Assembly (NCBI GenBank): GCA_004100325.1
Contig: SCKX01000001.1
Location: forward strand, 727,453 to 791,452
Direction of reading: 5' to 3'
From: Candidatus Microsaccharimonas sossegonensis
GTDB taxonomy: Bacteria > Patescibacteriota > Saccharimonadia > Saccharimonadales > Saccharimonadaceae
Length of the DNA stretch: 64,000 nt
The first letter of the stretch is position 1, and each line of letters opens with the position of its first letter. The translations under genes and the position numbers were made by a program. The notes under the pieces were generated by a model that saw only the letters and a list, made by a program, of their open reading frames with translations, did no database searches and was not told the DNA's origin. This document shows, piece by piece, positions 1 to 64,000 of the stretch.

Positions 1-77
1 GCACATCATCATGAGAGAGTTGTGTCATATTTTTATAGTATAGCGTAACATGCCCATTTTTTCACACAGTAAAGGAG
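1..77. other. Sequence downstream of uvrB, no gene seen
   Basis: This short stretch precedes the end of uvrB. It is AT-rich and holds a tatagt motif near position 36, but no reading frame of useful length. It may belong to a gene outside the window. Confidence 0.3.
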
Positions 78-2048
78 TTACATTTTTGAACGTATGTCGG
101 CAATGAGATCGCGCAGCTCAGCCGCTTTTTCAAATTCTAAATTTGCGCTGGCAAGATCCATTTGACCGGACAGCTCTTTCACCAAACCTTGGTACTCATC
201 TTTTGGAATTTTTTTCAAGTTCAGTTTTGGCGTTTCACTCTCTTTTTTAGGAATGAGTGCACGGAGTCCCTCATCAATTTCTTTTGCAACACTGGTAGGG
301 GTAATGCCGTGCGAAGTATTGTAAACGGCTTGAATACTGCGTCGTCGATTGGTTTCATCAATCGCCCGCTGCATCGAATCGGTAATGTTATCAGCATACA
401 TCAGTACTTTTCCGTCAATGTGACGGGCAGCCCGACCTATCGTCTGAATGAGTGCGCTGGTACTTCTTAGGAAACCTTCTTTATCGGCATCGATAATGGC
501 CACCAGACTGACTTCGGGTAAATCGAGTCCTTCACGTAGCAGATTAATTCCCACCAATACGTCATAGACGCCAGCACGAAGATCACGCAAAATGTCGCTG
601 CGTTCTAACGTATCGACTTCACTGTGAATATACGCAGTCTTGATATCAAGTTCCTGTAAATAGGTAGACAGGTCTTCAGACATGCGCTTTGTTAATGTCG
701 TCACTAGTACACGTTGCCTATTTTTTACTCGCTCACGGATTTCGGCAATGAGGTCATCAATTTGCCCGGTTGTTGGACGAATGATAATTTCGGGATCGAT
801 CAATCCGGTTGGACGAATGATTTGCTGCACTGGTTCTGGACTGTGGGCAAGCTCGTATTCTGCAGGTGTGGCCGAAACGTAAATTGCGTTGTTGATATGC
901 TTGTGAAACTCGTCAAATGTCAGCGGACGGTTATCCAGCGCGCTCGGCATACGGAATCCGTTATCAACCAGTACTTCTTTTCGTGCCCGGTCACCGTTAT
1001 ACATACCACGAACCTGAGGAAGTGTCATGTGACTTTCGTCAACAAATAGCAAAAAATCATCTGGAAAATAATCAAGCAGTGTCGCCGGTTGCTCACCTGG
1101 TTCACGACTAGTCAAGTAGCGGCTATAATTCTCAATTCCTTTGACAAAACCTGTTTCTTCCAACATTTCAATATCATATTTCGTGCGTTGTCCGAGTCGC
1201 TGGGCTTCCAGTAACATGTCACGAGATTCAAAATACTCCATGCGTTCTTCAAACTCTTTTTTTATTTCTTCAATTGCATGTTCTAATTTTGCACGCGGCG
1301 TGACATAATGGCTGCTTGGAAAAATAGTAGTTTCGTTTGGTTCACCCAAGATTTCACCCGTCAAAGGATCAATGCGTGTGATACGTTCGACTTCATCACC
1401 AAAAAACTCAATACGATAGGCGATGTCACTACCGGCAGGAAAAATGTCAACAATATCACCACGGACACGAAACGTACCGCGGTGAAAATCGATGTCATTG
1501 CGTTGATATTGAATATCAGTCAGCAAGCGAACAAATTTATCTTGCTGACGACGCTCACTCTTTTTTACCGTAATCGACATTTCGGCATAATCGTCCGGTG
1601 AACCAATGCCATAAATACAACTCACACTGGCGACGATAATCGTATCACGATGCGTCAGCAGTGCCGTCGTGGCAGCATGACGAAGCCGATCTATCTCGTC
1701 ATTGATTTTACTATCTTTTTCAATATAGGTATCGCTACTAGCGATGTAGGCTTCTGGCTGATAGTAATCAAAATAACTGACAAAATAATGCACTTCATTG
1801 TCGGGAAAGAAGGCTTTAAATTCACTATACAGTTGCGCTGCAAGTGTTTTATTGTGCGCTAACACTAATGTCGGTACGTTCTGATCCGCAATAATATTGG
1901 CCATTGTAAATGTTTTTCCACTACCAGTCACCCCTAACAAAGTCTGCTCTCGATGTCCCTCATTGATACCTTTTATAAGACCAGCGATCGCAGCAGGCTG
2001 GTCACCAGTTGGTGTATAGAAGGATTGTAAGCGAAACGTAGACCCCAT
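78..2048 (-). CDS. uvrB: UvrABC excinuclease subunit B
   Basis: UvrB is the DNA-damage-verifying helicase of bacterial nucleotide excision repair; it receives damage from UvrA and recruits UvrC. The 656-residue protein has the Walker A motif GVTGSGKT (39-46), the damage-probing beta-hairpin motif [10 protein letters not shown] (about 92-100), the DESH box, and a C-terminal UVR coiled-coil domain for UvrC binding. The length is normal for the family. I chose the ATG at 2048, not the in-frame TTG at 2057, because a TATAAT box (2057-2062) ends only 8 bases before that ATG, so the TTG lies inside the promoter and the transcript would start at or next to the ATG. It stands alone, not in an operon. 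Confidence 0.97.
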
Positions 2049-2056
2049 CACTATCA

Positions 2057-2062
2057 ATTATA
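2057..2062 (-). promoter_or_regulatory. -10 box of uvrB (leaderless)
   Basis: A perfect TATAAT lies 8 bases before the uvrB ATG. The usual distance from the -10 box to the transcription start puts +1 at or within two bases of the start codon. No Shine-Dalgarno sequence fits. Confidence 0.6.
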
Positions 2063-2110
2063 CTATTCTTTAGCTCTGTAAACCTGGAATCATTTATAAT
2101 CGGGTACTGT

Positions 2111-2692
2111 TTATATTGCCTTTAGACGTGAAAAGCCAGTCTTAAACCCATCCTGGTATTGATTCAAAAGATCAACGTTGCTGGTACAGCCAGCGCTGGA
2201 AAGTGACAACCCATATGTATCATTACCTAGTGTGACTGTTTGAGAGGTTGTCTGTGTTTCAGTGGATGAAGGGTTTTTAATAATTGACGCAAAAGCGCCT
2301 TGATCATTAGTACATTTTGTTCCGATGAGATTAGACGATGCAAATTCAACGTATTGCGTTTGATTAGCGGTTTTAAGCACTGTAAAAGTGAACCCTGGTG
2401 TGCCTTTTGAATAAAAAACCGCTATACCAAGTGGCGAAATATCAATTGAAGTAAGCGTCGCTGGATCAACGGATGTCGCCGATGCCTGTGTTGCTGATGC
2501 CGACACGTTGGCAGCGTCTGTTTCCGTAGGATTGTTTTTGGTCGTTGGGGCGTTTTTTGTTGTATCGGTAGGATTTGTTTTGGCAGTATCTTGGGGCTTC
2601 TTGGTCAATAAGACTGCACCAATAACAACCAGCACTATTCCTACAACAACAATTGCGACAAAAAGACCTGTTTTACTGACCAACCTCGCCAT
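2111..2692 (-). CDS. Secreted or membrane-anchored hypothetical protein
   Basis: I do not recognise this 193-residue protein. Residues about 8-30 form one hydrophobic helix (signal anchor), followed by a Thr/Lys/Pro/Asn-rich linker of about 45 residues typical of a wall- or surface-crossing spacer. A soluble domain of about 110 residues with two cysteines (KCTND and GCTSN) could carry a disulfide. It sits alone between uvrB and the LOG-domain gene on the same strand, with a TATAAG box and a weak GGGG motif upstream of the ATG. An extracytoplasmic role is inferred from topology only. Confidence 0.75.
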   Translation of the reverse strand: MARLVSKTGLFVAIVVVGIVLVVIGAVLLTKKPQDTAKTNPTDTTKNAPTTKNNPTETDAANVSASATQASATSVDPATLTSIDISPLGIAVFYSKGTPGFTFTVLKTANQTQYVEFASSNLIGTKCTNDQGAFASIIKNPSSTETQTTSQTVTLGNDTYGLSLSSAGCTSNVDLLNQYQDGFKTGFSRLKAI

Positions 2693-2752
2693 ATCATTAC
2701 CCCACTACCTTATACGTTTAGCATACCTTAGCTGACGCCGAAATGTAAATGA

Positions 2753-4717
2753 TTAATCATCTGACTTGTTCAGCTCATCGTTATGCTTATTGATCAGACG
2801 TATAATATCATCATGGTTATCCATAACGTGGTACAGCTTTCGGTCATTTTGGCTAATTGTTCCGAACCGTTCTAATAACAACGTACGAATTAATTCGTCG
2901 ACTGGACCCCAAAAGTCAGATCCAACCAAGATAATTGGTGCGCGTGGTATTTTATTCGTTTCTTCGAGTGCCAAAATTTCAAATAGTTCATCAAACGTTC
3001 CAAAACCACCAGCAAAAAACAAGAATGCACTGGCATCAAGTGTCATTGATACTTTCCTGCCAAAAAAGTGCTGAAATTGGAAGTTATTAGTTGTGTAGTT
3101 ATTCAAGCTTTGTTCGTGTGGCAATAAAATGTTGAGTCCGATCGAATCACCGCCTGCGTCATACGCACCGCGATTTGCAGCTTCCATGACTCCGTATCCA
3201 CCACCCGTCACCACTGCATATCCTTCGATCGCTAAACGACGTGAAAGTTCATAGGCGTTCCATGCAATACTGTCGTCTTGCGGCTTGCGTGCAGAGCCGA
3301 ATACTGTCACAGTTTTTTCGTATGTTCCAAGCATATTAAAAACTTGTTCGAATTCTTCTACAACACCGTCAAGCCGACCTTCGGCGGCTTCAATCAGACG
3401 ACGACGAATCATGACATCATGTTTGTCATTCTCGCGACGAAGGGCAGGAACAGAGGTAGGTTTCGCGGCGGGTACCGGAAGTTTTTCTGGAGCAACCGAA
3501 CTATTATCTAGCTTTTCAAGTACCTGCGCAGCAAGATTCTTAAATCCCATGTAGCGAACAAAAATTTCGTTCCATAAACTTTCTCGAAAGTGATACGCAT
3601 AGCGATTTTCATATGTCTCACTGTTTGAATACGCGAAGCTAACATCAAACAAATTAAAACTAACTGGAAAGCCGTCATACATGAGGCCAACATAATCACG
3701 GTCTTTCCAGAACTCTAATTCAGGATCGAGTTCGTACAAGAGCTCTTCTGCCCGGCGCCAATGTAGGTCTTCCGGCTGTACATGCGGCTCAAAGGCAACC
3801 ATGCTAATGCTGTCCTGCTTGTGTTTACCAAGGTAGCGCTGAATGATACGCCAATGAATGTTGTGACCAACAATTTGGCTGGCGTCACCCGGATCGGCCA
3901 CAAGCGTCCTAACAACCGTTTTTCCAAAGTGTGGTTGCTGACTTTTAACTTTAAAGAATGTGCTGTATAGTTTCACTTCATTCATGTAGTGCAATAAGAG
4001 TGGTAATGTCTTTAGAACAAGTCCGCGCATGGTCTTGGCGTACATTGGTGTGACAACGATCACTCCCATTTCTTTGGTGTGGGTGACGTTATGCAGCTTC
4101 TTTTGAACAAAGTGCGCGGCAAGATCAACGTACTTATCATGATCCATCACAACGATTTTTAAATCGCGCTCCTCATAATCATTCGGCGTCATCGTTTCGA
4201 ACAATTCATCATACTTATTCAGCCAGTCAGGTCCTTCAGAAAAACGAAGCGCGGTATATAGTTCGCTAAAATCCTCGTGGTCAAACATTTCTTCAATATC
4301 TTCATAGCCAAGTTTTTCCATCAGTGACGTTGGCGGCATGTGACGAAGCAAGTTTTTGGCACTTTCATGTTTAATCACAAAAACTTTGCGATTAAATTTT
4401 GCTGCGTTAGCAGCTTTTACCATAAATGGCACCAGGTACTTTACATCCTCGGATTTTTTTGGGTCTGCACCGATTATACGCACTAATCGTGTAATATCAC
4501 TTTCAAGCCTTGCTCTTAACCCCTGATAGACTTCTTCGCCTGTCGTTGTCGCTGGATGTAATCCCATCTGTCGAAGATTTTCATGAGCTTTTGCAACGAT
4601 ATCACCAATCAGTTTTGTATCCGCGCCAGTACGTCCACTGGCGTGTTCAAGCTGACGTAGTGACTCAGAGAAAAGCGGCTCTTCAGCATCTAATAAGTCC
4701 CGTAAAAACTTTGCCAT
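2753..4717 (-). CDS. LOG-family (TIGR00730-like) phosphoribohydrolase domain fused to a large unknown N-terminal region
   Basis: The C-terminal part of this 654-residue protein (about 440-640) is a Rossmann-like LOG/lysine-decarboxylase-like domain. It shows VFGSARKP, GGGYGVMEAANRGA (about 504-517) and AGGFGTFDE (569-577), where the family consensus is PGGxGTxxE. LOG proteins cleave nucleoside monophosphates to a base plus ribose 5-phosphate; family members are normally about 180-250 residues. The first roughly 430 residues match nothing I know; they are acidic, soluble-looking and free of obvious membrane helices. The gene starts one base after the sugar kinase stop, so it is the last gene of the pentose phosphate operon. 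That position suggests, but does not prove, that it supplies ribose 5-phosphate to the pathway. Confidence 0.8.
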   Translation of the reverse strand: MAKFLRDLLDAEEPLFSESLRQLEHASGRTGADTKLIGDIVAKAHENLRQMGLHPATTTGEEVYQGLRARLESDITRLVRIIGADPKKSEDVKYLVPFMVKAANAAKFNRKVFVIKHESAKNLLRHMPPTSLMEKLGYEDIEEMFDHEDFSELYTALRFSEGPDWLNKYDELFETMTPNDYEERDLKIVVMDHDKYVDLAAHFVQKKLHNVTHTKEMGVIVVTPMYAKTMRGLVLKTLPLLLHYMNEVKLYSTFFKVKSQQPHFGKTVVRTLVADPGDASQIVGHNIHWRIIQRYLGKHKQDSISMVAFEPHVQPEDLHWRRAEELLYELDPELEFWKDRDYVGLMYDGFPVSFNLFDVSFAYSNSETYENRYAYHFRESLWNEIFVRYMGFKNLAAQVLEKLDNSSVAPEKLPVPAAKPTSVPALRRENDKHDVMIRRRLIEAAEGRLDGVVEEFEQVFNMLGTYEKTVTVFGSARKPQDDSIAWNAYELSRRLAIEGYAVVTGGGYGVMEAANRGAYDAGGDSIGLNILLPHEQSLNNYTTNNFQFQHFFGRKVSMTLDASAFLFFAGGFGTFDELFEILALEETNKIPRAPIILVGSDFWGPVDELIRTLLLERFGTISQNDRKLYHVMDNHDDIIRLINKHNDELNKSDD

Positions 4718-5692
4718 TTAAAACTGCCTCTCCTTGATTGGCATGTCGTGTAGCACCACGCCGGAATACAAAATTCCCTCTTTCGCGCCGATTTTTGTGA
4801 CGACAGAAGTCGAGTTTGCGCTGGCAAACACCATTGCGTCTTTTAATGTCTTGCCTTGCGCCCACTGACTAAGGAACCCTGACCCAAACGCGTCGCCGCC
4901 ACCTGTTCGATCAACCACCGGAACATCTTCGTACATGCCTGCTTCAATTATCGTTTTGCCATCGGTTGCCCATGCGCCGTGTGGACCATCAGAGACAATC
5001 ACTATTGGGCAATAGTGATGGGCGTGACGCACTAGTTCTTCCATACTTTCACCAGTTACAATTTGCATTGCCTCTTCTTTATTGACCGCCAAGATTTCAA
5101 CATCTTCTAATACTGTTCGTAATTTTGCTGCTTCCTTTAATTCAGCGCCAGATGGGTTGAGCATCACTTTGACGCCATGTTTTGCCGCATGGGTAATCAC
5201 CTTTTCTAATAGCTCCATGTCACCAAGTGCGGAAAGATACAGCCAGTCACCTGTTTCGATGATGCTAAAATCAAGATCACGAGACGTTGAGGCTACTTTT
5301 GTGCCTTTATAGTTAAGAATCGTTCGCTCTCCACCAGCCAGCATGAGGATCACCGAGTAACTAGCGTGATAGTCTTCTTTCTGGACGACGTACTTGGTAT
5401 CAACGCCATCACGATCAAGTTCCTGCAAGATTGCTTCACTCGCCACATCTGTTCCGATACACCACATGTAGCGGCTGTGCAGCCCTTGACGAGCAAATGT
5501 CACAGCCGCATTAGTCACGTTTCCACCGGTTGAAAACACGACGTCATCAAGGTCTAACTTCTGCCCGACCGGAAGCTGATCATAGACAACACCTTTTGTG
5601 ATCTGCTGCTTAAAAGATTTCGAACTTTTAACGAACACGTCTTGGGTGGCTTTTCCTATTGTGATAATAGTTATGTGAGATGAAGCGGACAT
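4718..5692 (-). CDS. PfkB-family carbohydrate kinase (ribokinase-like)
   Basis: PfkB-family kinases phosphorylate a sugar or nucleoside hydroxyl using ATP. The 324-residue protein carries signature 1 as STGGNVTNAAVTFARQG (around residues 54-70) and signature 2 as DRTGGGDAFGSGF, with the catalytic base Asp at 267; the family consensus is DTTGAGDAF, so the Ala to Gly change is mild. Substrate cannot be read from sequence. Ribose, a nucleoside or fructose 6-phosphate all fit the neighbourhood. It lies between the aldolase (3-base gap) and the LOG-domain gene (no gap). If it acts on fructose 6-phosphate it would supply the aldolase; if on ribose or nucleosides it would feed the transketolase steps. 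Confidence 0.88.
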   Translation of the reverse strand: MSASSHITIITIGKATQDVFVKSSKSFKQQITKGVVYDQLPVGQKLDLDDVVFSTGGNVTNAAVTFARQGLHSRYMWCIGTDVASEAILQELDRDGVDTKYVVQKEDYHASYSVILMLAGGERTILNYKGTKVASTSRDLDFSIIETGDWLYLSALGDMELLEKVITHAAKHGVKVMLNPSGAELKEAAKLRTVLEDVEILAVNKEEAMQIVTGESMEELVRHAHHYCPIVIVSDGPHGAWATDGKTIIEAGMYEDVPVVDRTGGGDAFGSGFLSQWAQGKTLKDAMVFASANSTSVVTKIGAKEGILYSGVVLHDMPIKERQF

Positions 5693-5695
5693 AAA

Positions 5696-6607
5696 TTATA
5701 CAACTGCTTTTCCCGCACTTCCAAACGCGTTGATTTTTTCTTCAACGACGGCTTGTACGGCACCATACACCTGAGGCATTAACTTAACAACGGCATATTC
5801 ATCAGGGTGTTCAGCCAGCACTTTTTCAAGTTCTGTACGGAACGCATAGCGCATATCGCTGTTGATATTGATTTTACTCACACCGATTCGAGCTGCTGCT
5901 TCGAACTGTTCAAGTGGCGTACCACTCCCACCGTGAAGACTGATGTGACAGTCAACTGCCTCACGAATGCGTTGGAGAAGCTCTAGATCGAGTACTTTTG
6001 GCACCGGATATTTGCCGTGAAGATTGCCGATTGCAGCCGCAAACGTATCAATACCAGTGGCATCAACAAATGACTTCGTGCCTTCAGGAGTTGAGAAGGT
6101 TTTTTTAATTTCTTCATAATCAATGACTTCGGTGTGGACATTGCTACTACCACCAAAGTAATGTGGTTCGCTTTCAACCAATGCACCCGTAAACTTCGCA
6201 TAGGCGACGACTTCTTTCGTCTTTTCAATGATTTCTTCCGTCGTCGCGTCGTGGTTTGCCTGAGAGATGTCGATATGAATAAACTCAAAGCCTACGTCGA
6301 TTGCACGCTTACAATCTTCAACGGTTGGACTGTGATCGAGGTTGATGTATATCTCAATACCATACTGTACTTTGTAGTTGTCAACCATGTCGCGAATGTT
6401 TTCAAGTCCTAGCGCTTTTACTTCCCCGTCACTTACCTCCACCAAGACTGGCGCGTTCAGCTTTTGTGCCGCCTGGGCAATCGCAATAAGTGTTTCTTGG
6501 TTATCAATATTAAATGCACCGACAGCGAAGTGTTGCTGGCGAGAGCGCTGCATTAAATGACGTGCCCGCGTTGTATTATCGCGGATTTCTCGAATTGATA
6601 GTCCCAT
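5696..6607 (-). CDS. fba: Class II (zinc) fructose-bisphosphate aldolase
   Basis: This 303-residue enzyme cleaves fructose 1,6-bisphosphate, or a related ketose bisphosphate, to two trioses. Class II features are visible: NLDHSP with the Asp-His pair of the catalytic and zinc site, NLHGKYP and SLHGGSGT with the further zinc-binding histidines, and the NINSDMRYAF phosphate-binding stretch near the C-terminus. Length is normal. It follows the transketolase C subunit in the same operon after a gap of about 68 bases, the largest in the cluster, and is followed 3 bases later by the PfkB kinase. Substrate could also be sedoheptulose or tagatose bisphosphate. Confidence 0.93.
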   Translation of the reverse strand: MGLSIREIRDNTTRARHLMQRSRQQHFAVGAFNIDNQETLIAIAQAAQKLNAPVLVEVSDGEVKALGLENIRDMVDNYKVQYGIEIYINLDHSPTVEDCKRAIDVGFEFIHIDISQANHDATTEEIIEKTKEVVAYAKFTGALVESEPHYFGGSSNVHTEVIDYEEIKKTFSTPEGTKSFVDATGIDTFAAAIGNLHGKYPVPKVLDLELLQRIREAVDCHISLHGGSGTPLEQFEAAARIGVSKININSDMRYAFRTELEKVLAEHPDEYAVVKLMPQVYGAVQAVVEEKINAFGSAGKAVV

Positions 6608-6675
6608 TATGTGTACGCCCCCTACTTATTCTTGCTTGTTATCGATTAGTATAGCACTTATGCTAGAAAAGTTAA

Positions 6676-7686
6676 TTACTCCGCCGTGCTTGCCCGCTCT
6701 TGATGATAGCGGGGCGTCACGTCGCACCACATTTTTATCGCTTCTGCCATTTGTTCACCCGTCAAGCCGATCGATGTCAAGATTTCTTTTGGATCACCAG
6801 ATTCACCGAAACGATCTTGGACACCAAAACGACGCACGGGCATTGGCAACTTGTCAGAAAGCAGTTCCGCAATCGCGCTGCCAAAACCGCCGGCAATTTG
6901 TGCTTCCTCTGCTGTAATAACGCGACCAGCTTTCTTGACTGATTGCAGAATAGTTGTTTCGTCAAGCGGCTTGATGGTTGGAACGTGAATGACTTCGGCG
7001 TTCACACCTTGTTCAGCCAATATTTTCGCTGCAAGGAGCAGTTGATATGTCATGGTTCCTGTTCCCATAAGCGCAACGTCAGCGCCTTCTTTGAGGACGT
7101 AAGCTTTACCGATTTCAAATGGTGATTCTTCCAGACTAAATATGGGTGTTTTTTCACGAGTGAGTCGAATGTAACTAGGCTGACCGTTTTCAGCAATCGC
7201 TCTGGTTGCTTTCTCGGCTTCGATGGCATCACCCGGCGCAACGACAACCATCCGTGGTAGGACGCGCATCAGGGCAATGTCTTCTAACATCTGGTGTGTT
7301 GCGCCATCTTTGCCTGTGTAAATACCAGCGTGTGAGCCGACTATCTTTACGGGTTGGTTATTCAATGTCACGGTTGTACGAATTTGTTCCCAGTTTCGTC
7401 CTGGACTAAATGCCGCATAGCTACTAGTAAAAGGGATCTTGCCGGCCCGCGCCATGCCGCTGGCAACCGTCACAAGATTTTGTTCAGCTATACCCACTTC
7501 AATAAAACGTTTTGGAAATGCTTCCTTAAATAAGTGCATCTGCGTACTTTCAGTCAGGTCCGCGCACAGCGCAACAACAGCTTCATTAGCCTCACCCGCC
7601 GCTTTCAAGCCACGTCCGAAGCCAGCGCGAGTTGGGTCAAATTTCATAGCATCACTGAATAAACTTGGATCTAACGGATACGTCAT
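6676..7686 (-). CDS. Transketolase, C-terminal subunit (pyrimidine-binding and C domains)
   Basis: Transketolase moves two-carbon ketol units between sugar phosphates with thiamine diphosphate. Here it is encoded as two proteins. This 336-residue part has the pyrimidine-binding domain, including VGIAEQNLVTVASGMA with the conserved Glu that activates the cofactor, followed by the C-terminal domain (GTGTMTYQLLLAA, AEEAQIAGGFGSAIAE). A 1-deoxyxylulose-5-phosphate synthase would be a single longer chain. It overlaps the N-terminal subunit gene by 4 bases (ATGA), which suggests translational coupling and equal synthesis of the two halves. Split transketolases are common in archaea and CPR bacteria. 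Confidence 0.92.
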   Translation of the reverse strand: MTYPLDPSLFSDAMKFDPTRAGFGRGLKAAGEANEAVVALCADLTESTQMHLFKEAFPKRFIEVGIAEQNLVTVASGMARAGKIPFTSSYAAFSPGRNWEQIRTTVTLNNQPVKIVGSHAGIYTGKDGATHQMLEDIALMRVLPRMVVVAPGDAIEAEKATRAIAENGQPSYIRLTREKTPIFSLEESPFEIGKAYVLKEGADVALMGTGTMTYQLLLAAKILAEQGVNAEVIHVPTIKPLDETTILQSVKKAGRVITAEEAQIAGGFGSAIAELLSDKLPMPVRRFGVQDRFGESGDPKEILTSIGLTGEQMAEAIKMWCDVTPRYHQERASTAE

Positions 7687-8579
7687 ATACCAGATCCTTC
7701 ATGAATAATTGTACCGTCAAGTGTTCTTAGTTTTTCAAGGGCAATTCGAGCTTGATCGGCTTTTGCGGGCGATCCAGAAATATCTTGTAGCCCTGGAGGT
7801 GTTCCATGCCAACGGTAATCGTATTCCATAAAATCGACGCCTTTGCCTGGAATCGTATGTGCAATAATGACTGTTGGTCGGTTGGACATCGCTCGTCCTT
7901 GACTAGCGGCATCAATAATACTTTCAATATTGTGACCATCAATTTCGATCACGTGCCAGCCAAATGACTCCCATTTACCTTTCAGGTCTTCAAGTGGCAT
8001 AACTTCTTCGGTTGTTCCATCGATTTGTATATTGTTTCGGTCAATAAAAGCTATCAATTTTCCAAGCTTGTATTTCCCTGCAAACATCGCTCCTTCCCAA
8101 ATATTACCTTCGTCAAGTTCACCGTCGCCCATACATACGTATACAAAACGATGCTTTATCTCATCAATATACTGCAACGTGTAGGCGTAGCCTGCCGCTT
8201 GTGAAAGACCGCTTCCCAATGGACCACTTGTATTCTCTAGACCGGGCAGACGCTCCCTTTCTGGATGACCTTGAAGGCGACTGCCAAAGGCGCGAAGGGT
8301 GACTAATTCTTCTTTAGGGAAAAACCCCGCTTCTGCCATCGCAGCGTATTGAACAGGAACAGTATGACCATTACTGAGAAAGAACATGTCACGATCTGCC
8401 CACTCTGGTTCGCTGGGACGAATATTTAAGATACTAAAGTAAAGCGCTGCCATAAGGTCAGCCATGCCTAATGGACCAGCACTATGTCCACTGCCAGCCT
8501 TTTGCAGCATCGTAATAATATCTTCGCGAATCGCATTGGCTTTTTTCTGTATTTGGGGTATGGTTAATTTTATGTCCAT
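7683..8579 (-). CDS. Transketolase, N-terminal subunit (thiamine diphosphate-binding)
   Basis: This 298-residue protein is the diphosphate-binding half of a split transketolase. It contains GHSAGPLGMADLMAALYF, SGPLGSGLSQAAGYAY and the GDGELDEGN...DRNN thiamine-diphosphate and magnesium motif. It works only with the adjacent C-terminal subunit, whose start codon overlaps its stop. Its own start abuts the stop of the epimerase-like gene. Together with the epimerase, isomerase and aldolase genes it gives most of the non-oxidative pentose phosphate pathway; no transaldolase is seen in this window. Confidence 0.93.
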   Translation of the reverse strand: MDIKLTIPQIQKKANAIREDIITMLQKAGSGHSAGPLGMADLMAALYFSILNIRPSEPEWADRDMFFLSNGHTVPVQYAAMAEAGFFPKEELVTLRAFGSRLQGHPERERLPGLENTSGPLGSGLSQAAGYAYTLQYIDEIKHRFVYVCMGDGELDEGNIWEGAMFAGKYKLGKLIAFIDRNNIQIDGTTEEVMPLEDLKGKWESFGWHVIEIDGHNIESIIDAASQGRAMSNRPTVIIAHTIPGKGVDFMEYDYRWHGTPPGLQDISGSPAKADQARIALEKLRTLDGTIIHEGSGI

Positions 8580-9224
8580 TTAAATAACTCCGTGCTTATT
8601 GATTTCTTTGGTCAGCACGTTATATATTTCGGCTGGGTCGTCGACATCTGAAATAGCACTGCCAACGTTCAGCACGTTGACATTTCCCTGTGCTAATGTA
8701 TACGCATTTTCTATATTTACTCCGCCGTCCCAGCCAATTTCAACCGCAGGGTTAATCGCTTTTATAAGACGAATTTTTTCTAGTTGCATCAGACTCGCCG
8801 TTCCACCATTCTTGCCTAGTTCGCCAGAAAAAATCATGACATGGTCAACCAATTTAATCACATCTGCAAGGGTTGACGGAACAGTTGTTTTTAGCAGTGC
8901 AACGCCAGCTTTGATGCCAGCTGCTTTAATTTGCTGCACCAGGGCGGCGCGGTCTTCTTTAATTTCAGCATGAAAGATAATAAGGTTTGGCTTCAAATTC
9001 AGTAACCCATCGATATGTTCGCTGGGCCGCGAAACCATTGCATGAATATCTACTTCCCATTCTTTTGGCCAGTATAGCTGCGCTTCTCCAAGTAAGAACG
9101 CTGGCGTAAATTCACCGTCGCTAATATCGATATGAACACGTTTGGCGAAAGGACTCAATCTATCAACCGACGCCTTATACTCGTCGAGTGTTTCCGTTAA
9201 AATTGTTGGTGCCACTATTGCCAT
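8580..9224 (-). CDS. rpe: Ribulose-phosphate 3-epimerase-like TIM-barrel protein
   Basis: The 214-residue protein has the epimerase layout: VHIDISDGEF (His and Asp of the active site), DIHAMV (usually DxHLMV) and WDGGVN (usually VDGGI with the second catalytic Asp). The normally strong MTVxPGFGGQ segment is replaced by MIFSGELGKNGG, so this is a divergent member and its exact substrate is uncertain. The operon position between ribose-5-phosphate isomerase B and transketolase supports ribulose 5-phosphate/xylulose 5-phosphate interconversion. The start ATG is preceded by a gap of 15 bases from rpiB. Confidence 0.8.
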   Translation of the reverse strand: MAIVAPTILTETLDEYKASVDRLSPFAKRVHIDISDGEFTPAFLLGEAQLYWPKEWEVDIHAMVSRPSEHIDGLLNLKPNLIIFHAEIKEDRAALVQQIKAAGIKAGVALLKTTVPSTLADVIKLVDHVMIFSGELGKNGGTASLMQLEKIRLIKAINPAVEIGWDGGVNIENAYTLAQGNVNVLNVGSAISDVDDPAEIYNVLTKEINKHGVI

Positions 9225-9239
9225 ACTCTACCTATCACT

Positions 9240-9689
9240 TTATAGCTCGTCTATCTCTGCGTTACGACGTTTAAAACGAACGGCTGAGGCAAAGGGGGTA
9301 TTGAGCCATGTTTCGATAATACCTTGCCATGTACCTGCTTCGTTTTCCAACATGCGTGATGGCAGTGCCAGGACATTACTGTCGTTATCGTTACGCGTCA
9401 TTTTGGCTTCAAACGCATCCCACACCACACTTGCCCTGATACCCTTAAAACGATTTGCTGCCATAGCCATCCCTTGACCACCACCGCATAGTAAAATTGC
9501 CCTCGCTTCGCCCTCCTCTTCGCCCAGTACTTTTAGAGCGGCGGCTTGTGCGAATTGAGGGAAATCGTCATCAGGATCAAGTTGTTCATCACCAACGTCT
9601 TCAACGTCGTATCCACGCTTTACAAGATACGCAAAAACTTTTTCCTTCAAATGGAATCCGTTGTGATCACTGCCCAAAAAAATTTTCAT
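9240..9689 (-). CDS. rpiB: Ribose-5-phosphate isomerase B (RpiB/LacAB family)
   Basis: RpiB interconverts ribose 5-phosphate and ribulose 5-phosphate. The 149-residue protein shows the N-terminal GSDHNGFHLKE, the catalytic cysteine loop LLCGGGQGMAMAANRFKGIR, and the TRNDNDSNVLAL segment. In most family members that last segment reads RxHNDxNVLAL, so the usual histidine is Asp here, which may alter ring opening. It follows gap by 31 bases and precedes the epimerase-like gene by 15 bases in the same operon. Confidence 0.88.
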   Translation of the reverse strand: MKIFLGSDHNGFHLKEKVFAYLVKRGYDVEDVGDEQLDPDDDFPQFAQAAALKVLGEEEGEARAILLCGGGQGMAMAANRFKGIRASVVWDAFEAKMTRNDNDSNVLALPSRMLENEAGTWQGIIETWLNTPFASAVRFKRRNAEIDEL

Positions 9690-9720
9690 AACTTCTTTCT
9701 TATAACAAGCAGGCTGCCTA

Positions 9721-10734
9721 TTACTTCAACGTCTTTCCCACGTCAGCAACTAATTCAACCAGGCGGTGAGAGTACCCCCATTCGTTGTCATACCACACCA
9801 TGATCTTTGCAAGGTTTCCGCCCACAACTTTTGTCAGCAGCAGGTCAACAACACCAGAGTGACTGTTACCGATGTAATCATGACTAACAAGTGGCGCTTC
9901 ACTGACACCAAGTATTCCTTGGTAAAACGGCTCTCTAGCGGCTTTCTTGAAGGTTTCGTTAATTTCTTCAACGGTTGTGTCGCGGCTAAGAAGCACCGTC
10001 ACGTCACTGATCGAAACAACTGGCGTCGGTACGCGAATACTAAGGCCATCGAACTTCCCAGCCAACTGTGGCAGTGTTTTCGTCACAGCTATTGCAGCAC
10101 CAGTTGTTGTTGGAACGATGTTTTCGGCAGCATTTCGTCCTTCACGAAGATCTTTTGCTGGTGCATCCTGTAGGACTTGACTGGCAGTGTAACTATGAAC
10201 AGTCGTCAGGAGCGATTTCTCAACACCAAACTCGGCATCAATGATCGCCATCACCATACCGACAGAATTAGTTGTACAACTCGCATTGCTGATGATATGC
10301 GACGCACCTTCAATCACATCTTCGTTCGCACCGAGTACAATTGTGTCAACACCGTCACTTTTTGATGGCCCACTAATAACAACACGCTTTGCACCAGCGT
10401 TAATATGAAGCTCAGCTTTCTCTTTTTCGGTGAATCGTCCGGTTGATTCGATAACGATCTCAACCTCCAGATCGCCCCATGGCAGTGCAGCTGGGTCTTT
10501 TTCTGCCAGCACCTTGATACTCTGACCATCAACGATGATGCTGGTTTCGTCGTAGCTAACAACGTGCTTGTAGGCACCGTAATTACTGTCGTGTTGTAAT
10601 AAGTAGGCTAATGTTTTTGTATCTGTGAGATCGTTAATAGCGATAATTTCGAGGTCACTGCGGTCGAAAGCAATCTTAAATGCATTACGTCCAATACGCC
10701 CGAACCCGTTTATACCGATTTTTGTCTTGCTCAT
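9721..10734 (-). CDS. gap: Glyceraldehyde-3-phosphate dehydrogenase, type I
   Basis: GAPDH oxidises glyceraldehyde 3-phosphate with NAD(P) and phosphate. The 337-residue protein has the GINGFGRIGRNAFK nucleotide fold at its N-terminus, the catalytic SNASCTTNSVG cysteine loop, and a C-terminal WYDNEWGYSHRLVEL. I start at the ATG at 10734, because the GATAAT box at 10741-10746 with TTGACT at 10765-10770 places transcription start almost at that ATG; the upstream in-frame codons fall within the promoter. It is the first gene of the nine-gene sugar phosphate operon running down to 2753. Confidence 0.95.
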   Translation of the reverse strand: MSKTKIGINGFGRIGRNAFKIAFDRSDLEIIAINDLTDTKTLAYLLQHDSNYGAYKHVVSYDETSIIVDGQSIKVLAEKDPAALPWGDLEVEIVIESTGRFTEKEKAELHINAGAKRVVISGPSKSDGVDTIVLGANEDVIEGASHIISNASCTTNSVGMVMAIIDAEFGVEKSLLTTVHSYTASQVLQDAPAKDLREGRNAAENIVPTTTGAAIAVTKTLPQLAGKFDGLSIRVPTPVVSISDVTVLLSRDTTVEEINETFKKAAREPFYQGILGVSEAPLVSHDYIGNSHSGVVDLLLTKVVGGNLAKIMVWYDNEWGYSHRLVELVADVGKTLK

Positions 10735-10740
10735 GTTGAC

Positions 10741-10770
10741 ATTATCCCCCATCCTACACAGTTAAGTCAA
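10741..10770 (-). promoter_or_regulatory. Promoter of the gap/pentose phosphate operon
   Basis: TTGACT (10765-10770) and GATAAT (10741-10746) are separated by 18 bases. The -10 box ends 6 bases before the gap ATG, so the transcript is predicted to be leaderless. There is no Shine-Dalgarno. Confidence 0.65.
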
Positions 10771-10838
10771 TAATCATAACCTTTTTAGTATATACGCTGA
10801 CCTTGCAAAGTCAAAGAAATTACTACTGTCGTTTCATA

Positions 10839-10867
10839 CTGACAAACGCTAAAATTGTTCGTATACT
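10839..10867 (+). promoter_or_regulatory. Promoter of the relA/spoT gene (leaderless)
   Basis: CTGACA (10839-10844) and TATACT (10862-10867) are separated by exactly 17 bases, close to the sigma-70 ideal. The -10 box ends 9 bases before the ATG at 10877, leaving a leader of 0-3 bases. It is divergent from the gap promoter, about 70 bases away. Confidence 0.7.
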
Positions 10868-10876
10868 AATAGAACG

Positions 10877-12415
10877 ATGAACAAAAGTGAGTTACTTGAG
10901 AAGGCGGCTCCACACTACGAGGAAGAGGAGATCCTCGAAATCGCTCATGCCATCGATGTTGCCACACTAGCGCATAACGGACAAAAAAGAAAAAGCGGTG
11001 AACCATACATCATTCATCCACTTTCGGTTGCTGGCACTCTGATTGATTGGGGTATGGACATCGATAGTGTCCTTGCGGGAGTACTGCACGATACGGTTGA
11101 AGATACTGATGTGATACTTAATCAACTTGAAACGTTGTTTGGAAAAAACGTTGCATTCTTAGTCGATGGTGTCACAAAGGTTTCACAGGCACGAGCCGGT
11201 ATGCAGGATCTTTCTACCTATCTTCCCCAAACCAAAGACAATCTTTCAAAACTTTTGATTGCTGTCGGACAAGATGTGCGCGTTATTATCATCAAACTTG
11301 CCGATCGGTTACATAATTTGCAAACCCTTCAGCATATGCCGCACGACAAGCAAGTCAAGATCGCCCGTGAGAGTCTTGAAGTCTTTGGGCCAATGGCTGA
11401 CCGCCTTGGTATGGGGCGAGTTCGCATGGAAATCGAAGAGTTAGCTTTTAGCTATCTTGATCCCGTTGAATTTAAAAAAATGCGCAATCTCATACGAAAA
11501 CGACTCGGGAAAAGCACGCGTAAACTCGGGATCATCCGTGAAGAAGTTTCTAAAGCCTTACACCGCGAAAAAGTAGAATTTGAAATAAATGGGCGTGTAA
11601 AAAGCATTTATAGCTTACATAAAAAGCTTGCCAAGGTACAGGGAAATATCGATGATATTTATGACCTTATGGCACTTCGCATCATTGTCGAAACAAAGGA
11701 AGAGTGCTACCGGGTACTCGGTGTGCTTCATGCACTATACCAGCCCATGATTACACGTATTAAAGATTATATCGCCATCCCAAAACCAAACGGATATCAA
11801 AGTCTGCACACTACCGTCATTACACCAACCAAACAAATTATTGAATTTCAGATCCGGACGTACGATATGCACGAATTTGCTGAACGCGGTCTTGCCGCCA
11901 GTTTCCATTACCATGAACAAAAAAGCTCGAAGGATTACATACAAGCTAAAAAAAGTACAATTCTGCCGACACATATGCAATGGATTAACCAACTTCAAGA
12001 AGTTGCCAACAAACTTCGTAGCGGCGAAACCATTACGACCGATCAATTAAACGTCGATCTTTTTGGTGATCGCATATTCGTGTATTCACCAAAAGGTGAT
12101 ATTTATAATCTGCCAGAAGGTGCCTTGCCGCTTGATTTTGCTTACCTTGTACACAGTGACATCGGTAAGCATGCCAATGGTTTCCGTGTCAATGGTATGA
12201 TTCGTCCCTTTAACGAACCCCTTCAGAATGGTGACATCGTCGAAGTCATGACCAAAAAAAGTAGTGCCCCAAAGCAAGCCTGGCTCGACCAAGTCACCAC
12301 CACACACGCACGCAACAAACTCCGCGCCCAACTTCGTCAATTAGGTGTCATCGCCGGTATCAGCCACGCTGCTGCAATTATTCGCAATAAAACCATGCAC
12401 AAGAAAGAAAAATAG
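10877..12415 (+). CDS. RelA/SpoT (Rsh) family (p)ppGpp synthetase/hydrolase, lacking the C-terminal regulatory domains
   Basis: Rsh enzymes make and break the alarmone (p)ppGpp. Residues about 20-180 form the HD hydrolase domain (YIIHPLSVAG, VLAGVLHDTVEDT, KLADRLHNLQTL, all metal ligands visible). Residues about 230-350 form the synthetase domain (RIKDYIAIPKPNGYQSLHT), and a TGS domain follows at about 395-455 (FVYSPKGDIYNLPEGALPLD). At 512 residues it is about 200 shorter than full RelA/SpoT and stops soon after TGS, so the zinc-finger and ACT domains are absent. Ribosome or metabolite control may thus be reduced. Its stop overlaps the GTG of the next gene (TAGTG). Confidence 0.93.
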   Translation: MNKSELLEKAAPHYEEEEILEIAHAIDVATLAHNGQKRKSGEPYIIHPLSVAGTLIDWGMDIDSVLAGVLHDTVEDTDVILNQLETLFGKNVAFLVDGVTKVSQARAGMQDLSTYLPQTKDNLSKLLIAVGQDVRVIIIKLADRLHNLQTLQHMPHDKQVKIARESLEVFGPMADRLGMGRVRMEIEELAFSYLDPVEFKKMRNLIRKRLGKSTRKLGIIREEVSKALHREKVEFEINGRVKSIYSLHKKLAKVQGNIDDIYDLMALRIIVETKEECYRVLGVLHALYQPMITRIKDYIAIPKPNGYQSLHTTVITPTKQIIEFQIRTYDMHEFAERGLAASFHYHEQKSSKDYIQAKKSTILPTHMQWINQLQEVANKLRSGETITTDQLNVDLFGDRIFVYSPKGDIYNLPEGALPLDFAYLVHSDIGKHANGFRVNGMIRPFNEPLQNGDIVEVMTKKSSAPKQAWLDQVTTTHARNKLRAQLRQLGVIAGISHAAAIIRNKTMHKKEK

Positions 12416-13083
12416 TGGACCCGATTGTTGCCATCTCAACTGTAGCGGATGGAAGTATGTATAACCGCAATAATCCTTTGGATTCAGATGTCATTAAAAA
12501 CCGTCAGACATTTTTCAAAAAGTTTGGTATCACACTTGATCAAGCCACACCTTTAAAAGTGGCGTATAACACTGAAAACTTTTGCCGTTACACCGATGTC
12601 ACTACACCGATCACATTTCATGCCATGCACGCTAATTTCGTCCCGCCTTATGACGGTATCGTGACCACCAAAACTGGTCACGCGTTATATCTTCCGCTCG
12701 CTGACTGCGTCGGCGCGACCTTTTACGATCCAATTCACCACGTTTTGGGACTTGCTCACTTAGGCCGTCACAGCCTCGAACAACAAGGCGGACGAAAATT
12801 CGTGGAGTATTTGCACCTCCACTTTCACTGTGATCCTAATACCCTAAAGGTTTGGCTGGGACCAGCACCGGGGAAAGACGTCTACCCAATTTGGAAACTT
12901 GAACATAAAGGCATGAAGGAAGTAACGTTCGAACAATTGTATGCTGCTGGCATTCTTCAGGAAAACATTTTCGATAATCCAGCCGAGACAGATAAAGATC
13001 AGCGTTATTATTCTTATAGTGAATTTTTAAAAGGTAACCGTGCTGTTGATGGTGATCACGTGATGATCACCATGATGCGCTAA
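12415..13083 (+). CDS. YfiH/LACC1-type (PF02578) protein, purine nucleoside phosphorylase/polyphenol oxidase family
   Basis: This 222-residue protein belongs to the family once called multicopper polyphenol oxidase laccase and now known to include zinc-dependent purine nucleoside phosphorylase/deaminase activity. Visible are YLPLADCVGATFYDP with the metal-site Cys and GLAHLGRHSLEQQGG with the metal-site His residues. The start is GTG at 12415, which shares its first base with the relA stop codon (TAGTG), so the pair is translationally coupled. Coupling a stringent-response enzyme with a possible purine phosphorylase suggests a purine or starvation theme (inference). It is slightly shorter than typical members. 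Confidence 0.82.
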   Translation: MDPIVAISTVADGSMYNRNNPLDSDVIKNRQTFFKKFGITLDQATPLKVAYNTENFCRYTDVTTPITFHAMHANFVPPYDGIVTTKTGHALYLPLADCVGATFYDPIHHVLGLAHLGRHSLEQQGGRKFVEYLHLHFHCDPNTLKVWLGPAPGKDVYPIWKLEHKGMKEVTFEQLYAAGILQENIFDNPAETDKDQRYYSYSEFLKGNRAVDGDHVMITMMR

Positions 13084-13092
13084 CATGATGAC

Positions 13093-13863
13093 CTAAAGTA
13101 AGCCGCTATGCTCAATTAATTCAACCACGTGCGGCGAGCCAATAATAAATAAACTTCGTTCGACACCCTTTTTATCATCAAACGGCAGCATAACTGCGCC
13201 AGCTTCTTCGCAGATGAATACACCAGGCGCATTGTCGTGCAAGCCTCTAGCTATTGTAAAATTTATAATGCCATCAATCTTACCTTCTGCTAACATCATG
13301 TATGCATGACCTGAAGCCCCAATAGGCAACATTGTTCGAATCCTCAATTGACTCAACGCTTCCTGAATATGACCGAAGCGTCTACGTGTTAACGAGTACA
13401 TAAAGAGATTACCTTGATCGCGCAGCGTATTGATCCATATTGGTGTGCCATTTTTATAAGCACCTTGACCTTTTATGGCTGTATATAAGAAATCATTTAA
13501 AAAGTCATATACGACCGCTGCGATGACGTAGCCATCATGCACCAAGGCTGCCATATTCGTACTAAAAGGTAGTCCACGTATAAAACTGGACGTTCCATCA
13601 ATCGGATCTACCAACCAGTACGTGTCCGCGTTGCCCGATCGACCTGTTTCCTCACCCTCAAAACCCATTTCTGGAAATGCTTTCGCTAAACGATCTCTCA
13701 AAGTTTGTTCAACTTTGACGTCATACACTGTCACAGGGGAAAGATCTGACTTATTAGTGTTTTCAACATTACCAAACACGCTCAATAATTCTTTGCGAAA
13801 CTCTTTAAAAACAGACACAACAAGCGCCTGCGAGTCTACAATTTGTTTATCGGCTAGCGTCAC
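13093..13863 (-). CDS. Inositol monophosphatase-family phosphatase (IMPase/CysQ/FBPase-like)
   Basis: The 256-residue protein has the lithium-sensitive magnesium phosphatase signature: GFEGEETG, WLVDPIDGTSSFIRGLPF, and LHDNAPGVFICEEAGA, where the Asp is kept but the usual WD is HD. Members act on inositol phosphate, 3'-phosphoadenosine 5'-phosphate, histidinol phosphate or fructose 1,6-bisphosphate; the substrate is not decidable here. The longest frame starts at 13929 inside ppa, but a GTG at 13861-13863 overlaps the ppa TGA (GTGA) and gives a protein beginning VTLADKQIVDSQ. I take that as the start. It is the second gene of a ppa-IMPase operon. Confidence 0.85.
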   Translation of the reverse strand: MTLADKQIVDSQALVVSVFKEFRKELLSVFGNVENTNKSDLSPVTVYDVKVEQTLRDRLAKAFPEMGFEGEETGRSGNADTYWLVDPIDGTSSFIRGLPFSTNMAALVHDGYVIAAVVYDFLNDFLYTAIKGQGAYKNGTPIWINTLRDQGNLFMYSLTRRRFGHIQEALSQLRIRTMLPIGASGHAYMMLAEGKIDGIINFTIARGLHDNAPGVFICEEAGAVMLPFDDKKGVERSLFIIGSPHVVELIEHSGLL

Positions 13864-14396
13864 CCTTTGGTGTTCCAGCGCTCGATAGATTCGTGAATCA
13901 CAGCCTTCGCTTCTTCTACGTCGCCCCAACCTCTCACAATCGTTGTCCCCGGCTTTTTTAGGTCTTTATAGTGATTAAAGTGAAATTCAATTTGGTTCAA
14001 TAGTTGCTTCGGAAGGTCTTTCAGCGAATTGACAGCATTGCCAGTACTGCGATCATCAGCCGGAACAAACACGATTTTATCATCGACTTCGCCGTCATCT
14101 TCAAACCTCATCACACCAATGATTTTGGCTTCAAGGAAAATACCAGTAGGAAGCGGATCTGCTGTAATTACTAGCGCATCAAGTTCATCGCCATCTTCGT
14201 CGAGTGTTTGTGGAATGAACCCATAGTTTGTCGGCTTGCCAAAAATAGCCGGTTCAACACGATCAAGTTGAAATATCCCTAACTGACGATTCCACTCAAT
14301 TTTATTGTTGCTGCCAGTTGGAATTTCAATGACGACATGTGCGGTGCCATCATCAATATTACCGGGTGTTAAAATTTTGTTAAAGTCTGCCATCAT
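13860..14396 (-). CDS. ppa: Inorganic pyrophosphatase, soluble family I
   Basis: This enzyme hydrolyses pyrophosphate and so pulls biosynthetic reactions forward. The 178-residue protein shows the family I pattern: VVIEIPTGSNNKIEW, YGFIPQTLDEDGDELDALVI with the metal-binding DxDxxD motif, and FNHYKDLKKPG. Two adjacent ATG codons (14396 and 14393) follow an AAGAGGAGAA Shine-Dalgarno, and either may be used. The TGA stop at 13860-13862 is one of the clear proofs that TGA terminates in this organism. It overlaps the next gene by 4 bases. Confidence 0.95.
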   Translation of the reverse strand: MMADFNKILTPGNIDDGTAHVVIEIPTGSNNKIEWNRQLGIFQLDRVEPAIFGKPTNYGFIPQTLDEDGDELDALVITADPLPTGIFLEAKIIGVMRFEDDGEVDDKIVFVPADDRSTGNAVNSLKDLPKQLLNQIEFHFNHYKDLKKPGTTIVRGWGDVEEAKAVIHESIERWNTKG

Positions 14397-14468
14397 ATTC
14401 TCCTCTTTCTTTTACCTGTATTTTATCAGTTTTTAGCGAAGTATGTGCTAGTTTCATATAAGACAGTT

Positions 14469-14474
14469 TATAAT
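14469..14474 (+). promoter_or_regulatory. -10 box of the PLD-family gene (leaderless)
   Basis: TATAAT ends 9 bases before the ATG at 14484 and argues against the longer GTG start at 14445, which would be upstream of the transcript. Confidence 0.5.
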
Positions 14475-14483
14475 CATAATCAA

Positions 14484-15470
14484 ATGAATATGAAATTAGT
14501 CCTGCCTCCTGATTATATTGCGCAGGCGTCCAAACTTACTAAGAAAGCAAAGAAACGCATCTACCTCATTGCGATGGTAATTGCAGATCATCCTGCGACG
14601 CATGAATTAATGATTGAGTTAGAACACGCAGCGCAGCGCGGCGTGACTGTTACGGTGACGGCTGACATTTTTACCTATGGAGAAGTAAGTGGCGGATTCT
14701 TGCCACTGAAATATTACAGCCCCGGCGTTAAAGCAGTCAATCACATGGTAAAAAGATTAAAGGCTGCCGGTGTAACATTTCTTTGGTTAGGACGTGGGCA
14801 TATGACGCTACTAAATGGTCGTACCCACAGTAAATGGTGCGTGATTGATGATGAATGCTTTGTTTTTGGTGGTGTCAATATCTACCAAGCAGGCGTCGCC
14901 GAAAATGCTGACTATATGTTTAGAGTGAATAATAATCGTTTGGCTGATCGCCTTGTGTATGAACAAGAACGCATTGCAAAAGCGGAACGAGCATCGACAA
15001 ATTACCCAAGCGTCTCCTACGAGTTAGATAAAAATTCTGTGCTGATTGACGGTGGTATTATCGCTCATTCAGTGATCTATAGACGTGCCGTTGAGCTCGC
15101 GAAAGAAGCAAAAAGCATTATTTTTGTTTCGCAGTACTGTCCAACCGGAAAACTAGCCCGAATCTTTAAAGGTAAGCAAGTGGAGCTCTATTTTAATCGA
15201 CCAGAACAAGCAAATTCATTAAACAAAGTCCTGATTCGCATAAGCATGCTCACGAGTGGCTTTATAACAAACTACAAAAACGATGCGTATCTCCACGCAA
15301 AATTTATTATTTTTACAATGACAGACGGTACTCGAATTGCTATAACCGGATCACATAACTTTGCATTCACTGGTGTTTTATTAGGAACGCGTGAAATCGC
15401 GCTTGAAACTTCCGACCCCAACATTATTGATCAACTGCAGAGTTTTTACGAGCAGTACGTGAAAACTTAA
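14484..15470 (+). CDS. Phospholipase D superfamily protein (cardiolipin synthase-like)
   Basis: PLD-superfamily proteins use two HxKxxxxD motifs to transfer phosphatidyl groups or cut phosphodiesters. Of the 328 residues, the first motif is intact (HSKWCVIDDECFVFGG). The second reads HAKFIIFTMTDG...GSHNF, so the His and Lys remain but the Asp position is Thr, with an Asp three residues later. There is no obvious membrane helix, unlike classical cardiolipin synthases. I use the ATG at 14484 because TATAAT lies 9 bases upstream; a longer in-frame start at GTG 14445 overlaps this promoter. It ends 11 bases from the convergent trxB gene. It could be a lipid synthase or a nuclease. Confidence 0.78.
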   Translation: MNMKLVLPPDYIAQASKLTKKAKKRIYLIAMVIADHPATHELMIELEHAAQRGVTVTVTADIFTYGEVSGGFLPLKYYSPGVKAVNHMVKRLKAAGVTFLWLGRGHMTLLNGRTHSKWCVIDDECFVFGGVNIYQAGVAENADYMFRVNNNRLADRLVYEQERIAKAERASTNYPSVSYELDKNSVLIDGGIIAHSVIYRRAVELAKEAKSIIFVSQYCPTGKLARIFKGKQVELYFNRPEQANSLNKVLIRISMLTSGFITNYKNDAYLHAKFIIFTMTDGTRIAITGSHNFAFTGVLLGTREIALETSDPNIIDQLQSFYEQYVKT

Positions 15471-15481
15471 AACGCCTGTTA

Positions 15482-16453
15482 TTACTCCCCTTGGGAAGGG
15501 TCGCGGTTATAATCTTCAAGATATTCACGAATAGAGAGTGCAGCGGACGCTCCCTCACCAACTGCACTCGCAATCTGCATCGTGGCGCCACTACGCACGT
15601 CACCACTCGCAAAAACACCTTTTATATTGGTACGAAGCTGCTCGTCGGTCTTTATCAGTCCGCGGGCATCAAGCTCAATACCACTACCTGCAAGGAACTG
15701 CGTGTTGGGTAGTAAACCGACAAACACAAATACGCCATCAGTATCAAATGTGATTGGTTCGTTCGCTTTTATGGCTTTCACGGCGGTCACATGTCCATCA
15801 GTCGCGACAATTTCTTGAGTTGTCGTTTGCACATGAACGGTCACTTTTCCTGCTTCAACAAATTTCTGCATGTCGCGCTGCAAAACATCGCTTGCTTTGA
15901 CCTCGCTGCGAACCAGCAGGTCAATATGTGAGGCATACCGAGTTAAAAAAAGTGCTTCTTGGAAGGCGGAATTTCCCCCACCAATGACTACTAATTTCTT
16001 GTCACGATAAAAAGCACCATCACAAGTTGCACAGTAATGAACTCCACGACCGTATAGCTCAGTTTCGCCCGTAATGCCAATTTTTTTGTAATCACTCCCA
16101 GTTGCAATTAAAACGACCTTTGCTTTTACTTCTTTCCCATCGACAACGATGACTTTATACTCACCAGCATCACGGAGTGAAGTTACATCGCCGAATTCAA
16201 TCTGTGCGCCAAAACGTTCGGCTTGTTTTTCGAGTTGACCTGCTAGTGTTAATCCTTCAACGCCTTCAGGAAATCCAGGGTAGTTGTCGACAACATCAGT
16301 GATGGCAGCTAATCCGCCGATCGTACTTTTTTCATACAATGTCGTCTCAATATCTTCGCGGGTTGTGTAAATGGCAGCTGCTAGTGAACTGGGGCCTGCC
16401 CCAATCATGACTACTTCTTTGACACCGTCGGACTCTTTGATAGAATGCTCCAT
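15482..16453 (-). CDS. trxB: Thioredoxin reductase
   Basis: This FAD enzyme passes electrons from NADPH to thioredoxin. The 323-residue protein has an N-terminal FAD fold (MIGAGPSSLAAAIYT), the redox-active CATCDGAFY disulfide motif at about 140-145, a second nucleotide fold (VVIGGGNSAFQEALFLT) and the C-terminal FAD segment ASGDVRSGATMQIASAVGEG. The usual GxGxxG of the first fold reads GAGPSS, a normal variant. A GAGGG Shine-Dalgarno lies about 8 bases before the ATG, and a TATAGT box lies further upstream. No thioredoxin gene is adjacent. Confidence 0.93.
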   Translation of the reverse strand: MEHSIKESDGVKEVVMIGAGPSSLAAAIYTTREDIETTLYEKSTIGGLAAITDVVDNYPGFPEGVEGLTLAGQLEKQAERFGAQIEFGDVTSLRDAGEYKVIVVDGKEVKAKVVLIATGSDYKKIGITGETELYGRGVHYCATCDGAFYRDKKLVVIGGGNSAFQEALFLTRYASHIDLLVRSEVKASDVLQRDMQKFVEAGKVTVHVQTTTQEIVATDGHVTAVKAIKANEPITFDTDGVFVFVGLLPNTQFLAGSGIELDARGLIKTDEQLRTNIKGVFASGDVRSGATMQIASAVGEGASAALSIREYLEDYNRDPSQGE

Positions 16454-16507
16454 ATATTATCCCTCTATATTACTATACTTTGTAAAGTATACCCCAGCTA
16501 CTTGCTA

Positions 16508-17116
16508 TTATTTTGCTGTTGTCGTTGAATTATCAATCGAGCGAATCACCACAATAAATTGCAGCGGTGCGTTTGGTGGGATGACACCTGATCCAGCTGG
16601 ACCGTATGCTTGATCGGCAGGGATCGTCAATTTGACTGTACTGCCTACTCGCTGGCCTGCCAATCCATCAGTCCAGCCTTTAATAACCGAGCCGAGAGAT
16701 AGCGTTATCGGTGTATCCTTATTGACATCCTTCTTCATAGAACTATCAAAAATTTTACCGTCGCTTGTCCACCCGAAGTAACTAGCGTTAATTGAATCTG
16801 TAGCTTTTACTTCATTACCGGTACCTGATACAAGAATTGTTTTTTGTAGTGCAGTGACAGTTGCTGGGTTAAATGCTTCCGCATTATAGCCAGTTAATGG
16901 AAGAGAGTTGTCTGCATTTGCTTGCGCCTGAAGTTTTGCCTGGGCCTGCTGGGCAGCCAGCTGGCTCTGTGTACTTGCAGCAGTTTTCGCAGCTTCCTTC
17001 GCATTATTATCATTTGCAATGATCACTACAATGAATGATCCGATCGTCCCGACAGTCAAAACGACTGCAATAATCCAAATGCCAATTTGCTGTGCTCGCG
17101 TTGTACTTGTTGCCAT
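16508..17116 (-). CDS. Membrane-anchored FKBP-type peptidyl-prolyl cis-trans isomerase
   Basis: FKBP domains speed proline isomerisation during folding. Residues about 10-32 form one membrane helix (WIIAVVLTVGTIGSFIVVII), then an Ala/Gln-rich segment (about 38-70, probably coiled coil or linker), then an FKBP domain with SYFGWTSDGKIFDSS, VIKGWTDGLAGQRVGS, YGPAGSGVIPPNAPL and LQFIVVI. The domain therefore lies outside the membrane and probably folds exported proteins. The ATG immediately follows the pheT stop (TAAATG), so it is the third gene of the pheS-pheT operon. Confidence 0.9.
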   Translation of the reverse strand: MATSTTRAQQIGIWIIAVVLTVGTIGSFIVVIIANDNNAKEAAKTAASTQSQLAAQQAQAKLQAQANADNSLPLTGYNAEAFNPATVTALQKTILVSGTGNEVKATDSINASYFGWTSDGKIFDSSMKKDVNKDTPITLSLGSVIKGWTDGLAGQRVGSTVKLTIPADQAYGPAGSGVIPPNAPLQFIVVIRSIDNSTTTAK

Positions 17117-19609
17117 TTATATTACCTTTCCCTTCGTTGCAGTCGTTATGTTTTCGGTCACCTCTGCCATGATTTTACGTACTTCGTCACTCGTCAATGT
17201 TTTCTCGTATGATCCAAGGGTAAATCGCAGCGTAATATTCTTGGTTTCACCTGATATTGGTTGATAGATATCGAGCGGCGTTACACTCACCCGAATCGTT
17301 ACATCAGCCTGTGCAATGTTTGCGGCATCATATATTTTTTGATACGTCATATCGCTTGCAACTTGAAATGTCACGTCCCGACTCGTTCCTGGATATTTAC
17401 TGAGCGGTACGTAACGACTAGCAACATCAGTTGCTACTTTTTGTAATGCCGTCGGGAAGATCTCAAACCCTGCAATTATGTCGGGTAGCTTCAATGCTTT
17501 TTGTACAGATTTTTTAAACTCACCAACCACTCCGATGAATTCATGCGTTTTCACGTCCCAAACAGTAGCACTCCGTTTTGGTTCGAAGGGTTGCAACAAC
17601 GAATCATCAGTATCAACCTTACCTTCTAGCGTTTCATATACGAATTCAATACCAAGTTCGTTCGCAATGTAATTCAGGTAACGTTTTGCTTGGTAGAAGG
17701 CAGCTGCTTGAGCCTTTTTTTGAGATGCAATCACAAAGCCAAGTCCATCACATTCTTTTGGCACGTTCTCTTCAGTCAGCCCGGCACGTTTTGAGTGAAA
17801 TTTATTGAATTCGAACAATGCAAAGTGATCAAATCCTGCTTTGATGTTGGGATGAATATGAGTGAGCAAGCTTGGAACAATACTTTGACGATAATACTGG
17901 AGGTCGGGGCTCATACTGTTTGTCAGGCGATACGCACTGTCTGGGTTTTGTCCGGCTTTTCGCATGATATCACCATGAATAAAGCTATACGTCAGTACTT
18001 CGTTTGCACCAGCCCGAACCAGCAATCCTCGTATCTTTGCACGGAGTACGTCAAAATCGCTTGGGCGGACTGCGGTAAAATCACGTGACGGCAGGACGGG
18101 ACTAATGAGATCAAATCCGCTTAGTCGCCCAACTTCTTCAATAATGTCTTCTGCGATATGAATATCATTTCGCCAGTAAGGCACAGTGATGCTAATGTCT
18201 GTACCGCTCACTTCGACGTCGAACTCGACATTGTGAAGTATGTCCTGAATATCAGATGAGCTAAACTTTGTACCCAGCGTTTCATTCACCACTGAAGCTT
18301 GAAGCGTCACAACAATTGGGTCATGCATGCCTGGATACGCATCGACAATATCACTCGCGACGACAGCACCTGCAAATTGTCTCATCATCTTAGCCGCTTC
18401 AACAAGCACTGGCGCGCCGAGTGGAGCCGGAATCCCTTTCGTGAGCCGTGTGATTGATTCACTAAAGATACCGTGACGCATTTGAACGGCACGAAGTTTA
18501 TATAAGTTAAATGTTGCTGATTCAAGCAGGATGCGTTTCGTGTGTATATCGACTTCTGTATCCGCACCACCCATTGCACCCGCTAGGCTGACTGCCGTTT
18601 CACCGTTTGCAACGACAATATCATCAGGACTTATATCAATTGTTCTGCCATTTAACAGGGTGAGTGTTTCACCCTCTCGTCCTGACCGAACGTGGATATC
18701 AATCTTGCCATTGTTCACAGCCAGTAATTTATCGTAATCAAAGGCATGGAGTGGTCGTCCGGCAAGGAGAAGCATATAGTTCGTGACATCAACAACCGCA
18801 CTAATCGGCCGAATACCACTCCGTGCGAGATAGGTTTGCATCTCAAGTGGTGATGTAGCGGGTTCATTGACACCAGACAAAACAACTGCCTGGAAACGAT
18901 CAGACAGTGCTGGATCATCAATCGTGACTAACGGTGTTTCAACCGATCGATCTGAAGTAATGTTGGGATTAACATTATCAAGCCAAGCTGGCGTCGTAAA
19001 CGCTTTCCCTTGAATCCCGGCAACTTCACGAGCAAACCCAATAATTCCAAATACATCAGGACGGTGCGTCAGTGATTTATTTTCAATATCAAGAAGGTAG
19101 TCATTTAATTCGTATAGTTCAGCAAAACTGGTACCTGGCGCCGCGTCTTTATCAACCACCACAATACCATTGTGATCGTCATACAAATCGAGCTCTTTAG
19201 CGCTTGCCAGCATACCGTTACTTTTAAAGCCGCGAAGTTCACGCACGCCTAATACAAACGGCTCTTTTGTTCCTAATGTTTCGGGGACAGTGCTTTCTGG
19301 GGGTAACCACGCTGCCAGCATGCCCGTCGTAACGTTTGGCGCCCCGCAAACGACTTGAATCAGTCCATTTTCATCACGCGTCACCTGTTGTAACTTACCG
19401 CCATCATCAATTTTGGTGAGGTTTAAATGATCAGAGTCTGGCACTGGACCGCATTCGACCACCTTTACAACAATTACATCTTTGTATTTTTCAGCCAAAT
19501 CCTCAACCTTTTCGATTTCAACCAGACGCGAGCCGATCAGCTCAGTTAATTCCTGAATCGACACATCAATATCAGTAAATTTTTTCAACCAGTTTACGGA
19601 AATGATCAT
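17117..19609 (-). CDS. pheT: Phenylalanine-tRNA ligase, beta subunit
   Basis: PheT pairs with PheS in a tetramer that charges tRNA-Phe. The 830-residue chain follows the full bacterial plan: an N-terminal EMAP/tRNA-binding domain (about 40-150), the B3/B4 editing domain (about 210-370), B5 (DNA-binding-like, about 400-470), the catalytic-like core and a C-terminal anticodon-binding FDX-ACB domain (SRDVTFQVASDMTYQKIYD). Its ATG overlaps the pheS stop by 4 bases. Length is typical. Confidence 0.96.
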   Translation of the reverse strand: MIISVNWLKKFTDIDVSIQELTELIGSRLVEIEKVEDLAEKYKDVIVVKVVECGPVPDSDHLNLTKIDDGGKLQQVTRDENGLIQVVCGAPNVTTGMLAAWLPPESTVPETLGTKEPFVLGVRELRGFKSNGMLASAKELDLYDDHNGIVVVDKDAAPGTSFAELYELNDYLLDIENKSLTHRPDVFGIIGFAREVAGIQGKAFTTPAWLDNVNPNITSDRSVETPLVTIDDPALSDRFQAVVLSGVNEPATSPLEMQTYLARSGIRPISAVVDVTNYMLLLAGRPLHAFDYDKLLAVNNGKIDIHVRSGREGETLTLLNGRTIDISPDDIVVANGETAVSLAGAMGGADTEVDIHTKRILLESATFNLYKLRAVQMRHGIFSESITRLTKGIPAPLGAPVLVEAAKMMRQFAGAVVASDIVDAYPGMHDPIVVTLQASVVNETLGTKFSSSDIQDILHNVEFDVEVSGTDISITVPYWRNDIHIAEDIIEEVGRLSGFDLISPVLPSRDFTAVRPSDFDVLRAKIRGLLVRAGANEVLTYSFIHGDIMRKAGQNPDSAYRLTNSMSPDLQYYRQSIVPSLLTHIHPNIKAGFDHFALFEFNKFHSKRAGLTEENVPKECDGLGFVIASQKKAQAAAFYQAKRYLNYIANELGIEFVYETLEGKVDTDDSLLQPFEPKRSATVWDVKTHEFIGVVGEFKKSVQKALKLPDIIAGFEIFPTALQKVATDVASRYVPLSKYPGTSRDVTFQVASDMTYQKIYDAANIAQADVTIRVSVTPLDIYQPISGETKNITLRFTLGSYEKTLTSDEVRKIMAEVTENITTATKGKVI

Positions 19610-20619
19610 GCAAATTTCCTTAAAAAAGAAAGTTTTGCGGATTCAAAATAACGAAGATCCTCGATACCATATTTTAACATTACCAAACGTTCCACTCCGC
19701 CACCCCAAGCGAAGCCGCGATATGTCGCTGGATCAATGCCTGCTTCTTTTAAAACATTAGGGTGAATCATACCGCATCCTAACATTTCTAACCATTCACC
19801 TGGCTTACCGCCAAGCACAGCTGGCTTTTCAATGGCAAATTCAAGTCCCGGCTCAACAAACGGAAAATAAGCTGGTTGTGTTTTGATGCGTAAGGGCTGG
19901 TCGTAATAGACTTCAAAAAAACTACGAAGTGTTCCGAGCATGTTACCAAGTGTTGCGTTTTGGCTGACGAACACACCTTCAACTTGATAAAAAGTGTGTT
20001 CATGTGTTGCATCAATATCTTCATTACGAAACACCCTACCGTAACTAATTGCGGCAATCTGTCCGCCTGCATCAAGCTTGTCTTTACCCGCTTTTAGAAT
20101 ACGGTGTTGCATCGTACTTGTATGTGCCGGTGGAATAAAGCCTTCTTCCGTTCGAAATGTATCATAACCATCACGTGCGGGATGATTGTCAGGAAAATTC
20201 AATGAACCAAACATATGATAATCGTCGTCGATTTGTCGAGATTCGACTGCTTCAAAGCCCATGCGCGTAAAGATATCAATCACATTGGCCAGTTCGGTCA
20301 TCAATGGGTGTGCCGATCCTTCATGTGTCGGTAAAAACTCGGGTTGCGAGCTATTGACATCCCACGGTGCAGTCACATCAAGTGTTTTGATATCGACACT
20401 TTCCAGTTCATGAGCCCGTGCTTCGACCGCGGCTTGCACCGCTTGTTTTAGTTCGTTAACGGCTTTTCCGTACGGACCTTTTTCTTCAGGGCTGAGTGAT
20501 CCAATTGTGCTGTATAAATTTTTAAATTCTGGTGCACGCAAAATGTCGCCAGGTGTTTCACTTGTTTTTACCCGCTCCAAAAATTGCAGACGCATAGAAT
20601 CTAAATCATGACTTGGCAT
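19606..20619 (-). CDS. pheS: Phenylalanine-tRNA ligase, alpha subunit
   Basis: PheS carries the class II aminoacyl-tRNA synthetase active site. The 337-residue protein contains motif 2 (GRVFRNEDIDATHEHTFYQ) and motif 3 (GFAWGGGVERLVMLKYGI), with a shortened N-terminal coiled coil. A TATAAT box (20631-20636) ends 11 bases before the ATG, giving a leader of only about 4-5 bases and no room for a Shine-Dalgarno. It heads the pheS-pheT-FKBP operon. Confidence 0.96.
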   Translation of the reverse strand: MPSHDLDSMRLQFLERVKTSETPGDILRAPEFKNLYSTIGSLSPEEKGPYGKAVNELKQAVQAAVEARAHELESVDIKTLDVTAPWDVNSSQPEFLPTHEGSAHPLMTELANVIDIFTRMGFEAVESRQIDDDYHMFGSLNFPDNHPARDGYDTFRTEEGFIPPAHTSTMQHRILKAGKDKLDAGGQIAAISYGRVFRNEDIDATHEHTFYQVEGVFVSQNATLGNMLGTLRSFFEVYYDQPLRIKTQPAYFPFVEPGLEFAIEKPAVLGGKPGEWLEMLGCGMIHPNVLKEAGIDPATYRGFAWGGGVERLVMLKYGIEDLRYFESAKLSFLRKFA

Positions 20620-20675
20620 AACTAGTCGTTATTATACGCTAAAAGTGCTTTCGTCGTAACCCTGAAGCATAGCAA

Positions 20676-20912
20676 TTATTTTGCCGTTTTTATGATTAAG
20701 AAAATTGCAACCGCAACGATAAGAATTCCAATAACAACCCATACCCCTAACAACTTATTGCTTGCTTTTGTACCTTTAATATACTGTGAGTCGTTCACGC
20801 CATCTGGTAACTTTGTTTCCTCGGCTTTTTTTCGCGCCCGCTCCTGTAGTTCAGTCGCCAGGCGTTGCTGCAATTCTGATCGTTTTTCGTCTTGTCGTAC
20901 AAATAGTGCCAT
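20676..20912 (-). CDS. Small single-pass membrane protein, unknown
   Basis: The 78-residue protein has a charged, probably helical N-terminal half rich in Arg, Glu and Gln (RQDEKRSELQQRLATELQER) and one C-terminal membrane helix (LGVWVVIGILIVAVAIFLII). This resembles small tail-anchored proteins, but I recognise no family. It stands alone between pheS and the divergent aquaporin gene. Coding is supported by the clean helix pattern and by in-frame codon use like its neighbours. Confidence 0.6.
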   Translation of the reverse strand: MALFVRQDEKRSELQQRLATELQERARKKAEETKLPDGVNDSQYIKGTKASNKLLGVWVVIGILIVAVAIFLIIKTAK

Positions 20913-20992
20913 ATGTATCTACTATAACATTAGTTCTTAGACTTTTCGTTTATGTTATACTGTAACCATGTTGACTATAAGGAGGGAAACAT

Positions 20993-21844
20993 ATGGCTAC
21001 AAAGAAAGCCGCTTCGACAACTAAAAGAAACGCTGCAGCGAAGAATACATCTTCTGCTTCAGCAAAAACAACTAAAACGACCGTTACGACAGCTCCTGCC
21101 GTTGCAACGAGCAGCACATTCTCTGGGCACCTCCAGGCATCTGTTCGTTCAGTAGCACTTTGGCGCGCACTTGGCGCGGAACTCGTTGGAACATTCCTAC
21201 TTGCTGGCGTGGTCATCGCCGGTCAAGGTCAGCCAATATTCGTGCTCTTTGCACTCATTGGTATCGTATTAACACTCGGTGCGATTTCTGGATCACACGT
21301 TAATCCGGCTATTACTATTGGTGCCCTCGTCACGCGCCGCATTGGCTGGTTACGAGCAATCGGGTACATTATTGTCCAGAGTCTTGGTGCTGCGCTCGCG
21401 TATGTCATACTTAGCGGCTTTATCGGCGGGGCAAACTCGGTCAGTGCACAAGCTGCCGCATACGGACAAACAGCTCCAACGTTATTTGCAGCAGCAGACA
21501 TTGCAAAAATTAGCGGCAAAGAATGGTACATCTTCTTTGCTGAACTCACTGGTGCTGCAATCCTCGGACTTGCTTACGCTAACGCTTCACGCGTGACACG
21601 TGACAAACTTGCTGGTGCGTTCACAATCGGACTTGGCGTCTTTACGGCCCTCATGATTGCTGTTAGTGCGGCAAGTTACGTTGGTGCAACCGCTGTCATC
21701 AACCCTGCTGTAGCAATTGCCCTTCGCGCATACAGTTGGGCGAACATTTGGCCGTTTGCAATTTACGCACTTGCGCCGGCAATTGGTGCTGTCGTAGGAT
21801 TTGTTGTCTATGACCTACTTCGCGGTCGCAACGTCGTCGAGTAG
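20993..21844 (+). CDS. Aquaporin/MIP-family channel with a basic N-terminal tail
   Basis: MIP channels pass water or small solutes such as glycerol. The 283-residue protein has both pore motifs, HVNPAITIG and VINPAVAIALR, in the two half-repeats and about six membrane helices from residue 60. The first roughly 45 residues are unusual: a Lys/Ala/Thr/Ser-rich stretch (KKAASTTKRNAAAKN) like a histone-H1-type tail, predicted cytoplasmic. A strong Shine-Dalgarno AAGGAGGG stands 6 bases before the ATG and a TATACT box is near 20957. A strong terminator hairpin follows at 21865. Whether it conducts water or glycerol is not clear from the sequence. Confidence 0.92.
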   Translation: MATKKAASTTKRNAAAKNTSSASAKTTKTTVTTAPAVATSSTFSGHLQASVRSVALWRALGAELVGTFLLAGVVIAGQGQPIFVLFALIGIVLTLGAISGSHVNPAITIGALVTRRIGWLRAIGYIIVQSLGAALAYVILSGFIGGANSVSAQAAAYGQTAPTLFAAADIAKISGKEWYIFFAELTGAAILGLAYANASRVTRDKLAGAFTIGLGVFTALMIAVSAASYVGATAVINPAVAIALRAYSWANIWPFAIYALAPAIGAVVGFVVYDLLRGRNVVE

Positions 21845-21864
21845 ACAAATATAACGTTCACACT

Positions 21865-21899
21865 AAGTACCTCGCAGTGACCATGCGAGGTACTTTATA
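21865..21899 (+). terminator. Terminator after the aquaporin gene
   Basis: A perfect 12-bp stem (AAGTACCTCGCA with its complement, 7-base loop) at 21865-21895 follows the aquaporin stop by about 20 bases and ends in TATA. Confidence 0.7.
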
Positions 21900-21932
21900 T
21901 AGCATAACGTGCGGATGTGACACATAGGCTGG

Positions 21933-23012
21933 TTAATCTTCGATAAGAGGCTTTTCAATAAGGAGTGCTTCAATACTTTTGTCGGTACCTGCAATCTTAA
22001 CAACATCGGTATCTATCTTACCGAGTTCTTTGTGGGCATTATTGTAATGGCCGACCGTCGTTCCAAGTGAATGTCCAAGTTTAGACATGAAACTATCAAA
22101 AGCTGCGATATGTCGTCCAAGTTTTCCCACCTGAATTTGAATATCTTTTGCCTGTTCTTCGATTTGAAGACTACGGAGCCCCTGCAGGACGGTTTGAAGA
22201 TATGCCATAAAGCTGGTTGGACTAACGATAATCACCTGTTTTTCGCGAAACGCATATTCAATCAGATCTCGTGCCGATGACCCAGTTCCCACATCGCCAA
22301 TCAAAAGATCGTAGTATAAAGATTCACTGGGAATAAACATAAATGCAAAGTCCATAGTTTTTTCAGCCGGTATAATATATTTGCTCGTCTCATCTATACG
22401 CATCTTCAAATCAGTGCGGACTTTCTTCAACCACTCTTCACGCTCAGTTTTCGTGGCGGCAGAAACCATACGGTTGTAGTTCTCGAGACTAAACTTGCTA
22501 TCCACCGCAAGGACAAGTCCCTTATCAAGAAACACCACTGCGTCCGCAACGTTTCCAGTCTTAAATGCATACTGCATCTGATAGTTTTTTGACGGCAGAA
22601 TGTTTGCAAGCACAGATTCAAGATAGTATTCTCCAAATACGCCGCGTTGCTTTGGATTCTGCAGGACGTTTTGAAGGGTTTTCAGTTCATCCGCGACATC
22701 AACAACCCGGCGATTTGTTTCATCTAGCTTGGCTAGACGCTGCGTCACGTCGCTGACTAATTTTGCACTCTCTGTGAGTTGTCGTTGCATTGAGCTCTGC
22801 ATGTTTGTGGTACTGCGCTCCAATGTGTCACCAAGAGTTTTTTGTAAACTTGCTATCGTACGATTTAATTCTGTGACATCTGTTTTCAACATCTCAACGC
22901 CGTTGCCGTTATCTTTTGGCTTTACATCGCGCATACGCTGAGTGATAACAAATAGGACAGCTCCAAATCCGACAACGACGACGAGTAACATCACCAACAA
23001 GACTATTTCCAT
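21933..23012 (-). CDS. rmuC: RmuC-family DNA recombination protein
   Basis: RmuC proteins are predicted nuclease-fold proteins that limit recombination at inverted repeats. The 359-residue protein has an N-terminal membrane helix (residues 3-24), a long coiled coil (about 40-120), and the conserved RmuC core: GVFGEYYLESVL, DAVVFLDKGLVLAVDSKFSLENYNRM, FMFIPSESLYYDLL and VSPTSFMAYL. Length is near the short end of the family. A TATACT box (23019-23024) ends 6 bases before the ATG, so the message appears leaderless. Confidence 0.92.
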   Translation of the reverse strand: MEIVLLVMLLVVVVGFGAVLFVITQRMRDVKPKDNGNGVEMLKTDVTELNRTIASLQKTLGDTLERSTTNMQSSMQRQLTESAKLVSDVTQRLAKLDETNRRVVDVADELKTLQNVLQNPKQRGVFGEYYLESVLANILPSKNYQMQYAFKTGNVADAVVFLDKGLVLAVDSKFSLENYNRMVSAATKTEREEWLKKVRTDLKMRIDETSKYIIPAEKTMDFAFMFIPSESLYYDLLIGDVGTGSSARDLIEYAFREKQVIIVSPTSFMAYLQTVLQGLRSLQIEEQAKDIQIQVGKLGRHIAAFDSFMSKLGHSLGTTVGHYNNAHKELGKIDTDVVKIAGTDKSIEALLIEKPLIED

Positions 23013-23041
23013 ATCTCTAGTATAGCAAAAGCCATAAGAAT

Positions 23042-23068
23042 AAAGGACCCTCGCCTGTAGGATCCTTT
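23042..23068 (-). terminator. Hairpin between the protease gene and rmuC
   Basis: AAAGGA and TCCTTT, with two further pairs inside one mismatch, enclose a 9-base loop just downstream of the protease stop. The following T-run is weak, so it is a probable but modest terminator. Confidence 0.45.
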
Positions 23069-23084
23069 ATATAAAAACTTTATA

Positions 23085-25487
23085 TTACTTTTTTGGTGGT
23101 TCGTCCTGAGTGTTATCGGGTCTAAACCATGGATTTGTTACCGGTTCCTCCTCAGACACTTTTGGTGACGACGTCGAATCTTCGGTTACCTGTGTTCCTT
23201 CTGGTCCTCCGGGCTCTCCAGGAGCTGATACAGTCGTGATGGTTGGCTCGTCCTGTGGTTGTAAGGTTGACGATGGCGCTGTTTGTGTCGGGGTAGCAAC
23301 TGGTGCGGTAACAATCGGTGGTCCAACTGTTGGACTATGTTGTAAGACAGCAACGGTTTGCTTTCCAACACCTGTACCAACCGCTTGAACCGTTCCTTGG
23401 GCTACACCGGCATTATAGATAACGTGTTTTTTGTGATGACGGATGATGAAGAATAATCCGAACCCAACACCAGCCAGAACAACTGCGCCGACAATAATGA
23501 CTGGTATGAGTGGGAAGTCGACAACGTCTTTACCGGCGGCAATTTGCTTTTTCGCATTAGCAGTTAATTCAGCAACTTTTGAATCATTTGGATACAATTT
23601 TTCAACTACCGCGAAATTCTTTAAAGCGTATGAATAATGTGAACTATAGTAATTAGCCAGACCTTCTTGCCATGCAGTCTGAGTCGCGCTATTGGTGTCA
23701 AAGGTGATGTTTCGGGCAGCGGCAAGGTCAGTTAAATCTTTAATGTCACGGATGTAATTAAACACACCTTTGCCTTGACCTGAACCATCGGCAGTGTACG
23801 TTGCGATACCAACCACTTCGCCACTATTTGTTATTGCTGGTCCTCCACTGTTACCACGACCGATTGTCGTGTCCGTTTCAATAAGTTTCTTACTACTTCC
23901 CAATGCATTCTTGATTGATGATACTTTTCCAGTCGTCAGGGTTGCACTACTTGAGGTCGAATCAACGATACCGTTATTGGACGCATTGCCTGGATATCCT
24001 ATAATCGATAGATCAGACCCCTGTGTCGCAGAAGTAATCGTACCCAGTTTTACAATTGGAAAATTTTTACCATCGACTTTTATAATGGCAACATCCGATG
24101 CTCTATAACCATCGTACCCATCAATCGCACGATAATCGGCCGCAATAAGTTTGGCCTTTAGTACGCTTGGGTCGCTGGCGGAGTATGTTTTTCGATTTTT
24201 CGTGTCTTGTAACAGGGCATTGATATCAGGATTTTTTGGAGACACTTGTACCAATAAATTTTGGACATTATTCGTTGCACTAAAGCGACTCGCATCTAAT
24301 TTATATAGTGCGTCAACAATCATCGCAAGGGTTTGCACGGCAGTCGCATTAGTAGGAATATCCGAAGGTTTTAAACTCGTCAAATTCACTAAGTAATTGA
24401 GAGATTTCGGATCAGCATTATTTATATATGTACTGACTGCAAAAGAAATTGCAACGTCTTGCGGGGTAGTCGATGCGACGTGACCATTGGTTGCTAGGTA
24501 CCCATCCTGACTCACAAAGAAACCAGATCCAGATGCGGCACTACAAAAGTCAGTACCAAACGGTGTGCCATCAATTGAAATATCCATACAGTAAGCGTTA
24601 TAAAGTTTTACAACCGCTGGACTATACAAAGCAGCGACTTTTTCCGATCCGGTTAAATCCACACTATTGGCAGTTGCGGCCGCAATACCTGTATTCATAA
24701 TTGTGTCGAGCAGGCTACGAGACGCCTGCGCTTTCGCAATGACACTACTGTTTGGTGCGTCTAAAACACTTACTTTGTTGTTAAATGAAACCGTATCGAG
24801 AACTGGTTGATAAGCAGACTCATCAGCTCCAGTGACACCCAGTTTAATACTAATAGTGAAACTGTTGCCATTCACGAGACCTGTGTATGTCACAAAGCGG
24901 GCGATTAATGCTGGTGCTACCGAACTTGAAACTTTTGATTGCCAGGTATACTTCTGAAAACTGTTACCACCTATAGTCGCAGTGCTGGTTGCAACGCGTA
25001 TGACGCTTGCTGGATCAATTCCACCATCTTTTAACGCAGCTATTTCCGGTGCAGTATTGGCGTTTCCTTTACCTAAACGATACGTGAGCGTCATTGATGA
25101 AGACGACGTTATATTGTTTGCACCGGCCACAAAGCTAGGAGCGACACGGACGACAGTATATGGTCGCTGTTGACTGAGTTCGGAGCCAATATAAAGAGAA
25201 CCTGTATCATTGCTGATTGCACTGGCAAAAAACGTTTTTTGGTCATACATCAAATTGAAACCGTATGAAGATGAAATGTTAACTTTATACGTATCACTTT
25301 GAGGAAAAAGGTTGCTGACAAATGTTCTACTACTGGCAAGTCCACTGATAATTCGATCTCGGTAACTTACCAGAGCGAATGCTAACACAATAAACATTAT
25401 CAATGAAATAAGAAATAATCCAACATGCCGTTTACGATACGGCTTGGCGTGATGTGACTTTAGTGTGACATGTTTGTGTGTTGGCAC
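23085..25487 (-). CDS. Membrane-anchored trypsin-like serine protease with second C-terminal membrane helix
   Basis: The 800-residue protein starts with a basic segment and a membrane helix (about 24-44). Then come a large extracytoplasmic region of unknown fold and an HtrA-like trypsin domain with the full triad: His336 in ATNGHVAS, Asp465 in ASDVAIIKV and Ser547 in IGRGNSGGPA. A TPR-like helical repeat (about 590-650), a second helix (about 665-690) and a Pro/Thr/Glu-rich tail follow. No PDZ domain is apparent. The start is GTG; the nearby ATG is in another frame. Such a protein could process surface proteins or sense envelope stress (inference). Confidence 0.85.
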   Translation of the reverse strand: MPTHKHVTLKSHHAKPYRKRHVGLFLISLIMFIVLAFALVSYRDRIISGLASSRTFVSNLFPQSDTYKVNISSSYGFNLMYDQKTFFASAISNDTGSLYIGSELSQQRPYTVVRVAPSFVAGANNITSSSSMTLTYRLGKGNANTAPEIAALKDGGIDPASVIRVATSTATIGGNSFQKYTWQSKVSSSVAPALIARFVTYTGLVNGNSFTISIKLGVTGADESAYQPVLDTVSFNNKVSVLDAPNSSVIAKAQASRSLLDTIMNTGIAAATANSVDLTGSEKVAALYSPAVVKLYNAYCMDISIDGTPFGTDFCSAASGSGFFVSQDGYLATNGHVASTTPQDVAISFAVSTYINNADPKSLNYLVNLTSLKPSDIPTNATAVQTLAMIVDALYKLDASRFSATNNVQNLLVQVSPKNPDINALLQDTKNRKTYSASDPSVLKAKLIAADYRAIDGYDGYRASDVAIIKVDGKNFPIVKLGTITSATQGSDLSIIGYPGNASNNGIVDSTSSSATLTTGKVSSIKNALGSSKKLIETDTTIGRGNSGGPAITNSGEVVGIATYTADGSGQGKGVFNYIRDIKDLTDLAAARNITFDTNSATQTAWQEGLANYYSSHYSYALKNFAVVEKLYPNDSKVAELTANAKKQIAAGKDVVDFPLIPVIIVGAVVLAGVGFGLFFIIRHHKKHVIYNAGVAQGTVQAVGTGVGKQTVAVLQHSPTVGPPIVTAPVATPTQTAPSSTLQPQDEPTITTVSAPGEPGGPEGTQVTEDSTSSPKVSEEEPVTNPWFRPDNTQDEPPKK

Positions 25488-25590
25488 GGAAGCTCTGTTT
25501 TTTTCATAATTACACCCATCCTAATAACTATATTGTTGCCGCTATTTTAGCATACAATTTCTATTTCAAGTCACAAAACACGCAGATTTT

Positions 25591-26073
25591 TTACAATATT
25601 AAAGAGATGCGAATAATGACTACCACTAACACACTAAGCAATCCTGTCATCAAAAGATTTGCGTGGCGAGTTATCCAAGCAAACAAAGCATATGCGCCAG
25701 CGTACAAAGTGATACTCCACAAGGCTGCCTCCAGCCAGAAAAGTCCGTCAATCCACGTACCCAAATTCCAAAGTACTGCCGCAGCTGCACTCGCAATCAC
25801 AATCGGTCGCACTGCACCAATTAGCACCATAGACACAAGACCACCCAATGCAGCCAGTATCGCCGCTATGTTACCAGAGAATGGTGCAGAATCATAGCAG
25901 ATCGCAGCGTTAAATAATCGACCACACGCCAGCGGATCTACGATGTAGCGCGTAAGAATCATGGAGAGTAACCAAAAGATACTTCCGGTCACTACACCCA
26001 GTAAAACCGTGCGGATCCACATCGTCCACGATTCAGAGATAGCTTGTTGATCTGTAATGATGACCTGTGCCAC
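25591..26073 (-). CDS. Multi-pass membrane protein, unknown
   Basis: This protein has about four hydrophobic helices and a soluble N-terminus (AQVIITDQQAISESW). I recognise no family. The frame opens with a GTG at 26094, but a second GTG at 26073 has a good AGAAGG Shine-Dalgarno six bases upstream, so I take the shorter 160-residue form. It is flanked by the protease gene on the same strand and by the divergent two-component system. Confidence 0.65.
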   Translation of the reverse strand: MAQVIITDQQAISESWTMWIRTVLLGVVTGSIFWLLSMILTRYIVDPLACGRLFNAAICYDSAPFSGNIAAILAALGGLVSMVLIGAVRPIVIASAAAAVLWNLGTWIDGLFWLEAALWSITLYAGAYALFAWITRHANLLMTGLLSVLVVVIIRISLIL

Positions 26074-26376
26074 GAATGACCTTCTTTTCTTCACTTCTTA
26101 ATTAGCCTTATTCACCTACCATAGCGCATCAACGAGTCTAAAAACAATACCCTTGTGCTACCACGTGGCGTGTAAACGAAGGTCATAACGCTACCAATAC
26201 TTATGAACTGCCACATAGTAGCCAGTACAATCGTCTTTTTCAGTTAATGGCACATACGCTGCCTCTATCGTCGCTGTTGTCATTGGTACTGATAAGAAGC
26301 AAGATGAAAAAAAGTTAAAACTTATTTAATAAAAATGACATAAACTTAAGTAATATGAAAGATATTACCAAGAAAT
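26074..26376. other. Intergenic region upstream of the two-component system
   Basis: About 300 bases hold no confident gene. The last 60 bases are very AT-rich and probably contain the promoter of the response regulator. A run of about 35 codons ending at the TAA near 26329 looks faintly coding but has no start; it may be a gene remnant. Confidence 0.35.
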
Positions 26377-27054
26377 ATGAAAATACTGCTTGTTGAGGAT
26401 AATCAGCGACTGGCGGAAAGAATTTCTTACCACCTAAGAAAAATGTATGTGGTTGATGTCGTCGAAAATGGAGAAGATGCACTCGAAAAAATTAAACTTA
26501 TTGAATATGGGGTGATCCTTTTAGATCTAGGATTGCCTTGAATGTCAGGCCTTGAGGTCTGCGAAAAAATGCGTTCATTACACGTCAACGTCCCTATCGT
26601 TGTCTTGACAGGAAATGCAGAAATTATCGATAAAGTGAGCTTATTAAATGCAGGCGCAGACGACTACGTCACCAAACCTTTCAACACTGAAGAATTACGG
26701 GCTAGAATTGCAGCAGCAGGTCGTCGGCAGGTTAGAAATCACATTCGATCAATCATCAAATATCGTGATCTAAAAATAGATATTGACACACATAAAGTCT
26801 CAAGATTAGGCATTGATATTAAACTGAGACGCAAAGAATTTGATATCTTAGAATATTTAATTATACATCAAGGCAGAATTATGACTCGCGACATGATTAT
26901 GAACCATGTTTGGAGTTCACACACGAACAGTTGGACCAGCACTGTAGATGTTCATATAAAACATTTAAGAGATAAGATTGATAAACCGTTTGAAAAACAA
27001 TATATCAAAACAGCCTATGGATTAGGCTATAAAGTTGATGAAGAAATTATATGA
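26377..27054 (+). pseudogene. OmpR-type response regulator interrupted by an in-frame TGA
   Basis: Read through the TGA at 26539-26541 (codon 55), this is a normal 225-residue OmpR/PhoB regulator: receiver with Glu7-Asp8, phosphoacceptor Asp50 (LLDLGLP), Thr78 and Lys100 (VTKPF), then a winged-helix DNA-binding domain (LRRKEFDILEYL, DVHIKHLRDKI, TAYGLGYKV). The stop falls in the conserved loop right after Asp50, where DLxLPGxxG is usual, so GGA to TGA is the simplest change. An ATG directly follows the stop (TGAATG) and could allow re-initiation, producing a regulator that lacks Asp50. The gene overlaps the histidine kinase by 4 bases. Both are distinctly AT-rich beside their neighbours, which suggests horizontal gain. 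Confidence 0.85.
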
Positions 27055-28460
27055 ATGCAAAAAAATTCATACGTTATTGTAAAAACAAACTGCCCTTCAC
27101 AGCAAAAGGATACCCATTAAGGTCAACTGAACAGATGACACGCATTATTCTGTTTGGATCATTTGCTGTGAACCTTTTAATCTTGTTGTTATTACTATTT
27201 AGCTGGATTGCGCTTGATCATCAGTACCTCGTAAAACGTATTCTTGTATCGCTTGGAGTATTAGTTTTTTTAACTATCATAGCTTTTTTTGTTTACAAAC
27301 AAAGACCCCAGTTAGGAGCATGGTTACTTGTCATTTTATACGCTTGCGTTGGCATGCTCATATTACATGCTTGGGGTATTAATGCACCTATAGGCATTCT
27401 TGTTCTTGGATTTGTAATATTCCTTGCAAGTGCCACGTTAGGTCCAAAACACATATTCTTTGTGACATTTGGCATAATCGCCCTACTCTCTATCCTACAA
27501 TACTTCAATATAGTTGGCATGAGCCAACCGTATAACACAATTTTAGATAAAGACTCTACCTATGGTGATGTGTTGGGTTATTCTATCATTTTCATCATTT
27601 TTGCAGTAATCTCATGGTTGTCTGGAACAAGAATGGAAATGGCACTTCAAAGAGCAGTCAATGCAGAAGAGGCACTTCAAAAAGAAAGGGATGTTTTAGC
27701 AAAACGTGTCGAAGCACAAACCAAACGTATCATTGAGTCTCAGCAAAAAGAGCTCAAACAATTGTATAAATTTGCTGAACTTGGTCAGCTGACCACTATT
27801 ATCCTGCATGAGCTTGCAAATTATTTAAGTGTGCTGACGCTGGATATTGAAGACCTAAAAGAACGGCATGAAAACTCTGTCGCGATCAAACATGCAAAAG
27901 AAAGTATATTCTATATTGACACAATCATTGATCAAGTACGCAATCAAATTAAAGATAGTGACGACACTAAAAGATTTGATGCCCTCATCACTACGAAGGA
28001 TGCTATCGTACAATTAAGAAAAAGATTACCTGAAACACATATCAAATTGTTTATCGAAGATACTAAACAGCAAAAGTATTATATTTATGGTGATCCTTTA
28101 CGGTTATGTCAAGCGATTACCATTCTGGTGACAAATGCCGCCCAGGCAAATAAACATCCACATTCTGAAATTTTTGTAGATGTAAGCTCAAATACATCAT
28201 CAATCAGAATATCCGTCAAAGACTTTGGGGCCGGTATAGGTGAAGATGCACGGCGCAGTATCTTTCAGCCACAAAAAAGCAAAAAAGGATCAGGCTTAGG
28301 GATTGGGCTGTATGTTACAAAACAAATCATTGATACTCATTTTAAAGGCAGGATTTGGCTCAGTCCGGCAACCGAATATACCGAATTTAATATAGAATTA
28401 CCTAAGGTTAGAACAACTCATGTCCGCAATTCCTATGTCGTGCCAACATCTCCTCCGTAG
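27051..28460 (+). CDS. Membrane sensor histidine kinase
   Basis: The 469-residue kinase has about six N-terminal membrane helices (residues 30-195) with almost no extracellular loop, a coiled-coil linker (205-240), and the dimerisation/phosphoacceptor region FAELGQLTTIILHELANYL with His253. The ATP-binding domain carries an N box (VTNAAQANK), G1 (KDFGAGIGEDA) and G2 (GSGLGIGLYVTKQI). All catalytic motifs are intact, in contrast to its interrupted partner regulator. The sensor resembles intramembrane-sensing kinases; the signal is unknown. Start ATG overlaps the regulator stop (ATGA). Confidence 0.9.
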   Translation: MNAKKFIRYCKNKLPFTAKGYPLRSTEQMTRIILFGSFAVNLLILLLLLFSWIALDHQYLVKRILVSLGVLVFLTIIAFFVYKQRPQLGAWLLVILYACVGMLILHAWGINAPIGILVLGFVIFLASATLGPKHIFFVTFGIIALLSILQYFNIVGMSQPYNTILDKDSTYGDVLGYSIIFIIFAVISWLSGTRMEMALQRAVNAEEALQKERDVLAKRVEAQTKRIIESQQKELKQLYKFAELGQLTTIILHELANYLSVLTLDIEDLKERHENSVAIKHAKESIFYIDTIIDQVRNQIKDSDDTKRFDALITTKDAIVQLRKRLPETHIKLFIEDTKQQKYYIYGDPLRLCQAITILVTNAAQANKHPHSEIFVDVSSNTSSIRISVKDFGAGIGEDARRSIFQPQKSKKGSGLGIGLYVTKQIIDTHFKGRIWLSPATEYTEFNIELPKVRTTHVRNSYVVPTSPP

Positions 28461-28528
28461 GCTGCTACTAGATGCAATGAAGATGAATTGTGTTGATAAT
28501 ATTTTTAAGAGTTCTGAATATTTGAATA

Positions 28529-28747
28529 TTATTTAGTGAAAGTATCCTTTGCTGCTTTTGCGATGTGGCTTGCTGCTTTTGCAAAGTCCTTAACTGGTTG
28601 AACGCGCTCTTCAATTATGCTGTGAATATGATTGATCTTTGCCACAACTTTGACTGCTACGATAATGAGTCCGATAAGAATAAGTGTTATAAGACTCATG
28701 CTGATAATGCCAATGATGTAATATGCGGTAGCGAGTCCTGAATCCAC
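28529..28747 (-). CDS. Small membrane protein, unknown
   Basis: The 72-residue protein has one long N-terminal membrane helix (about 8-34) and an amphipathic, Ala/Lys-rich C-terminal helix (VKDFAKAASHIAKAAKDTF). The layout is reminiscent of short DUF948-type proteins, but the match is weak. It has a plausible start (ATG at 28747, AAGGAGTAT just upstream) and sits alone between the histidine kinase and the methyltransferase. Confidence 0.6.
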   Translation of the reverse strand: MDSGLATAYYIIGIISMSLITLILIGLIIVAVKVVAKINHIHSIIEERVQPVKDFAKAASHIAKAAKDTFTK

Positions 28748-28847
28748 GATAATACTCCTTCAACTTTATAAGATTTACCTCTTTAGTATACTCTTTTTTT
28801 CAACTGACTCCAACATGACCTGCCTGTTTTGAAAAGTCATTGCACCT

Positions 28848-29567
28848 TTACCTATTAAATAGCTGAACCCATTGATCCAATTTCATCTCTGAAGGCTTGA
28901 TACCTTTTCGCAGTCCGATTTTTGCCTGTGGCGTTTTCGCAAAAAACTCGGGATCTGCAAAACAGCGTTCAATAAATGTGCGGTAGGATGCCATTTGATG
29001 TAAAGGAATAAACGGTTCTTCGCGTTTCTTGATTTCAATGAGTACCGTATCGACCGCTGGTGGTGGCGTATAATCAGACCGTTTTAATGGACGGCGGATA
29101 CGAACGCCAAATGTCGGGCCAATCATCATGCCGAGCGCACCGGTGAATCCATCATAATTTGGCAATAACTTATTCGCGAATTGCTTTTGTACAATCAGAT
29201 ACGCAGTACTGGGTGGGTTTTTGTCCTCGGTAATCTTATGAACAATCAGTGAACTTAGGTGAAAGGGGATGTTTGCAAAAATTTTGTAGCCGCCATTTGG
29301 CAGCTTCATTTCCAGGAAGTTACCGTCTTTAACCGTCACGTTTTCATAGCCACGCATATTTTTGCGGAGTTTTGCTGCAGCAATCGGTTCAAACTCAATC
29401 GCATAAACATGCAGCACCTTACTCGCGAGTGCGGCGGTAATTGCGCCGGTCCCAGCACCAATATCATAAACGATATCGCTTACTTTGAGATTAGTGTGAC
29501 CAATCAGTTCCCGAATAAAATCCTGGCCACGTAGGTTGTGTTGAGAATATGCAGTCAGACGTGCCAT
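28848..29567 (-). CDS. rRNA adenine N6-dimethyltransferase, Erm-like (KsgA/Erm family)
   Basis: These enzymes dimethylate adenines in rRNA: KsgA acts on 16S, Erm acts on 23S A2058 and gives macrolide resistance. The 239-residue protein has the substrate-side start YSQHNLRG, the SAM motif I VYDIGAGTGAIT, motif II AIEFEP, motif IV FANIPFHLSS, and a C-terminal helical domain. Length, the NIPF motif and the SQHNL start are closer to Erm than to KsgA, but I cannot exclude KsgA. TATAAT (29576-29581) ends 8 bases before the ATG, so it appears leaderless and not attenuator-controlled like classical inducible erm genes. Confidence 0.78.
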   Translation of the reverse strand: MARLTAYSQHNLRGQDFIRELIGHTNLKVSDIVYDIGAGTGAITAALASKVLHVYAIEFEPIAAAKLRKNMRGYENVTVKDGNFLEMKLPNGGYKIFANIPFHLSSLIVHKITEDKNPPSTAYLIVQKQFANKLLPNYDGFTGALGMMIGPTFGVRIRRPLKRSDYTPPPAVDTVLIEIKKREEPFIPLHQMASYRTFIERCFADPEFFAKTPQAKIGLRKGIKPSEMKLDQWVQLFNR

Positions 29568-29575
29568 ATCCGTCC

Positions 29576-29581
29576 ATTATA
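29576..29581 (-). promoter_or_regulatory. -10 box of the Erm-like gene (leaderless)
   Basis: TATAAT sits 8 bases before the ATG at 29567; no leader peptide or attenuator can fit in that transcript. Confidence 0.55.
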
Positions 29582-29611
29582 TAGTGCGAGCTATACATTG
29601 TATAGATAATT

Positions 29612-29630
29612 TATAATATTATGTTATAAT
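29612..29630 (+). promoter_or_regulatory. Tandem -10 boxes upstream of the small interrupted gene
   Basis: Two TATAAT boxes (29612-29617 and 29625-29630) lie about 40-55 bases before the ATG at 29671. This gene, unlike many in the window, also has a Shine-Dalgarno (GGAG, 5 bases before the ATG). Confidence 0.5.
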
Positions 29631-29670
29631 ATATAAAGCACACACGTGCACATAAGTGAATGGAGAAAGT

Positions 29671-30051
29671 ATGTCCGCTGTACGCAGCGCACACGTGCAA
29701 CTCGCGAACCACACCGCATTCAAGCAGATGATTGTCGGCACCGCTAGGGACCCAAGTATGTATCTGGGCTTCCGTGCAACGATGGTCATAGATGGTCAGA
29801 TAAGCCAGGGTTGGGAATTTGCTGACATCACCATCGGCAACAAGCCCGAAACCGGCGACAAAATCGCTATCGTCCTGTGACATTCCATCGATGAACAGAT
29901 CGGCACAGCCGAGTACACCTGTGTTTATACAGATAGGCACGGCAGCCGCATCGAGGTCGTACAGCGCATCATCACCCTGAATGATAGCGACGATCGAGAT
30001 GCGGGCATCGAGCGATTCGACAAGCTCATTCATCGTCCACTGCGTCGCTAG
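29671..30051 (+). pseudogene. Small GC-rich gene of unknown function with in-frame TGA
   Basis: A frame with promoter and Shine-Dalgarno runs 69 codons to a TGA at 29878-29880. The same frame then continues for 56 more codons to a TAG at 30049, with protein-like composition and the neighbours' style of third bases. If the TGA were a sense codon the protein would be 126 residues. I recognise no domain. A strong hairpin follows at 30065, consistent with a complete transcription unit ending there. Base composition is clearly more GC-rich than the flanks, which hints at foreign origin. An opposite-strand frame of 157 codons covers the same bases but lacks matching signals. Confidence 0.5.
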
Positions 30052-30064
30052 GTCCGCACCTGAG

Positions 30065-30117
30065 GGCGGAGGAGAGAGTAACACACTCGATCCTCCGCCT
30101 ACAGTGTGGACCTTTTC
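30065..30117 (+). terminator. Terminator after the small GC-rich gene
   Basis: A perfect 9-bp stem (GGCGGAGGA with TCCTCCGCC, 30065-30073 and 30091-30099) encloses a 17-base loop whose ends also pair (GAG/CTC). A short T-run (ccttttc) follows about 13 bases later. Confidence 0.55.
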
Positions 30118-30137
30118 AATTTTCGACCTTCCTCAGC

Positions 30138-30143
30138 TATAAT
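30138..30143 (+). promoter_or_regulatory. -10 box of the RNA methyltransferase gene
   Basis: TATAAT ends 11 bases before the ATG at 30155, giving a leader of about 4-5 bases with no Shine-Dalgarno. Confidence 0.5.
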
Positions 30144-30154
30144 AAGAACAATAC

Positions 30155-31453
30155 ATGAGTAAACGACCTTTCCCTGTCGTGTTAGTCACTCTCCAGAAAA
30201 TTGTTGGTGGCGGACAAACACTGGCGACCATGGACGATGGCCGCAAACTGTTTGTATGGGGTGGTTTACCAACCGAAGAAGTTGAAGTGCAATTGTTCCG
30301 CAAGAAAAATAGCTTTGCCGAAGGCTATGTTATTAACGTCTTGAAGCCCGCCAAGGACCGTATCGAAGCGCTCGACCAAGACAGTTATATCTCGACCAGC
30401 CCGTGGCAAATCATGGCATTCGCCAGCGAACAAAGGCACAAAGCCGAACTTATTAAAGAAGCCTTCGACCTTCACCACTTTAAACTTCCTAAGAAGATCG
30501 AAGTCTATAGCGATGATCACGAATACGGTTACCGTAACAAGATGGAATTTAGTTGGTACTGGGATAAAGCAGCTAACCAACTTGATTTGGCTTTTTACGG
30601 TCGCGGAACGCACAGTAAAATACCTGTTGCAGGCAGCCATCTAGCCATGGAGAGTATAAATAAAACCGCACTTGCGATGCGTGACTTATTACGTGCCCAT
30701 CACGCGACCGGCTTTTCATTAAAAACACTTCTTGTTCGTGCCAACCAAAAAGGTGACGTTGCGATGCAACTTTACGTCAAAAGCGAGTCATTTAAACCTT
30801 TCCGCGAGATCGATATTGCGGCGCTTGGCGTTAAAGGGTTTGAGGTGATTTACTCGAACCCAAAAAGTCCCGCCAGCGTTATCACCAAGCGCCTTCAAGC
30901 ATGGGGCTCTCTGTCACTCACTGACACAATTAACAACGTTCCCTTTAGTTACTTGGCGGAAAGCTTTTTTCAAATTAACCTGCCCGTTTATGAACAAGCA
31001 TTGATGGACATGCACAAATGGGTCGACCCAGCCAAACCGACGGTTGATTTGTATAGCGGTGTTGGAACTATTGGATTAACAATCGGTGCCGATGATTTGA
31101 CACTTGTTGAGATTAACGAAGCTGCCGTATGTGAAATGAAAGCAAACATTGAACGTTTAAAAATGAAGCATGCCCATGCCGTCCATGCACCGAGTGAAAA
31201 AGCACTCGACTTTATTTCTGGTAATGCAACCATCATCGTTGATCCACCCCGAGCCGGACTCGATAAAAGTGTGATTAACCGCTTGATTGAGGCTGCGCCG
31301 GCACGTATTATCTATTTGTCATGTAACCCGGTCACACAAGCTCGTGACATCGCACTACTGGCTGAAAGCTACTCAATCACCTCCCACCGTGGCTACAACT
31401 TCTTTCCGCGAACTCCTCATATCGAACACCTGGTTGTTCTCGACCTTACGTAA
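30155..31453 (+). CDS. RNA uracil-C5 methyltransferase (RlmD/RlmCD/TrmA family)
   Basis: These SAM enzymes methylate C5 of uridines in 23S rRNA or tRNA. The 432-residue protein has an N-terminal TRAM domain (residues about 5-65), a SAM-binding domain (VDLYSGVGTIGLTIG), the IIVDPPRAGLD motif, the catalytic YLSCNPVTQARDI with its nucleophilic Cys, and a C-terminal HIEHLVVL. The four cysteines that hold an iron-sulfur cluster in RlmD are absent: the equivalent segment reads ISTSPWQIMAF. So this is a cluster-less form. Target site cannot be told from sequence. It converges with yaaA, overlapping by 8 bases. Confidence 0.9.
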   Translation: MSKRPFPVVLVTLQKIVGGGQTLATMDDGRKLFVWGGLPTEEVEVQLFRKKNSFAEGYVINVLKPAKDRIEALDQDSYISTSPWQIMAFASEQRHKAELIKEAFDLHHFKLPKKIEVYSDDHEYGYRNKMEFSWYWDKAANQLDLAFYGRGTHSKIPVAGSHLAMESINKTALAMRDLLRAHHATGFSLKTLLVRANQKGDVAMQLYVKSESFKPFREIDIAALGVKGFEVIYSNPKSPASVITKRLQAWGSLSLTDTINNVPFSYLAESFFQINLPVYEQALMDMHKWVDPAKPTVDLYSGVGTIGLTIGADDLTLVEINEAAVCEMKANIERLKMKHAHAVHAPSEKALDFISGNATIIVDPPRAGLDKSVINRLIEAAPARIIYLSCNPVTQARDIALLAESYSITSHRGYNFFPRTPHIEHLVVLDLT

Positions 31454-32231
31454 GTCGAACACTCATCCCAATACCCTTGAATTCCTGGCAGACAAACACT
31501 GGTACTGTCGGCGTACTAAGTGTTTCATCGTAATGATAGCCAATTTCCGCAAAGTCTTTTAGTTTTAACTCATCCTCAATCCGTCTGGTGATCATCCAAT
31601 GTGCGAATGCCCCTCGTGCAATCTTGGCATGCACGACGATAAAAGCAGGTTGGCAAGTTTTCGGACTAATTGTTAAAAACTTTGGCGAAATAATTCGTGT
31701 CGGTGCGACAAAATCAGTGACAGTTTTGCCATATTCAACCGCAGTTAAGTCAATAATCGTGTCATTCTGAGGCAACATATCGACAACTGACCTTCCCCAG
31801 AACGCATAAAGATTTGCGTAGCGAGAGTCTGGTACTCGATATCCCATTTCGAAACGATACGGATAGATTCCATCAAATGGTTTTAAAATCCCATACAGTC
31901 CAGATATTATGCGTAGATGATCGTTTGCATACGCCCGGTCTTTATCATCCAGATTTGCGACTTGTAACCCACTGTAGATATCCCCGAGAAAACTTTCGAT
32001 GGCGGCGCGTTGGTGTTCCGATGTATCGCTCCAATTATCAATGAGTTCTTTTGTTGTACTCGCTAACTTTGGCGAAATTTTCATCACTTTTTCGATATCT
32101 TGACTTGATAACTTTTTAAGGTAACTCATCAGTTCTTTTGCTTTATCTAGCAGCACTGGCGGTGATAGAGGCTGCGTATTATGTGTCTTCGCTGGGCGCA
32201 TTGTCTTTGATGTATGAATCAGTATAATCAC
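31446..32231 (-). CDS. yaaA: YaaA/DUF328-family protein (peroxide stress response)
   Basis: YaaA limits free iron and damage during peroxide stress in E. coli; the fold is a helix-hairpin-helix DNA-binding type. The 261-residue protein shows the family marks LSPPVLLDKAKELM (usually SPAK), RIISGLYGILKPFDGIYPYRFEMG and HAKIARGAFAHWMI. It overlaps the upstream NUDIX gene by 4 bases (ATGA), forming a two-gene unit possibly devoted to oxidative damage (inference). Confidence 0.88.
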   Translation of the reverse strand: MIILIHTSKTMRPAKTHNTQPLSPPVLLDKAKELMSYLKKLSSQDIEKVMKISPKLASTTKELIDNWSDTSEHQRAAIESFLGDIYSGLQVANLDDKDRAYANDHLRIISGLYGILKPFDGIYPYRFEMGYRVPDSRYANLYAFWGRSVVDMLPQNDTIIDLTAVEYGKTVTDFVAPTRIISPKFLTISPKTCQPAFIVVHAKIARGAFAHWMITRRIEDELKLKDFAEIGYHYDETLSTPTVPVFVCQEFKGIGMSVRLT

Positions 32232-32677
32232 AGCAACTTATTGTCGAATGCGTATTCGATACCTTCTTTATAAAATGGTCGAAAGGTCTTTGTTTTTAAT
32301 AAATGATCTATTGGTACCCATTCATACTTCTCATGTTCCCAACTAATGACTACTTCCGGCGTATAGTCCAAATGGGCTATGTACAAGAAAAAAGAGACTG
32401 ATTTATTTTCATCTTTGTACGAACGAGTCTTCGTATAAGCGAGTGTCATTTCTTCCGGCTTCAAAACAATACCCGCTTCCTCCTCGGCTTCACGAATTGC
32501 GCCGATCATCTCGCTTTCACCATCAGCGATTTCAATCTGACCGCCCGGAAGATCTGGCGTATGGGATTTATCCGGTCGGGCTTTATAGTCGCCAATCGTT
32601 AAAACAAGTGCTTCATTTTTACCATTCACCACCACAGTTTTTGCGACTGACTCGATAATCACACCACTTTTCATCAT
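32228..32677 (-). CDS. NUDIX hydrolase
   Basis: NUDIX enzymes cleave nucleoside diphosphates linked to another group, often as house-cleaning of damaged nucleotides. The 149-residue protein has a Nudix box GGQIEIADGESEMIGAIREA continuing EEEAGI, with all catalytic glutamates of REUxEExGU present and a two-residue insertion near the front. Substrate unknown. It is the first gene of a unit with yaaA. Confidence 0.9.
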   Translation of the reverse strand: MMKSGVIIESVAKTVVVNGKNEALVLTIGDYKARPDKSHTPDLPGGQIEIADGESEMIGAIREAEEEAGIVLKPEEMTLAYTKTRSYKDENKSVSFFLYIAHLDYTPEVVISWEHEKYEWVPIDHLLKTKTFRPFYKEGIEYAFDNKLL

Positions 32678-32844
32678 TTTTTATACGTCATATTCTTTCA
32701 TTATACAAGACCTCATTAACTATGTAATTCACTATACTTTATATAGTACTTTATGCTATACTCAGGATACTAATAATTTACTCATTGACCATCGTCACAT
32801 GAAATGTGTGCGAATTGCGAAGTGAATCAAAAGGAGTCATATTT

Positions 32845-33375
32845 ATGTCAAATGTTTTAGTGGTGCTTTCAAGTGCTCGAAAGGCCAGAGTTGCTGATAA
32901 AATTTTCGAATACGTTAAGAAAGATCTGGAAGTACGTGACGGTGTTAGCATCGTGGTGGCAGACCTCAAAGAAGTCAACCTTCCTTTCTATGCGCACGAA
33001 CTATCACCTGCGTCACCAGACTACGTTCCAACTGACCCGGCGGTTATTGCATGGGGCAAGATGGTATAAGAAGCCGATGCAGTTGTATGGCTGACACCGG
33101 AATATAACCATTCCCTCAACGCAATTCAAAAAAATGCGATCGACTCTCTCAAGGCGGAATGGATCGGTAAGACATCAGTTGTGGTCGCTTACGGCTGGTC
33201 AGGAGGTTCTTTTTCAGTTGCGGCCCTCGACCACATTCTGCCTTACCTTGAGGCTGACTACAAACCACATGCAGCCCAGCTTACCTTTATGAAAGACATC
33301 AACCCGGACGGCACAGCAATTGACCAAGACGCTATCTCAACAAAGATCAAAACTGCAATTGACGAAATTGCCTAG
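32845..33375 (+). pseudogene. NAD(P)H-dependent FMN reductase-like flavodoxin-fold protein, interrupted by in-frame TAA
   Basis: The frame from the ATG at 32845 (AAGGAG Shine-Dalgarno 7 bases upstream) runs to a TAA at 33067-33069 and continues uninterrupted to a TAG at 33373. Across the break it reads as one flavin reductase: VVLSSARKARVADKI at the start, then AVVWLTPEYNHSLNAIQKNAID and VVVAYGWSGGS. The TAA replaces one residue before EADAVV, where Glu or Gln is usual (GAA or CAA to TAA). Intact length would be 176 residues. As it stands the first product would be only 74 residues, so the enzyme is probably inactive unless the stop is a sequencing error or is suppressed. Confidence 0.85.
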
Positions 33376-33511
33376 CTAAAACATCCTCCATTAAAATTGC
33401 CCGTCATCGGGGCTATTTTACTATTTTCTATATAGCGTCAACCTCTTGATTAATACCCCTACAAGCCGTATCATACGAGCATACACAGAAAAATATAAAT
33501 AGGATCCAAAC

Positions 33512-34675
33512 ATGAAAATTACCATCGTGGGTGGCGGCTTCGGCGGCGTGAAGGCAGCTTTAGAACTGTCAAAAGACAAGACCAATCACATCACGTTGAT
33601 TAGTGACAAGACCGACTTTCAGTACTACCCAGGTCTATATGGCACAGCAACGGGTAGAAGTCATCTACAATCTTGGGTCCCACTTGGGGAAATTTTTGCT
33701 GGACGTGATAATATCCTCGTTATTATTGATACGATTACAAAAATAAGTAAATCGACAAAATCACTGACTGGCGAATCTGGTGCCGTTTACACCTACACGA
33801 CACTCATCCTAGCACTTGGTTCGGTCACTACCTACTATGGCATCAAAGGTCTCGACCAATACGCCTATGGCATCAAGTCGGCTGAGGAAATTAAACGTCT
33901 AAAGCGTCACCTATTCGATGAGTTTTCACAGGCCGATCATTCTGACGGCAATTTTATTATAGTTGGTGCGGGTCCAACCGGAGTGGAATTGGCATCATCA
34001 CTAGGCACCTACCTTCGTAAATTAAAAATACACTATAATAAACATGAAGCTACGACGCATATAACACTGATTGAAGCCGCGTCACGCGTTCTTCCTCATA
34101 TGTCAGAAAAAACAAGTTTTATCGTAAAACAACGCCTTCAAAACCTTGGCGTTCATGTTGAACTAAATAAAAAGGTAGAAAAACAAACGATTGACACACT
34201 GATTGTCAGCGGCAAACCGATGAAAAGCCAAACGGTCATATGGACATCGGGAGTCGCAAATAATCCGTTTTTTGATGCAAACGCTGATCAATTTACTTTT
34301 TCAAAAAACCATAAAATCATTGTCGACGAATACCTGCGTGAAAGCGAACACGTCTACGTTATCGGTGATAATGCTTTCACCCCATTTAGTGGTTTGGCGC
34401 AAACCGCCCTTCGTGACGGTATATATGTCGCTCGACATTTGATGGGTTCAAAAAAGAAATATGTTGCCAAAATGCCACCCGTTGTCGTGCCAGTTGGTGA
34501 AAACTGGGCAGTCTTTGAGTATAAAAAGATTCGCTTCACTGGTGTGCCTGCCTCACTCATTCGCAGTGCTGCTGACTTTGTGGGCTATAGCGACTTGCTT
34601 CCGTTTGGACAAGCCCTTGGTGTCTGGCATGCCCAAAGAATTTATGAAGATGATTACTTTCCTACTGGAAAATGA
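33512..34675 (+). CDS. ndh: Type II NADH:quinone dehydrogenase (NDH-2)
   Basis: NDH-2 is a single-subunit, non-pumping enzyme that oxidises NADH and reduces membrane quinone. The 387-residue protein has an FAD-binding IVGGGFGGVKAA at its N-terminus, an NADH-binding IVGAGPTGVELASSLG around residue 150, and the C-terminal FAD motif YVIGDNAF followed by GLAQTALRDGIYVARHL. It faces the cyo operon convergently, 55 bases apart, and together they make a minimal aerobic chain. A GGATCC-type Shine-Dalgarno lies about 6 bases before the ATG. The stop is TGA. A sulfide:quinone reductase is a related alternative, but its catalytic cysteines are missing. Confidence 0.9.
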   Translation: MKITIVGGGFGGVKAALELSKDKTNHITLISDKTDFQYYPGLYGTATGRSHLQSWVPLGEIFAGRDNILVIIDTITKISKSTKSLTGESGAVYTYTTLILALGSVTTYYGIKGLDQYAYGIKSAEEIKRLKRHLFDEFSQADHSDGNFIIVGAGPTGVELASSLGTYLRKLKIHYNKHEATTHITLIEAASRVLPHMSEKTSFIVKQRLQNLGVHVELNKKVEKQTIDTLIVSGKPMKSQTVIWTSGVANNPFFDANADQFTFSKNHKIIVDEYLRESEHVYVIGDNAFTPFSGLAQTALRDGIYVARHLMGSKKKYVAKMPPVVVPVGENWAVFEYKKIRFTGVPASLIRSAADFVGYSDLLPFGQALGVWHAQRIYEDDYFPTGK

Positions 34676-34729
34676 CAACAGTAAAAAATATTTTTCGATG
34701 AGTATAAGTGAACCACCAAAAGGTTGCTT

Positions 34730-35011
34730 TTAACTGAGTTGTCGTTCAGTATTAAAAGCTAATTGCCTCGTATGCAGTCGTCGGTGAGCGTATACCGTTG
34801 CGACCGTAACAATTGTGAGATATATCAGTCCCATGATACAACTTTGTAATATCCGACTTGGATAAGCCATCAGAAGATACGTACCTGTTGCAATAGTACC
34901 TAAAATAAACCCATAACTAACGAACAGTCGTCTCATCGTTGGTTTAAAGAACGTGAAGCTTGAGATAGCGATACTGAGAAGCGCGATACTGACGTGAATA
35001 AAGATAATCAT
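34730..35011 (-). CDS. Small three-helix membrane protein at the end of the cyo operon
   Basis: The 93-residue protein has three predicted membrane helices and a basic C-terminal tail (AHRRLHTRQLAFNTE). I recognise no family. It starts 9 bases after the cyoE stop on the same strand, so it is probably the sixth gene of the cyo operon and might help assemble or stabilise the oxidase (inference). Confidence 0.6.
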   Translation of the reverse strand: MIIFIHVSIALLSIAISSFTFFKPTMRRLFVSYGFILGTIATGTYLLMAYPSRILQSCIMGLIYLTIVTVATVYAHRRLHTRQLAFNTERQLS

Positions 35012-35020
35012 AAACTTATT

Positions 35021-35887
35021 TTACGGCAAATACCCGCCAACAGCAATGAGAAAACACGTTGACAATAGTACCACTAGCGATGCACCAAACATGTTACGGG
35101 CCCATTTTTCGTCATCAACCTTATTATAAAACGCAATAGCTTGATGTAGCCAATACGCTGATACTGCAACGCTAAGAATTAAATAAAAGATGTGAGTATA
35201 TCCAAACACATATAAGAGCCCAGACGCTAGTGCATACGTAATCGTAAACATAAGTATTTGTTTTTTCGTGCTTTTCATACCGTATGTAACCGACCAGATA
35301 GGTAACTTGGCGCTCGAATAATCGGATCGGCGGAACATGGCAATCGCATAAAAATGAGGCATCTGCCAAAGGAATAAGATGACGAAAAGTATTATCGCCG
35401 CCAAATCAATGCGCCCGGTCAGCGCTGTATAGCCCGCCACTGGAGGCAGTGCGCCGGCAACACCACCAATAATTGTGCTGAAAACGGTTTTTCGCTTTGC
35501 GTAACCGTATACTACGATATACCAAAAGAATGCGATCACACCTAAGAAAAAGGTGAGCACGTTCGTCAGTATAATAATCGTCACAAACCCTATGACACCA
35601 AGCACGCTTCCGAATACCAAAGCTTTATACACGTTTATGACGCCGTTTGCAACCTCGCGTTTTTTAGTACGCTTCATACGGGTATCAATTTTACGATCAA
35701 GCACATTATTAAACACGCAGGCTGAGGCGATGATTAACGCAACACCAAAGATAACACCAACAAGTACCAATACGTTCAATGGTACGGTGCTTGCCGCAAG
35801 GAAAAACCCTGCGATACCCGTCAAGGTATTGCTAAGAGTGATCCCAGGTTTGATGAGTTGTACATAAGAACGTGAGCGTCGCTCCAT
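35021..35887 (-). CDS. cyoE: Protoheme IX farnesyltransferase (heme O synthase)
   Basis: CyoE adds a farnesyl group to heme b to make heme o, the cofactor of bo-type oxidases. The 288-residue protein has about eight or nine membrane helices and the prenyl-diphosphate binding motif NNVLDRKIDTRMKRT (NxxxDxxxD). The second conserved loop is FRRSDYSSAKLPIW. It follows cyoD with a one-base overlap. Its presence with cyoABCD argues that the oxidase uses heme o rather than heme a, since no CtaA is seen. Confidence 0.94.
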   Translation of the reverse strand: MERRSRSYVQLIKPGITLSNTLTGIAGFFLAASTVPLNVLVLVGVIFGVALIIASACVFNNVLDRKIDTRMKRTKKREVANGVINVYKALVFGSVLGVIGFVTIIILTNVLTFFLGVIAFFWYIVVYGYAKRKTVFSTIIGGVAGALPPVAGYTALTGRIDLAAIILFVILFLWQMPHFYAIAMFRRSDYSSAKLPIWSVTYGMKSTKKQILMFTITYALASGLLYVFGYTHIFYLILSVAVSAYWLHQAIAFYNKVDDEKWARNMFGASLVVLLSTCFLIAVGGYLP

Positions 35888-36255
35888 TATATGCCTTGAT
35901 TTTCGTACATATACGCCTTCATCTGATCTGGAGTCATTTGCATCATATTAGAATTAAGATTGTTCATAATCCAAACTGATCCAATAGCCAATATGAAAAC
36001 AATTAACATTGCGAACACAAATATAATAAATTTGAATCGACTTCCCCGACCAATATGTAAAAAAAACACGGTTTGGATAATTAATTGCACTACGGCGACA
36101 CCAATCACAAAGTATATAAGCATTCCCTTTGGAAGCAAACGATTCACCACAAACCCATAGGCAGTTAACGTTGCAACGATCGACAATATAAATCCAACCA
36201 CATACGATGTGTAGCCTACTGCATCGTGACGAGTTTCAAGCTTTGGTTTTGTCAC
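35887..36255 (-). CDS. cyoD: Cytochrome bo oxidase subunit IV
   Basis: The 122-residue protein has three membrane helices and the family pattern of CyoD (TAYGFVVNRLLPKGMLIYF, VQLIIQTVFFLHIG). Subunit IV stabilises the oxidase and its copper site. It overlaps cyoC by 4 bases (ATGA) and cyoE by one base. Confidence 0.9.
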   Translation of the reverse strand: MTKPKLETRHDAVGYTSYVVGFILSIVATLTAYGFVVNRLLPKGMLIYFVIGVAVVQLIIQTVFFLHIGRGSRFKFIIFVFAMLIVFILAIGSVWIMNNLNSNMMQMTPDQMKAYMYENQGI

Positions 36256-36836
36256 GTTAGACCTCCTATCAAGTAGACTATACTAAAGATAAAGATCCAA
36301 ACAACATCAAGGAAATGCCAAAATAATCCAAATAATGCCAACCGATGTATATCACTTTGTCTAAATCTGAATTTAATCAATCGAACGATCAGGACGACGA
36401 GCCACAAAAGTCCAACTGCGATGTGCAGTCCATGTGTTCCTACCAAGGTAAAGAAAGCCGATAAGAACGCGCTTCGCTGCCAGCTATAGCCTTCAGCCAC
36501 AAGCCGAGTAAACTCAGTTAATTCAAGCGTCAAAAAAGTCGCACCCAACACAAAGGTCACTACGAGCCAACATATAGTTTGCTTTTTATACCCTCGTCTA
36601 CTACCAAGCACTGCAAGTCCAACCGTAAAACTACTCGACAGTAGAATCATTGTTTCAAGAAGGACAAATGGCATATTAAAGATATCAGACCCACTTGGTC
36701 CGCCAGCTGTTTGACCCCGAAGCACAGCAAAGGTTGCAAACAACGACGCAAATAAGATTAAGTCGGTCATGAGGTACATCCAAAAACCAATTGTCTTCTT
36801 TTCTTGTACCGCGACTGCTTCTATCGGATGTTTCAT
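36252..36836 (-). CDS. cyoC: Cytochrome bo oxidase subunit III
   Basis: The 194-residue protein has five membrane helices and typical subunit III motifs (KTIGFWMYLMTDLILFASLF, GTHGLHIAVGLLWL, FHWxxDVVWIF-like FWHFLDVVWIFIF). It overlaps cyoB and cyoD by 4 bases each, an arrangement that keeps subunit amounts balanced. Confidence 0.93.
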   Translation of the reverse strand: MKHPIEAVAVQEKKTIGFWMYLMTDLILFASLFATFAVLRGQTAGGPSGSDIFNMPFVLLETMILLSSSFTVGLAVLGSRRGYKKQTICWLVVTFVLGATFLTLELTEFTRLVAEGYSWQRSAFLSAFFTLVGTHGLHIAVGLLWLVVLIVRLIKFRFRQSDIHRLALFGLFWHFLDVVWIFIFSIVYLIGGLT

Positions 36837-38812
36837 ATGATGCCTCGTTTTAACTCATACTTCGCAACTGCTGCCGCACTCAGCTTTCTTTCGGTATCAT
36901 CACTAGTTAAACGAATTATCACAGTGACAATAACCCCAATCAGTCCAATCACCAATAGCCACCACATATACCAAATCACAGCGATGCCAAATAGTAGCGC
37001 AAAACCGCCAATAATAGGACCGAGTCCGCTATTCTTTGGCAACCAGATGTCCTGATAAGCCGGTTTTATTAATGAACCGTGTTTCTTTTTCTTTTGTTCC
37101 CAAAACTCATCGCGTTGTGTGACTGTCGGGATAACCGCGTAGTTATATTCTGGTGGCGGTGATGCAATCGACCATTCCAACGAGCGGCCATTCCATGGAT
37201 CATTGCCAACACGGTTTTCATGGCGTTTTTTAATACTGTATCCGATCTGCAACAATTGGAAGAAAACGCCAACACATATAATTGCAACACCAATACCAGC
37301 AACTATAAACAGTCCTTGCCATCCCAGTGAAGGGTCGTAACTATCTAGACGTCGCGTCGCACCCATAAACCCAAGAATATACAGTGGAACAAATGCCAAT
37401 AAGAACCCGACAATCCAGTTCCAAAATGCATAGCGCCCGAGTCGTTCGTTTAATGTAAAGCCAGTGAACTTAGGGAACCAATACGTAAAACCGGCAAAGG
37501 CACCGAACAATACGCCACCAACGATCATCGTATGAAAGTGTGCAACCAAGAACAAACTATTATTAAGCTGGAAGTCGGCTGCCGGAACTGCCATCAGCAC
37601 TCCAGCCAGCCCACCCAATGTAAACGTGACAATAAATCCCATAAACCATAGCATCGGTGTCGTAAATCGCACCCTACCGCGATACATCGTAAAAATCCAG
37701 TTAAAGACTTTGACACCTGTCGGTATAGCAATAATCATCGTCATAATGCCAAAGAACGCATTGACATCTGCGCCAGTCCCCATCGTAAAAAAATGGTGCA
37801 CCCAAACCGAGAACGATAAAATCGCTATTGCTAGTAGTGCGATCACCATAGAAGTATAGCCAAAGATTTTTTTACGAGAAAACGTTGAGACAACTTCCGA
37901 AAAAATACCCAGTGCAGGTAACACGAGAATATATACCTCTGGATGTCCCCACGCCCATATTAGATTTATATACATCATTGGATTACCCCCACCTGTTGTG
38001 GTAAAGAAATGCATGCCCATCAGACGATCAAGCGATAACATACCAAGCGTGGCAGTCAGGATGGGAAAGGCAAACATGATAAGACCAGTGCTAGCTAATG
38101 CACTCCATACAAAAATCGGCATTTTCATGAGTGTCATGCCCGGCGCACGCATCTTTAAAATTGTGACAAAAAAGTTGATACCTGAAAGCAAACTACCAAT
38201 ACCAGCAATTTGCAGACTCCATATCCAATAATCGACGCCGCTATTAGGACTATACTGTAACTCGGAAAGTGGCGGGTAGGCTAACCAACCGGCCGCTGAA
38301 AACTGGCCGACGACTAATGGCGCATTGATCAAAATCATACCTGCTACAAATAACCAGAAGCTCACGGAGTTTAAAAATGGAAACGCCACGTCGCGGGCGC
38401 CGATTTGCAACGGAATAATCAAGTTAAATACACCAAAAATAATACCCATGGCAACAAAGAAGATCATAATCGATCCATGTGCCGAAAAAATTTGCTGGAA
38501 CTGATTGGACGTCAATAACGTCCCGGCTGCATTATCAAGCGCTTGTTGAGCTCGAAGTAACACTGCATCCGCTAATCCACGAAGGAGCATCACGATTGCA
38601 ACTAAAATATACATGATACCGATTTTTTTTGGATCAAGCGTGGTAATCCAGGTGCGCCATAGCCAACGCCATTTTTTAAAATAAGTTAAACCAATGATTG
38701 CAAGGATAAGAGCGCCCACCATTGAATATCCTGCTATAGCTGTAATCGGTTCCTGAACAAAATCACTGGGTTTGAGGCGACCAAAAATAAAGTCAAGCAT
38801 TTGTTGCATCAT
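36833..38812 (-). CDS. cyoB: Cytochrome bo oxidase subunit I
   Basis: Subunit I holds the low-spin heme, the heme-copper oxygen-reduction site and the proton channels. The 659-residue protein has about 14-15 membrane helices and the invariant WGHPEVYILVLPALGI with the copper-ligand His and cross-linked Tyr. It also shows HHFFTMGTGADVNAFFG with the His-His pair and HFHTMIVGG for the heme ligands. It is the largest subunit, starting with the last base of the cyoA stop (TAATG). Length and order match classical quinol oxidases. Confidence 0.96.
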   Translation of the reverse strand: MMQQMLDFIFGRLKPSDFVQEPITAIAGYSMVGALILAIIGLTYFKKWRWLWRTWITTLDPKKIGIMYILVAIVMLLRGLADAVLLRAQQALDNAAGTLLTSNQFQQIFSAHGSIMIFFVAMGIIFGVFNLIIPLQIGARDVAFPFLNSVSFWLFVAGMILINAPLVVGQFSAAGWLAYPPLSELQYSPNSGVDYWIWSLQIAGIGSLLSGINFFVTILKMRAPGMTLMKMPIFVWSALASTGLIMFAFPILTATLGMLSLDRLMGMHFFTTTGGGNPMMYINLIWAWGHPEVYILVLPALGIFSEVVSTFSRKKIFGYTSMVIALLAIAILSFSVWVHHFFTMGTGADVNAFFGIMTMIIAIPTGVKVFNWIFTMYRGRVRFTTPMLWFMGFIVTFTLGGLAGVLMAVPAADFQLNNSLFLVAHFHTMIVGGVLFGAFAGFTYWFPKFTGFTLNERLGRYAFWNWIVGFLLAFVPLYILGFMGATRRLDSYDPSLGWQGLFIVAGIGVAIICVGVFFQLLQIGYSIKKRHENRVGNDPWNGRSLEWSIASPPPEYNYAVIPTVTQRDEFWEQKKKKHGSLIKPAYQDIWLPKNSGLGPIIGGFALLFGIAVIWYMWWLLVIGLIGVIVTVIIRLTSDDTERKLSAAAVAKYELKRGII

Positions 38813-39744
38813 TACATAGCCATCCCAGATGCGTTAACACTTTTCCCGTTGGAATTATTTGTCGACATATTTTTCATAATTATTTTATTATACAATCCTG
38901 AATCCATCAGTAAAAAAGTTCGTGCAACACTATCGCGGCTTGGCATTGCAATGTTTTCATACGTACTATCGGTTAAAAGCGATGTCTCTTTCGATGCACG
39001 TGTATTACTTGCCCATGTTTTATAATCATTTTCGTTTATTGAGCTCACCCTAAACCTCATGCTGGCAAACCCTTCACCACTCATATTGGCCGATGAGCCG
39101 CTGAATGTTCCCGTCCTGCTAGCCATCAGATGTAACTGCGTCGACATTCCCGACATGGCATATACTTGACCAGCCAAGGCAGGAATCCAAAAAGAGTTCA
39201 TTGGTGCATCAGATGTAATTGTAAAATCAATCGGTGTATTTTTTGGAATTGTCAAATAATTTATTGTGGCAATTCCCTCTTCAGGATATATAAAAAGCCA
39301 ACGCCAGCTAAGCGACACCACTTGAATTTTTACCGGTTTTACTGATGAATTGATAGGTTTATAAGGATCTAGGGCATGGCTTGAAATAACGGTGATAATA
39401 CCCAAGATCAGAATAATCACACCGGGTATTCCCCACCACAAGGCTTCGAGTCCACGATGCCCAGACATCTCCGGATCGTAGCGAGCTTTTGTATTGCCGG
39501 CCCGATACCGCCAGGCAACTGTGAATAACAGAATAAAAACCGGGATCACCACCACCAGACCAAGTCCAAAGGTAAGCAAAATGAGATCACGCTCTTGATT
39601 GGCAATCAGGCCTTTCGTATCAAGTAACGGGACATTTCGCCCATACGTCACGTACCCCAGAAGACCCAACATAGCCACGGCTATAAAGCCGGAAAGAAGG
39701 ACCTGTTTTAATCGTCGCAAGTTTTGCTTGTTTTCTTTACGCAT
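38812..39744 (-). CDS. cyoA: Cytochrome bo quinol oxidase subunit II
   Basis: The 310-residue protein has two N-terminal membrane helices and a cupredoxin domain. The segment WIPALAGQVYAMSGMSTQLH lacks the two cysteines and further ligands of a CuA centre, which identifies a quinol oxidase rather than a cytochrome c oxidase. GEGFASMRFRV corresponds to the GPGFSxMxF region of CyoA. The usual signal-peptide Cys of lipoprotein CyoA is not evident. It is the first gene of the cyo operon, 73 bases downstream of a decayed Crp-type gene on the same strand. Confidence 0.94.
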   Translation of the reverse strand: MRKENKQNLRRLKQVLLSGFIAVAMLGLLGYVTYGRNVPLLDTKGLIANQERDLILLTFGLGLVVVIPVFILLFTVAWRYRAGNTKARYDPEMSGHRGLEALWWGIPGVIILILGIITVISSHALDPYKPINSSVKPVKIQVVSLSWRWLFIYPEEGIATINYLTIPKNTPIDFTITSDAPMNSFWIPALAGQVYAMSGMSTQLHLMASRTGTFSGSSANMSGEGFASMRFRVSSINENDYKTWASNTRASKETSLLTDSTYENIAMPSRDSVARTFLLMDSGLYNKIIMKNMSTNNSNGKSVNASGMAM

Positions 39745-39817
39745 ATGCTTCTCTCATCATAGCTTGATTTCGCCGTTTCACCAACTGCAAAACCTCTGTG
39801 CTGTGTAAGATAAAAGT

Positions 39818-40117
39818 TTAAAATTTTTCTTGAATAAAAATACCCGGGTTATATTCGTCAGTAATGACATCGTTCACTTTTTTCGTATTGATCACGTACT
39901 GCTTCTTTTCAACAGACACCATTCCCATCTCAACGAGTTTATTCAGCTCTAGTGCAACAGTTTCACGCGTCAATCCTGTAAAATTCGCCAGGTCTTGTTG
40001 CGTCAATGGAATTGAAATTTTCATAAGATCTTTTTTTAACTCCAGGCCATGCGTTAATGCAAGGTGTCGAAACATTTGCAACGCATCACCTTTCGCTCGA
40101 AGATGCGCCCACGCTTA
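39818..40117 (-). pseudogene. Remnant of a Crp/Fnr-family regulator (DNA-binding end only)
   Basis: The frame carries the end of a Crp-type dimer helix (AWAHLRAKGDALQMFRHLAL) and a complete winged-helix motif (PLTQQDLANFTGLTRETVAL), but no cyclic-nucleotide-like sensor domain. The recognisable part begins directly after a TAA at 40115-40117 and before any good start; the only usable start would be TTG at 40081, giving 87 residues. So the gene has lost its N-terminal domain. It lies just upstream of cyoA in the same direction and may once have been the oxygen or redox regulator of the oxidase. A short functional DNA-binding protein remains possible. Confidence 0.65.
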
Positions 40118-40176
40118 TGAAATATTTCAAAAAAAGGAAGATGGCGCGATCAAAATTATTTTGCACCCTTCATATC

Positions 40177-40200
40177 AATGAGACCTAAATAGGTCTCATT
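40177..40200. repeat. Perfect 11-bp inverted repeat
   Basis: AATGAGACCTA and its exact complement are separated by two bases, directly downstream of tRNA-Gln and upstream of the Crp remnant. It may end the tRNA transcript or be an operator. On the plus strand it is followed by TTTTCG. Confidence 0.6.
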
Positions 40201-40214
40201 TTCGTATAGAATCT

Positions 40215-40289
40215 TGGCTGGGGATGAGGGATTCGAACCCCCGAATGCTGGTACCAGAAACCAGTGCCTTACCGCTTGGCGAATCCCCA
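40215..40289 (-). tRNA. tRNA-Gln (anticodon CTG)
   Basis: A full cloverleaf can be drawn. The acceptor TGGGGAT pairs with ATCCCCA, with discriminator G and an encoded CCA. The anticodon stem CTGGT/ACCAG encloses loop TTCTGGT with CTG at 34-36, and the T-loop is TTCGAAT. The weak first pair (U1-A72) is typical of tRNA-Gln. Confidence 0.93.
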
Positions 40290-40345
40290 ACGTACAAATG
40301 ATATACCAACAAATTGTACACTAACTGAGGTGAAGGCTCAAGTTG

Positions 40346-40897
40346 TTACAGTTGCTCGTCTTTTTCTATAGATACGGGCTTGGCTTTTATGGCACGATGT
40401 CCGAACTGATCATGAATTTCAAAGAGAAAGTAAGCGCCAATCACCACTCCGACGGCGCCAAAAATAATACCGATGATAAATCCAACGACGCTGAAGCTTA
40501 ACACCGCGCGAACAACAACAGATATTGTTGCAACCAGTAACGTCATAAACAAGAGTACCCATCCCTTTTTTTGCATGTTCTGAAGCGGTTTGACGGCAGC
40601 TGCAAGCAGGACACCATTCGCAACCAAAAAGACAAAACTGATAAGTGCACCGACGAGTGCGAGGCTGACATAATTACTTCCTAGCACGTAATACGCGCTA
40701 CTCGGTGCACCAATTAAGGAAATAAGGGTAAAAATTCGCGCCAACGATACTAAAACGGCAATACCAGTTATAACGGTACCGATAGCAGCAATCCACCATA
40801 CGTTTGCCCCGAGCCAGCGTCGACCAACCGTCGGTAGGTGCGGCACGTTTCTTGCCCAACCCAGAACGATCTTTTCAAGTTTGCTGATTAACTCCAT
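40346..40897 (-). CDS. Membrane protein with four helices, unknown
   Basis: The 183-residue protein has about four hydrophobic helices between residues 33 and 160, a soluble amphipathic N-terminus (ELISKLEKIVLGW) and a charged C-terminal tail. I recognise no family. The ATG has an AGGAGCC Shine-Dalgarno. It stands alone upstream of tRNA-Gln. Confidence 0.7.
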   Translation of the reverse strand: MELISKLEKIVLGWARNVPHLPTVGRRWLGANVWWIAAIGTVITGIAVLVSLARIFTLISLIGAPSSAYYVLGSNYVSLALVGALISFVFLVANGVLLAAAVKPLQNMQKKGWVLLFMTLLVATISVVVRAVLSFSVVGFIIGIIFGAVGVVIGAYFLFEIHDQFGHRAIKAKPVSIEKDEQL

Positions 40898-41248
40898 TTT
40901 GGCTCCTGATTATGTTACTTCATAATACCGCTTAGCGATGATTTTAACAACTACCAACGGTGCTGCCTCACCCTTTCAGCCTCATCGATATGACCACATA
41001 CGCAAAAAAATGGCTGCGCGTATTATGGTCATATGATCTAGCAATACTTTATATAGTGTTGTCTTTTTTGTCATTTCGCTTGTGCTTTTGAAAGTACTCC
41101 GCTACAGTAGCAATCAGCGAAAGTTACAAAAACAAACATACAACCAAAAAGCAAAAAGCTCCCTATGTTGTGACCGATCGCTATACGATGTTCCACCACA
41201 ACAACCGAGATTACCACTACATCCGTAGTGGTTTTTTCGTTGCAAACT
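40898..41248. other. Intergenic region with a plus-strand terminator; possible small RNA
   Basis: About 350 bases without a convincing gene. A tatagt box near 41052 and a strong plus-strand terminator at 41213 bracket about 170 bases. Inside them TTTCGCT pairs with AGCGAAA (about 41073 and 41116). No plus-strand gene is available to need that terminator, so an untranslated RNA is possible. Confidence 0.4.
41213..41237 (+). terminator. Rho-independent terminator with no upstream gene
   Basis: ACCACTAC and GTAGTGGT form an 8-bp stem with loop ATCC, followed by TTTTT. It points along the plus strand; the minus-strand reading has no T-run, so it does not serve trmD. Confidence 0.65.
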
Positions 41249-41920
41249 CTAGGTGCCGGCTTTGTGTGAATCTGCTTTTTTTGATTGAGCAGCGCGCCAC
41301 TTGGCAATCTCTGCATGGTTACCACTTAAAAGGACGTCTGGGACTTTCATGTTCTCAAACTCGGCAGGTTTGGTATATTGAGGAAATTCCAGCGTTTCAC
41401 CATCAGAAAAGCTTTCAATTTCTGCACTCGTCTCACCACCTAAAACGCCCGGTAGCAACCGTACGATTGAATCAATAATCGTCATTGCCGGCAATTCTCC
41501 GCCGGTTACCACGTAGTCGCCGACACTGACCTGTTCGTCAACAAGGCTGACAATACGTTCATCGTAACCTTCGTAACGACCACAGATAAAAATATAGCCG
41601 GCATCTGCATCGGCAAATTTTTTTGCCAGTGATTGCTTCCAGCGCTGTCCTCGTGGTGTCATAAGGAGTACTTTGGCGCTTGGGTCGGCTTGTTTGGCGT
41701 TCGCCACGGCTGCAAACAACGGTTCTGGCCTAAGAAGCATCCCATCGCCACCACCGTACGGCGTATCATCAACTTGTTGTCGTGGGCCAATACCAAAATC
41801 ACGCAAATTAACCACAGCAAACTCGACAGCTTGTTGTTGCTGCGCCTTCCACAGCATCGAGGTGTTTAGAACGCCATCGAACATTTCAGGAAATAAAGTG
41901 ATCACTTGGAATTTTTTCAT
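41249..41920 (-). CDS. trmD: tRNA (guanine-N1)-methyltransferase
   Basis: TrmD methylates G37 of tRNAs to prevent frameshifting. The 223-residue SPOUT enzyme shows FQVITLFPEMF at the start, DDTPYGGGDGMLLRPEPL, the SAM knot motifs ICGRYEGYDER and SVGDYVVTGGELPAM, and the C-terminal PDVLLSGNHAEIAKWR. I start at the ATG at 41920; a TATACT box (41928-41933) ends 7 bases before it, so the longer in-frame start at 41965 would lie upstream of the promoter. It is separate from rpsP and khpA, with a terminator between. Confidence 0.96.
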   Translation of the reverse strand: MKKFQVITLFPEMFDGVLNTSMLWKAQQQQAVEFAVVNLRDFGIGPRQQVDDTPYGGGDGMLLRPEPLFAAVANAKQADPSAKVLLMTPRGQRWKQSLAKKFADADAGYIFICGRYEGYDERIVSLVDEQVSVGDYVVTGGELPAMTIIDSIVRLLPGVLGGETSAEIESFSDGETLEFPQYTKPAEFENMKVPDVLLSGNHAEIAKWRAAQSKKADSHKAGT

Positions 41921-41927
41921 CTTTACA

Positions 41928-41960
41928 AGTATAACAAAAAGTTGCCCTATATTCATAGGG
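41928..41960 (-). promoter_or_regulatory. trmD promoter overlapped by a palindrome
   Basis: TATACT (41928-41933) predicts a leaderless trmD message. A perfect 6-bp palindrome CCCTATattcATAGGG (41945-41960) covers the position expected for the -35 region and could be a repressor site. Confidence 0.45.
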
Positions 41961-41972
41961 AACATAGTGACA

Positions 41973-42014
41973 AAAAAACTGCCCGTAATAGATACAATCT
42001 AAAGGCAGTTTTTT
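41973..42014 (-). terminator. Terminator between khpA and trmD
   Basis: An 11-bp stem (AAAAAACTGCC with GGCAGTTTTTT) encloses 20 bases. A- and T-runs on both sides make it usable in either direction; it follows khpA on the minus strand. Confidence 0.65.
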
Positions 42015-42101
42015 ATACACATAGGCTCTCAACAAATGTGGTGATTCGTTGCTCGCATGAGCTGTTTCTCGCAGTTCAAGATGTTCTGAACTTATGAGTG
42101 A

Positions 42102-42548
42102 TTATATATCAAGGTCGTCGAGTTCCGCAAGCTCTGCGCGCGTCTTTTTGCTGTAACTTGACTCCTTGTCCACAGGTTCATCTGTTGTCGTTTCCACAGG
42201 TGTGATCTCTGTGGATGAAGCTGCTTGTGTTTTGTCGGCATCCTCGTTTGAATCATCCTGCGAAGTCGGCGTGTATGAGGCAATAACCGGTCCGTCTTGA
42301 CCATCATTATTGACAATTTTCAAATTGTAACGAGCGTCGTTTTTCGTTCCCAGTGCACGCAGGAGCGTGCGAAGACTTTGCGCCGTAATGCCGCGTTTTC
42401 CAATAACCCGACCTAGATCTTCTGGGTTAACGGTCAACGTTAGCAGTACGCCTTTTTCATCAATAATTCGATCGACAACAACGTCGTCTGGATTCCCCAC
42501 GACAGATTTTACGATATATTCTATGAATTGCTGGTCAATTGTGGACAT
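42102..42548 (-). CDS. khpA: KH-domain RNA-binding protein (KhpA-like) with acidic tail
   Basis: KhpA proteins bind RNA and help control cell division and ribosome-related processes. Residues 1-78 are a KH domain (EYIVKSVVGNPDDVVVDRI, then VNPEDLGRVIGKRGITAQSL with the GxxG loop GKRG). Residues 90-148 are a Thr/Asp/Glu-rich low-complexity tail, which doubles the usual 75-80 residue length. The start has a strong AAGGGGGA Shine-Dalgarno. It lies between rpsP and trmD, the usual neighbourhood (rpsP-khpA-rimM-trmD), but rimM is missing from this spot. Confidence 0.88.
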   Translation of the reverse strand: MSTIDQQFIEYIVKSVVGNPDDVVVDRIIDEKGVLLTLTVNPEDLGRVIGKRGITAQSLRTLLRALGTKNDARYNLKIVNNDGQDGPVIASYTPTSQDDSNEDADKTQAASSTEITPVETTTDEPVDKESSYSKKTRAELAELDDLDI

Positions 42549-42619
42549 ATTCCCCCTTAATGCCTTACGGACGCACGTAGTGTTATCGTAATTTTATTGT
42601 AGCATATGCACCATACAAA

Positions 42620-42645
42620 AAACTCCCGAATGTATCTGGGAGTTT
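42620..42645 (-). terminator. Terminator after rpsP
   Basis: AAACTCCC and GGGAGTTT form an 8-bp stem with a 10-base loop. On the minus strand it is followed by a T-run. It lies 17 bases beyond the TAA at 42662, not beyond the earlier TAG, which supports the longer S16 frame. Confidence 0.65.
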
Positions 42646-42661
42646 CTTGTTAATCAATAAC

Positions 42662-43081
42662 TTACGCTTCTGTATCGTCAGCGGCGGCTTCTTGGGCTGC
42701 AACTTCTGCTTCGGGTGCTGGTTCGGCTGTCGGTGGTTCGTTTGGCCTCTCTTCAACCTAAGGCGCTGGTTGGTTCTTACGAAGCTTGTCAGAATGACGG
42801 ATGACTTTTGTCTTGTCAGCGCTCGGCAGGGCAACCCATTTAGGAAGCTTTAAACCAGCGTCTTTCAAAAGCTTTACCACACGTGGGGTTGGCTGCGCCC
42901 CGTTATCAAGGTACTTTTGGGCTTCCTCTAATTTTACCGTGGTATCTTTCGTGTGTGGATTATAACTACCGACGTAGGCAACGACGCGACCACTTGATGG
43001 GTGACGCTGTGATTCTTGAACCGCTAAACGATAGGTGGGGTATCCTTTGCGTCCGAGACGTTGCAATCGAATTGCGAGCAT
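42662..43081 (-). CDS. rpsP: Small-subunit ribosomal protein bS16 with an in-frame TAG before its C-terminal tail
   Basis: S16 stabilises the 5' domain of 16S rRNA. Residues 1-107 are a complete S16 (MLAIRLQRLGRKGYPTYRLA, SSGRVVAYVGSYNPHT) with a short lysine-rich end. At 42758-42760 the frame meets TAG, then runs on for 31 sense codons to a TAA at 42662-42664. That part is rich in Glu, Pro and Ala (VEERPNEPPTAEPAPEAEVA), the kind of tail S16 carries in this lineage. The rho-independent terminator lies just after the TAA. I give the outer coordinates; if TAG terminates, the CDS is 42758-43081. One base change (GAG, AAG or CAG to TAG) explains it. The ribosomal core is untouched. Confidence 0.88.
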
Positions 43082-43285
43082 ATATACAGAACTTCCTTTA
43101 CTCTTTCATAACGAAAAACCTTAATTTTCGTTAACAATTTACAATAATTTTGACTATCTGATTGATTTTACACTGTTTTTATCTGTCCGTCAATAAAGCT
43201 AACCGTGTGTTGTGTCGTTTCGCTTTCGTTGTATTGGTGGTATACTAATTGCCATTAACATAAGCTTTAACTATAAGGACGTTAT

Positions 43286-43705
43286 ATGCAACCAAACCAA
43301 TCCGCCGCACCGGTACCCACACAAGAGACAGCAACGACAACCGTAACACCCTCCACACCTGTGGCACCTGCTCCCGTCGTGAGCCAACCTTCTATTGTTG
43401 CAGCTAATCACACCGACTCAAAGGTTTTGCCGATACTTTCAATTACGTTTTCAGGTATAGCGCTTTTGCTCGCCTTCATATTCTTTATATCGCTACCGTT
43501 AGCAATGGCGGGTTTTATCATTGCGATCATTGCACTGATTAAGAAGAGTCCTTTAAAGGGACTTTCGATTGCCGGTCTCATCTTGTCAATCGTTGCAACC
43601 TTTATTGCTTTAGCATTTATAACACTCATTTCATTTAATAACCTTACGCAAAGGGCGAACAACGCAGCTCGCCAGAACACAACGACAGTCCAAAGTTCAA
43701 ACTAA
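43286..43705 (+). CDS. DUF4190-like two-helix membrane protein
   Basis: The 139-residue protein has a Pro/Thr/Val-rich cytoplasmic N-terminus (about 45 residues), then two membrane helices separated by KKSPLKGLSIAGLIL, the hallmark of DUF4190-type proteins (LKGxxxAxxGLxLG). The C-terminus is polar. A TATACT box (about 43241) and an AAGGAC Shine-Dalgarno give this gene a normal leader. It converges with rnc, 12 bases apart. Function unknown. Confidence 0.75.
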   Translation: MQPNQSAAPVPTQETATTTVTPSTPVAPAPVVSQPSIVAANHTDSKVLPILSITFSGIALLLAFIFFISLPLAMAGFIIAIIALIKKSPLKGLSIAGLILSIVATFIALAFITLISFNNLTQRANNAARQNTTTVQSSN

Positions 43706-43717
43706 AAAAATGACAAT

Positions 43718-44416
43718 TTAGTAAAGGAGTAGCGCGGCTTTGGCTGCTTCTTGCTGCGCAGCTTGTTTGCTGGGACCAGTGCCCTTGCTAATCAAGCGGT
43801 CGCCAGAATAGACGCCTAGCGTAAAGAGCTTATCGTGATCAGGACCAACTTCATCCATAACAATGTACCGAGGCGTGACACCATCTTTGCGTTGCATCAC
43901 TTCCTGAAGGTGTGACTTCGGATCACGCCAGCTTCCCTCTGCCAGGATTGCGTCAAGTTTTGAACTTATGTTTTTCGTAATAAAAGCCGCTGCATCATCG
44001 TAACCGCGTTCAAGATAAATCGCACCAATCAGCGCCTCGAAAGCATTCGCCAGAATTTGCATGCGTGCTCGGTCGCTTCCCTGTTTTTCACCGCGGCTCA
44101 TGCGGATCAATGGTTCATAGCCAAGTTTGCTTCCTGCATCTCCGATACTTTCCGTCCGCACTAGGGCGGCCCGCCAACTAGTCAGAATACCTTCTGGTTC
44201 TGAGTAGTGAGAAAACAAGTAATCGGTCACAACTAGCTCTAACACGGCATCACCAAGAAACTCAAGCCGTTCATTATGTTCGTTGACGCTTTTTCGGTGC
44301 TCGTTCACATAACTTCGGTGAGTGAACGCAGTAATGAGGAGGTTGAGATTACTAAATTCAAAGCCGAGCGTATCTCGTGCAAATGCTTGATACGGTTCGG
44401 TTTGCATACCTGACAT
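43718..44416 (-). CDS. rnc: Ribonuclease III
   Basis: RNase III cuts double-stranded RNA, including rRNA precursors. The 232-residue enzyme has the signature NERLEFLGDAVLELV with catalytic acidic residues, NAFEALIGAIYLERG, and a C-terminal double-stranded RNA-binding domain (SHLQEVMQRKDGVTPRYIV, SKQAAQQEAAKAAL). It is the last gene of rpmF-nusB-NUDIX-rnc, its start overlapping the NUDIX stop (TAATG). Confidence 0.96.
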   Translation of the reverse strand: MSGMQTEPYQAFARDTLGFEFSNLNLLITAFTHRSYVNEHRKSVNEHNERLEFLGDAVLELVVTDYLFSHYSEPEGILTSWRAALVRTESIGDAGSKLGYEPLIRMSRGEKQGSDRARMQILANAFEALIGAIYLERGYDDAAAFITKNISSKLDAILAEGSWRDPKSHLQEVMQRKDGVTPRYIVMDEVGPDHDKLFTLGVYSGDRLISKGTGPSKQAAQQEAAKAALLLY

Positions 44417-44913
44417 TACAAATTCTCCTGTCGAATCCGCTTCATCGCAAGAAGCATTAATTTACCGATATCTTCGTATTCCATTGCATCAAGTGCTTCA
44501 AAAAATGGAAACCATTTAATACCGTTCATCCACTCCTCTTTTTGAATCTCTTCGCCGTCACTTGTCACACGTATGAGGTAGACTTGTTGAGAAATAAGTA
44601 CTAATTTATCAATGCGGCGGTAACGGAAATGAATTTTTCCTAACCAGCCAAGCATTTCAGTGTCCATCAAACCCGCTTCTTCGCCAATCTCGCGCTTCGC
44701 AGCCTGTTGCGCCGTTTCGCCTTCTTCAATGTGACCTTTTGGAATTGTCCAGCGATCTTTGTGATCTTGTATGAGTAAGAATTCAACCTCACCGGCTTTA
44801 TTACGGCGAAAAACAATACCACCGGCCGTTGGCTCACGTACTATTTCTTGGATGGAGGGTCTTTTTGTACGATTAAAATATTTCTTGAATTTATCAAACT
44901 GTGGTGCTGCCAT
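44416..44913 (-). CDS. NUDIX hydrolase in the rnc/nusB operon
   Basis: The 165-residue protein has an intact Nudix box ([20 protein letters not shown] then AGL) preceded by DRWTIPK, a pattern shared with Ap4A/diadenosine polyphosphate and mutT-like hydrolases. Position between nusB and rnc and the WTIPKG motif suggest a role in nucleotide or RNA 5'-end metabolism, but the substrate is unknown. It overlaps nusB by 20 bases and rnc by one base. Confidence 0.9.
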
Positions 44914-45352
44914 CAGTGGCTCCCTCTATAAGTGTGCGGTAAGCGGTGCCGAGGACACCATTCACAAACTTACTCGAGTTATCAGAACCAAACGCTTTAG
45001 CAAGTTCAACGGCTTCGTTGATCGCGACTTTCGGCGGTACAATCTTGCCATCATTGAGCAGTTCGTACACGCCAATGCGAAGAATGTTTCGATCAATGCG
45101 CGCAATCTGCTCGATTGGCCAGTCCGGCGCTATCGGTTGAATCTTTTCATCAATCGACACCTGTTCTTTTAGAACGCCGCGAACCAATGCATCAACAAAA
45201 TCAGTGTCATCAATAGCTGTTTCGTAGCGCGATAAGTTGCGCCCTAACACTTCGCTAACGTCAACAGATGTGTCCCCACACTCTGTTCGAAATTCGAGTT
45301 CGTAGAGGGTCTGTAGGGCGACGATGCGACCGAGATGACGATTAGATGCCAT
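44894..45352 (-). CDS. nusB: Transcription antitermination factor NusB
   Basis: NusB with NusE/S10 promotes rRNA transcription antitermination. The 152-residue all-helical protein shows [31 protein letters not shown] and [20 protein letters not shown] then [10 protein letters not shown], all conserved. It lies 59 bases after rpmF and overlaps the NUDIX gene. Confidence 0.95.
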
Positions 45353-45411
45353 AATGCGTTTGTTTCTCTTTTATTGTAATAATTTAAGGTATAAGCGAAA
45401 AGCGTGAATAG

Positions 45412-45561
45412 TTACTTCGCGACTTTTTTGCCAGTTTCTTTACGGGTCGTTGTTGCTTTCACTGGTGACTTGCCGTTGACACGGCGAGCCAGAGCCAAGC
45501 GCAAGTGACTCCGTCGTAGTCCGGTTTTGCGCGGGCTACTCTGTTTCTTTGGTTGTCCCAT
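45412..45561 (-). CDS. rpmF: Large-subunit ribosomal protein bL32
   Basis: This 49-residue basic protein begins MGQPKKQSSPRKTGLRRSH, matching the MAVPKxxxSKSRxxxRRSH start of L32, with a Lys/Arg/Thr-rich end. It lacks the zinc cysteines that some L32 proteins carry. An AAAAGGAG Shine-Dalgarno stands upstream of the ATG. It is the first gene of the nusB-rnc operon. Short length explains why it is easily missed. Confidence 0.85.
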   Translation of the reverse strand: MGQPKKQSSPRKTGLRRSHLRLALARRVNGKSPVKATTTRKETGKKVAK

Positions 45562-45673
45562 TAATGTGCTCCTTTTGCAGGTATTATTAAAACTTAGTCG
45601 TATTATACTATCTCACGCCTCGGTACTCAAGTGGTTATGCTTATTGGTAGTTTTGTGGTAAGGTAGGATTAAC

Positions 45674-46207
45674 ATGGACGAAACATACACACCACCACAA
45701 AAAACGGACGAAATAGAAGATAATTTTAGCACTATTAATGAATGGCAAGCAAAAGCTGCTGCCGAAAAAGCACGTCAACTTATTGGCACACCAACTCAAG
45801 CAGAAGACCCAAAAGGATGGAGTTTTGGTAGAAAATTAGGTGCAACGATAGCACTCGCAGGTGCCGTAGGACTAGGTGCTGGCGGTGCAACCGTCGCAGC
45901 CGACAGCCTAATACCTGGAAAGGAAGTCGCCTCTGCGTCATCAACTGTTTTGAACGGAGAAGGCCTCCAGCAATCAGTCGACCGAGCCATTGAACAAATT
46001 GAATTAAAGAAAATTTATCCGTCCGGTCCAACTGAGCGTCTAGACGTTATTTCAGAAGCCAATAAAATATACAGCGATCAGAATGGCATCGTTCAACCAG
46101 GTCAAAATGTCACTGTCGTTGCAAAGGAAAGCCCTATCTTCGGTAACATTACTTATGAAGCAGTTCCTAATAGTGATAGCCCTATTCCCTCACCGAAAAC
46201 ACGTTAA
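45674..46207 (+). CDS. Single-pass membrane protein, unknown
   Basis: The 177-residue protein has an acidic N-terminus, one membrane helix at about 56-80 (LGATIALAGAVGLGAGGATVA), and an external segment with a helix and a TVVAKESPIFG-type strand region. A repeat-free soluble tail ends in PIPSPKTR. No family recognised. It has an AAGGTAGG Shine-Dalgarno and converges with leuS. Confidence 0.65.
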   Translation: MDETYTPPQKTDEIEDNFSTINEWQAKAAAEKARQLIGTPTQAEDPKGWSFGRKLGATIALAGAVGLGAGGATVAADSLIPGKEVASASSTVLNGEGLQQSVDRAIEQIELKKIYPSGPTERLDVISEANKIYSDQNGIVQPGQNVTVVAKESPIFGNITYEAVPNSDSPIPSPKTR

Positions 46208-46222
46208 TCTTTAGAACTATTC

Positions 46223-48721
46223 CTACAAAACAATACTCACCAGCCGGCCGGGAACATAAATAATTTTGGTAGGTTTTTGTTCACGTACGAATTTAGCAAC
46301 GTTTTCATGTGCCAGTGCCAAAGCTTTAATGTCCTCAGTATCGGCATGTTTTTCAACCGTCACTTCACCACGAAGTTTTCCGTTTACTTGAACGGCAATT
46401 GTCACCATGTCCTCAACGATCAAACTATCGTCCCACTTAGGCCAAGAGGCTTTTTGAACTAGTCCCTGTCCACCGAGCTGCGTCCATAACTCATCTGCCA
46501 TGTGCGGCGCAAAGACGGCAATCATCTGGGTTAATGCCCCCAACGCATCGCGCCAGCCTTTTTCCGAGAATCCGTCGAGTTTTAATTTATACAGATCGTT
46601 CACAAATTCCATCAGTCCAGCAATGGCTGTATTGAAGCTTTGGCGTCGAATGTCGTTGGTCACTTTTTTAATCGTCTTGTTAAGTGCGACAGCGAGCTTT
46701 TGATCGTTTACATTACTCGTTTTGTCTGATTCAAGATATTGTTGTGTGAGCGTCCAGATACGATTCAAAAATCGATAGACCCCAGCCACGCCTTTGGTGC
46801 TCCAACTGGCATCAAGTTCAATCGGCCCCATGAATAACAGGTAGGTACGCAGCGCATCAGCACCATACCCAGAATCGATCACATCAAGCGGGTCAACCAC
46901 GTTACCTTTGCTCTTGCTCATTTTAGTGCCATCTTCGGCGTTAATGTAGCCGTGATAAATCAATTTTTTCACTGGTTCTTTAAAGTTCACCAATTTCATA
47001 TCATAAAACACGTGCGTCCAAAACCGGACATATAAAAGGTGTGCAATCGCATGATCACCACCAACATAGACGTCGACCGGGTTCCAATAGTTAATAATTT
47101 CAGGATCCCATGCTCGCTCGGCGTTCTTTGGATCAGCATACCGTAGCAAATACCAACTACTACAAGCGTATCCATCCATAGTATCCGTTTCGCGTTTTGC
47201 TGGCTTGCCACAGTTAGGGCAGGGTGTATTTACCCATTCTTCAGCGCGTGCAAGGGCAGACAAGCCATCGCCTTTTGGCGCATAGTCTTCAATTTCTGGA
47301 AGCATCACTGGCAACTGATTTTCGGGGACAGCGACCGCACCATGATCTGGGCAGTGAATAATCGGAATCGGTGCACCCCAATAACGTTGACGGCTAATCA
47401 GCCAGTCACGCATTTTATAGGTAGTTTTAGCACTGCCAAGTTTCTTTTCTTCAAGTACTGCGACAATTTCTTCGCGTGCTTGGCTTGATTGCATGCCGTC
47501 AAACTCACTAGAATTAATCAGCGTTCCTTCACCGTGATATATCTCTTCTTCTAGATCTGCTGGTTTTTCAATCACCTCGACAATGGGCAAATGAAATTTT
47601 TCGGCAAATGCATAGTCGCGTTCATCATGCGCGGGTACTCCCATCACCGCACCTGTTCCATACCCACCCAGAACATAATCAGCGACCCAAATCGGCACCT
47701 TTTCATCATTGATTGGATTAATTGCATAAGAACCAGTGAAAACACCGGTTTTTTCTTTGGTGTCATTAGTACGTTCAATTTCAGATTTTTTTACCGCTGA
47801 CCTAACATATTCTTTCAGCGATTCTTTAAATTCACCTGTTCCTAGTTGTAGCGCTAAAGGATGTTCAGGAGCCAGAACCAAGAAAGTAGCTCCAAACATA
47901 GTATCGGGACGAGTCGAGAAGACAGAGATTGATTTCTTGGTTGAGGAAACATCTGCAGCCAGAGAATCTGCCGGAGCGAGCAGCCCGACAGATTCCCGGT
48001 GCGAAGCCGTTTCTGAAATCAAGAAGTCGATCTCGGCGCCTTCAGACTTACCGATCCAATTTATCTGCGCGGTCTTAATTTTTTGTGGCCAATCGAGATC
48101 TTCAATTTCATCTAATAACGAATCCGCGTATTCGGTGATCTTGAAAAACCACTGTTTCATGGACTTTTTTTCAACCAGACTTCCACAGCGCCAGCAGCGT
48201 CCGCCTTCGACTTGTTCATTAGCAAGTACGGTTTTATCTACCGGACACCACCACTGCAAAGATTCTTTTTGATAGGCTAAGCCTCGTTCAAATAATTTCG
48301 TAAACACCCACTGCGTCCACTTGTAATACGATGGATCGCTGGTATTAATTTCACGTGACCAGTCAATACTGACACCTATTCGTATGAATTGGTTTTTAAA
48401 ATTTATAATATTGGTTGCTGTTGCAGCTGCTGGTGAAGTTCCGGTTTTAATTGCATAATTTTCAGCAGGTAGCCCAAAGGTATCCCATCCAATTGGGTTT
48501 AAAACATTCTCACCATGTTGGTGATGAAAGCGCGCAATTGCGTCGACGACCGCCCAACTAAAAGCGTGCCCCGTGTGCATTCCGGCACCACTAGGATACG
48601 GGAACATACCTGACACATACATCTTTTGTTTCGATGGTTCAGTTTTTACTTCATTGGCTTTCTGATCTTGCCATATTTTTTGCCACTTTGGTTCAATTTC
48701 AGACGGATTATATCGCTGCAT
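46223..48721 (-). CDS. leuS: Leucine-tRNA ligase
   Basis: LeuRS charges tRNA-Leu and edits mischarged products. The 832-residue class I enzyme has a HIGH-like motif (PYPSGAGMHTGHAFSWA), a zinc-type insert (CWRCGSLVEKK), the CP1 editing domain (about 225-420, including the conserved GTGAVMGVPAHDERD), KMSKS (GTKMSKSKGNVVDP) and a C-terminal anticodon and LeuRS-specific domain. TATACT (48731-48736) ends 9 bases before the ATG. Confidence 0.97.
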   Translation of the reverse strand: MQRYNPSEIEPKWQKIWQDQKANEVKTEPSKQKMYVSGMFPYPSGAGMHTGHAFSWAVVDAIARFHHQHGENVLNPIGWDTFGLPAENYAIKTGTSPAAATATNIINFKNQFIRIGVSIDWSREINTSDPSYYKWTQWVFTKLFERGLAYQKESLQWWCPVDKTVLANEQVEGGRCWRCGSLVEKKSMKQWFFKITEYADSLLDEIEDLDWPQKIKTAQINWIGKSEGAEIDFLISETASHRESVGLLAPADSLAADVSSTKKSISVFSTRPDTMFGATFLVLAPEHPLALQLGTGEFKESLKEYVRSAVKKSEIERTNDTKEKTGVFTGSYAINPINDEKVPIWVADYVLGGYGTGAVMGVPAHDERDYAFAEKFHLPIVEVIEKPADLEEEIYHGEGTLINSSEFDGMQSSQAREEIVAVLEEKKLGSAKTTYKMRDWLISRQRYWGAPIPIIHCPDHGAVAVPENQLPVMLPEIEDYAPKGDGLSALARAEEWVNTPCPNCGKPAKRETDTMDGYACSSWYLLRYADPKNAERAWDPEIINYWNPVDVYVGGDHAIAHLLYVRFWTHVFYDMKLVNFKEPVKKLIYHGYINAEDGTKMSKSKGNVVDPLDVIDSGYGADALRTYLLFMGPIELDASWSTKGVAGVYRFLNRIWTLTQQYLESDKTSNVNDQKLAVALNKTIKKVTNDIRRQSFNTAIAGLMEFVNDLYKLKLDGFSEKGWRDALGALTQMIAVFAPHMADELWTQLGGQGLVQKASWPKWDDSLIVEDMVTIAVQVNGKLRGEVTVEKHADTEDIKALALAHENVAKFVREQKPTKIIYVPGRLVSIVL

Positions 48722-48730
48722 AACCTTACA

Positions 48731-48736
48731 AGTATA
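48731..48736 (-). promoter_or_regulatory. -10 box of leuS (leaderless)
   Basis: TATACT ends 9 bases before the leuS ATG; no Shine-Dalgarno can fit in the predicted transcript. Confidence 0.55.
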
Positions 48737-48783
48737 GCAAACTAATCGACCCCATAACAGAGGTTGGTAGAAATATCACCTCA

Positions 48784-50067
48784 TTAAAACTTAGAGAAAA
48801 AATCGCTTTTTATCTGCAGCCACTCCGGCGACTGTCGCACCAGCCTGGACTCGTCTTCAGTCGAATGTAATACGATTTTTACCGCTTCTTCAAGGTATAT
48901 GCCACCCTGAGAACCCTTAAAAAGAATTGCTGCACCTTCTTCGAGCACCTTATGAACAAATGCACCGGCTTCAAGCGCAGATTTAAAACTCACAACTTGA
49001 TTACCATTTTTTTTGGCGGCAGGTGCAAGATATGTTTCGGCATTATCACCAACCGTCACGACATACGCAAGCTGATTACCATTGCATAGTTGTCCGACCA
49101 ACTCATGTGCGGCAGGCGATGTATCACCCAGTTCGTTCATGCTTCCCAGGACTGCGATTTTTTGTGGGACTGATAGTTGATACAATGCCTCAAGCGCTGA
49201 TTCGACTGCTAAAGGGCTAGCATTGTAGGTATCGTCGATAATAACCGTATTCCTCACGCCGCGCAACACGTTCATTCTACCGCTGACGGCACGGATTTTT
49301 TCCAGACCATTCCGCAGTTGGTCCTGCGACAAGCCCATACGGACACCTACCGCCCCTGCGGCAACGACCGCCCGAATACTATGCTCACCCATAACTTTTA
49401 CGTTAACCTTTATTCCTACATCAAATTCACCTCGAGCGCGGAATATTCCCGTAAAGCCATTGCTAATAGAAAAGTCTTCCTGTGTGAAATTGTATTCGGC
49501 CGCGTCAGTCGTTCCATAGGTATTGATATTGGCATTCGTTAAATCATCTGCATATTTACCGGCAATATCATCGCGGTTGATAAGCGCCCTGTCACTAAAA
49601 TTTGCCGCCGATAATTCTTCTGCTGCCACCGCATCCAACGTTTTAAAGAATTCCATATGTTCTTCGGACACAGCCGTCACAACTGCAATAGCTGGTTTTG
49701 CATAAGTACCAAAGTGCGGTACTTGACCAATCCGATCACTGCCGACTTCTTGGACAATTACATCAACGTCGGCCGGCTCTTTAATACGTCGTCGAGCAGC
49801 AGTAAAAATCTTCAGCCATGCACTGATAGATTTTACATTTTTTGGGTATTCTATCCCTAGGATTGCAAGTGGGGTGCTTAGTTCTGCGTTGTGATTACCT
49901 TCATGCAACCGCACGCGAAATTTTTCTGACAAGACCGTACCGATCGCTACTTTCGTGCTTGTTTTACCGACAGAACCAGTGACGATAATCAATTTGATAT
50001 CGGGGTGCAGGCGAAGATATTTCTTGACATACTGCTCTAATTTTTTTTGAATGATGTGTTTGAACAT
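48784..50067 (-). CDS. murF: MurF-type Mur ligase (UDP-MurNAc-tripeptide:D-Ala-D-Ala ligase)
   Basis: MurF adds D-Ala-D-Ala to the peptidoglycan precursor. The 427-residue protein has the ATP loop VTGSVGKTSTK (usually GSxGKT), the Mur ligase middle motifs (EVGSDRIGQV, NRDD), and the C-terminal DDTYNASPLAVESAL, a strong MurF mark. The start is the ATG at 50067: a CATAAT box ends 7 bases upstream of it, so the longer frame to 50205 lies outside the transcript. It shows that this organism keeps at least part of peptidoglycan synthesis. A cyanophycin-synthetase-like Mur ligase is a less likely alternative. Confidence 0.87.
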   Translation of the reverse strand: MFKHIIQKKLEQYVKKYLRLHPDIKLIIVTGSVGKTSTKVAIGTVLSEKFRVRLHEGNHNAELSTPLAILGIEYPKNVKSISAWLKIFTAARRRIKEPADVDVIVQEVGSDRIGQVPHFGTYAKPAIAVVTAVSEEHMEFFKTLDAVAAEELSAANFSDRALINRDDIAGKYADDLTNANINTYGTTDAAEYNFTQEDFSISNGFTGIFRARGEFDVGIKVNVKVMGEHSIRAVVAAGAVGVRMGLSQDQLRNGLEKIRAVSGRMNVLRGVRNTVIIDDTYNASPLAVESALEALYQLSVPQKIAVLGSMNELGDTSPAAHELVGQLCNGNQLAYVVTVGDNAETYLAPAAKKNGNQVVSFKSALEAGAFVHKVLEEGAAILFKGSQGGIYLEEAVKIVLHSTEDESRLVRQSPEWLQIKSDFFSKF

Positions 50068-50462
50068 TAGCTCTATTATGACATATAGTAACGAAAACAC
50101 GTCTCGATTACTTTCGTAAAAAAGACGTATGTTCGGCTGCTGCGCGCCCACCCGGGACGCCGTTTTTGAGTATGTTTGTTTCTGGCGCTCGGAACCACGT
50201 CCCAATGCGCATCAGCATATCGTTATTATGCCTCGTCCCATGTATAAGCACAAGTAGTATCATAAAAAATCATATTTAAGAGCTGGCACTAGTATTATAT
50301 ATGAGAATATGCTTAACTGATGATGTTCAGAAGTACAACGCGTACCAAAGTGGATGCGAGCGCTTATCTCACCATGGATATTCCCTCTTCTTCACCGTAA
50401 TACTGTCGTCACGGTCGATCTGGCAACAAGTAATGAGAGAAGAAAAGAAGTAGATATCCAAT
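50068..50462. other. Intergenic region between murF and the RRM gene
   Basis: Nearly 400 bases with no supported gene. It contains the murF -10 box (CATAAT, 50075-50080, minus strand). On the plus strand a TATTATATATG region near 50292 would start the RRM gene transcript with an unusually long leader of about 160 bases. Confidence 0.4.
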
Positions 50463-50765
50463 ATGGCATCACAAAATCTTTTCATTGGTAGCCTTGCGTA
50501 CGCAACTACTGATGACAGTTTGAAGGCTTTTTTTGAGACTATCGGCGAAGTGACAAGTGCACGCGTCGTTATGGACCGCGAAAGTGGTCGCTCAAAGGGA
50601 TTTGGCTTCGTTGAATTTGCTGATGAAGCAAACAACACAAAAGCTATTGATCAACTAAACGGCAAGGAACTAGACGGACGTCCAATTAACGTTAGCCTAG
50701 CCCGACCTAAAGAAGATCGCCCACGAAACAACGACGGCGGTTCATTCCGTCAGCGTAGCTGGTAA
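50463..50765 (+). CDS. RRM-domain RNA-binding protein
   Basis: The 100-residue protein is a single RNA recognition motif with RNP2 (LFIGSL) and RNP1 (KGFGFVEF), followed by a basic and Gly/Arg/Asn-rich tail (RPKEDRPRNNDGGSFRQ). Such glycine-rich bacterial RRM proteins, known in cyanobacteria and some CPR, bind single-stranded RNA and are often cold-induced. It is a single-gene unit with a purine-rich Shine-Dalgarno (AGAAGAAAAGAAG), a long leader and a strong terminator. The long leader could carry post-transcriptional control (inference). Confidence 0.92.
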   Translation: MASQNLFIGSLAYATTDDSLKAFFETIGEVTSARVVMDRESGRSKGFGFVEFADEANNTKAIDQLNGKELDGRPINVSLARPKEDRPRNNDGGSFRQRSW

Positions 50766-50775
50766 TCCAGATTTT

Positions 50776-50810
50776 AAAATAGCCCCTCCCACGCGAGGGG
50801 CTATTTTTTT
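50776..50810 (+). terminator. Strong terminator after the RRM gene
   Basis: A 13-bp stem (AAAATAGCCCCTC and its complement, 6-base loop) runs into T7-8. It is the strongest terminator in the window. Confidence 0.9.
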
Positions 50811-50824
50811 TAAAAAAAACTTTT

Positions 50825-51187
50825 TTAGCTGCGAAGAATTGGCGAATGCAGCCACTTTACATTCCATTGAAAAAAATCATCGATTAACCCAAATGTATTC
50901 AGGAGCCATATGGTCACCAGAATGACCAGTCCAGTAGCACCCAAAATAAGAAGCTGCAAAACTTTTGGTTGACGTTTTAGCCATGATTGCCACGACAAAT
51001 ACTTCGCTTTTAACCACGTAAGCCACTTGGCGGCAAACTGAAATTCAGTCGCAAGGATAGCAAGTCCAGCAAAGACAATTAACCAACCTGGACCAGGATA
51101 CGGAATAAGGATCACACCAATTATGGTAACGAGTCCACCAACAATAGCAGTCCCTATTCTTTTACCGTGTCGAAGAATTTTATGCAT
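50825..51187 (-). CDS. PGPGW-family (TIGR02611-like) membrane protein
   Basis: The 120-residue protein has the PGPGW motif in VILIPYPGPGWLIVFAGLAI, flanked by membrane helices, a basic loop, and a further helix near residue 85-105. The family is a widespread group of small membrane proteins without known function. A short AAAGG stands before the ATG. Confidence 0.85.
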   Translation of the reverse strand: MHKILRHGKRIGTAIVGGLVTIIGVILIPYPGPGWLIVFAGLAILATEFQFAAKWLTWLKAKYLSWQSWLKRQPKVLQLLILGATGLVILVTIWLLNTFGLIDDFFQWNVKWLHSPILRS

Positions 51188-51288
51188 ACCTTTATTTTAA
51201 CAAAAAAGACCGAAGTCCTTCATAGTCACGAATTTTAGTATATGATTCATCGTCTTCTTCTGGTGACTTTTATAATAAAAACTTGGCA

Positions 51289-54350
<3,062 letters not shown>

Positions 54351-54367
<17 letters not shown>

Positions 54368-55229
54368 TTGTTTGCAGCCTTTTTATACGTTCAGCCAGGG
54401 GTGGGTGGGTACTAAAGAGACGCGCAAAAATGCCCGGTTTTAACGGATTATTTAAAAATAAGTGCGCAGCTGAGGTGTTTTGTTTTTGCATCGGTCTTCC
54501 GTAGGTTTCTAATTTTTCAAGCGCACCGATCATGGCTTCGGAATCATGAAGCGTCACAACGCTGGTCGCATCAGCTAAATATTCACGTTGTCGACTGATT
54601 GCTAGCTGCACTATGGCCGCTACGATTGGCGCCAAAATCACAATTACAAGACCAATCACCAATACTATCGGATTAAAATTATTATCACGTCGATTGCCAC
54701 CAAAAAAGAACATGTTGATAACAACATCAGCTAAAAGACCGATCGCACTTACTAGACCAAAGGCAATCATACTGACGCGAATATCATAGTTCTGCACATG
54801 CCCCATTTCATGCGCCATCACCGCCTGCAGTTCTCGGTCATCCATAATTTCCAAAATACCTGTCGTCGCCGCCACGACCGCATGTTTTGGGTTACGCCCA
54901 GTTGCAAAAGCATTCGGGGCAGGATCGTTAATAAGATACACTTTCGGTGTTGGAATTCCTAAGTTAATTGCTAGATTTTCAACAATGTTATATAGCCTAG
55001 GGTTATCTTTTTTTTCAATCTCCTTAGCACCAGTGACTGCAAGAGCAAGCGAACTGGCAGCAAAATACTGAATCAACGCGTACAGTGCCGCACCAGCAAT
55101 AACCCAGAATACGATCGAGCTGTTGCCAAAATAAAGACTCACAACGTAGCCAATTGCACTAATCAGCGCGACAAAAACGGCCATAATGAGCACAGTATTT
55201 CGTTTATTTGCGGCAATCGCACTATACAT
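54351..55229 (-). CDS. htpX: Membrane metalloprotease HtpX (M48B)
   Basis: HtpX is a zinc protease of the inner membrane that degrades damaged membrane proteins. The 292-residue protein has the zinc motif HEMGH (residues 140-144), two N-terminal and two later membrane helices, and the third-ligand region QREYLADATSV; the C-terminal FSTHPPLAERIKRL is typical. A TATAAT box ends 10 bases before the ATG. It follows lemA by 53 bases; the LemA-HtpX pair is common across bacteria. Confidence 0.95.
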
Positions 55230-55282
55230 AATACCCTCTATTATAACAGATCACATCTTGAATTCTATGTGTGCAAGACGTA

Positions 55283-55852
55283 CTAGAATTTGACTTCAGG
55301 AGCCTTGTTAGCGACTGCTAGTTCCGCCTCGTCAACTTCGAAAAACTCGCGTACGACGAAATGGAAGATTGCAGCAATGATATTGCTAGGGAAAGTTTGA
55401 ATTTTCGTATTAAAGTCACGAACGCCGGCGTTATAAAAGCGACGAGATGCCTGAACCTTATCTTCGGTGTCAACCAACTGTGTCTGAAGGTCAAGGAAGG
55501 TGGTATTTGCTTTTAGGTCAGGGTACGCTTCGGAAACGGCAAAAAGGCTTTTTAATGTACCTTCGAGTTGGTTTTCGGCCGCGGCAGTTTCTTTGACACT
55601 TTTACCCTGCGCAGAAACGAGCAGAGCGCGGGCTTCCGTCACAGCTGTAAAAACACCGCTTTCGTGTGATGCGTAACCTTTGACCGTATCAACAAGGTTT
55701 GGGATAAGATCCAAACGACGTTTCAACTGAACATTAATATCGCTCCACGCTTCGTCAACACGAACGCGAAGTGTCACGAGACTGTTATATGTTACCCCTA
55801 CAAATAGGGCGATCAAGACGACAATTGCAACTATAATCCAAACTGCTAACAT
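55283..55852 (-). CDS. lemA: LemA-family protein
   Basis: The 189-residue protein has an N-terminal membrane helix (residues 3-25) and then the helical LemA domain: [60 protein letters not shown]. LemA proteins are surface or periplasm-facing helices often next to htpX. It has its own GAGGGA Shine-Dalgarno and a TATAAT box about 35 bases upstream, so unlike many genes here it has a true leader. Confidence 0.95.
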
Positions 55853-55936
55853 TTCATTTCCCTCATACTTACATACTGCCCCTATTATAACAAAAACCCG
55901 GCTAAAATCTGTGTTTTACCCGAGTTTCATAATTTT

Positions 55937-56023
55937 TGGTGCGCAGAGCGGGACTTGAACCCGCACGGCCTTACGGCCAAGAGATTTTAAGTCTCTCATG
56001 TCTACCGATTCCATCATCCGCGC
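55937..56023 (-). tRNA. tRNA-Leu (anticodon TAA)
   Basis: An 87-base gene with CCA encoded. Acceptor GCGCGGA pairs with TCTGCGC, anticodon stem AGAGA/TCTCT with loop CTTAAAA gives TAA, the long variable arm (GGCC gtaa GGCC type) marks class II, and the T-loop is TTCAAGT. Confidence 0.94.
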
Positions 56024-56100
56024 ATAGATTATATTGTATGACATCATGTCTACGCATAACGATTTTTGGCCATCATCCGCGCATGTTTGACAGTATATTT

Positions 56101-56174
56101 TGGAGGCACGTACGGGAGTTGCACCCGCCTGATCGGTTTTGCAGACCGCTGCGTCACTGCTCCGCCAACGCGCC
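56101..56174 (-). tRNA. tRNA-Cys (anticodon GCA)
   Basis: A 74-base gene with CCA encoded. Acceptor GGCGCGT pairs with ACGTGCC, discriminator is U (as required for tRNA-Cys), and the anticodon loop CTGCAAA gives GCA. It lies about 78 bases from tRNA-Leu on the same strand. Confidence 0.94.
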
Positions 56175-56287
56175 ATGCTGGCTATTATATCAGACGCACA
56201 CCTATGATAGTGGTTCCAACAAAAAGTATCTTTAAAAGAATATTCGATGTTGCATCACCTAGTATGATGCAGCCCGTGCAATAACCA

Positions 56288-57202
56288 TCAAAAATATGCG
56301 CCGTTTACCTGAACCTGATTCAGCGTCACAGCCGTCGTGTCGGTGGCGGGCGCAAGACCAGTGATGGCAAATCCGATGCCAGTTGAAAACTGAATCCCCG
56401 TCACCGGTACCGGTACTGCTAGACCTCCATTCGAAGGCAGGAGAAAAGTCAGAACAGGTGTATCGGTTCCAACCGTGGGCGCTGATGCTTTATTATAGAA
56501 CTTTAAAAACGCAACGGTTCCCGAGTTATTCGTTGCCGTTATCATAAAAAGTGCTCCGGCACTTGCTTTTACTAAGGTTGCATTCGTCGTTGCTGCCGAT
56601 AGAAGTGTGAATGTGGTTGCGGCTCCAGATGATTGTGGCAGAATTGTTACCTTACCAATCTGGTTAGTACCGGCTGGAAGCGCCGCGCCTACGGTCATCT
56701 GTAAGGATGCCGCAACCGATTGACCGATCGTGACAATTGGCTCAACAGCCGCAGACTGGGCAGCAATTTTTAGCGTTGCGGTGCCTGTCCCTGTAATTGC
56801 TGTGCTCAGGCGAACACGAAAATTTGTAAAGGCATCGACTGATGTTGACCAAGCACGGTTTGCTATCGTATTAAGTGTATAGGTTGTTTCAACGGTGTAC
56901 GAATCAATACGAGCCATCGCAATCGAGAACCAGCTTGTCCCGCTGTCAGGAGATACTTCAAATGTTAACACACCAGCGGTCATAGTTGCTGTATTACTCA
57001 TTGTGAGTGTAGCGACATTCAAATCTGTCACCACTAACATGAGTGTCGTATTGACTGCGGTCGCACTTGTCCAGGACACAGTACTCACTGCTGTCTGGTT
57101 ACTTGAACTGACGACAATTGGTGACTGATCGGATGCGATAACAACCGGGGCGCTATTCGCGCTGGTTGCTTGTCCATTTGGGTTTGGGGGTATATATGCC
57201 AT
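56288..57202 (-). CDS. Phage-tail-like or surface structural protein
   Basis: The 304-residue protein begins AYIPPNPNGQATSANSAPVV, a start often seen in phage structural proteins that begin with a short Pro-Asn-Gly-rich stretch and SAPVVIASDQ. The rest is Thr/Ala/Val/Ser-rich beta-strand sequence with almost no charge and no signal peptide. That points to a fibre or tail accessory protein. It starts 12 bases after the gene at 57215 and lies directly upstream of tRNA-Cys. No capsid, terminase or integrase is seen nearby, so it may be a remnant or a domesticated structure. Confidence 0.55.
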   Translation of the reverse strand: MAYIPPNPNGQATSANSAPVVIASDQSPIVVSSSNQTAVSTVSWTSATAVNTTLMLVVTDLNVATLTMSNTATMTAGVLTFEVSPDSGTSWFSIAMARIDSYTVETTYTLNTIANRAWSTSVDAFTNFRVRLSTAITGTGTATLKIAAQSAAVEPIVTIGQSVAASLQMTVGAALPAGTNQIGKVTILPQSSGAATTFTLLSAATTNATLVKASAGALFMITATNNSGTVAFLKFYNKASAPTVGTDTPVLTFLLPSNGGLAVPVPVTGIQFSTGIGFAITGLAPATDTTAVTLNQVQVNGAYF

Positions 57203-57214
57203 ACGTTACTGCCT

Positions 57215-57916
57215 TTATTGTACTATCCAGTCGCTTCCGTTACTCAGAAAATCAAGACTCATATTAGAAATAGGGAGGGTTGCCGTCGAACTGCTGTTAA
57301 TTGTTTGTGATAAAGTGGTTGCAACCGTTACAACGTTAGTGCCAACATTGGTCACCGTATAGAGGTTAGAGTTGCCCACTGCTGTCGGGAGCGTCAGAGT
57401 CGTCGTGCCAGATACTACATAGACGTAATCGGTTGCGGTGTTTGCACCAGCGGTTGTTGCCGTCGAAATAACGTTAATCGATCGGCTGTTTCCTCCAATT
57501 GCCCAGACAGGTACACCACCTGAAACCGTCAAGACGTTTGCAGTTGCGCCTATGCCTAAACGAATGAGATTACCCCCCGAATCACGATAGTAAATATCAC
57601 CAGCAGCACCAGCTGTATCATCATACGTCGCAACTGTTTTACGTGTTGTACCAGTTGTCTGTGTAAAATAAAGCCGGTCGTTTAAAAACTCAATGGCGCC
57701 TGTTTCAGGTGTCGTCAAAAGACTCCCTAAGCTAAATTTTAAGGGTGCAGTTCCTGCGCTACTTGTCCCAGGACGAAGCGTGACCTTTTCATGACCACCA
57801 TTTGCCGCGGGATTATCCGTACCATCGTTATAATGTTCTTTGTCGAGAAACGTATTAAGAATGCCACCCCAAGTGCCGTCATCACCATTAACTGTCGGGA
57901 GTCTTTGTTCTGCCAC
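57215..57916 (-). CDS. Phage-tail-like protein, first gene of a pair
   Basis: The 233-residue protein starts LPTVNGDDGTWGGILNTFLD, a pattern found at the start of tail-fibre-like proteins (DDGxWGxxLNxFL). It continues with repeated short strands around a gly/thr-rich region (GDIYYRDSGGNLIRLGIGAT) and ends with a beta-sandwich-like section (LTLPTAVGNSNLYTVTNVGT). The start is GTG with a GAGAAG Shine-Dalgarno. With the next gene it forms a two-gene unit of probable viral descent. No signal peptide. Confidence 0.55.
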   Translation of the reverse strand: MAEQRLPTVNGDDGTWGGILNTFLDKEHYNDGTDNPAANGGHEKVTLRPGTSSAGTAPLKFSLGSLLTTPETGAIEFLNDRLYFTQTTGTTRKTVATYDDTAGAAGDIYYRDSGGNLIRLGIGATANVLTVSGGVPVWAIGGNSRSINVISTATTAGANTATDYVYVVSGTTTLTLPTAVGNSNLYTVTNVGTNVVTVATTLSQTINSSSTATLPISNMSLDFLSNGSDWIVQ

Positions 57917-58030
57917 TACTTCTCATACCTCTCTTAGCATGAACATGATATGGTTAAGTTTATGCTTTTCCTTCTTTCATGTCAAGAGGAGGGCTGATTG
58001 ACATGACTAGTTACAAACATTAAAAAAGCA

Positions 58031-58036
58031 TATACT
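58031..58036 (+). promoter_or_regulatory. -10 box of the NAD(P)-binding protein gene (leaderless)
   Basis: TATACT ends 7 bases before the ATG at 58044. No Shine-Dalgarno. Confidence 0.55.
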
Positions 58037-58043
58037 AGATTGT

Positions 58044-58664
58044 ATGAATATTGCCATCATTTCAGCCAATGGACGACTCGGGTTGGAACTTGTCAAAGTA
58101 GCCCTTGCGGCCGGACATCACGTCAGGGCTGGAACGCGCGGCTTATCACATTTTAAAGATTCCCTTTATCTCACCGCTATTCCCTGTGATGCAACTAATT
58201 ACTATGAGGTAAAAGCACTTTTAAAAGGTCAGGATATTGTTTTTAGCTGTATTGGACACGTCCCAAATTCAGCGAAAGACGTACAGACACAGGCAACAAA
58301 AGTCATTGTACGTGTTATGAAAGAGCTTGGGATCACACGCTTTATTACGCTGACCGGGACTGGTGTACGACTTGCCGGTGACCATATAACCTTATTTGAC
58401 CGCTTCCTCAATTTTGGCGTTGAAATGCTTGATAGACCTCGTATTATTGACGGACGAAACCATGTACAGGTTTTACGAGAATCCGAACTTGAATGGACAG
58501 TTATCCGCGTCCTTAAATTGGAATTTGAAAATAATAGACCATTTACACTCCTCCCCCATGGACCAACTTTGCCGTATGTGAGCCGTAAAGTGGCAGCCCG
58601 CGCAATGTTACAAGTCGCCGAAAACCATAGTTTTATTCGACAATTGCCAATTATAGGCCGTTAA
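58044..58664 (+). CDS. NAD(P)-binding atypical short-chain dehydrogenase/epimerase
   Basis: The 206-residue protein has a Rossmann start IISANGRLGLELVKVALAAG (usually GxTGxxG) and the NAD(P)H-binding/NmrA-like layout: VFSCIGHVPNS, GITRFITLTGTGVR, and SELEWTVIRVLKL. Such proteins are quinone or flavin reductases or redox-sensing regulators; the glycine motif is degenerate (SANGRLG). Stands alone. Confidence 0.85.
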   Translation: MNIAIISANGRLGLELVKVALAAGHHVRAGTRGLSHFKDSLYLTAIPCDATNYYEVKALLKGQDIVFSCIGHVPNSAKDVQTQATKVIVRVMKELGITRFITLTGTGVRLAGDHITLFDRFLNFGVEMLDRPRIIDGRNHVQVLRESELEWTVIRVLKLEFENNRPFTLLPHGPTLPYVSRKVAARAMLQVAENHSFIRQLPIIGR

Positions 58665-58718
58665 CCAAGGTATTACCTATGTTCCCCATGAGTCAAGAAG
58701 TGGTGAAGCTGGCAGCAG

Positions 58719-59411
58719 TTAATAGCCGCCAAAGCTATCAATGCGGATGTTCTTCGGGCTAATACCCATAGTATCGATTAACACATGTCCTGTCGCTTCA
58801 ACCATACCCTCTGGTCCAGCAATGAAATAGTGGTGCGCATTTTTTTCAATGACTTCGGTAAGTAGCTTCTGGCGTTTTTTTCGGTTTAAATGCTTTGTAT
58901 CTATGTATTCCACGACTAGGTTCGAGAGCTGTTTCTGCCATAGATCTATTTCTTCCGCAAACACATATACTATCTCTTTATTCATATAAATGAGTTGGAC
59001 ATGATTCTTATTATCTGTATCAACCATTTCTTTCAGCATGCTTCGAAATGGGGCAATACCAATACCACCCGCAATCAGGACGCTTGAGCGGTGTTCTTTA
59101 AGGTGAAAACCGTAGTCGTTGCCAAACTGACTAATAGACATTTCATCACCGGGCAGGAGTGATTGCAGACGTTGCTTGAACGGACTGATACCACGCTTGA
59201 ATGTGATGGCTAGCAAACTTTCAGTCGGTGATGAAGAAAGTGAATAGGTGGTACCACCTTTGGGATTACCATCCAGAAAATTCAGGTCGATCCAGTCACC
59301 CGACTCATATTCAAATCCTGCTGGGCGCTCAAAACACACTGACATATGCGTCTCATTGATCGGCGTGATGTGCCGAACAACCACATGTATATTGATATTT
59401 TTTGTAACCAT
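58719..59411 (-). CDS. Ferredoxin-NADP reductase-family flavoprotein
   Basis: The 230-residue protein has an FAD domain with TTYSLSSSPTES (RxYS-like, although the Arg is Thr) and FKRGISPFKQRLQSLLPGD. The NAD(P)-binding domain shows LIAGGIGIAPFRSML and FIAGPEGMVEATGHVLI. It lacks a [2Fe-2S] domain. A stand-alone reductase of this type passes electrons between NAD(P)H and a soluble acceptor; no partner is adjacent. Opposite strand to the neighbouring SDR gene. Confidence 0.87.
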   Translation of the reverse strand: MVTKNINIHVVVRHITPINETHMSVCFERPAGFEYESGDWIDLNFLDGNPKGGTTYSLSSSPTESLLAITFKRGISPFKQRLQSLLPGDEMSISQFGNDYGFHLKEHRSSVLIAGGIGIAPFRSMLKEMVDTDNKNHVQLIYMNKEIVYVFAEEIDLWQKQLSNLVVEYIDTKHLNRKKRQKLLTEVIEKNAHHYFIAGPEGMVEATGHVLIDTMGISPKNIRIDSFGGY

Positions 59412-59476
59412 AGGTAATGAGACGTTATAGTAAAGGGCCCTACAAGATCGGGATTTTCGTACAAATAACTACTACC

Positions 59477-59782
59477 CTAATTTCCACCACCACCGTTTAG
59501 AAACTGCAACGGATTCGCCAAAATCTGTTTTAAGAGAGCTTGGACAAATTGCCCGACCGCGTTCCAAAGAGTTGTAAATATAGTTGAGAGTACTTGGCCG
59601 ATGCTCGTATTAGCTTGACCTAGAATGGCATTGACAATAAAAATTATAACAACGATAACAACAATCAATAGTATAAATAGCACTATGAAGACGATGAACG
59701 CAGCGAGCGCCAATTTGAGCAATTTCTTTTTTATTGAACGACGTCTTGTCGCTGGTTGATGTGAGTATTCTGGGTGGCTCAT
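59477..59782 (-). CDS. Small membrane protein, unknown
   Basis: The 101-residue protein has a basic N-terminus (RRRSIKKKLLKLAL) and a long hydrophobic helix (about 27-53), then an amphipathic region and a Gly/Asn end. No family recognised. It follows the zinc-ribbon gene by 17 bases and is probably co-transcribed. Confidence 0.6.
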   Translation of the reverse strand: MSHPEYSHQPATRRRSIKKKLLKLALAAFIVFIVLFILLIVVIVVIIFIVNAILGQANTSIGQVLSTIFTTLWNAVGQFVQALLKQILANPLQFLNGGGGN

Positions 59783-59799
59783 AGTAATACAATGACCGA

Positions 59800-60078
59800 T
59801 TAGTCGAATAATCCACCGAGGAAACCACCACGTCTTTGTCTAGAGCCATTGTGGTTTCGATTATCATGACCTGAGTGATCGTACCCTCCGTGACTATAGT
59901 TTTCGTAAGACTGCTGATTTTGTCCATATTGTTGGGCAGCTTCATTATTTGTCTTCTCAATAATTTTATCTAGCTCACCCCTGTCAAGCCATACGCCTCG
60001 GCACTTTGGGCAGTAGTCAATTTCAACGTTTTGGCGTTCGCTCATTACTAATTCGGTGTCGTCTACTGGGCATTTCAT
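59800..60078 (-). CDS. TFIIB-type zinc-ribbon protein (zf-TFIIB family)
   Basis: The 92-residue protein starts MKCPVDDTELVM and has YCPKCRGVWLDRGELDKII, the four-cysteine zinc ribbon of family PF13453. The rest is a Gln/Asn/Tyr/Gly/His-rich disordered tail. An AAGGAGGAG Shine-Dalgarno is present. Function of the family is unknown. Confidence 0.85.
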   Translation of the reverse strand: MKCPVDDTELVMSERQNVEIDYCPKCRGVWLDRGELDKIIEKTNNEAAQQYGQNQQSYENYSHGGYDHSGHDNRNHNGSRQRRGGFLGGLFD

Positions 60079-60168
60079 AACAGGCTCCTCCTTGTTTACA
60101 TACGTTCTTCCATTATATCAGTGGCGATGTCGGTACGTCAAAAGTTAGTGAGCATGAGCAAGATGTGT

Positions 60169-60174
60169 TATAAT
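60169..60174 (+). promoter_or_regulatory. -10 box of the multicopper oxidase operon
   Basis: TATAAT ends 9 bases before the ATG at 60184. If the ATG at 60238 is used instead, the leader would be about 55 bases. Confidence 0.45.
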
Positions 60175-60183
60175 CGAATCTAT

Positions 60184-61386
60184 ATGTTAAAACTTAATAC
60201 AAACGATTTTACGAAACATATAAGGATACGGAGAGGTATGAGCAAGAAAGTTATTCTGGTTGTTATAAGTAGCATGTTATTAGTAACGGCGGTATCTTTT
60301 GGTGTCACCTGGTGGTACCATTCGTCCGAACAATCCAATAGTCTAAAACAGTCGGCGAAAACCATGCAAGATGCCTTACAAACAATGACAGGTGTGAAAA
60401 ACGCCGATCAGCTACCCCTCAAGACAGCTGCCGATCAAAAGCCGCTCGTTCCGACTATCGCTCAAGATGGCACCAAACAGTTTACCTTGACGGCCGAACC
60501 GATTCGCTGGGAATATCAAAAAGGTAAGTCAATTGTTGCCTGGGCGTTTAATGGACAGGTACCGGGTCCAGAAATTCGTGTCACCGAGGGGGATAAGGTA
60601 CGAATTACTTTTACTAATAAACTTCCTAGGCCAACGACTATTCACTGGCACGGCCTTGACCTTCCTAACAGCATGGACGGTGTTCCTGGTGTGACACAGG
60701 CCGCTGTAAAGCCTGGTGAGACTTTTACCTATGAATTTACGGCTACACCAGCTGGAACACGCTTTTATCACACCCATGGTTCTGGTGTGGCTGACGAAGC
60801 CCAGCAGTCTGACATGGGGCTTTCTGGAGCATTCATTGTTGAACCAAAGGGGTACGTAAAACCCGACAAAGAATATACGGTTGTATTAGATGACTGGCTA
60901 AAGGGTGAGGGAAGCTTTAATAATGCCGTTCTGGGCATGGATCAGACTAACGGTGGCATGTCGATGAATATGAACTACAATCTGTTCACGATGAACGGCT
61001 TGGCATATCCAGACACCACACCTTTGACGGTAAAAAAGGGCGACAAAGTTCGCATTCGTATCATCAACGCTAGTGCTTCGACTTCACATCCTATGCACCT
61101 GCACGGTCAGCAGTTCAAGATAGTCGCGATTGATGGCAACCCTGTCCCTGTCGCCGCTCAGTTGACGCGTAATGTTGTTACTGTTAACCCTGGTGAAACG
61201 TATGACATTGAATTCACCGCAACTAATGAAGGCATCTGGGCTTTCCATTGTCACGAACTGCACCATTCGGCAGCTGGCATGATGACTTTGTTGAAGTATG
61301 ATGGTTACATCGCGCCTATGCCCACACCTCCAGTATCGCCAGCCGGTTCTAGTAGTCAACCCTCGATGCCAGGGATGAATATGTAG
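60184..61386 (+). CDS. Membrane-anchored multicopper oxidase (laccase/nitrite-reductase-like)
   Basis: These enzymes oxidise substrates or cuprous ions with copper centres. The protein has an N-terminal membrane helix (VILVVISSMLLVTAVSFGVTW), then cupredoxin domains with all four copper clusters: HWHGLDLPNSMDG, FYHTHGSGV, HPMHLHGQQF and HCHELHHSAAGMM. The Met in the last motif completes the type 1 site. It ends with a Pro/Ser/Met-rich tail (PSMPGMNM). I use the ATG at 60184 (400 residues); the ATG at 60238 (382 residues) with GGAGAGGT upstream is a good alternative. The stop is followed directly by the rhodanese gene. Confidence 0.9.
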   Translation: MLKLNTNDFTKHIRIRRGMSKKVILVVISSMLLVTAVSFGVTWWYHSSEQSNSLKQSAKTMQDALQTMTGVKNADQLPLKTAADQKPLVPTIAQDGTKQFTLTAEPIRWEYQKGKSIVAWAFNGQVPGPEIRVTEGDKVRITFTNKLPRPTTIHWHGLDLPNSMDGVPGVTQAAVKPGETFTYEFTATPAGTRFYHTHGSGVADEAQQSDMGLSGAFIVEPKGYVKPDKEYTVVLDDWLKGEGSFNNAVLGMDQTNGGMSMNMNYNLFTMNGLAYPDTTPLTVKKGDKVRIRIINASASTSHPMHLHGQQFKIVAIDGNPVPVAAQLTRNVVTVNPGETYDIEFTATNEGIWAFHCHELHHSAAGMMTLLKYDGYIAPMPTPPVSPAGSSSQPSMPGMNM

Positions 61387-61848
61387 ATGTTGCGTCAGCA
61401 GATATTGAAGAGTTATCGATCAAAACTACTCGTTATTTCAGCTTTCGTGCTACTGGGAGTAGGCGTTGGTGGGTTGATTATTGCTCAGCAGCTACAGCAA
61501 AAAAATACTAGCTCCCAAAAAATGACTAATAGAGCTGTTGTCACAATGATAACGCCTAGTGAACTTAACAAATCCGATGCCAAGACGACTTTTATGATTA
61601 ACGTCCACACACCGTATGCAGGTGAAATAAAGTACACGGATGCGTTTATTTCATATCTAGATATACAAAAAAATCAGTCTCAGTTGCCATCTGACAAGTC
61701 GACCCGTATCATTGTGTACTGCCGGTCAGGACGTATGAGTGCCATCGCCGCTCAAAAACTACTTGACCTAGGCTATACCAATGTTTCAGATTTACAAGGT
61801 GGCATGGATAACTGGGTGAAACAAGGGTTCTCGCTCATCAATGGGTAA
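61387..61848 (+). CDS. Membrane-anchored rhodanese-like protein
   Basis: The 153-residue protein has an N-terminal membrane helix (residues about 15-37) and a rhodanese domain with the active-site loop YCRSGRMSAIAA (catalytic Cys) and LQGGMDNWVKQG. Its ATG abuts the multicopper oxidase stop (TAGATG). Sulfur transfer or redox handling outside the membrane in support of the copper enzyme is plausible but inferred only from context. Confidence 0.9.
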   Translation: MLRQQILKSYRSKLLVISAFVLLGVGVGGLIIAQQLQQKNTSSQKMTNRAVVTMITPSELNKSDAKTTFMINVHTPYAGEIKYTDAFISYLDIQKNQSQLPSDKSTRIIVYCRSGRMSAIAAQKLLDLGYTNVSDLQGGMDNWVKQGFSLING

Positions 61849-61989
61849 TACCTTTGTTTCACGGGATATTTAAACTGATGACAAAACGGTGCAAGGAAGG
61901 ACAAGAAGTTGTCTTATATACTGAACGACCCCTTTAGAACAGTCGTTGAGACAAAGAAAAAGAGCCTTTCGGCTCATAATTCAAACATT

Positions 61990-62065
61990 TGGTGCGGGTA
62001 CAGGGACTCTAACCCTGGACCTCGTCCTTGGCAAGGACGCGCTCTAACAGCTGAGCTACACCCGC
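61990..62065 (-). tRNA. tRNA-Gly (anticodon GCC)
   Basis: A 76-base gene with CCA encoded. Acceptor GCGGGTG pairs with TACCCGC, anticodon stem CGTCC/GGACG with loop TTGCCAA gives GCC. The T-loop reads TTAGAGT where TTCGAxT is usual, a departure in an otherwise sound cloverleaf. Confidence 0.9.
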
Positions 62066-62226
62066 ATGTGTATTTGCTACGGTCTCATATTGTCAAAATG
62101 ATTGCCTTCTAGTGTCGTCCTTGGCCTGGCAAGTTCGGTCACGTTCCGCGACCCCGAAACATTCATACTGTCAACAAGTTTACAATCTGAATGATTTCCT
62201 TGCGATCTGCCATTTGGCAAATCTCA

Positions 62227-62253
62227 CTCTAACAGCTGAGCTACACCCGCATG
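62227..62253 (-). pseudogene. 5'-half copy of tRNA-Gly
   Basis: 27 bases are identical to 62042-62068, covering the acceptor 5' strand and D arm of the intact tRNA-Gly 185 bases away. The following sequence keeps TTTGCCAAA but cannot fold into a proper anticodon stem, and no T arm is seen. A TATACT box lies just upstream on the minus strand, so it may be co-transcribed with the intact gene. Confidence 0.75.
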
Positions 62254-62395
62254 CTCTAAAAGTATAAAGAAAAGGCAATATTATTTCAAGCCTAGTATAA
62301 AACAGTAGCCTCGTTTATGAGGCTACTTGATGGGTTCGTTTTTGGTGCGATTTTACAACGAGGCTCGAACCATTTTCGAGCAAAGCGAGTGATCC

Positions 62396-62548
62396 GAGCC
62401 GCGCCGCCTAGCACGGCAAGCCGTGCTGCGCCCCACCAGAAAAACCCTTTGTATTTTTGAGATTTCCCCCCGCCGTATTTCTTTTTTAGTTGAAAAGGGT
62501 GTTTCTGGTGGTTCGCCTACTGCAAAAGCAGTAGAGGCGGCGCGGCTC
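62396..62548. repeat. 153-base cloverleaf-like compound inverted repeat
   Basis: The outer arms GAGCCGCGCCGCCT (62396-62409) and its exact complement (62535-62548) enclose three further stems with almost no unpaired bases at the junction. The left hairpin is AGCACGGCaaGCCGTGCT (62410-62427). The central stem is GCG plus CCACCAGAAAAACCCTTT (62428-62450) with 62494-62516, holding one mismatch and a two-base internal loop. The right hairpin is CTACTGCaaaaGCAGTAG (62517-62534). The central loop is 43 bases and pyrimidine-rich. Confidence 0.8.
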
Positions 62549-62639
62549 TGGTCGGCATAGCCGACGCGCTACGCGCCCTCGTCCTGAAAGCTATATGACC
62601 AACGAGAAAGTAACGTGATAACCGAAAACATAAGAAAAC

Positions 62640-62675
62640 ACACTATATCTGGTGTAGGTACACCAGATATAGTGT
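62640..62675. repeat. Perfect 17-bp hairpin
   Basis: ACACTATATCTGGTGTA and its exact complement are separated by only GG. It is too perfect and AT-mixed for a typical terminator and has no T-run; it may be a protein-binding site or part of a structured RNA. Confidence 0.8.
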
Positions 62676-62690
62676 AGCTCCGCTGGAACG

Positions 62691-62716
62691 AAAAGACGGC
62701 TCACGGCCGTCTTTTT
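62691..62716 (-). terminator. Bidirectional terminator after the nucleotidyltransferase-like gene
   Basis: AAAAGACGGC and GCCGTCTTTT form a 10-bp stem with loop TCACG, with T-runs on both strands. It lies about 25 bases after the stop of the minus-strand gene. Confidence 0.8.
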
Positions 62717-62740
62717 AGTGACAAAATACTAGACTAATCC

Positions 62741-63529
62741 CTACGGCGCATTTGGCGCAAAGTCGATCGGATTAGGTGAAGCAGGCTCTAGCACAACTGG
62801 TTTACTCGCAGAATACTCACGCATTGCCTCATAAACATCACCATTATTTGCATTAAACGCCTTTCCATTTGCGATAAAAGCCGCCATAGCACCCTTAGCA
62901 ATCATTACATCATTAAATGGGTCTTCTTTGTGCGTAGTGCGATTGAGTTCTCTAAGTATTTGATTTATGTCGGTGCTTTGTCCGTCGATGATATATGCAC
63001 CGATGTTAATCAGGTCATCTTCTGTAGTTTCATCGACACGCTCCCAGTTTTCGACAGTCGCTCCATCATCAGCAAGATTGAAACGTGCGCCGCTTTTAGC
63101 AGCTACGCTTGGCGCAACAAGGATAGACACAGGCTTACCGTGTTCATTATGAAAATCACGGAACTCCTCCCACGAGAAATCAGCCCAAAAGTCAGCTGCA
63201 GCCATATACGATTGTTTTTCTGTACGGAGTGCATCAAGGTAGATTGGTCCGAGTGGCCCAATCACATTGCGGTTTACTAGCAAGTCAATATCACGAGGTA
63301 AATCAGGAACTTCACCAATACCGCGCACCGTATCGTAGTTACCATATATGGCGACTCGCCCCAGGGGCATCGCCTGTCGAGTAATTCGACCTATCAGACT
63401 TTCTCCAGCACCAGTCGGCAGGGCAGACTTTGGCGTCCCCTCAGCAAAGCCGGCCTCGTGCATCCAGCTTCTGATTCGTGTCGCTTGTCCAGCAGCTGAA
63501 ATTGTTACATGTTCGTTATTAAGCTTCAT
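62741..63529 (-). CDS. Nucleotidyltransferase-like (NTP_transferase/GT-A fold) protein, substrate unknown
   Basis: The 262-residue protein opens ISAAGQATRIRSWMHEAG and PKSALPTGAGESLIGRITRQ. This recalls the AAGxGxRxxPxT...PKxLLPVxxxPLI pattern of nucleotide-sugar pyrophosphorylases, with the glycine-rich loop altered (GQATRI). RDIDLLVNRN resembles the metal-binding Asp region. The C-terminal third is unlike known enzymes. The ATG at 63529 has an AGAGGA Shine-Dalgarno and overlaps the end of the upstream kinase gene by 11 bases, so the two are coupled. I cannot name the product. Confidence 0.6.
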   Translation of the reverse strand: MKLNNEHVTISAAGQATRIRSWMHEAGFAEGTPKSALPTGAGESLIGRITRQAMPLGRVAIYGNYDTVRGIGEVPDLPRDIDLLVNRNVIGPLGPIYLDALRTEKQSYMAAADFWADFSWEEFRDFHNEHGKPVSILVAPSVAAKSGARFNLADDGATVENWERVDETTEDDLINIGAYIIDGQSTDINQILRELNRTTHKEDPFNDVMIAKGAMAAFIANGKAFNANNGDVYEAMREYSASKPVVLEPASPNPIDFAPNAP

Positions 63530-64000
63530 TATTCCTCTTTTCAATTGCAAGTCGCTCTAGCAGGCTGCGTATCTGGCTAACATTGTCGTCGACATTCTCA
63601 TCGTTGTTATCCAGAATAGTTAGTCGATTGCCGACATGCCGTGCGAGCGCCTTCATCATTTCTAGTTTACGAGCTTGTATATAGTCGATTTCATCGACGC
63701 TTAGTTCTGTGGTCTTTCGTTCACCTCGCATATTACGCTCGTGTACGCGCTCTGCGATAAGCTTGGGGTCAGCCCTCACAAAAAGATAGTCAGACGGATC
63801 AAGCTCTTTCTCGATATCCCAGTTGACATATTCTATGCCATGTTCGATTTTGGCTGGGTGGCTCGTAACAATCGCTGGCTGCAACTTTATCACCCTCTGT
63901 ATAATCTTCTTCTGAATTGCCGCCGTTCGTTCATCGTCTGGCGTAAAGTTGTCAACAATAGTATCTTTGTCTTGTTTTGCGAACTCGCCAAAGAAATCAC
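63519..64000 (-). CDS. Adenylate-kinase-like P-loop kinase, C-terminal part (gene runs off the window)
   Basis: The frame stays open to the window edge; 160 residues are visible. They show VTSHPAKIEHGIEYVNW, DYLFVRADPKLIAERVHERN with the lid-type Arg residues, and a helical end, a layout like archaeal-type adenylate kinases (AAA_17/AAA_33). The P-loop would lie beyond position 64000 and is not visible. It overlaps the nucleotidyltransferase-like gene, so the pair may act on nucleotides or nucleotide sugars. Confidence 0.65.
   Translation of the reverse strand, partial: DFFGEFAKQDKDTIVDNFTPDDERTAAIQKKIIQRVIKLQPAIVTSHPAKIEHGIEYVNWDIEKELDPSDYLFVRADPKLIAERVHERNMRGERKTTELSVDEIDYIQARKLEMMKALARHVGNRLTILDNNDENVDDNVSQIRSLLERLAIEKRNNEA

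Follow-up and report, generated by a model that had tools for sequence, protein, structure and literature searches.

A conserved four-way junction at the cargo edge of a candidate serine-integrase element inserted at tRNA genes in Saccharibacteria

A four-way junction beside tRNA-Gly

The window, by which we mean the whole stretch of 64,000 nucleotides that was analyzed, belongs to a Saccharibacteria-like genome of 0.81 Mb in 6 contigs (G000) and lies on its main contig (C1). A tRNA-Gly(GCC) gene occupies positions 61990 to 62065 on the minus strand; it is a chromosomal neighbor that directly adjoins tRNA-Phe in relatives lacking the element described below. Just outside that element is a terminator-like hairpin (62304 to 62327, minus strand), and similar hairpins flank attR in relatives and adjoin tRNA-Phe in members of the genus. 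The attR core, placed at 62342 to 62349 by comparison of junctions (plus strand, TTGGTGCG), forms the outer boundary of the element, and its complement, CGCACCA/A, corresponds to the discriminator base plus CCA. From the same position runs a copy of an integrase C-terminal tail (62342 to 62389, plus strand, LVRFYNEARTIFEQSE, with the stop codon TGA at 62390 to 62392), which, in a predicted circular form, would continue the integrase reading frame. The four-way junction follows on the plus strand at 62396 to 62548. Beyond it are the first two cargo open reading frames (ORFs), on the minus strand: one of 269 amino acids (62741 to 63550) with no match in Pfam, PADLOC, or NCBIfam, and one of 208 amino acids (63519 to 64000), AAA_17 nucleotide-kinase-like, that runs past the window end.

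Some 190 bp from the intact tRNA-Gly gene, a partial copy of its 5′ half is found at 62219 to 62252 (CTCTAACAGCTGAGCTACACCCGCATG), possibly a pseudo-tRNA or the trace of an earlier insertion; genome G016 has a broken tRNA-Gly copy near the corresponding site. We rejected this partial copy as attR, given that T, defined below, has its boundary at 62342 and the element targets tRNA-Phe.

The 153-base inverted repeat that a sequence-only reading had placed at 62396 to 62548 has the coordinates and anatomy reported, and it folds as drawn (folding, covariation, and a covariance-model match of 171.9 bits). The outer stem P1 pairs all 14 bp of 62396 to 62409 with 62535 to 62548. Hairpin H1 (62410 to 62427) has 7 bp and the loop CAAG, or 8 bp with a loop of 2 nt, and hairpin H2 (62517 to 62534) has 7 bp and the loop AAAA. 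Between them, the central stem C (62428 to 62516) consists of 3 bp, a 2×2 internal loop, 10 bp, one mismatch, and 7 bp. No base is left unpaired where the arms meet; the sequence-only reading drew a central stem of about 20 bp and did not stress the apical loop of C, which spans 43 nt (62451 to 62493, plus strand) and carries the conserved motif TTTTTGAGATTTCCCCCCGCCG.

The folding energy is far better than that of shuffled sequence, as the reading had proposed to check. The plus strand folds as RNA at −86.2 kcal/mol (200 dinucleotide shuffles, −46.1 ± 4.1; z = −9.76), the minus strand gives z = −9.94, and DNA parameters give −52.6 (shuffles, −21.4; z = −9.84). In each of the three tests, 0 of the 200 shuffles equaled the junction. 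A chance origin of the fold is ruled out by these values (z around −9.8).

Two further checks, on additional copies in the genome and on homologues with compensatory changes, also came out in favor of the repeat. One further copy exists, on the opposite strand 5.9 kb away (G000:C1:795863-795961); it is 99 bp long, 100% identical, and stops exactly at the end of C1. Homologues have compensatory changes: across 12 full junction ends, 25 of the 48 pairs are changed on both sides, including 7 of 7 in H1 and 7 of 7 in H2 (14 together). In the same ends, 91.4% of the pairing cells are paired (79.1% in shuffles), and covariation scores 0.389, compared with 0.156 ± 0.013 in shuffles and a maximum of 0.118 when partners are slid. 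RNAalifold recovered H1 and part of C alone from a poorly aligned set of repeats, and the remainder once that set was trimmed to full junction ends. Judged by this covariation, the junction is evolutionarily conserved and under selection.

A covariance model of the junction matches 36 of the 393 genomes of the order. It also has weaker-scoring matches in other classes of the phylum, with E-values that are rough owing to a shortened calibration; there the sequence differs, the fold is the same, and the integrase tail motif is kept at several loci. In many Saccharibacteria elements, the complete junction is present at one end only. A scan for the apical motif across one genome per species found true relatives in records labeled Candidatus Saccharibacteria and in a few vaguely or doubtfully labeled bins, of which L048 (“Acinetobacter sp.”) is probably misbinned. 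Matches outside Saccharibacteria at L021, L022, L025, L028, L031, L032, L034, L038, L043, L046, L049, and L052 had no flanking similarity at all and were set aside as chance. A single-cell genome of oral TM7 taxon 348 contains T ends, defined below, and a degraded integrase (L029, 1778 to 5347), which extends the element family into the human oral microbiome.

Element layout and target sites

By comparison with relatives, the junction is almost certainly the inner half of a terminal repeat, T, in an integrative element of about 8 kb. In about 25 genomes, the order is tRNA 3′ end / O′-integrase-O / T-cargo-T′ / chromosome. The element thus has two modules, one with the integrase between inverted O repeats and one with the cargo between inverted T repeats, and the O and T repeats are usually 99 to 100% identical within one element. 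Inverted pairs of T enclose 1.2 to 6 kb of cargo in relatives, where the T arms begin at TTGG, finish after the C stem, and measure about 135 to 185 bp, or as much as 358 bp in other classes. One element from another class (L202) has an O of 140 bp and a T of 358 bp, each a perfect inverted repeat. The two T copies of an element are 99 to 100% identical in at least 19 of the 28 elements, and the median identity between elements is 70.6%. In the window, the part of T shared with its inverted copy is 62342 to 62512 (plus strand), demonstrated within this genome for 62414 to 62512, as T′ is cut by the contig end, and taken from homologous elements for the outer part. The sequence-only reading had offered a mobile repeat or a recombination site among its options, which pointed in the right direction; the fold turns out to occupy the inner portion of the terminal inverted repeat T, whose outer edge is the integrase attachment site.

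The attL, O/T, and attR junctions, compared in 10 elements (attR incomplete in one), read tRNA...NCCA/O′, O/NGGT...T, and T′...NCCA/chromosome. They have in common a core of 4 to 6 bp made of the discriminator base of the tRNA and CCA. Eight isotypes serve as targets (Arg, Phe, Leu, Met, Gln, Val, Gly, and Lys). The chromosomal flank of attR is usually a terminator hairpin in the elements compared, as expected if insertion parted the tRNA from its own terminator, and the hairpin at 62304 to 62327 probably served as the terminator of tRNA-Phe before the insertion moved the two apart. The integrase C terminus faces the tRNA 3′ end in all 24 integrases with a nearby tRNA (24/24), and because of this uniform direction we dropped free inversion of the integrase module.

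The layout in relatives predicts a recombinase past the end of C1. We found it at the opposite end of the contig: C1 ends in T′ and starts with O-recombinase-O′ followed by tRNA-Phe, whose 3′ end points toward the element. With a single element spanning both of its ends (C1:795961 and C1:1), the main contig very likely represents an almost closed circle that the assembly broke within the T′ palindrome. The T′/O junction of this genome was lost to the assembly break, so that we infer its adjacency; in a second species, the same element is contiguous at tRNA-Phe on a single contig (L026/L027). Five members of the genus have tRNA-Gly adjoining tRNA-Phe with no element between them, a gene order that supports an empty site. 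The element data come mostly from MAGs, and one locus (L110) holds a tandem array of elements.

Two remnants without an integrase (L019, 6282 to 6405; L017, 6109 to 6233) have their two O ends joined as a palindrome of about 125 bp between the tRNA and T. Such a palindrome is a miniature form derived from the integrase module.

The enclosure of cargo without a transposase by inverted T pairs could also be explained if an ordinary nonautonomous transposon, mobilized by an unseen transposase, had T as its terminal inverted repeat. We regard this as highly improbable, since one T boundary is fixed at the integrase module, which itself sits at the tRNA 3′ CCA, the outer part of T encodes the integrase tail, and the core is constant. 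T as a transposon end with target duplication was likewise rejected, given that the T flanks have no common direct repeat beyond the core.

The integrase tail and a proposed mechanism

Both integrases that were scanned have the domains PF00239 and PF07508, and the integrase of L015 also has PF13408; by these domains, the enzyme is a large serine recombinase. Its best NCBIfam match is CcrB, at 114.9 bits and thus below the cut-off of 900. At every O/T boundary, the reading frame of the integrase crosses the core and ends, before a stop codon, in a conserved tail of 16 residues (LVxFYxxARTxF...). Accordingly, the first 51 nt of T are the code of the native integrase C terminus, and the four-way junction begins 3 nt past the stop. 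The earlier statement that no protein gene explains the repeat is correct for 62396 to 62548, although the 51 nt before it are integrase coding sequence. Across 52 distinct tails, the codons for Tyr, Arg, and Thr never change at coding positions but vary at synonymous ones, and L110 provides a natural intact integrase ORF that reads through O into the T tail. Because the frame passes through O into T, we dropped the idea that O and T are separate insertions lying side by side.

An in-frame tail across O/T places the attachment site within the coding sequence of the integrase, where integration would swap the native tail for codons of the antisense tRNA. In integrated copies, the tail is indeed read from the antisense tRNA, for example as LVAPPRLELGTQGSSGLCSTS in the genome of the window.

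We propose that the large serine integrase recombines attP (T/core/O) with attB (tRNA 3′ end/terminator). In the predicted circle, two identical inverted T/core/O sites would part the integrase half from the cargo half, and recombination through the site within the integrase gene would yield both the observed order and the tail swap. An integrative element whose serine integrase acts at tRNA 3′ ends, with the junction at the inner edge of T, is the overall explanation that we consider probable. The other attP site would be expected to be just as usable, yet its outcome was never seen. Given two identical attP sites per circle and yet one integrase orientation in integrants, we hypothesize that loss of the native tail locks the integrated state: integrants with a native tail would re-excise or flip, recombining until the tail is swapped and the element locked. 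As derived from these sequence patterns, the lock has about an even chance of being right, and the uniform orientation could stem from another cause.

A further reading, compatible with the explanation preferred here, is that the inverted modules are there to be exchanged, as in a naturally occurring recombinase-mediated cassette exchange: the two inverted attachment sites bounding each module would allow cargo or integrase to be swapped by a double crossover. Inverted cores do bound every module, the cargo is highly varied, T and T′ are unlike in some elements (78% identity in L017; L019), and L110 has its tandem array. However, gene conversion would account equally well for the T pairs, most of which are identical, and serine integrases normally pair attP with attB only. 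We consider cassette exchange rather unlikely. The broadest proposal is a phylum-wide family of self-locking serine integrases, with attP in the integrase gene in two inverted copies, tRNA insertion that swaps the tail, and a cruciform at the cargo edge that acts in recombination, conversion, or cassette exchange; we advance it tentatively, with somewhat less than even confidence.

Action of the junction, related systems, and cargo

If an RNA strand were selected, G.U pairs would be expected far above A.C pairs. Across 89 distinct ends, the counts of G.U (G.T in DNA) to A.C are 61:75 in P1, 12:12 in H1, 12:16 in H2, and 69:32 in C, and in the 12 curated ends they are 5:9 in P1, 0:2 in H1, and 0:0 in H2. 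The lack of a G.U bias in P1, H1, and H2 favors selection at the DNA level and leaves the C stem doubtful, the 2:1 surplus of G.T over A.C there being mildly RNA-like. P1 is not followed by a run of T, which means that the junction is not an ordinary terminator, and a scan of the window at the Rfam gathering thresholds returned tRNAs only, with no family at the junction. The junction is probably not a stand-alone RNA gene, and the structured-RNA option of the sequence-only reading is not supported. These comparisons lead us to favor, with modest confidence, action at the DNA level.

The junction could still be a structured RNA as the 3′ untranslated region of the integrase mRNA of the circular form, stabilizing or attenuating the transcript. 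It would then be well placed, starting 3 nt past the native stop codon, and both the conserved sequence of the apical loop and the pair counts in C would suit such a role. We judge this quite unlikely, because an inverted copy of the same structure is retained at the attR end with no integrase upstream, and because the pair counts in the other three stems, the lack of a U-run, and the Rfam result speak against it.

As DNA, the junction may be extruded as a cruciform, or folded while the element is single-stranded, and may, less certainly, show its conserved apical loop to a protein. Extrusion from duplex DNA is made more costly by the 43-nt loop. A large conserved loop forms more readily on a single strand, the hairpins are near-perfectly Watson-Crick with no strand bias, and each module is flanked by long perfect inverted repeats, all of which would suit an oriT or an element for uptake of single-stranded DNA. 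The inverted O/T copies would then anneal into a duplex attP, with a relaxase or the integrase recognizing the hairpins. No relaxase or replication genes were recognized among the cargo proteins scanned, however, and we consider this specific role unlikely. The junction probably helps as a DNA fold where the cargo module ends, and may mark that boundary, serving either to bind a protein or while the element is single-stranded; its exact role we infer from the arrangement described above.

Several known systems share part of this architecture. The closest in enzyme is the staphylococcal cassette chromosome (SCC), in which the large serine recombinase Ccr puts a cargo island at the 3′ end of a fixed gene; CcrB is also the top NCBIfam match. 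Unlike SCC, the present element targets tRNA 3′ ends, has modules flanked by inverted repeats and attP within the recombinase gene, and falls short of the Ccr cut-off. In the yeast 2-micron plasmid (Flp/FRT), two inverted recombination sites divide a circle into two unique regions, as two identical inverted sites would in the predicted circle, but the recombinase is of another class and the element here is integrative. Integron attC sites, which surround small gene cassettes, are likewise hairpin-rich recombination-associated DNA with a conserved fold. They are direct repeats used by a tyrosine integrase, whereas here the pairs are inverted, the integrase is a serine enzyme, and the fold lies beside the att core rather than being the core itself. 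The likeness to viral terminal hairpins that the sequence-only reading had raised did not hold: unlike a parvovirus-like terminal hairpin, the junction belongs to a chromosomal element integrated at tRNA genes with cellular cargo, and a scan of viral contigs for the apical motif gave zero matches, on which ground we rejected a virus or phage identity.

The closest systems in logic alter a gene on integration. Archaeal “suicidal” integrases (SSV1, pTN3, and pT26-2), which are tyrosine recombinases split in two and are described as exclusively archaeal (PMC8371274), have the attachment site within the integrase gene. In contrast, the enzyme here is a large serine recombinase from bacteria (Saccharibacteria/Patescibacteria), its last 16 codons are swapped, and both modules have inverted repeats. 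In the integration-dependent immunity of mycobacteriophages such as BPs, the repressor gene is altered by a tyrosine integrase with a 35-bp core (PMC9262239). There, too, attP is in a coding gene, attB is at a tRNA gene, and the protein C terminus is changed, but in our case the altered gene is that of the integrase, which is of the serine type and has a core of 4 to 6 bp. None of the systems compared has all of these features together, and literature searches outside subscription journals and preprints found no description of such an element or architecture.

The element runs counter to the view that integrases targeting their own gene are exclusively archaeal (PMC8371274). It also runs counter to the view that serine integrases avoid tRNA genes, which those of mycobacteriophages are stated not to use (PMC9262239). 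Because the core keeps the discriminator base and CCA of the target, the family would offer a naturally occurring set of serine integrases whose tRNA targets can be predicted, useful for engineering, and the tail swap together with a covarying putative cruciform would open the control of integration to direct tests. Little is known of how genes are acquired in the Candidate Phyla Radiation, and for this group the element would provide a definite mobile element with exact ends, a target rule, and cargo.

The remaining cargo of the window's element, on C1 up to T′ at C1:795961, comprises cupin, FBP_C (FusB-like zinc finger), PPDK_N, and HIT proteins. The FBP_C ORF (L003, 6146 to 6688; G000:C1:792145-792687) has the zinc finger of FusB-type EF-G-binding proteins. 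Other elements carry an alcohol dehydrogenase, an EamA transporter with a retron-type reverse transcriptase, or an acetyltransferase. A retron-type reverse transcriptase is Saccharibacteria cargo at L016 (8270 to 9130; best PADLOC match, RT_VI), and at L182 (4704 to 8540), a type II restriction-modification set, Vsr, and an OLD/GajA-like ATPase lie between perfect T repeats of 289 bp.
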